A DNA stretch of 21,407 nucleotides. Origin: a virus. The stretch spans positions 1 through 21,407 of IMG/VR virus record IMGVR_UViG_3300020472_000198, one strand, 5' to 3'. Below the pieces are notes generated by a model, which was not told the origin of the DNA, searched no databases, and saw only the letters and a program-made list of their open reading frames with translations. Positions 1 through 21,407 of the stretch are shown in pieces (positions within the stretch are counted from its first letter, which is position 1; each line of letters starts with the position of its first letter). The position numbers and the translations under genes were made by a program.

Positions 1-253
1 AGGTTACGGCGATTTCAGACACCGTGCCATTAGTGTTGAGAATCAAAGCTTTGCCAGCGGTGATCGCGCCAGATGCAGTTAGGTCAATCGACCCACCAAA
101 TGGAGGAAGAACCGCGCCAGCCAGTTTGCCGTCACTGCCGACGAGCGGGACGTTGCCGTTAGTTGTGCCGGTGTTGACGGTGGCAGCGGTGCCTAGTCCG
201 AGACCTGTCCTAGTAGCTGTGAGGTCGTCAGGATTTATTGTCCATGTGCCCAT
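1..253 (-). CDS. Tail fibre-like protein, N-terminal part (runs off the left edge)
   Basis: An ATG at 253 opens a frame that stays open for 84 codons to the window edge. It begins MGTWTINPDDL and continues with TGLGLGTAATVNTG and GNVPLVGSDGKLAG. The pattern GLGTAA...GNVPxxGSDGKL is a common repeat in phage tail fibres and fibre tips, so this is probably a structural fibre or tip component assembled on the tail. The gene starts 1 base after the stop of the preceding fibre gene. An AGGA sits 8 bases before the ATG, which supports the start. Its position after the T7 gp17-like protein suggests a fibre made of two polypeptides, an adaptor that binds the tail plus a distal protein. The C-terminus, where receptor specificity would lie, is outside the window, so the exact role is unknown. 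Confidence 0.72.
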   Translation of the reverse strand, partial: MGTWTINPDDLTATRTGLGLGTAATVNTGTTNGNVPLVGSDGKLAGAVLPPFGGSIDLTASGAITAGKALILNTNGTVSEIAVT

Positions 254-254
254 T

Positions 255-1319
255 TTAAGTTCCTATAACGTGCCAAGTTGCGCCGCTCGAAACCGTCACG
301 CTGGAGCCGCTTGTTATTGTGATTGGTCCAGCGGACATTCCGTTTGATCCGCTAGGTATCGTAAGGGCCGCATTGCCGCTGATTTGATTTTTGTTGGTGC
401 GAATGACGCTTTCCTCGCCAGTCCCGTTTCCGTCGAAACCGGGTCCACCGCCGCCAATCGAACCCCACTCGCTCCCGTTGTAACCCTCGAACACAGTGTC
501 GGTGGAATTGAACCGAATGAAACCGGCAGATGGTGAACCGTCTCGCTGTCCTGTCGTTCCTGACGGGAGCTGACCGCTGCCTGTGGTTGACGTTTTGCTG
601 ACAACAGCGTCACCACTGACGGCAGCGTCTTGCCATGCTGATCCGTTGTAGATTTTGAGGACGTTGCTGGTCGTATTGAAATATTGGTCACCGGCAGTTA
701 GCGCATCGCCGTCGTTGTCTGCCGCTGGATCGCTAGAGAATGCTCCAAGGTAAATGTCAGTAAAGTTATCGAGAGCCGTCTCAGCGGCATTCTTCGCAGC
801 GACCGCTCCGGTCTGCGCTGTTTCCGCTGCCGTCTGTGCGGTTTGCGCGGCGGTAACATTTGCCGCATTTGTGGTAACAAGACCGTCAACATAATTCTTC
901 GTTGCGGCGTCTTGTGCAGCTGTCGGGTTGGTGACGTTCTCTATTTTTTTACTAACAGCATCCCATTGATCTGTGGTGCTGGATCGACTTAACGAAACCT
1001 CTTCGACATCGTTGGCCTCTTGAGCTAGATAGAAGGCTTGAAGACTGTCAGTGTCCAAGATGGATTCAGACAATATTGATCCGGTCTGATAGTCAACCAG
1101 ACGTGTCGCAGGGCTGCTCTCACGGGTGATGATGACAGTTGAGTCTGACGCTGGCATCGCAGTAATCTGAATGCGTGTTGTGGTCAGCCAAGTGAAGTCA
1201 GTTGTTGCACTACCATTGACTTTCACTATTACATGCGTCTGAGCAATATAGGGAAAGGTCACATCGAACTGGTTTGTCGCACCGTCCAGACCCGTGTGAA
1301 CGATACGAGCATATGCCAT
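255..1319 (-). CDS. Tail fibre protein (T7 gp17-like N-terminal domain)
   Basis: The 354-residue protein starts MAYARIVHTGLDGATNQFDV, followed by FPYIAQTHVIVKVNG. This is the beta-rich N-terminal domain that attaches T7 gp17-type fibres to the tail. Residues around 131-145 read NPTAAQDAATKNYVDG, the usual hinge in this family. An Ala/Thr/Gln-rich helical stretch follows (about 150-185), probably a trimeric coiled coil. Two short fibre motifs come next (GDQYFNTTSNVLKIYNGSAW, then FIRFNSTDTVFEGYNGSEW). The C-terminus, TVSSGATWHVIGT, has the usual ending of short phage fibres, so the protein looks complete. It is shorter than T7 gp17 (553 aa), consistent with a second fibre protein encoded just downstream. 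A GGAG 6 bases before the ATG fixes the start, and the gene follows the gp16-like stop by 3 bases. Confidence 0.9.
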   Translation of the reverse strand: MAYARIVHTGLDGATNQFDVTFPYIAQTHVIVKVNGSATTDFTWLTTTRIQITAMPASDSTVIITRESSPATRLVDYQTGSILSESILDTDSLQAFYLAQEANDVEEVSLSRSSTTDQWDAVSKKIENVTNPTAAQDAATKNYVDGLVTTNAANVTAAQTAQTAAETAQTGAVAAKNAAETALDNFTDIYLGAFSSDPAADNDGDALTAGDQYFNTTSNVLKIYNGSAWQDAAVSGDAVVSKTSTTGSGQLPSGTTGQRDGSPSAGFIRFNSTDTVFEGYNGSEWGSIGGGGPGFDGNGTGEESVIRTNKNQISGNAALTIPSGSNGMSAGPITITSGSSVTVSSGATWHVIGT

Positions 1320-1322
1320 TCG

Positions 1323-4300
1323 TTACTCCGTTATCCGTTGTCCAACTTGTTTAAAAATCTGGTAAGGCGCGAGTTTTAGCGCGGACTTCCCGGCAGCATC
1401 AAAGTCTCCATAAACTGCATTTTGACCGACGCCAAACATGTCGGTCATTGTGTTTCCAGACGGTCCAAAGACTAACCCTAATTGAGATGTTTGCTGGGAG
1501 TATCTGGACGGGCGTTCTTTCCAACCCATCGCCGCACCCGCGACATTGTAAATCGACGCGAGAGGGACGGACATAAACATTGAGTATCCACTACGATCTA
1601 GGATGTCGTATGCCCATTGTTGAGGTGAGCGTTCTTTAATCTCACCCGCTCGTAGTATGTCTTTACCAGCAACCACAACGCTTCCAAGGCCAGCTGCAAA
1701 TCCCATCGACATGACAGCTTCCATGTCACCATACGTCATCGGGTTGCCACGCTGTAACGCCGGGACAACAAAACGATTTAGCGTCACGAAACCATACGTC
1801 TGGAACTGCATAAGCATTTTACCCCAGCCCTTCGACATGAAGAGTGGTGTCTCGCCCATACCCGGTGTCATTACGGCTCGCGTAGCTGACCGGCGAAGTG
1901 CAAACATAACGTCATCGTAAGCCTTCTGTCCGATGTCACCTTCGTCTAACCAGCGGCTCATCTCAAGCTCATACACACCGTCCCATTTTTCGGGTGGGTG
2001 TTTAGCCATCATGGCACCAATGCGTTGGACCTGTTCGGTTCCAATGCCGACAGACGCTAGACGAGCGACTTCGAGCTGTGCCTTTTTGTTTCCGGCAGAA
2101 GCCGCCTCGAAAGTCTGGCGATATCGAGCCATTTGGCCGACTAGGTTGTGCTGCATCTCCATCATAGCAAGCGCTTTGAGGCGGGTGTTCCACCAAAGCA
2201 TTCCACTTAGTACGCTGGCTGTATCAGTGAGACCTTGAAAAACACGGTCGGTAGCTGACGTAAGGCCGTGTTTGAGCGAACCGTGTTCGCCTATGCCACT
2301 CATATTCCTAATATCGTCAACATCAGATTTCTTCAGAGTAGCACTGTTGTGTAACACTCGTTCTGACATCAGCGCCATGCGGCGTAGTTCGTCAGAGCGA
2401 AGACCCTTCATCATCTTGCCGGTTTGCGAAATGTTTTTCCAAGTGTACGAATGAAATCCGCTGGTCAACGATACGGTCGCAAGGTCCGTCAGTGACGACA
2501 GGAGGAACCCCGTACCGTATTTGATGAAGTTCCAAGCTCTCAGCTTTTGCATACTCCAGTGGACAAAACTGTCAGGGTCTTCCGGCAGACCATAGCGGCC
2601 CAGCGCTCGATCCCAAGATCCACGAATGTCCGACTCCATCTTATCGCGTTCTTTCTCAAGACGGCGTATGTATCTGTCGGTTAGTCCCCTTTGTCGCGCA
2701 TTAGTAATCATCGAATTGTAGTCGTCTCGAATCTCACGGATCATGTCTTTCGGGTCTTCAGTTCCAAACATCTTCCGGAGAGACAATCGAGCCGCTACGT
2801 CGTCGTGCGCGGAATGCATCACTCCATAGATGTCGTCGCGTAGTAGACCTAAAGTGATAGCCCGACGACGCTCTTCGTTAGACAGAATGATCTTTCGTGA
2901 CTTTGCGCGACCTGTCTCAAAGACTTCGGACTCCAAGATGCCTCGCGGGATTTTGTCTTGTTTACCCAAACGGTCGACAAGGTCTTCGACGTACATATGG
3001 ACAGGTAGTTTCTTTTCAGTTCGACGTAATGATTTTTTCGCCTTTTTGACGTTACGTCGTTGCTTACGAGTGACCTTGTCAGCTTCTTTTCTTAACTGTC
3101 GAATGTTCTTCCGTAGCAAACGGATGTGCTTGATTGCCTCATCAGCTGCGACCACCGCTTCATTTAATCGATCTACTCGTGGATTTAGACGCTCTAGACG
3201 ACGGTCAATCTTATTAGCTTCGCGAGCGAGATTACGCTGCCTCTCTTTTAGACGTTCGAGGGCTCTGGAATACACCGGCTTACTACGAGCTTCGATGACA
3301 GTCGCATTAAGTGCATCTTCGTTCACACGAGCTAGGTCATCGTCTAGTTCCGTCAGCATCGTGCGGGCTGAATCAATATCAGCCACGGGTGCGCCACCCG
3401 GTTCGACCTCTAGCTCATCGAGCAGATCTTCAGCATCTTTAACCTGACCCTGACGTTCTTTGCGATACTTACGTTGCCATTTGCCCGTGTCGTGGAATTC
3501 GTTTAACCGAACATTTTGTTCTTCTTCGAGGCGTCTGATCTCAGTGTCAATTTGTTGCTTCTCGTTCGCTACCTTCTGGCGATTGGCAACAGCACGTTCT
3601 CTCTCAGCTTGACGATACTCCAGCGTCTTCTTAGCTTCTTCGACAGCGGCTTTCCGGTACTCCGTCTCGGATCGGCGTAAGTCACTACCATATTGCATCG
3701 ACCGACGACGAGCGCTTTCAAATTGTGATTCAGCTAATTTTAATTCGAGTTCAGACTGAAGCACCTGTCGATCAAAAGTGTCTCCAGACCATGACTCAAG
3801 AATTTCGTTTTTCTGATCAGCACCACGCTCGATGCTGTAAACCTCATCGCCAATCTTAACTTCTTGGCGCCCCAGCTTCTCGAATTGCTCAAGGGTCATT
3901 TCGAATTGCTCTTCTAAGAACTCGTCTGACGGTTTTCCGAGAAACTTCTCCATGAAGAAACGAACAGCTTCTGCACGTTTAGTTCCCCGCATCGCCCGTG
4001 GGTTCCAGAGTTGCGCGATACCATACTCTCGGCCCATACGTTGGTCCTCTCGGATCATGCCGCTTTCGACCATCCAGTCTTCCATCTTTTCGTTTACAGC
4101 GTGGATGTCTTCGGCCTGTTCCTTCGCAACCTTGATGATCTTTTCGGTCCCTTCGTCACCGAAGCGTCCCTTTAAGTTCTGCACGGTTGCGTCATCGAGA
4201 TCGTCGTGTAGCAGCTTATAGGTTAGGTCTTGAAACTCGAACGCCTCAAAATGTTTACCATCAGCTGGCTCCTCGCCTTTTGGACGAGTGTTTCCACGCG

Positions 4301-5510
4301 CAGCATCGACGGCCTCTCTTGCAAACCGTGCTGCGTCTCTTGCTTTGTCGCCAACGGCTTGCGCGGTTGGAGATTGGATGCCACCAGCGGCTTCTTCAAG
4401 ATCCATGCGTAGGTTGGAATATCTGTCACCACCACTAATGAAGACGTTCTCGAACTCCTTCATGTAGTGAGATTTCCAGTCTTCAAACGCGAGGTGGGCT
4501 TCACCTTTGTTCATGCTGTCCAATATCACACCGCCGGTATCAAACATCTTTTGCCCAAAGTCGCGAGCTTTCGCACTTTGAGCTAACAGAAAGCGCCCAA
4601 CGGGAGAGACCCTTAAAAGTCTGTTTGCAGGGGACTTCACGACCTTACCAACGGTTCGTGTAGCGGCACTAACAGAACCGCCCACAGGACTTTCCTTGAT
4701 AACTTCGAACGTCTTCTTACCACCTTTGACGACCGGCTGAATAACAGCCGACTCACTTACGCCCTTGCCGAACTGTGCGATACCCACACGAAACTGACTG
4801 TCTTTGCGAAACGGGTTGTCTGGGTTCTTTGGATGAAGGACGGATTTGGGATTTAAGGCTTGCGCGAAGACACCGATGCCACCACCGATTGCCGTACCAA
4901 TTCCGATATTCATAAAACTTTCATCGACGGTGCGAAGGTCTTGTTGCATATGCAATATGGTTTCTTGAGCGCCTGTCAGCGCACCACCAGCAAGAGCGAT
5001 CTTGCCGACATTATAAACCATTTTGCCTTTAGCTATCTGACCGCCCAGCGGCACTAACGTGCTGATGTCGAGTAGACTAAGTCCCATGCCCAAGACAAAA
5101 CCAAAGCCGCTACCGTTTTGGAGACGACGCATGTCTTCTTGTTCTTCGAGCAACCGGGCAGCACGGTCTTTAAAATGCTGCTCGCTCATAGTGTCTTCGA
5201 ACATACCGGCTCGAATAAAAGGGTCTAACTGACTCAGCTGATCTCGATTGTCATTCCAGTATGCATAAGGATTAAACGAGCGATCATAGCTATAGTTATA
5301 GTAACTCGTATCGTCTCTGTTCACGCCATGTCGGAGTGTTGAGCCGATAACGGCTTCGCGCTGATAGATTAAACTCGCGGTTTCCCACGCATCAGGATCG
5401 TCAGCTGGAGTGCTGACAGAGCCTAGTGGACCCTCACCAGTATTGATGAAATTCGTATAGTTATGTTGCTGGTCAGCTTGGTCATAATCGATCTCTAGAA
5501 TGTCGGCCAT
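1323..5510 (-). CDS. T7 gp16-like internal virion / DNA ejection protein
   Basis: A 1395-residue protein in the gp16 position, between the other core proteins and the fibre (T7 gp16 is 1318 aa). Gly/Ala-rich hydrophobic segments at about 134-157 (GFVLGMGLSLLDISTLVPLG) and 165-220 resemble the membrane-inserting parts of gp16-type proteins. Two charged coiled-coil stretches lie at about 583-700 and 715-835, rich in Glu, Arg, Lys and Gln. The last 350 residues carry patterns usual in this family, such as MTPGMGETPLFMSKGWGKML and the ending KLAPYQIFKQVGQRITE. Unlike T7 gp16 I see no lytic transglycosylase at the N-terminus; the wall-degrading domain is in the upstream gene instead. It is expected to sit in the capsid core and form part of the trans-envelope channel during infection. 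The start codon overlaps the upstream stop (TAATG). Confidence 0.85.
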   Translation of the reverse strand: MADILEIDYDQADQQHNYTNFINTGEGPLGSVSTPADDPDAWETASLIYQREAVIGSTLRHGVNRDDTSYYNYSYDRSFNPYAYWNDNRDQLSQLDPFIRAGMFEDTMSEQHFKDRAARLLEEQEDMRRLQNGSGFGFVLGMGLSLLDISTLVPLGGQIAKGKMVYNVGKIALAGGALTGAQETILHMQQDLRTVDESFMNIGIGTAIGGGIGVFAQALNPKSVLHPKNPDNPFRKDSQFRVGIAQFGKGVSESAVIQPVVKGGKKTFEVIKESPVGGSVSAATRTVGKVVKSPANRLLRVSPVGRFLLAQSAKARDFGQKMFDTGGVILDSMNKGEAHLAFEDWKSHYMKEFENVFISGGDRYSNLRMDLEEAAGGIQSPTAQAVGDKARDAARFAREAVDAARGNTRPKGEEPADGKHFEAFEFQDLTYKLLHDDLDDATVQNLKGRFGDEGTEKIIKVAKEQAEDIHAVNEKMEDWMVESGMIREDQRMGREYGIAQLWNPRAMRGTKRAEAVRFFMEKFLGKPSDEFLEEQFEMTLEQFEKLGRQEVKIGDEVYSIERGADQKNEILESWSGDTFDRQVLQSELELKLAESQFESARRRSMQYGSDLRRSETEYRKAAVEEAKKTLEYRQAERERAVANRQKVANEKQQIDTEIRRLEEEQNVRLNEFHDTGKWQRKYRKERQGQVKDAEDLLDELEVEPGGAPVADIDSARTMLTELDDDLARVNEDALNATVIEARSKPVYSRALERLKERQRNLAREANKIDRRLERLNPRVDRLNEAVVAADEAIKHIRLLRKNIRQLRKEADKVTRKQRRNVKKAKKSLRRTEKKLPVHMYVEDLVDRLGKQDKIPRGILESEVFETGRAKSRKIILSNEERRRAITLGLLRDDIYGVMHSAHDDVAARLSLRKMFGTEDPKDMIREIRDDYNSMITNARQRGLTDRYIRRLEKERDKMESDIRGSWDRALGRYGLPEDPDSFVHWSMQKLRAWNFIKYGTGFLLSSLTDLATVSLTSGFHSYTWKNISQTGKMMKGLRSDELRRMALMSERVLHNSATLKKSDVDDIRNMSGIGEHGSLKHGLTSATDRVFQGLTDTASVLSGMLWWNTRLKALAMMEMQHNLVGQMARYRQTFEAASAGNKKAQLEVARLASVGIGTEQVQRIGAMMAKHPPEKWDGVYELEMSRWLDEGDIGQKAYDDVMFALRRSATRAVMTPGMGETPLFMSKGWGKMLMQFQTYGFVTLNRFVVPALQRGNPMTYGDMEAVMSMGFAAGLGSVVVAGKDILRAGEIKERSPQQWAYDILDRSGYSMFMSVPLASIYNVAGAAMGWKERPSRYSQQTSQLGLVFGPSGNTMTDMFGVGQNAVYGDFDAAGKSALKLAPYQIFKQVGQRITE

Positions 5511-7024
5511 TAGGTTGGCATTGGTCCTAAATCGATTTCAAATTTGGCACCGTCGTTTTCTTTTGATCCCCAAAGACCACCTATTCGGCGTATTGATCCA
5601 TATGGACCAACGTCTGGTCGTTCAGACCATTCTTTCCAGTTATTCCACTTATCCGAAAACGACGGGTTGTCTTTTTGTAATTTCTCAGCGTCGTTGAAGT
5701 TAAATTGATCGACAACAATAAGATGGCCGCGATCATCAATGCGATATCCAAACCGTCCTAGCGTTGTCTTAACAATGAATTCGTGTGCAAGGACGTGATC
5801 TTCCTCACTACCGAGAACTGCATTAGATATAAAGTTGAAAACTTCCGCATCAAATCTAACATCTTCTTGTCCGGTTTTATAGTCATCGTATTTAACACCA
5901 CCTGACTTTTTCTGACCACTGCGTTTCATCGCGGCCAGTACGACAGTACGCATTGCGTTCTTTTCGCCGTCTGAAAAGTAGTCTTCAGTTCTGACGCTTT
6001 CCATATCAAAGCCCAGTAAATCAGACGCAAACGATCTAACATTCGATGGTATTATCGATGCCAGAGGGCTACCACCACTTTGCTTTTTCATTCGCTCCTG
6101 CGCTGTGGTTTCAAAGTCCTGTTCAGTGGTTTGCTGTACATCTTCGCGACGAGGATTTTCTTTTGGGCGAGGTGCAGTACGGCCTTGCTTTATTAGCTCA
6201 TCGCTGGACTTTAGATCATCGGCAGCTGCCGAACTAATACCAAACAGGCTTGCTAGAGACCAATCGCTACTCTCGTCTGCACGACCACCCGAAAACATTT
6301 CAGCTTCGGCAGAGCGTCGGTTATCAATGCCTTTAATTTTATGTCTGTTAGACCTGTTAACGATCTCATCGATGACCATTTTTTTATCACCGGCTCGAAC
6401 GTGTTTGGTCAAATTAGGACCAATGAGTGCTGGATGATTATAAGCAAGTGAAACGAGTGCAAGGCGTTCGTATCCTTTTAGATCGATGTCTGAGAACTTA
6501 CTGCTAATTAACCGTTCTGCCGCACCAGCTGATGCTTCAAAAAGTATACGGCCTTCACGCATTGTAAGCTGTGTATTACCATCACGCAGATTATCGAAGT
6601 CTTGATCAGTCCGACGCAAAGCTCGTTTGTACAAGTCTCGATTTGTTGGCTCTTCTAAATTAAAACCAAAGCCGACAGTCCGTAAACCTCGGCTGTCCTT
6701 GTAAACTTTTTCGCGCCATCCTTCGTGACCCTCGCCAATAAATTCAAATCGTCTTTGCAGATAGTTTTGTTTCATCTCTTCGCTATCGTGAACGGCGGGG
6801 TTTGCAGACATAACTTTACTCATCAAGTTGTCGATAAAAGAGGGGGTTCCTTCCGGCTCTAGCTGAAAGTTTGTTACGTTTTGAGTTGGACTGATTAGGC
6901 CACCTTGTTTTAGCTGACCTCGGATAGCTTCATGCAGCTCACGATTATATTCATCCGGGTCTGTGATCGTCTGGAGATGATCCAAATTGAGCGGAAAGTT
7001 TTTATGTAGGGCCTCAAGGTTCAT
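5510..7024 (-). CDS. Virion muramidase with T4 lysozyme-type (GH24) domain
   Basis: A roughly 504-residue protein between the gp15- and gp16-like genes. Around residues 95-122 it reads EGHEGWREKVYKDSRGLRTV then GFGF, which aligns position by position with the T4 lysozyme active site (E11, D20, T26). The equivalents here are E101, D110 and T116. About 120 residues later comes IDNRRSAEAEMF, the RR-x2-E signature of GH24 enzymes. It should cleave peptidoglycan glycan strands, and its position implies it is a virion protein that opens the wall at entry rather than a release endolysin. The remaining 250 residues are a polar linker and an unassigned C-terminal domain. The start is uncertain: ATG at 7024 lies 1 base after the gp15-like stop (TAGCATG), but in-frame ATGs at 7033 and 7042 and a GTG at 7048 are possible, and none has a strong ribosome site. 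Confidence 0.85.
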   Translation of the reverse strand: MNLEALHKNFPLNLDHLQTITDPDEYNRELHEAIRGQLKQGGLISPTQNVTNFQLEPEGTPSFIDNLMSKVMSANPAVHDSEEMKQNYLQRRFEFIGEGHEGWREKVYKDSRGLRTVGFGFNLEEPTNRDLYKRALRRTDQDFDNLRDGNTQLTMREGRILFEASAGAAERLISSKFSDIDLKGYERLALVSLAYNHPALIGPNLTKHVRAGDKKMVIDEIVNRSNRHKIKGIDNRRSAEAEMFSGGRADESSDWSLASLFGISSAAADDLKSSDELIKQGRTAPRPKENPRREDVQQTTEQDFETTAQERMKKQSGGSPLASIIPSNVRSFASDLLGFDMESVRTEDYFSDGEKNAMRTVVLAAMKRSGQKKSGGVKYDDYKTGQEDVRFDAEVFNFISNAVLGSEEDHVLAHEFIVKTTLGRFGYRIDDRGHLIVVDQFNFNDAEKLQKDNPSFSDKWNNWKEWSERPDVGPYGSIRRIGGLWGSKENDGAKFEIDLGPMPT

Positions 7025-7025
7025 G

Positions 7026-9713
7026 CTAGTCATAGACACCATACTCACTTAGTTGTCGATATGTCTCCATCGCATTGAATGCCTCGCGCTGCCCTAAATG
7101 TTTCTTCAGCCCTTCGGGTACAGGACGACCTCCATGGATACGAGCGCGTAGCTGTTTGACCGAAATATAATCGTCTGAAAAGTTCGTGTGTCTCGGACCA
7201 ATCGCTAAGTTATACCCAACGATTTGACCACCGGATTTTCTAGGGACAAGTGTAAAGTGAGGCGGAAGATACTTTTCGGCTAACACCCTGTCTTGAGCTA
7301 GGTCGCCCGTGAACTTGAGTTTTTGTTCAACATTTTTCGAAAGACTACCTGTAGCAAATAAAGACTTTATTCGCATTGCTTCAATGTCAAAAAACCCCAG
7401 CTCTTCACCCGCTGCGTCATGCGTCGGGTATGTTCGATACTCTGCGCCGATATCCAGTTGGAATGGCATACGCCCGTTTGAGTGTGCGTTGTCCATGACA
7501 TACCGAAGGTTCGTACCCGGCACGACGGTGTTAACGTTAACGCTTAAATCACCAGCTTCTATTTTGGTTCCATCGTCTCTCGTTAAATTTAGGAGACCTT
7601 GATTGACCAGTTCAATGTCTCTCTCCAGCGTATTAAGAGGGTTTTCTACTCGACCTTCTGCATTCAGTTCCTCGTAAACAAGGTTCGCTCTTCTTTCCAC
7701 AGGACGTTCGTCGTCTGCCCGTGGCGCAGCGGCGGTCTCTAAGGCCAACAGATTATTCCCACCGGGGACGACAAGACCTCTCATGCGAGCAGCGACAGTC
7801 TTGCGAAGATCATCTTTAGTGATGTGTTCGCCGTTCGCTGCATAGTGATTAATCGCTACGTCCTTGGCGATGCCCAATGCAACCCGTTCAGCTTCTGCCG
7901 AGAAACGATAGTCACTCTGCCAGAACCATGCGTCTTTTTCGACAGTCATTTCGGCTAGGTTGTCACCAGTTCCAAAAGTGTGCCCGAACAATTCTTCCGC
8001 TGTAGTAGATGGTAGGTCTGCTTTTTTTATGCCAGATACGTTAGTTCCAAGCGCATAGCGTAAAAGACTATCATCTTCTGAGTACAACTCACGGGCTGCT
8101 TGATAGTCAGCATTGTTAACGCCCGGTTGGGGTGCCTGACCCGAACTTGCAACGGCAGCGGAATAAGCATTCAGTGCCGCTGGATGATCTGCGAAATGCT
8201 TTTTTAGCATGTTTCCGCGAGGGTCCAGCGTCTTCAAGATTTTCCATGTGTTCTTAGTCACTTCCGGATCTCTCGAAGTCAGGCCACGCTTCAGCATGTC
8301 TATGGCTGGCTGTGGTAGCGATTGATATTTCTTTTGCCACATCGCCATGCCACTACCAAAGTCTGACGCTTTCGTCGGGTCTTTGATGTAGTCCATCTCT
8401 TCGACTACGTCTGCCATCACTTGGCCTTGCTCTGCCGGTGTAAAATTTGGGCGATAGTTCGGGTCTCTCATAGCCCTAAAGGCTTGGTTCATATTGACGT
8501 TCTTGGTCACTAGCTTTTGCATCGCTGCACTCACAGCGGTTTTATGAGCTGCTGCCGATTGTCGCGGAACGCCATTGACATGATCTAATGAGGTTCCAAG
8601 TAATGCCAATTGTGCGAGAGTTGCTAGTTTAGCTGCACGCTCTGGTAAGGTTCTTTCTGACATTGCGTTCGCAGTAGCAAGATTTGCTGTATGTTTAGCC
8701 ACAAGCTCACTACCAAGCAAAGTCTGATGCTTTCGGTGTTCGGTAGAGAGGTTCTGTGAGTGGACGCTCATCTGTTGCGGAAAGAGTTCCATTAGCGATG
8801 GAGTAGTGACGCCATCACTATCGACATGTGGTTCATGTAAAAACCGATTGAGCGCTAAAGCTGTTACCTTATTCTTTTTTGCAGCATCCATCCAAATCCC
8901 AATGACTGCACTTTTTGCCTCTCCCGTCGTTTTGTTTTTACCAGCCGGTGACTCTAGATATTGAGTGACACTAGAGACCAAACCGTCATGGTTAATTCCA
9001 TCGGAATTAGTCGCACGGCTGTAGATTGATTTTTGAATGACAGTATTGAGCTTGTCATGAGTTCTTTTCACAACGTCTTGATCATTTAGGAATTTAAGAG
9101 CGCCAGCTTTTTCTTCCCAATGTCGATACATCGCTGCGTCGTGATAGACGTTTCCAGTGCCGTCTTTGAACTGTTGGTCCCAAAAGTTCTGTGAGAATGC
9201 GTCGTAATTCTCAGGTGAGATATTCTGACGCTGTCGTTCGACCTGTAGCTGATCTATCAGACGTTCGCCATTTAGGAGACCTAGAGAATGGGAAAAGCTC
9301 TCAGTGTAGCTAGAGCGCTTTGAAACATCTAACGGCTCCATTTGACCATCAGCATTCTTGACCATCACCGAGGTTGGCATTTGTGCTAATTGTTGAGAAC
9401 TAGATGAACCTCTGGTTCCTCTGTAAACCCTCTGTGCGTCCGTATATGCCATTCGCTTGAGCGTATCGTTCTCTTTGGAAATCCTGTTTTTTTCGACAGC
9501 ATTGTATGCGTCAGTTGTCATCTGGACTGAGTTGGTTATCTGACCAAAGAAATTACTAAACGCGGATGTCATGTCTCCAGCGCCGGGATCGATGCCACGC
9601 ATGGCACCTACGAACTCTGGAACGGCATGGGGGATGTTCGTTTGTTTCTGAACGCGAGGACTAGAGTTGATTCCAGCGGCTAGATTGGTGCGATTTCTAC
9701 TAAATGTAGCCAT
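7026..9713 (-). CDS. T7 gp15-like internal virion protein (ejection channel)
   Basis: An 895-residue soluble, mostly helical protein in the place of T7 gp15 (747 aa), between the gp14-like and muramidase genes. It begins MATFSRNRTNLAAGINSSPR and has an N-terminal stretch rich in Asn, Gln and Ser, typical of this family in marine podoviruses. There are no signal peptide, membrane segments or recognisable enzyme motifs. By family knowledge gp15 forms a ring or tube in the internal core and, after ejection, the periplasmic part of the DNA channel. It starts with the TAATG overlap on the gp14-like stop. Assignment rests mainly on order, size and general character, because the family diverges quickly; the identity as a core protein is firm, the one-to-one match to gp15 a little less so. 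Confidence 0.8.
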   Translation of the reverse strand: MATFSRNRTNLAAGINSSPRVQKQTNIPHAVPEFVGAMRGIDPGAGDMTSAFSNFFGQITNSVQMTTDAYNAVEKNRISKENDTLKRMAYTDAQRVYRGTRGSSSSQQLAQMPTSVMVKNADGQMEPLDVSKRSSYTESFSHSLGLLNGERLIDQLQVERQRQNISPENYDAFSQNFWDQQFKDGTGNVYHDAAMYRHWEEKAGALKFLNDQDVVKRTHDKLNTVIQKSIYSRATNSDGINHDGLVSSVTQYLESPAGKNKTTGEAKSAVIGIWMDAAKKNKVTALALNRFLHEPHVDSDGVTTPSLMELFPQQMSVHSQNLSTEHRKHQTLLGSELVAKHTANLATANAMSERTLPERAAKLATLAQLALLGTSLDHVNGVPRQSAAAHKTAVSAAMQKLVTKNVNMNQAFRAMRDPNYRPNFTPAEQGQVMADVVEEMDYIKDPTKASDFGSGMAMWQKKYQSLPQPAIDMLKRGLTSRDPEVTKNTWKILKTLDPRGNMLKKHFADHPAALNAYSAAVASSGQAPQPGVNNADYQAARELYSEDDSLLRYALGTNVSGIKKADLPSTTAEELFGHTFGTGDNLAEMTVEKDAWFWQSDYRFSAEAERVALGIAKDVAINHYAANGEHITKDDLRKTVAARMRGLVVPGGNNLLALETAAAPRADDERPVERRANLVYEELNAEGRVENPLNTLERDIELVNQGLLNLTRDDGTKIEAGDLSVNVNTVVPGTNLRYVMDNAHSNGRMPFQLDIGAEYRTYPTHDAAGEELGFFDIEAMRIKSLFATGSLSKNVEQKLKFTGDLAQDRVLAEKYLPPHFTLVPRKSGGQIVGYNLAIGPRHTNFSDDYISVKQLRARIHGGRPVPEGLKKHLGQREAFNAMETYRQLSEYGVYD

Positions 9714-10291
9714 TAAGCCCTCATCGCATTAATCATCATACGATCCTTATTTGCGCTGGCCGCGACTTGTAGGGTTGAACCAATGGCGCTTAGTGCCGCA
9801 CTATTTGATGCTGCGTTTGCACGAACCATTGTGTTCTGTGCGTTGTTCTTCGCGATAGTCACAGCGTTCGTGTAGCCCTGTGATGCCGCTGCCTTTCCGG
9901 CGCGTTGCGCGTCAATCTGTTTGTCCACATTTTCCGTGATGCGAACAAGATCAGCGCTGTGTTGGTATTGATTTTCAAAGAACAGGTTGCCGAGTGAACC
10001 TTCTGTCAATGCAGTTTCTCCCGCACGTAAAGTCCCTAATTCCTCATTCGCCTCTCTGATCAGATCGGCTTTATCTTCAAGTTCCTTTTCTTGGCTCTCA
10101 GCAATTTGCCGATTAGCTTCGGCATATTCAGCCTTCGCACGTTGTGCGGCGGCGGCATACTCCGCTTCAGCTTGTTGACGAGCTAGGGCAGCTTGCTGCT
10201 TTGCTTGCTGATTAGCCATCTGCATTTGCGCTGCGCCCATGATTGCAGACGTGCCAATGCTGATTGCCATCATTGTTACTGGCTCACACAC
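9713..10291 (-). CDS. T7 gp14-like internal virion protein
   Basis: A 192-residue protein starting MCEPVTMMAISIGTSAIMGA. The MC start followed by a small hydrophobic helix is typical of T7 gp14 (196 aa). A long Ala/Gln/Glu-rich helix follows (about 25-90), then a Ser/Ala-rich C-terminus. In T7, gp14 leaves the virion first and forms the outer-membrane part of the ejection channel. The start codon is GTG at 10291, overlapping the TAG stop of the tube B gene. It is supported by GAGG 8 bases upstream and by conservation of the MC residues. The later ATG pair at residues 7-8 would remove the conserved beginning. The stop overlaps the next gene as TAATG. Confidence 0.85.
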   Translation of the reverse strand: MCEPVTMMAISIGTSAIMGAAQMQMANQQAKQQAALARQQAEAEYAAAAQRAKAEYAEANRQIAESQEKELEDKADLIREANEELGTLRAGETALTEGSLGNLFFENQYQHSADLVRITENVDKQIDAQRAGKAAASQGYTNAVTIAKNNAQNTMVRANAASNSAALSAIGSTLQVAASANKDRMMINAMRA

Positions 10292-12606
10292 TATTCTGAC
10301 CTCGTCACTTCATTGAAGAAACCAGAGTAGTCAATACTCGTAATTGTCATAGGCTTCTCCGTAGGGTTTTCGATTTTAATTGTGGCGGTCGCCGCTTCTG
10401 TCTGAATCGGAATGCTGAATGAGCCATGGTCACTGATAGCAGCGGCACCGATGACGTTGTCGGCAGAGCCAATTAGACGCCCGTTGAACGTAAAGACCTG
10501 CTCGTCTCGGAAGGACGGTGTAATCTTCACATTGAAAAATCCGGTATGCTGAAAGTTCACTTGAACACGTTTCAGCTGAAATCGACCTGACGTAATCGTT
10601 CGCTGAGTGTTTGTTGCATCACGCACAAACAACTTGCTCAATTGTACAGACTGAGTGAAGGGCTGACCTACGATTGCCACACCGCCCGAAAGATCACCGT
10701 TTGCGGTTATTGTCGTTGTAGTCGGGTAGGTGACGTTAAGTCGTTCTCCAACTTGTCCAGCTGGAAAGTCCGTCGATAAAATAACAGCGGCAGTTGAGCC
10801 ATGAAGATATGGTGTTGTCCAAGTTGTCGTGTCAGCTGCGCTGTCGTGTACGCCGGTCAGTGGAACTTGTTGATCAACACAAATCTGATACGGATGCTTG
10901 TCATCTGACAATTCATAACGAAGTTCTGATTTTTCTAGAAATGTCTGAGTTCCCCGAGTGACCATCATGTACAGGTCGCCCTCGATGACATGCATCCAGT
11001 GTATGTGGACGCTTGTGTCACCGTAGTCCCAACAGTGCCAAGCTGACTGAGCTTTCCGTTCAGCCTCGATGTACATCTTGTAGCAGTAGATCCGACTGTG
11101 GTCTTTCGATGACAAGAGAAACAGCATGTCATTCGTCGGATCGCCTGACATGCGAATGATCGGGGCAGGGACGTAGCCCAGCGCATGAAGCGTAATGTCG
11201 CTCGCCGTATTCGACAGCGTCTCATCGTCGTACTTATATTCGTAGATCAGTGCGTCTTTGCCGGACTTAGCTGCGAAGTAAAGGGTGTTTCCTAAGTTGA
11301 AAGGACGACACAAGATTTCTGTTAGGTAGGTTGTCGTAAGGTCGACTGTGGCGTTCTCGGCAATAAGCGTGTCTTCACCAGAGACTTCAAATTGGTTTTT
11401 GTCACTCGTCAGAAAGAGAGCTTTACGAAACGGGTGCGCGTGTTTCAGAAGATTAACTTCGGCACCGCTCGCCGTCAGACCAAAGCCGTCACTGTCGAGC
11501 GACTGAGTCGAGAAGTCCGGCCAAAATGTGAAGTACTTACCAGACTGAGAAAAGAAGACAGTCTCGCCCGCCACGATACCAAATCGGTTTCGGTGGAAAA
11601 CCACCGCCTCAACTTTATTATCTACGAAGTCGGGTTTTGGGGAAGTGTCGACATCTCCAGCTAGTCGACCGGCGTAGGTGCCTTTTTTGAAGATGAAAGT
11701 CCCATCGGCTTGGCGGTCAAGCCAGTGTGGCATCGTCGTATCGGTGAAGTCATTATCCGCAAACGGATCGGCGGTCTCTACCCACCCGCCGTCCGCATTG
11801 CTAAATTTAGCCCAGTAGCCTAACTCGTTTCCGTCAATAGTTGCGCCGACGCGGATTAAATATCCGTCAGGTGCAACCGGCGGCAGATGCGTTCGCTTTG
11901 CCACATTCTGTCTCATACTGATCGGGCCATATGTATCGTCTGAGCCGGTGTGTCCGATGGTGAACGTAGTAGAGTTTTCGATGATCAGCGTTGTATCATC
12001 TCGCGTAATCGAAAAACCACCGGGCAAACTAATGCTACTCATAATGTCGGATGCGAGTCCGGTAGCGGACAGAGCAGAGCCGCTATGCGTGTAAACTGAA
12101 CTCCCGTTTATTGTGATTGAGTAAGCCGTGTCGTTGTTGGTTGTCTTACAATAGATCAGCGCTTTGAAGGGACTTTCGACATACGTCGAAGTTGCCATCG
12201 TCACTGTGATGGTGCTGTTTCCGATAATCGTTCGGTCAGCGATTGTTACAGCTGAGAAACTCGCGCCGGGGTCCGACGCCGTGAGATACGATTTGCCATC
12301 TGGAAATGTGACGGTTTTCTCGACACCGCCCAAGTCGTAGACTTTCAGATCACCTCCCTTCACGCAGATGATATATTTCTCGGAAGCATCTCTAGCGTAA
12401 CTGTAAATAAACGGCTTATCGGATGCTCCAGTGATAAACGTATTTTCAGCAATGTGTCTGGTTGCTGGTCGACTTTCGAATCCACCAGTGACAACTGACA
12501 TTAGTACGTTAGTAGCTTCTTGAACCTGTCCCGGCAGTCGTACAGCGTCGGGCTGTCGAGAGACGCCCTGATATAGCGTCTTGATCGATTGTTCTAAAAG
12601 CGTCAT
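10291..12606 (-). CDS. Tail tubular protein B (T7 gp12-like, nozzle)
   Basis: A 771-residue protein with the characteristic opening MTLLEQSIKTLYQGVSRQPD followed by AVRLPGQVQEATN, the hallmark of the gp12 nozzle family (T7 gp12 is 794 aa). The protein is rich in beta-forming residues throughout. Six copies are expected to form the tail nozzle below the gp11 ring and to bind the fibres. I chose the ATG at 12606 because its ATGA overlap with the gp11-like stop matches the junction style of its neighbours and the family motif begins there. The open frame extends upstream to 12648, but the extra 14 residues (MLLCNTPKPCACGS) overlap the gp11 coding end and do not look like part of the family. Confidence 0.92.
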   Translation of the reverse strand: MTLLEQSIKTLYQGVSRQPDAVRLPGQVQEATNVLMSVVTGGFESRPATRHIAENTFITGASDKPFIYSYARDASEKYIICVKGGDLKVYDLGGVEKTVTFPDGKSYLTASDPGASFSAVTIADRTIIGNSTITVTMATSTYVESPFKALIYCKTTNNDTAYSITINGSSVYTHSGSALSATGLASDIMSSISLPGGFSITRDDTTLIIENSTTFTIGHTGSDDTYGPISMRQNVAKRTHLPPVAPDGYLIRVGATIDGNELGYWAKFSNADGGWVETADPFADNDFTDTTMPHWLDRQADGTFIFKKGTYAGRLAGDVDTSPKPDFVDNKVEAVVFHRNRFGIVAGETVFFSQSGKYFTFWPDFSTQSLDSDGFGLTASGAEVNLLKHAHPFRKALFLTSDKNQFEVSGEDTLIAENATVDLTTTYLTEILCRPFNLGNTLYFAAKSGKDALIYEYKYDDETLSNTASDITLHALGYVPAPIIRMSGDPTNDMLFLLSSKDHSRIYCYKMYIEAERKAQSAWHCWDYGDTSVHIHWMHVIEGDLYMMVTRGTQTFLEKSELRYELSDDKHPYQICVDQQVPLTGVHDSAADTTTWTTPYLHGSTAAVILSTDFPAGQVGERLNVTYPTTTTITANGDLSGGVAIVGQPFTQSVQLSKLFVRDATNTQRTITSGRFQLKRVQVNFQHTGFFNVKITPSFRDEQVFTFNGRLIGSADNVIGAAAISDHGSFSIPIQTEAATATIKIENPTEKPMTITSIDYSGFFNEVTRSE

Positions 12607-13202
12607 CGACCCGCAAGCACATGGTTTCGGTGTGTTGCATAAAAGCAATGCGCGTTGTCGAGCAGTATATTGCTGTCTTCATTCTCGCACTCGCTGTCCA
12701 TCAGAGCAGCATATGCTTCCATCTCAGCTCGTACTGTAAAGTTATCGAGCGCAGCTGATTGCATCTGAGCTTCTTGGAATTTACGAGCCGCTCGATACGC
12801 GATGTAATTAGATAGCTCTAGTGTCAGATCCTCGAAATCGAGCAACAGAATTACGTCACAATAGAGATTAGTTTTGAACTCGTAGCTCTGGTTGATCACA
12901 TCGTATAACATGAAACTATTATTGAATTTACGAACACTGACATTCGTAGCTTTTGACGACTGCGTTGTGTCGACACGTAGATATGTTGCGGGAACCAAAA
13001 TATTCTTATTCGTGTCAGGGATTAACTTGAGATTTTTCTCGGTATTCTGATGCCAACCTTTGGACAACACAGTCTTATGGATTTCGTTAAGTTTGGTCTC
13101 GGCAGCTTCGGCATCGGGCAGACCAGAGTCGAGAGATGATACTGGCGTCTCACCGATACCATCGAGGATGATATTCACAGCCTCAAGTTTGGATAAGCCC
13201 AT
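12603..13202 (-). CDS. Tail tubular protein A (T7 gp11-like, gatekeeper)
   Basis: A 199-residue protein, nearly the same length as T7 gp11 (196 aa). The opening MGLSKLEAVNIILDGIGETP and the following LHE-like segment with VLSKGWHQNTEKN are diagnostic of the tail tube A family. Later segments (ELSNYIAYRAARKFQEAQ) also fit. Twelve copies form the ring that links the portal to the nozzle. It is the first gene after the strong terminator behind the major capsid gene, and its ribosome site (GAGG, 5 bases before the ATG) lies directly after the terminator T-run. Its expression therefore depends on read-through of that terminator or on a start site I could not identify. The stop overlaps the tube B start as ATGA. 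Confidence 0.93.
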   Translation of the reverse strand: MGLSKLEAVNIILDGIGETPVSSLDSGLPDAEAAETKLNEIHKTVLSKGWHQNTEKNLKLIPDTNKNILVPATYLRVDTTQSSKATNVSVRKFNNSFMLYDVINQSYEFKTNLYCDVILLLDFEDLTLELSNYIAYRAARKFQEAQMQSAALDNFTVRAEMEAYAALMDSECENEDSNILLDNAHCFYATHRNHVLAGR

Positions 13203-13212
13203 TATTCCTCAC

Positions 13213-13260
13213 AAAAAAAATCAGAGTACCGAGGGGTACACTCAAGTACCCCTCAGTCTC
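13213..13260 (-). terminator. Intrinsic terminator after the major capsid gene
   Basis: On the minus strand GAGGGGTAC, a 6-base loop TTGAGT, and GTACCCCTC form a perfect 9-bp stem. The stem can be lengthened by ACT/GGT pairing (one G-T wobble) and then GAG/CTC across a bulged A. TGA and eight T residues follow. It lies 17 bases after the capsid stop codon and corresponds in position to T-phi, the terminator behind T7 gene 10. Confidence 0.93.
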
Positions 13261-13277
13261 AAAGTTGCCGATTGGCG

Positions 13278-14270
13278 TTATGCGGATTTCGCGACGTAAG
13301 CCATTTCCGGACGGAGAATTCCGTGACCGACAAACATCTTACTAACGAGAAAATCCTCAAGTCGCCGAACGTCACGCTCGGTCTCCATCGAGATATCGAG
13401 CATTTTCACAGTGGCGACCGACTGGGGACACCACATCACGAGAGCGGTGTTCGAGAAGTTCGCCCGGTACTTACTGAAGACAGCGGTGTTAGACGAGTCA
13501 TCAGCTGTTGGGATGTGACGAGATTTAACAATGGTTACGCCGTCGATATTCATCGATTCGGCACGACCATCAACACCACCAGCGCCACCGTGACCAAAGT
13601 CTCGGTTTAGGACGAGATAATTATTTGTCGCATCCTTGGCATATTTAATGGCATCAAAGACCTCTACGCTGACAGCCGCATATCGCGGCATGTCTTCGGG
13701 GATATCTTTGTTAAACAACGCAATGTTCGCTGTCCGTATTGCTTCAATGTAAGCAACACCAGAGAACACACCGCCCGAAGCCGCAAGGTCCGTGTCGGTG
13801 ACGGTTGTGCCACCGGGAAACGGCGATGCCGCTGCTTGCGCTGCCGACAATACCATTTGTCGGAATACGTTTTGGTCGAACACTTTTGCAAGCGCACGTC
13901 CCATTTCTTTCGCAATTATGGAACGCATGTCCCAGTGAGAAAGAATACGGTCGAGATCACTGATCGCGTAGTGTGACACAAGAATGTCGTCTACGGTGAT
14001 CACCTGTTCACTAGTTGAAAGGTCATTACCTAATAACTCAGTGCCGGGAGTGTGATACTCAGCTGATGCTTTCCAAGTTTTTGGAAAGCGGAAGGACTTC
14101 GCGCCACCCGCTACGGATTTTACGAAGTGTTTGTCCAGAGTTACGGTCGAGGAATCAAACGCAGTCAGAACTTCTCCACCAAAGACCGAAAGGAAAAGTT
14201 CACGATTGTCGACTGGGGATGATGCACCCTTACCGAAACGGACTGGACTACTGGCGTCTCCTGTTGCCAT
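13278..14270 (-). CDS. Major capsid protein (T7 gp10-like)
   Basis: A 330-residue protein in the expected place between scaffold and tail tube A (T7 gp10A is 345 aa). Family features include ELFLSVFGGEVLTAFDSSTV near the N-terminus, SFRFPKTWKASAEYHTPGTE, the segment VDDILVSHYAISDLDRILSH, and the C-terminal VGHGILRPEMAYVAK. It forms the HK97-fold shell. The start at 14270 has GGAG 6 bases upstream. This is the only gene in the window with real non-coding DNA on both sides, and an intrinsic terminator lies in each gap. It ends with a single TAA and I see no slippery site that would give a longer minor form like T7 gp10B. Confidence 0.95.
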   Translation of the reverse strand: MATGDASSPVRFGKGASSPVDNRELFLSVFGGEVLTAFDSSTVTLDKHFVKSVAGGAKSFRFPKTWKASAEYHTPGTELLGNDLSTSEQVITVDDILVSHYAISDLDRILSHWDMRSIIAKEMGRALAKVFDQNVFRQMVLSAAQAAASPFPGGTTVTDTDLAASGGVFSGVAYIEAIRTANIALFNKDIPEDMPRYAAVSVEVFDAIKYAKDATNNYLVLNRDFGHGGAGGVDGRAESMNIDGVTIVKSRHIPTADDSSNTAVFSKYRANFSNTALVMWCPQSVATVKMLDISMETERDVRRLEDFLVSKMFVGHGILRPEMAYVAKSA

Positions 14271-14374
14271 AATTTCTCCAGTTCAAAGGTTAAGGTTTGG
14301 TTGCCGTTCGCCTCGCCGTCCGATTATCAGCCGTAGCCGGGTCTTAGGATTGGGTTTGGGCAGAAGTCTCCCAC
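14271..14374 (-). promoter_or_regulatory. Capsid gene leader, presumed to hold a promoter
   Basis: This non-coding DNA lies between a strong terminator and the capsid start, so a new transcript probably begins here. The only motif I can point to is GATAAT (14323-14328 on the minus strand), five of six matches to a bacterial -10 box, but there is no convincing -35 box at 17 bases. A phage-specific promoter cannot be recognised from one example. The ribosome site CTGGAGAAATT precedes the ATG. Confidence 0.35.
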
Positions 14375-14414
14375 AAAAAGAGGGCGAAAGTAGCTCGCAG
14401 TGCTACTCTCGCCC
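14375..14414 (-). terminator. Intrinsic terminator between scaffold and capsid genes
   Basis: On the minus strand GGGCGAGAGTAGC, loop ACTGCGA, and GCTACTTTCGCCC form a 13-bp stem with a single G-T wobble. TCTTTTT follows at once. It begins 24 bases after the scaffold stop codon. The T7 genome has no terminator at this point. Confidence 0.93.
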
Positions 14415-14438
14415 ATAGGTGCAGAGGGAGGGCTGCAA

Positions 14439-15290
14439 CTATTCAAAATTCTCGATTGTGTCTAAGTCCCACGTTGCGAGTGCCATCTTTTGCATCACGC
14501 TCTGTCGGAATGATGCGTCTGTCGAATATTGAGGACTCATCATGTCCGCTTTCATTTCACTCTTTGAGCGATAACCAACAGCGGAATTAGCGACCACTTG
14601 GTCACCTTGGATAAACTGTGGTTCTGTCTGTGCAGTTGACGGACCCATTCGACTGTTGATGGCATCCATTGCCAATCGCCAATCGGGTCCGTCGAGCATT
14701 CGATTAACCCCAGCAACCTCTGTTTCATTCATATTTTCAGCGGCCCAGCTGGCCATTTTTGTCCAGTTTTCCTCACCACCCACATACTCGAAAGCAGCTT
14801 TTCGCTCGCCTTGAATGCGATATTGGAGGTTTTCGATGTAGCTGCGAGCCATCTGTTCGGGTATTCCGACCTTGGTCAACGCCTCGTAATCTTCGGCCTC
14901 TAAGTCCCCGTTATCTCGGAGTTTGGCTTCGAGTGTTGCTGGATCGAGGCCAGCTTTCGCGACAATATCAAGCGCTGAGTCGTCGTCGGACTCGTCTTGC
15001 TTCTTGACTTCCAATTTCGCGATTTCTTCGTCATCAGGAGTTTCTTCCTGTTTCGGGCGTCCGTTTGCATTAAACTGAAGCTCTTTCGCGTGGCTTTCCC
15101 AGTCATAAGCTCCGGTCTCGGCATTATAAAATTTCTCCTGACCACCCTCCGGCATTGGAACAATCGGAACCTCGTCAGGCAGTTCAGTGTCTGGCTGACT
15201 TGGGTTATTAAATTTTTCAGCCATTTGCTGATTGTATTCGTCCGACCCCGGTACAGGATCTTGAGCCGTATCTGCAATAAGCTCACTCAT
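14439..15290 (-). CDS. Capsid scaffolding protein (T7 gp9-like)
   Basis: A 283-residue, strongly acidic protein between portal and major capsid genes (T7 gp9 is 307 aa). The N-terminal half is rich in Asp, Glu, Pro and Gln and looks disordered (DEVPIVPMPEGGQEKFYNAE is typical). The middle is helical, with GIPEQMARSYIENLQYRIQG and the segment EYVGGEENWTKMASWAAENM, both recurrent in T7-like scaffolds. The protein should direct shell assembly around the portal and then leave the capsid. It starts with a TGATG overlap on the portal stop, and a strong terminator follows its TAG stop. Confidence 0.9.
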   Translation of the reverse strand: MSELIADTAQDPVPGSDEYNQQMAEKFNNPSQPDTELPDEVPIVPMPEGGQEKFYNAETGAYDWESHAKELQFNANGRPKQEETPDDEEIAKLEVKKQDESDDDSALDIVAKAGLDPATLEAKLRDNGDLEAEDYEALTKVGIPEQMARSYIENLQYRIQGERKAAFEYVGGEENWTKMASWAAENMNETEVAGVNRMLDGPDWRLAMDAINSRMGPSTAQTEPQFIQGDQVVANSAVGYRSKSEMKADMMSPQYSTDASFRQSVMQKMALATWDLDTIENFE

Positions 15291-16837
15291 CAGTACTCAC
15301 CTTCTACTGGTTGTTGATTAGCAGCTGCCATTTGACCAGCTGCTTCGGTTGCGAGGGCTTGACCACCAGCTGACATCGCATCTTGACCAGCGGCCATCAT
15401 GGCTTGCTGTTGTTGCATCTCCTGCATCTCAGCTTCAGTTCGAACAGCATCTGGTAGGTTCAATCCGTAGAACGCTTTGCCCAGAAGTTCAGTCCATTTG
15501 ACGTATGCCAGAACGTCTGGGGGCATTCCTTGCAGGAACTGAAGTGCCGACTGAACTCGACCGACATCTGCCTCTCTACCCAATGCTTCGAGACCTGTCA
15601 GGATTGTCGGCTCGATCATACCTTCCGGCCAATCTGGCAGCATCGCCATCTCTTTCATTTGACCGATTAGTCTCTGCAATCGGGTCAGCTGCATCGTCTG
15701 GTTTAGCTGGCTATAGACGCCTCCGAGGCTTCCCTCCAATTCCTCCTGAGCCCTTTGGACTTCGTATGCAGTCGTTCTCTCCGAGTCTCTAACAGTCGCA
15801 CTTCCCAATAGAAAAGCCTGACCGACCTCACGGGACTGACGATCTAATTCGGCAGCGGTCAGCTGTAGACCGGCTTGGTTCTGGAATTGTACCATCGCGA
15901 TGTCTTCGGGATTACCGACGATGATCTCGCCGTTATCTGCTCTTGCTAATCGCCGTCTCAGGTTAAGTCCACCAGCTGCATTCGGTCGGATCATCGTGAC
16001 GTTTCGCGAGGCCATCGCTGCACCATCGAGCATCGATTTGCTTAGTGCATCGACGCCTTTGAAGTCTGGGAGATGCTCTTCCACCTTGCCGCGCCCGTAG
16101 TCCTCGCCGATTACGCTAGTCCAACGCAATGCGTTGTACGGTAGAAAATCGTAATAACCTTCCGAACTGGGAACTTTCTGTTCGTTCACCTCCTGACAAA
16201 CATAGAAGCGTCCATCGGTTGTCTTGCGACTGTGTGTAAGAACTTGTACTCGATCTGCACTATAATCTTCAGCCGTCACCATACTTTTGATCTCGTCAGG
16301 CAAACTCTCAGGCGATAGATGCTCTGACGTAATGATTTCTCTGACACGTCCCTGCATGTCACGGCTGACGACGTACTGGTCCAAGCGGAACACGCGAATC
16401 GTATTGTCAGGCTGCATCATCTCCAGCGCATTGCCGGTCACAATAAGATACTGAAGGATCAGATTAGTGACCGGACGCCACTCCTTGCGCTCGATCTCTG
16501 ACTGGATCAGCTGCTCCGACAAGATCAACCCTTGTTCGACATCTGTGTCGATATCCATTGTTCCAGTCTGGATTCGGACTTCAGCCGGTACATCAAGTTT
16601 AAATGAGGGTTTGCCCGGCGGGTACATGGCTACCATCAGTCTTGAGGCGAGAGACACAACCGCTCTCGCACCAAGACCTTGGTATGGTTCGGGTAGAAGA
16701 TGCGAACCAGTGTGACCTTCCGGCGGCATGAGCGCTGGTAAGGTCAACTCGGCACAATCGCGGGCGCGACGAAGGAACGGATCGCGCTTACGCTTCATGG
16801 CCTCGTATCGACTTTGGGCGCTTTCTTGTCCAGCCAT
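15290..16837 (-). CDS. Portal (head-tail connector) protein, T7 gp8-like
   Basis: A 515-residue protein (T7 gp8 is 536 aa). Diagnostic segments are the N-terminal YEAMKRKRDPFLRRARDCAE, the ALASRLM-like segment at 62-70, and YGRGKVEEHLPDFKGVDAL at 247-265. SERTTAYEVQRAQEELEGSL, found in T7-like connectors, occurs in the second half. The last 50 residues are rich in Gln, Met and Ala. Twelve copies form the vertex through which DNA is packaged and ejected. It starts at an ATG overlapping the upstream stop (TAATG) and has no strong ribosome site of its own, so its translation is probably coupled to the small proline-rich gene before it. Confidence 0.95.
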   Translation of the reverse strand: MAGQESAQSRYEAMKRKRDPFLRRARDCAELTLPALMPPEGHTGSHLLPEPYQGLGARAVVSLASRLMVAMYPPGKPSFKLDVPAEVRIQTGTMDIDTDVEQGLILSEQLIQSEIERKEWRPVTNLILQYLIVTGNALEMMQPDNTIRVFRLDQYVVSRDMQGRVREIITSEHLSPESLPDEIKSMVTAEDYSADRVQVLTHSRKTTDGRFYVCQEVNEQKVPSSEGYYDFLPYNALRWTSVIGEDYGRGKVEEHLPDFKGVDALSKSMLDGAAMASRNVTMIRPNAAGGLNLRRRLARADNGEIIVGNPEDIAMVQFQNQAGLQLTAAELDRQSREVGQAFLLGSATVRDSERTTAYEVQRAQEELEGSLGGVYSQLNQTMQLTRLQRLIGQMKEMAMLPDWPEGMIEPTILTGLEALGREADVGRVQSALQFLQGMPPDVLAYVKWTELLGKAFYGLNLPDAVRTEAEMQEMQQQQAMMAAGQDAMSAGGQALATEAAGQMAAANQQPVEGEY

Positions 16838-17061
16838 TAGCTTTGTGTGTTAATTCCGGTTGTTCCGGTCGTTGACTGACCGGTAAGCGGAACCTGTAAG
16901 CTGCTACGAATAGAGCGTGTCTTCTTTCTTTTGGTTTTTGCGTCCGTATAGGCTTCAGCCTTCGGGAGATTAGCGCTCGAAGCCGCTGGAGGCGTTGGCT
17001 CGGGCGGTGGTTTTGGTGGGGGCGGAGCTGGCGGAGGGCTTTTAGGGCTACTCATACACAT
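16837..17061 (-). CDS. Small proline-rich virion protein, T7 gp7.3-like
   Basis: A 74-residue protein directly before the portal gene, the place of T7 gene 7.3 (99 aa). Residues 5-25 are nearly all proline (SPKSPPPAPPPPKPPPEPTP). The C-terminal half, KTKRKKTRSIRSSLQVPLTG followed by Gly/Thr and GINTQS, matches the basic, Ser/Gly-rich ending of gp7.3-type proteins, where KKSLSVARSSGGGINI closes T7 7.3. In T7 this protein is a minor virion component needed for tail function and is ejected early. The ATG at 17061 has AAGGA 9 bases upstream; a second ATG at 17055 is less well placed. The 5' end overlaps the previous gene by 14 bases. The homology is inferred from position and C-terminal pattern only. 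Confidence 0.68.
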   Translation of the reverse strand: MCMSSPKSPPPAPPPPKPPPEPTPPAASSANLPKAEAYTDAKTKRKKTRSIRSSLQVPLTGQSTTGTTGINTQS

Positions 17062-17533
17062 TTGGATCGTTCCTTCTAAATCGATAAATCAGGTGAAATG
17101 GGTGACCCCAAGGGCCGTGCGGTTGTGTCTGTGGACTAATCTCAAATCCAACATATTGTAGCCACATCAGTGACCGTCGATTACGCGGATCGACATAATT
17201 GTAGATGACGTTGTGCGAACCTTGGACAACGTTAATCCAGTGTCGGGTTTGTTGGAGAAACTGTCGCAAGTATTTGGAATAAAGTAGGTCGCTCGAAATC
17301 ATCCAAACGACCCCATCGACGTTAATGCCAAACATTCCAACGACTTCACCTTCGTTACCAATCAAAGAATATGTCTGGTATCTGTCTGGTTGAGTGAATG
17401 GCTCAATCAGACACTCAAGCGGACTTTGATCAGTCGAAATCTCGATCTCATCAAGGTCGGCTTGGCGTATGATTTTTGAAAGCTCGATGGCATCCGATAG
17501 CACAGACTGTCTGACGTGGCTGGTATCAGTCAT
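17048..17533 (-). CDS. GNAT-fold protein resembling T7 internal virion protein gp13
   Basis: A 161-residue protein. Residues 75-130 (VVWMISSDLLYSKYLRQFLQ, then NVIYNYVDPRNRRSLMWLQY and VGFEI) align by eye with T7 gp13, which has WFVTSDQVW, then LWNYVWVGNTSHIRFLKTIG and AVF. The match covers the W-x-x-[ST]-S-D strand, the N-Y/W-V strand, and the final helix and strand of the acetyltransferase fold. The acetyl-CoA loop (R/Q-x2-G-x-G/A) is not visible, so enzyme activity is doubtful. By analogy it is a minor internal virion protein; T7 gp13 is 138 aa. In T7 the gene sits between genes 12 and 14, whereas here it precedes the portal. It overlaps the upstream GNAT gene as ATGA. An inactive GNAT relative with no virion role is the alternative. 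Confidence 0.7.
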   Translation of the reverse strand: MTDTSHVRQSVLSDAIELSKIIRQADLDEIEISTDQSPLECLIEPFTQPDRYQTYSLIGNEGEVVGMFGINVDGVVWMISSDLLYSKYLRQFLQQTRHWINVVQGSHNVIYNYVDPRNRRSLMWLQYVGFEISPQTQPHGPWGHPFHLIYRFRRNDPNVYE

Positions 17534-18000
17534 GGATTTTTCACGAATACGACTGACTCTCTACGATACCCAAGGCGCTCGTAGAATTGGCCTGTTCTCT
17601 CGACGTTGATACCTGTCGAAATACCGAGTGAAATTTCATCGACGTTCTGACTTATTGCCCACTTCTCATATTCCTTCAGAATACGAATGGCGATGGTCGA
17701 GCCACGATGCTCCGGTAAGACATACAAGATAAGATCTGTTGCCGTGAGGTCATTTCCGAAAAACGACGGATTAGCAGTGAACGCGCCAAAACCGACGCAC
17801 TTCTGGTACTTACCGTCGTCCATCAGGGCGTAATAGCAGATAACACTTATGACGCCCATAAACTGATGATCGAATAGTTCATTCAGCTTTCGAACGTCTA
17901 TCGGTCGGTTCCTAAATCGCGTCTCCTGAGAGAGTTTTGGAATTAGTTCTTCCAACCGCCAGAACTCATCGGGCAAAGACGGACGTACCTCAAGACCCAT
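17530..18000 (-). CDS. GNAT-family N-acetyltransferase
   Basis: A 156-residue protein with the core of the GNAT fold. The segment LILYVLPEHRGSTIAIRILK (about 90-109) is motif A, the strand and helix that bind acetyl-CoA, and FYERLGYRRE (139-148) is motif B. The pyrophosphate loop reads R-G-S-T-I-A, so the glycine usual at the fourth position (RxxGxG/A) is Thr. The substrate is unknown. I chose the ATG at 18000 because GAGGAG lies 7 bases upstream and the sequence from here fits the family. The open frame continues up to 18129, but that extra part lies over the upstream gene in another frame. It overlaps the upstream gene by 11 bases and the gp13-like gene by 4, so it may belong with the virion genes rather than with metabolism. 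Confidence 0.78.
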   Translation of the reverse strand: MGLEVRPSLPDEFWRLEELIPKLSQETRFRNRPIDVRKLNELFDHQFMGVISVICYYALMDDGKYQKCVGFGAFTANPSFFGNDLTATDLILYVLPEHRGSTIAIRILKEYEKWAISQNVDEISLGISTGINVERTGQFYERLGYRRESVVFVKNP

Positions 18001-18190
18001 TGATTTGCTCCTCAAGGAGACCTTTAAGCTCATCAATAAGCTGACGTATTCCAGCGTAGCGCTGGTGTTCCTCTTCGCTTTCGCCAAGTAGCTTACATCG
18101 TGGTGGATACGCCGTGTCCAATCGATCAATTAAGTGTGATGACTGAACGGGTACAAGTTGATCTTCGAGTATCAGATCGTCATTACTCAT
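17990..18190 (-). CDS. Small acidic protein of unknown function
   Basis: A 66-residue protein that I cannot assign to a named family. The N-terminus is acidic (MSNDDLILEDQ). The middle, AYPPRCKLLGESEEEHQRYA, looks like a conserved core, and the end, GIRQLIDELKGLLEEQI, is an amphipathic helix suited to dimerisation or partner binding. It is translationally linked on both sides, with an ATGA overlap on the small zinc protein and an 11-base overlap into the GNAT gene. Its 3' end supplies the GAGGAG ribosome site for the GNAT gene. The real coding status is supported by the tight overlaps and by residues that look constrained. Confidence 0.7.
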   Translation of the reverse strand: MSNDDLILEDQLVPVQSSHLIDRLDTAYPPRCKLLGESEEEHQRYAGIRQLIDELKGLLEEQINGS

Positions 18191-18390
18191 GGGCAGAAGC
18201 CCTGCGTATTACTAATAGCTTGCGCGATTTGCTTGTACTCTTTCGTTTTTTTACAGTTACGACAGACTCGATTGTGACTTCCTTCAGATCGAAATTCCGA
18301 ACGACACTTCAGACACTTACGTGACTTTTGAAGGTACTGGAGATCGCTGGAGCTTGGTTTCGAATAGTACTTCATGTTTTCTTTAGGCAT
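18187..18390 (-). CDS. Small zinc-ribbon protein (CX2C-X13-CX2C)
   Basis: A 67-residue basic protein with C26-x2-C29 and C43-x2-C46 (SRKCLKCRSEFRSEG, then NRVCRNCKK), a four-cysteine zinc-binding knuckle pair. Flanking Lys and Arg suggest nucleic-acid binding, though the target is unknown. It begins 5 bases after the RNR stop. A second in-frame ATG at residue 6 is possible, and neither start has a strong ribosome site. The stop overlaps the next start as ATGA. A transcription-related role at the change from early to late genes is possible, but nothing in the sequence proves it. Confidence 0.75.
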   Translation of the reverse strand: MPKENMKYYSKPSSSDLQYLQKSRKCLKCRSEFRSEGSHNRVCRNCKKTKEYKQIAQAISNTQGFCP

Positions 18391-18395
18391 GATGA

Positions 18396-20090
18396 TTACT
18401 CACAAGTTTTCTGGCCGGTTTGCGGATCGATAAAGCAAGCCTCTGCTTGCGGCTCATCGTCAGTCACCTCGTTCAAAATGCCGTATCGTTTCCCGGCAGC
18501 GCGGAATGTCGTGATGCCTTTGCAGCCTTTCTTCCAAGCAGTCAGATATAACTCTTTGAAACTCTCGTAGCTCACGTCATCGCCGACGTTACATGTTTTA
18601 CTAACCGCGCTGTCCATGTAACGACTGGCAATGGACAGAACCTCGACATGCTCTTCAGCTGATATTTCGTTTGCTGTCCGACCTTTGATCCCTTGTCGAT
18701 AGGCATAGTCCTCCACCCGCTCAATTTGATGACCGTTAAATTGCTGGATGGTTCGCTCATAAAAGTGCGAAAAAGGCGGCTCGATGCCAGATGACACATT
18801 GTCAGCTGTCAGACTGATGGTGCCGGTCGGTGCAATCGACGTTAAATGTGAATTCCGTATGCCATACCTTTCAATTTTTTGTTGTACCCAAGGACTAAGG
18901 GTTTTGACAAAATTGCCAGCTAGATACTTCTCTTTGTCGAAGAGCGGGAATGAGCCTTTCTCCTTGGCAATGTCAGCGGACGCTTCGTAGCAATGGTCGC
19001 GTAGTGTCTTAAGTATCTTATGCGTTAAGCGGTTTGCTGTACTTGTAGCGAATGGTTTACCACAAAGTTCCACCGCATTAGCCAACCCGGTAACACCAAG
19101 TCCAAGTCGACGTTTAGAATATGCTTCATCGCGCTGGGCATTGAGCGGATAGATCGTTCTGTCGATCACGTTGTCCATTGATCGGACGACAACCGGAATA
19201 TCGCGCTGGAACTGTTCGAAGTTGAAACGTCCATCATCGACGTATTTCACAAGATTGAACGATCCAAGCAAACACGCACCAAATGGCGGCAGAGGTTGTT
19301 CTCCACAAGGATTAGTAGCTTCAATGGTCTCGGCATACCACATGTTGTTCATCTTGTTGATCGTGTCGATAAATAAGCAACCGGGTTCGGCCCAGTCCCA
19401 AGTTGATCGCATGATCATGTCCCACAAAGCGACCGGATCGATCTCCTCGTAGACCTTGCCATCATACTTCAGCGCAAAAGGTTTCTTCTTTTGCAAACAA
19501 TCCATGAAGTTGTCTGTAATGCCGACACTTACATTAAAGCCTGTTAAACTTTTCTCGTTATGTTTGCACGTAATAAAGCGCTCGATATCTGGGTGATCAA
19601 CTCGAAGCGTTGCAAGTTGAGCGCCACGTCTATGGCCGCTAGAGCTGATGGTCTGACAGACCGCGTCATATATGCCCATAAAGCTAACAGGGCCAGACGA
19701 TTTAGAGTCGAGGCTTTTGATGAGATCTCCACGAGGTCGAAGACGGCTGAAGTCATACCCAATGCCACCACCCCGTCTCATTGTCTCCGCAGCCTCTGTC
19801 GCTCGCAGCATAATGCTGTCCATGCTGTCCTCGATGTGACCGCTGACAAAACAATTGAACGCTGTAGTCTGTCGAACAGATCCCATCGCATTTTGAACTC
19901 TTCCGGCTGGAAGAAATCTCATACACCGGAGCGTGTCTTTAAATGCCTCGAAGTGATCAGGTGTGTCTTTAAGTGCGTCGGCAATCCGCACTACTTTCGA
20001 ATAAAAGTCCTCACCCGTTTGTCGATACTTTTGAATGTCGATCTCTTCACTGATCGGTAAAGTCATTCCGTAGTGTTGGTTTGGGATCAT
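18396..20090 (-). CDS. nrdJ: Class II (adenosylcobalamin-dependent) ribonucleoside reductase
   Basis: A 564-residue single-chain enzyme that converts ribonucleotides to deoxyribonucleotides for phage DNA synthesis. The active-site triad is N260, C262, E264 (ATNPCGEQPLPPFG). The redox pair is C80 (AFNC) and C273 (GACLLGSFNL). IAPTGTISLTADNVSSGIEP (419-438) and SKTCNVG (497-503) are further class II features, and C552 and C563 at the C-terminus form the exchange cysteines that are re-reduced. The type is judged from the compact length, the GEQPLPPFGACLLGS form of the active-site loop and the lack of an nrdB gene beside it; I could not place it in a tree. It starts as an ATGA overlap on the DUF3310-like gene with GGGAG 8 bases upstream. 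It implies a host that makes or takes up cobalamin. Confidence 0.9.
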   Translation of the reverse strand: MIPNQHYGMTLPISEEIDIQKYRQTGEDFYSKVVRIADALKDTPDHFEAFKDTLRCMRFLPAGRVQNAMGSVRQTTAFNCFVSGHIEDSMDSIMLRATEAAETMRRGGGIGYDFSRLRPRGDLIKSLDSKSSGPVSFMGIYDAVCQTISSSGHRRGAQLATLRVDHPDIERFITCKHNEKSLTGFNVSVGITDNFMDCLQKKKPFALKYDGKVYEEIDPVALWDMIMRSTWDWAEPGCLFIDTINKMNNMWYAETIEATNPCGEQPLPPFGACLLGSFNLVKYVDDGRFNFEQFQRDIPVVVRSMDNVIDRTIYPLNAQRDEAYSKRRLGLGVTGLANAVELCGKPFATSTANRLTHKILKTLRDHCYEASADIAKEKGSFPLFDKEKYLAGNFVKTLSPWVQQKIERYGIRNSHLTSIAPTGTISLTADNVSSGIEPPFSHFYERTIQQFNGHQIERVEDYAYRQGIKGRTANEISAEEHVEVLSIASRYMDSAVSKTCNVGDDVSYESFKELYLTAWKKGCKGITTFRAAGKRYGILNEVTDDEPQAEACFIDPQTGQKTCE

Positions 20091-20341
20091 TCGGCCTCTC
20101 CCTTTTCTTCTAGTTTTTCGATTAGCTCTTTTACCCAGTACTCAGCTTTTTTGATGTCTTGGAGCGGCGAGCCTTTTTTCGCGTAGCGGCTTGTGTACTT
20201 GATGATTTGCGAGACGCAGATCGCTTCGTCGCCGGGTAGGCTTTCGGCGATTGCGTAGATGTAGTCTTTTGTTTCATAATTTCCGTGCCTGTAGTGGTTT
20301 GGGTTGTTGACGAGATCCACACTTCCTCTGTCGGATGCCAT
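20087..20341 (-). CDS. DUF3310-like small nucleotide-kinase-associated protein
   Basis: An 84-residue protein reading VNNPNHYRHGNYETKDYIYA, then EAICVSQIIKYTSRYAKKGS and LQDIKKAEYWVKELIEKL. This is the DUF3310 pattern: N-P-x-H-Y at the N-terminus, the K-Y-x-x-R-x-x-x-K-G core, and a closing helix with KAxxW. Related domains are often annotated nucleotide kinase in phages, but the function is not established. The ATG at 20341 has GGAG 10 bases upstream. Its first 211 bases lie inside the exonuclease gene in another frame, an unusually long overlap. The stop overlaps the RNR start as ATGA, so it is probably coupled to RNR. It is clearly the real product of this stretch, because the family motifs are in this frame. 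Confidence 0.87.
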   Translation of the reverse strand: MASDRGSVDLVNNPNHYRHGNYETKDYIYAIAESLPGDEAICVSQIIKYTSRYAKKGSPLQDIKKAEYWVKELIEKLEEKGEAE

Positions 20342-21048
20342 AATTTTATTTCTCCAGTCTCTTCGTTGTAATCATCTGATCTCAAAATTCGTGCAAGGCG
20401 TGTCATGGTGAGCGCGGACTCTTCTGACCCAAACGCCTGTACTACAGCTTGCCAGCAATCAGACAGTCGGGGGTGTGGTGCTATAATTTTCTCAGCTTTA
20501 ACCGGACCAATACCTTCGACACCGGGGTAGCCATCGGTTCGATCACCGATTAGAGCTTGCAGCAACATTTGACGATCAGCCGCTGATTTTCGTATTCGCA
20601 TCGGACGCCGCATTTTGTCGGGGTTTAGCAGCTTTGCTGGCACCGTCCGCATGTCTTTGTCGATGCTGACAATGATGGGATCAGTAAGATCCGGCGAGCC
20701 AGACAAGATGCCCATCACGTCATCGGCTTCGAGGCCGGGACGATCCGTTGTCTTAAAGTTTTTCTTCAGACAATCGTAAGCATGTGTTAGCGCCGCTGGC
20801 CTCTCTCGATCTTTTCGATTGCCTTTGTAATCTGGATAAATTTCGTGCCGAAAGTATCGGTGGCTTTCGTCTGACAGGCAGACAATTTGTGTCCCGGCTT
20901 TAGCTTTCTGAGTCCAGTCGGTAACAATGTGTGTGACTGTCTGTTCAACACTCTTCGGATCGAAAAACTCTTCGCCGTCAAAATCATCGACACCAAGTAC
21001 AGCGGCTCGGTACGCGATGATGTCACCATCAATCAGAGCGACGGTCAT
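20131..21048 (-). CDS. 5'-3' exonuclease (T7 gp6-like, FEN/PIN fold) with overprinted C-terminal tail
   Basis: A 305-residue protein. Metal-binding acidic residues are visible in order: D7 and D9 (LIDGDIIAYR), E107, D109 and D110 (LEADDVMG), D130 and D132 (SIDKDMR), and D169 and D172 (GDRTDGYPG). FRHEIYPDYKGNR (66-78) and the helix-hairpin-helix GVEGIGPVKAEKI (176-188) complete the family pattern. T7 gp6 removes RNA primers and degrades host DNA. The recognisable domain ends near residue 240 (GEIKLWHP). The last 70 codons continue without a stop through the DUF3310-like gene and give a tail rich in Ser, Thr, Lys and Arg that matches nothing I know. The start at 21048 has GAGGT 6 bases upstream and overlaps the previous stop as ATGA. 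Confidence 0.9.
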   Translation of the reverse strand: MTVALIDGDIIAYRAAVLGVDDFDGEEFFDPKSVEQTVTHIVTDWTQKAKAGTQIVCLSDESHRYFRHEIYPDYKGNRKDRERPAALTHAYDCLKKNFKTTDRPGLEADDVMGILSGSPDLTDPIIVSIDKDMRTVPAKLLNPDKMRRPMRIRKSAADRQMLLQALIGDRTDGYPGVEGIGPVKAEKIIAPHPRLSDCWQAVVQAFGSEESALTMTRLARILRSDDYNEETGEIKLWHPTEEVWISSTTQTTTGTEIMKQKTTSTQSPKAYPATKRSASRKSSSTQAATRKKARRSKTSKKLSTG

Positions 21049-21236
21049 AGTCCTACCTCTTTATGATAAAATTCGAGATGTCGTTGTAGCGCGTCAGACG
21101 TTTGAAATTTTCGCTGGCACTTAGTACAGCGCGTTGGTCTGATTTTTGACGCACGTTCCAAGATACGTGATGGCGACTCTGTTTGCGGTGGATGCCAAAA
21201 TATCCAACCGGCGTGGCCACCTTTGAGAACTCCCAT
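21045..21236 (-). CDS. Small C2H2 zinc-finger protein
   Basis: A 63-residue protein ending in CTKCQRKFQTSDALQRHLEF then YHKE. C37-x2-C40-x12-H53-x4-H58, with Phe at C40+4 and Leu three before H53, matches the full classical C2H2 consensus including its two hydrophobic core positions. It probably binds DNA, RNA or a protein partner. The gene starts 1 base after the polymerase stop and its stop overlaps the exonuclease start as ATGA. The ribosome site is weak (AAGGA about 13 bases upstream), so it may be translated by reinitiation. There is no other Met in frame. It could be an accessory factor for the replication enzymes on either side, but no function can be read from the sequence. Confidence 0.75.
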   Translation of the reverse strand: MGVLKGGHAGWIFWHPPQTESPSRILERASKIRPTRCTKCQRKFQTSDALQRHLEFYHKEVGL

Positions 21237-21237
21237 A

Positions 21238-21407
21238 TCAGTGTGTGTCCTTCCAGTTTTTTCCGATTTGCACAGAGCCGCTCAACGGGCAGTTCATCCC
21301 GAGTGCCACACCGGCATCAGTGATTGATTGAGCCATCAGCTTTCCAATTTCTTTTGCGCTGTCGGCGTGCGCCGTCATTTGAATTTCATCGTGAACATTC
21401 GCGACGT
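21238..21407 (-). CDS. Family A DNA polymerase (T7 gp5-like), C-terminal end only
   Basis: The frame is open from the window edge for 56 codons and begins VANVHDEIQM. The HDE is motif C of family A polymerases, which carries a catalytic metal-binding aspartate. The gene ends GKNWKDTH and stops with TGA at 21240-21238. T7 polymerase ends GPNWAICH, so the W and terminal His agree. It replicates the phage genome; the N-terminal exonuclease and most of the polymerase domain lie outside the window. Confidence 0.9.
   Translation of the reverse strand, partial: VANVHDEIQMTAHADSAKEIGKLMAQSITDAGVALGMNCPLSGSVQIGKNWKDTH

Follow-up and report, generated by a model that had tools for sequence, protein, structure and literature searches.

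Terminator-like hairpins and a conserved leader RNA hairpin at the capsid gene of a T7-like phage

Few kinds of phage are as common in the sea as the T7-like ones, whose capsid requires hundreds of copies of one protein and few of its neighbours. The locus described here raises the question of whether the capsid gene, which lies within the late operon, could be an expression unit of its own, and which elements around it could act on its expression. The window, i.e., the whole stretch of DNA analysed, is the 21,407-base IMG/VR record IMGVR_UViG_3300020472_000198, which belongs to a T7-like phage and is coded on the minus strand. In the coding direction, the end of the DNA polymerase gene, an exonuclease gene and a ribonucleotide reductase gene are followed by the portal, scaffold and capsid genes, then by those of the tail tubes and internal virion proteins and, finally, of the tail fibre.

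Hairpins on either side of the capsid gene

The major capsid protein gene (13278..14270, minus strand; 330 aa) is of the T7 gp10 type (PHROG 267, major head protein, E 1e-58) and has scaffold, portal and tail tube genes as neighbours. The scaffold gene (14439..15290, minus strand; PHROG 1052, head assembly) lies upstream of the capsid unit and the tail tubular protein A gene (12603..13202, minus strand; PHROG 446, tail protein) downstream of it, while a Shine-Dalgarno-like GGAG (14276..14279, minus strand) precedes the capsid start codon in the sequence. The capsid protein has matches in 1336 phage records; its nearest cultured relatives are just 34-40% identical, and its IMG/VR relatives 58-94%. 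As stated by the original prediction, the only non-coding gaps of the window, when stretches of more than 5 nt between annotated ORFs are counted, are the two that flank this gene, at 13203-13277 (75 nt) and 14271-14438 (168 nt).

Each gap was also predicted to hold a strong minus-strand hairpin with a T-run, and this is the case, with energies of -24.5 kcal/mol for the upstream hairpin and -26.8 kcal/mol for the downstream one. The upstream element (14374..14414, minus strand) has a 13-bp stem at 14414-14382 with a 7-nt loop, followed by TCTTTTTG. The downstream element (13213..13260, minus strand), which is placed like T-phi of T7, has a 12-bp stem at 13257-13228, extended by a GAG/CTC pairing to about 13260-13224, and is followed by TGA and by eight T at 13220-13213. 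At both sites, a G+C-rich stem thus runs directly into a T-run on the transcribed strand, as in intrinsic (Rho-independent) terminators. None of 500 dinucleotide-preserving shuffles matched the hairpin energy of either gap. The two hairpins are the top coding-strand terminator-like sites of the window, about 9 kcal/mol ahead of any other, and they also rank first in a scan with a wider terminator pattern, which returned 32 sites vs. 19.5 expected.

The two elements differ in their distribution. The downstream one, which stands directly after the capsid gene as in T7-type capsid units, is found at all 43 loci with an intact gap, window included, and in 42/53 capsid clusters (80% identity) vs. 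1/53 after shuffling. The upstream one is retained in all ten close relatives (81-94% capsid identity, gap intact), so that the comparison across relatives sustains this part of the original prediction. It lies there 101-115 nt before the capsid start, the distance in one relative, L021, being corrected for a capsid-gene intron in this count and in that of the leader spacing. Its stems are very different in sequence from one close relative to another and its place is unchanged; where stems can be aligned, pairing is retained in 6 of 7 substituted pairs. In a clade of 75% identity (L012-L019) the hairpin is weaker (-13 kcal/mol) and more distant (197-199 nt upstream), and it was not found in the clade of 58-62% identity. 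Among T7-like capsid clusters, an upstream terminator occurs in 5/56 vs. 3/56 after shuffling, i.e., no more often than by chance. On these counts, an upstream terminator was discarded as a trait of T7-like phages at large, and the original contrast with T7 holds, as the downstream terminator alone is general. The putative upstream terminator is clade-specific, weaker in the sister clade and rare elsewhere, and it is not essential, since most T7-like phages do without it. As CRP-403 and Pasto also carry one when inspected by eye, it probably has more than one origin.

The capsid genes of two relatives are interrupted. That of L021, an 85%-identity relative, contains a group I intron after residue 70 (L021:2885-3105; Rfam RF00028, 57.4 bits), and that of L225 an insertion of about 500 nt after residue 55 (L225:3166-3672), which has no Rfam intron match.

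The T7 stem-loop terminator does not halt the RNA polymerase of Syn5, a marine T7-like phage; from one of only two phage promoters, this enzyme is reported to transcribe over 37 kb (PMC3950665). Because the Syn5 enzyme ignores the T7 terminator, the T-run hairpins of the window may not terminate transcription here, and they may work on the host polymerase or as RNA 3'-end structures. The Syn5 data thus favour an alternative in which the late region would be one long transcript, trimmed around the capsid gene, and the flanking hairpins would above all mark out or shield the 3' ends of the processed mRNA. The presence of tRNA genes, which are processing sites, in the same gap of several relatives points the same way. 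Processing hairpins, however, do not need the T-runs that follow both stems, and the upstream hairpin is tightly coupled to the repeated promoter-like motif described below, so that we regard this alternative as rather unlikely, though a serious contender.

A candidate phage promoter after the upstream hairpin

With transcripts stopped ahead of it, the capsid gene was predicted to need a promoter of its own at 14271-14374. A candidate phage RNA polymerase promoter, GACTTCTGCCCA, is present in this interval (14357..14368, minus strand). Its core, (G/A)CTTCTGCC at 14359-14367, lies directly 3' of the upstream T-run; in each of the close relatives, the same core follows the upstream terminator directly and is invariant, while the adjoining terminator stems diverge. 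In the 75%-identity clade, the order of T-run then promoter motif is retained. A search for a motif shared with this region, as proposed with the prediction, found two other sites on the same strand: GGCTTCTGCCCA (18190..18201, minus strand), before the structural gene block, and GGCTTCTGCCGG (2092..2103, minus strand), inside the gene of a 1395-aa internal virion protein. Copies of the core occupy matching places on the coding strand of relatives. The third copy covers the codons GCT TCT GCC, which are invariant in 9/9 genomes in spite of a protein identity of down to 43%, and selection therefore acts on the DNA sequence itself.

The core is short (8-10 bp), and one antisense copy is also present in the window. 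The repeats of GACTTCTGCC could thus be chance or coding matches, all the more so as one copy lies within a coding sequence and as the core is found over the records in 9 antisense copies against about 28 sense ones, a count in which one record, G009, carried a wrong label. This explanation is unlikely, given that the motif recurs at the same positions in many genomes, that the synonymous bases of its third site do not vary among the nine genomes and that it stays constant beside an upstream terminator whose stems diverge. A repeated, strand-coherent, promoter-like motif lies in the interval in which the original prediction placed the capsid promoter. No candidate promoter lies between the capsid gene and window position 2103, in line with the expectation that the tail genes would depend on read-through. 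A sigma-70 scan of the window gave no host-type promoter signal (12 matches vs. 19.5 expected).

In a more distant clade, the repeated motif is another one, GCGCTCGTGAGAA, which lies before the capsid gene and near the other end of the late region. Its coding-strand copies (G013:21640 and 40368; G014:26768 and 7636) are found 20-35 nt before the leader hairpin described in the next section and once more elsewhere, and the motif is likely a promoter of different specificity. The window, being a fragment, does not contain an RNA polymerase gene, and four long relatives encode a T7-type enzyme (PF00940, E about 1e-83 to 1e-86). In two of these, the match falls in a 440-aa frame (G013:5194-6375 and G014:41720-42901) vs. 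835 aa in G011 and G012, and the gene may be split or interrupted there.

A covarying RNA hairpin in the capsid leader

Between the promoter motif and the ribosome site, alignment of the leaders reveals a further block, which was missed by the original prediction and is a more unusual feature than the terminators: broadly conserved, and independent of them. In the window it reads GA-CC-[CGGC-UACG-GCUG]-AUAA-UC (14321..14345, minus strand). The hairpin, of 24-25 nt, consists of a covarying 4-bp stem closed by a YNMG tetraloop, a C/AYAA internal loop and a covarying outer helix, according to the pattern X2X1-C-[4 bp]-YNMG-[4 bp]-AYAA-Z1Z2, where X pairs with Z. It is present once per locus in the window and in all 46 relatives in which the leader is present. 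As MAFFT misaligned the GACC and GAC forms, the covariance models were based on the GAC form, with the sequences re-aligned by covariance model. The window copy, scored with a model (R2) built from a set that excluded the window, reaches 18.8 bits (E 0.0011), a lower score due to the extra C of the window clade.

The pairing was assessed in two ways. When leaders were found by the unpaired anchors and the YNMG form, stem pairing not being part of the search, the four inner pairs were complete in 66/70 distinct leaders, with 29 different stems, vs. 7/213 elsewhere. The loops seen, TGCG, TACG, TGAG, CACG, TAAG, CAAG and CGAG, are all of the YNMG form that was part of the search anchor. In a set of 71 sequences fitted to the structure, 98.8% of cells are paired, each of the six pairs varies in both of its bases, and covariation scores 0.933 vs. 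0.256 after shuffling (0/500), slid partners giving at most 0.17; the fitting favours pairing in this alignment, a bias from which the anchor-only test is free. Stem wobbles comprise 12 G-U and no A-C pairs, which indicates that the element is read as sense-strand RNA. No Rfam 15 family matches it in the window at gathering score, a relaxed threshold gave nothing relevant for the window gap and four relatives, and no description of the element was found in the open-licence literature.

With covariance models, roughly 80 of 100 diverse capsid sources show a single good match on the coding strand, at most 200 nt before the capsid gene, the best off-target match over 673 kb being of 14.2 bits. 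The hairpin precedes the capsid gene in most of the T7-like phages sampled outside Studiervirinae, among them HTVC019P, CRP-114, HTVC200P, CRP-403, HTVC011P, mycobacteriophage jiawei, Rhizobium TRX32-1, Pasto, P-SCSP1d and P-SSP7. Syn5 has it before its capsid gene as GAG-C-CCGA-UACG-UCGG-ACAA-CUC (31 bits), and LUZ100 and S2B have weak variants. It was not found in T7, gh-1, a Vibrio ICP3-type phage, KpV289, SP6, phiKMV or JG068; T7, SP6, phiKMV and their relatives manage without it. In two scans for the motif alone, which took no account of the capsid gene, 2.9 million viral contigs gave at least 177 matches. Among the matches listed, the stem is fully paired in 170/177; a T7-like capsid gene lies directly downstream in 167 of these 170, the other three being too short to tell, and none of the seven unpaired matches has a capsid gene at that place. 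The orientation is always sense and the spacing to the capsid start codon is constant.

Several other observations were made on these leaders. Syn5 contains a second, weak match of 17.8 bits (L501 W01:16560-16583) in the ribonucleotide reductase gene before the portal gene, possibly by chance. A tRNA gene (Asn, Tyr, Ser, Ile or Thr) is present in the capsid leader of L051 (5619-5694), L063, L087, L092, L103, L206, L216 and L225, upstream of the leader hairpin wherever the latter is found, and processing by RNase P/Z at this tRNA could set the 5' end of the capsid mRNA. In Pelagibacter/Roseobacter phage leaders (L260, L263 and L050), another hairpin that may be conserved is seen by eye 40-60 nt before the YNMG one, e.g., AGTTG-TGCA-ACCT-ACTT-AGGT-GG-CAACT. 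Mimicry of a host RNA was considered and rejected: the strongest matches in 12 bacterial genomes are phage capsid leaders, the weaker, leftover ones score 18.6-23 bits, and no recurring host site was seen.

As to its role, the hairpin is common to clades with different promoter motifs and to most phages without an upstream terminator, and it occurs in Syn5, where neither of the two phage promoters is near the capsid gene. Being shared across promoter types and present in Syn5, it appears to be neither a promoter nor tied to local transcription starts, and its occurrence in a phage with two reported promoters suggests that it probably acts after transcription. The hairpin has a fixed sense orientation and a constant spacing to the start codon, and its unpaired bases are strongly conserved, all of which speaks for an mRNA element that is recognised by something. 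Most likely, judging from these features, it would be read by a protein and would raise the stability or translation of the capsid mRNA, or regulate it; a generic protection of the 5' end would be a less specific form of this idea. Our tentative view, to which we give a little less than an even chance, is that the hairpin represents an RNA operator specific to the capsid gene and not described before. Most T7-like phages that belong neither to Studiervirinae nor to the phiKMV/SP6-type groups would have inherited it, and a protein would read it and thereby set the processing, stability or translation of the capsid mRNA. In the window clade, this leader would later have gained its upstream terminator and local promoter.

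Two other roles can be weighed against this mRNA element. Since the gene that follows it on the transcript has a terminator at its end in most lineages, the hairpin might be a transcription element, such as a put- or boxB-like antitermination signal allowing the downstream terminator to be passed. This is very unlikely, because among the matches listed in the motif scans it precedes no other gene or terminator, and because single-subunit polymerases are not known to make use of put- or boxB-like signals. An action as single-stranded DNA, e.g., as a packaging signal, an origin of replication or a hairpin promoter of the N4 type, would suit a small, single-copy element of the main non-coding gap and is nevertheless highly improbable, as the 12 G-U and no A-C pairs point to sense-strand RNA, the element invariably stands shortly before the capsid start and in the coding orientation, one and the same hairpin is found in clades whose promoter-like motifs differ, and Syn5 has no phage promoter there. 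The hairpin itself as a phage promoter was rejected, as it is single-copy in each genome while a different motif repeats; unlike the hairpin promoters of N4 virion RNA polymerase, it is found once per genome and only before the capsid gene.

The capsid gene as a possible expression unit

The elements that surround the capsid gene are ordered as terminator, phage promoter, structured leader, ribosome site, capsid gene and terminator, in so far as their predicted functions hold. On balance, we lean towards the capsid gene being its own expression unit within the late operon, with a leader hairpin acting in cis on its mRNA. Transcripts started before the structural block, which carry portal and scaffold, would mostly end at the upstream hairpin, with a new start by the phage RNA polymerase some 10 nt beyond it, at the GACTTCTGCC motif. 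The resulting short capsid mRNA would end mostly at the downstream hairpin, and the tail genes would be fed by read-through. On the capsid mRNA, the leader hairpin would most likely increase stability or translation through recognition by a protein. The insulated capsid gene of the original prediction is thus upheld in part: the paired hairpins, the conservation of the upstream one and the promoter-like motif bear it out, whereas the hairpins are terminators by their sequence only.

This arrangement is reminiscent of known phages. The T7 capsid unit is made of the phi10 promoter, the gene 10 leader stem-loop, gene 10 and the T-phi terminator, and it resembles the window in the order of its genes, in the structured leader and in the place of the downstream terminator and of a local promoter, the latter a candidate in the window; it differs in having neither an upstream terminator nor a YNMG/AYAA leader hairpin, and its promoter is unrelated to the candidate of the window. 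In Pseudomonas phage LUZ100, ONT-cappable-seq has mapped a local capsid promoter and a strong downstream terminator (PMC10134795). As predicted for the window, LUZ100 has a phage-specific promoter upstream and a terminator just downstream, and mapped 3' ends (T13-T15) also lie upstream of its capsid gene; a tRNA gene is however interposed, and the leader element is weak and elongated (15.3-15.5 bits). For Burkholderia phage JG068, three predicted phage promoters, before the structural block, the capsid gene and the tail fibre gene, and a terminator after the capsid gene have been described (PMC3765740), which is the layout of the three candidate promoters and the downstream terminator-like hairpin of the window. 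A phage promoter is predicted before the capsid gene in both phiKMV and JG068, but neither has an annotated upstream terminator and the leader motif was not found in them. Syn5 shares the leader hairpin and differs by its two phage promoters, both remote from the capsid gene.

The cassette of terminator, promoter, leader, gene and terminator would be a compact, natural, insulated expression unit. In phages such as Syn5, whose polymerase has almost no internal promoters, the leader hairpin could provide a sequence handle on how capsid is overproduced. Finally, the finding of a single-copy, covarying, capsid-linked RNA in phages of Pelagibacter, Roseobacter, rhizobia, cyanobacteria, Pseudomonas and mycobacteria suggests that they share a so far unrecognised control of capsid dosage, exerted on the mRNA.
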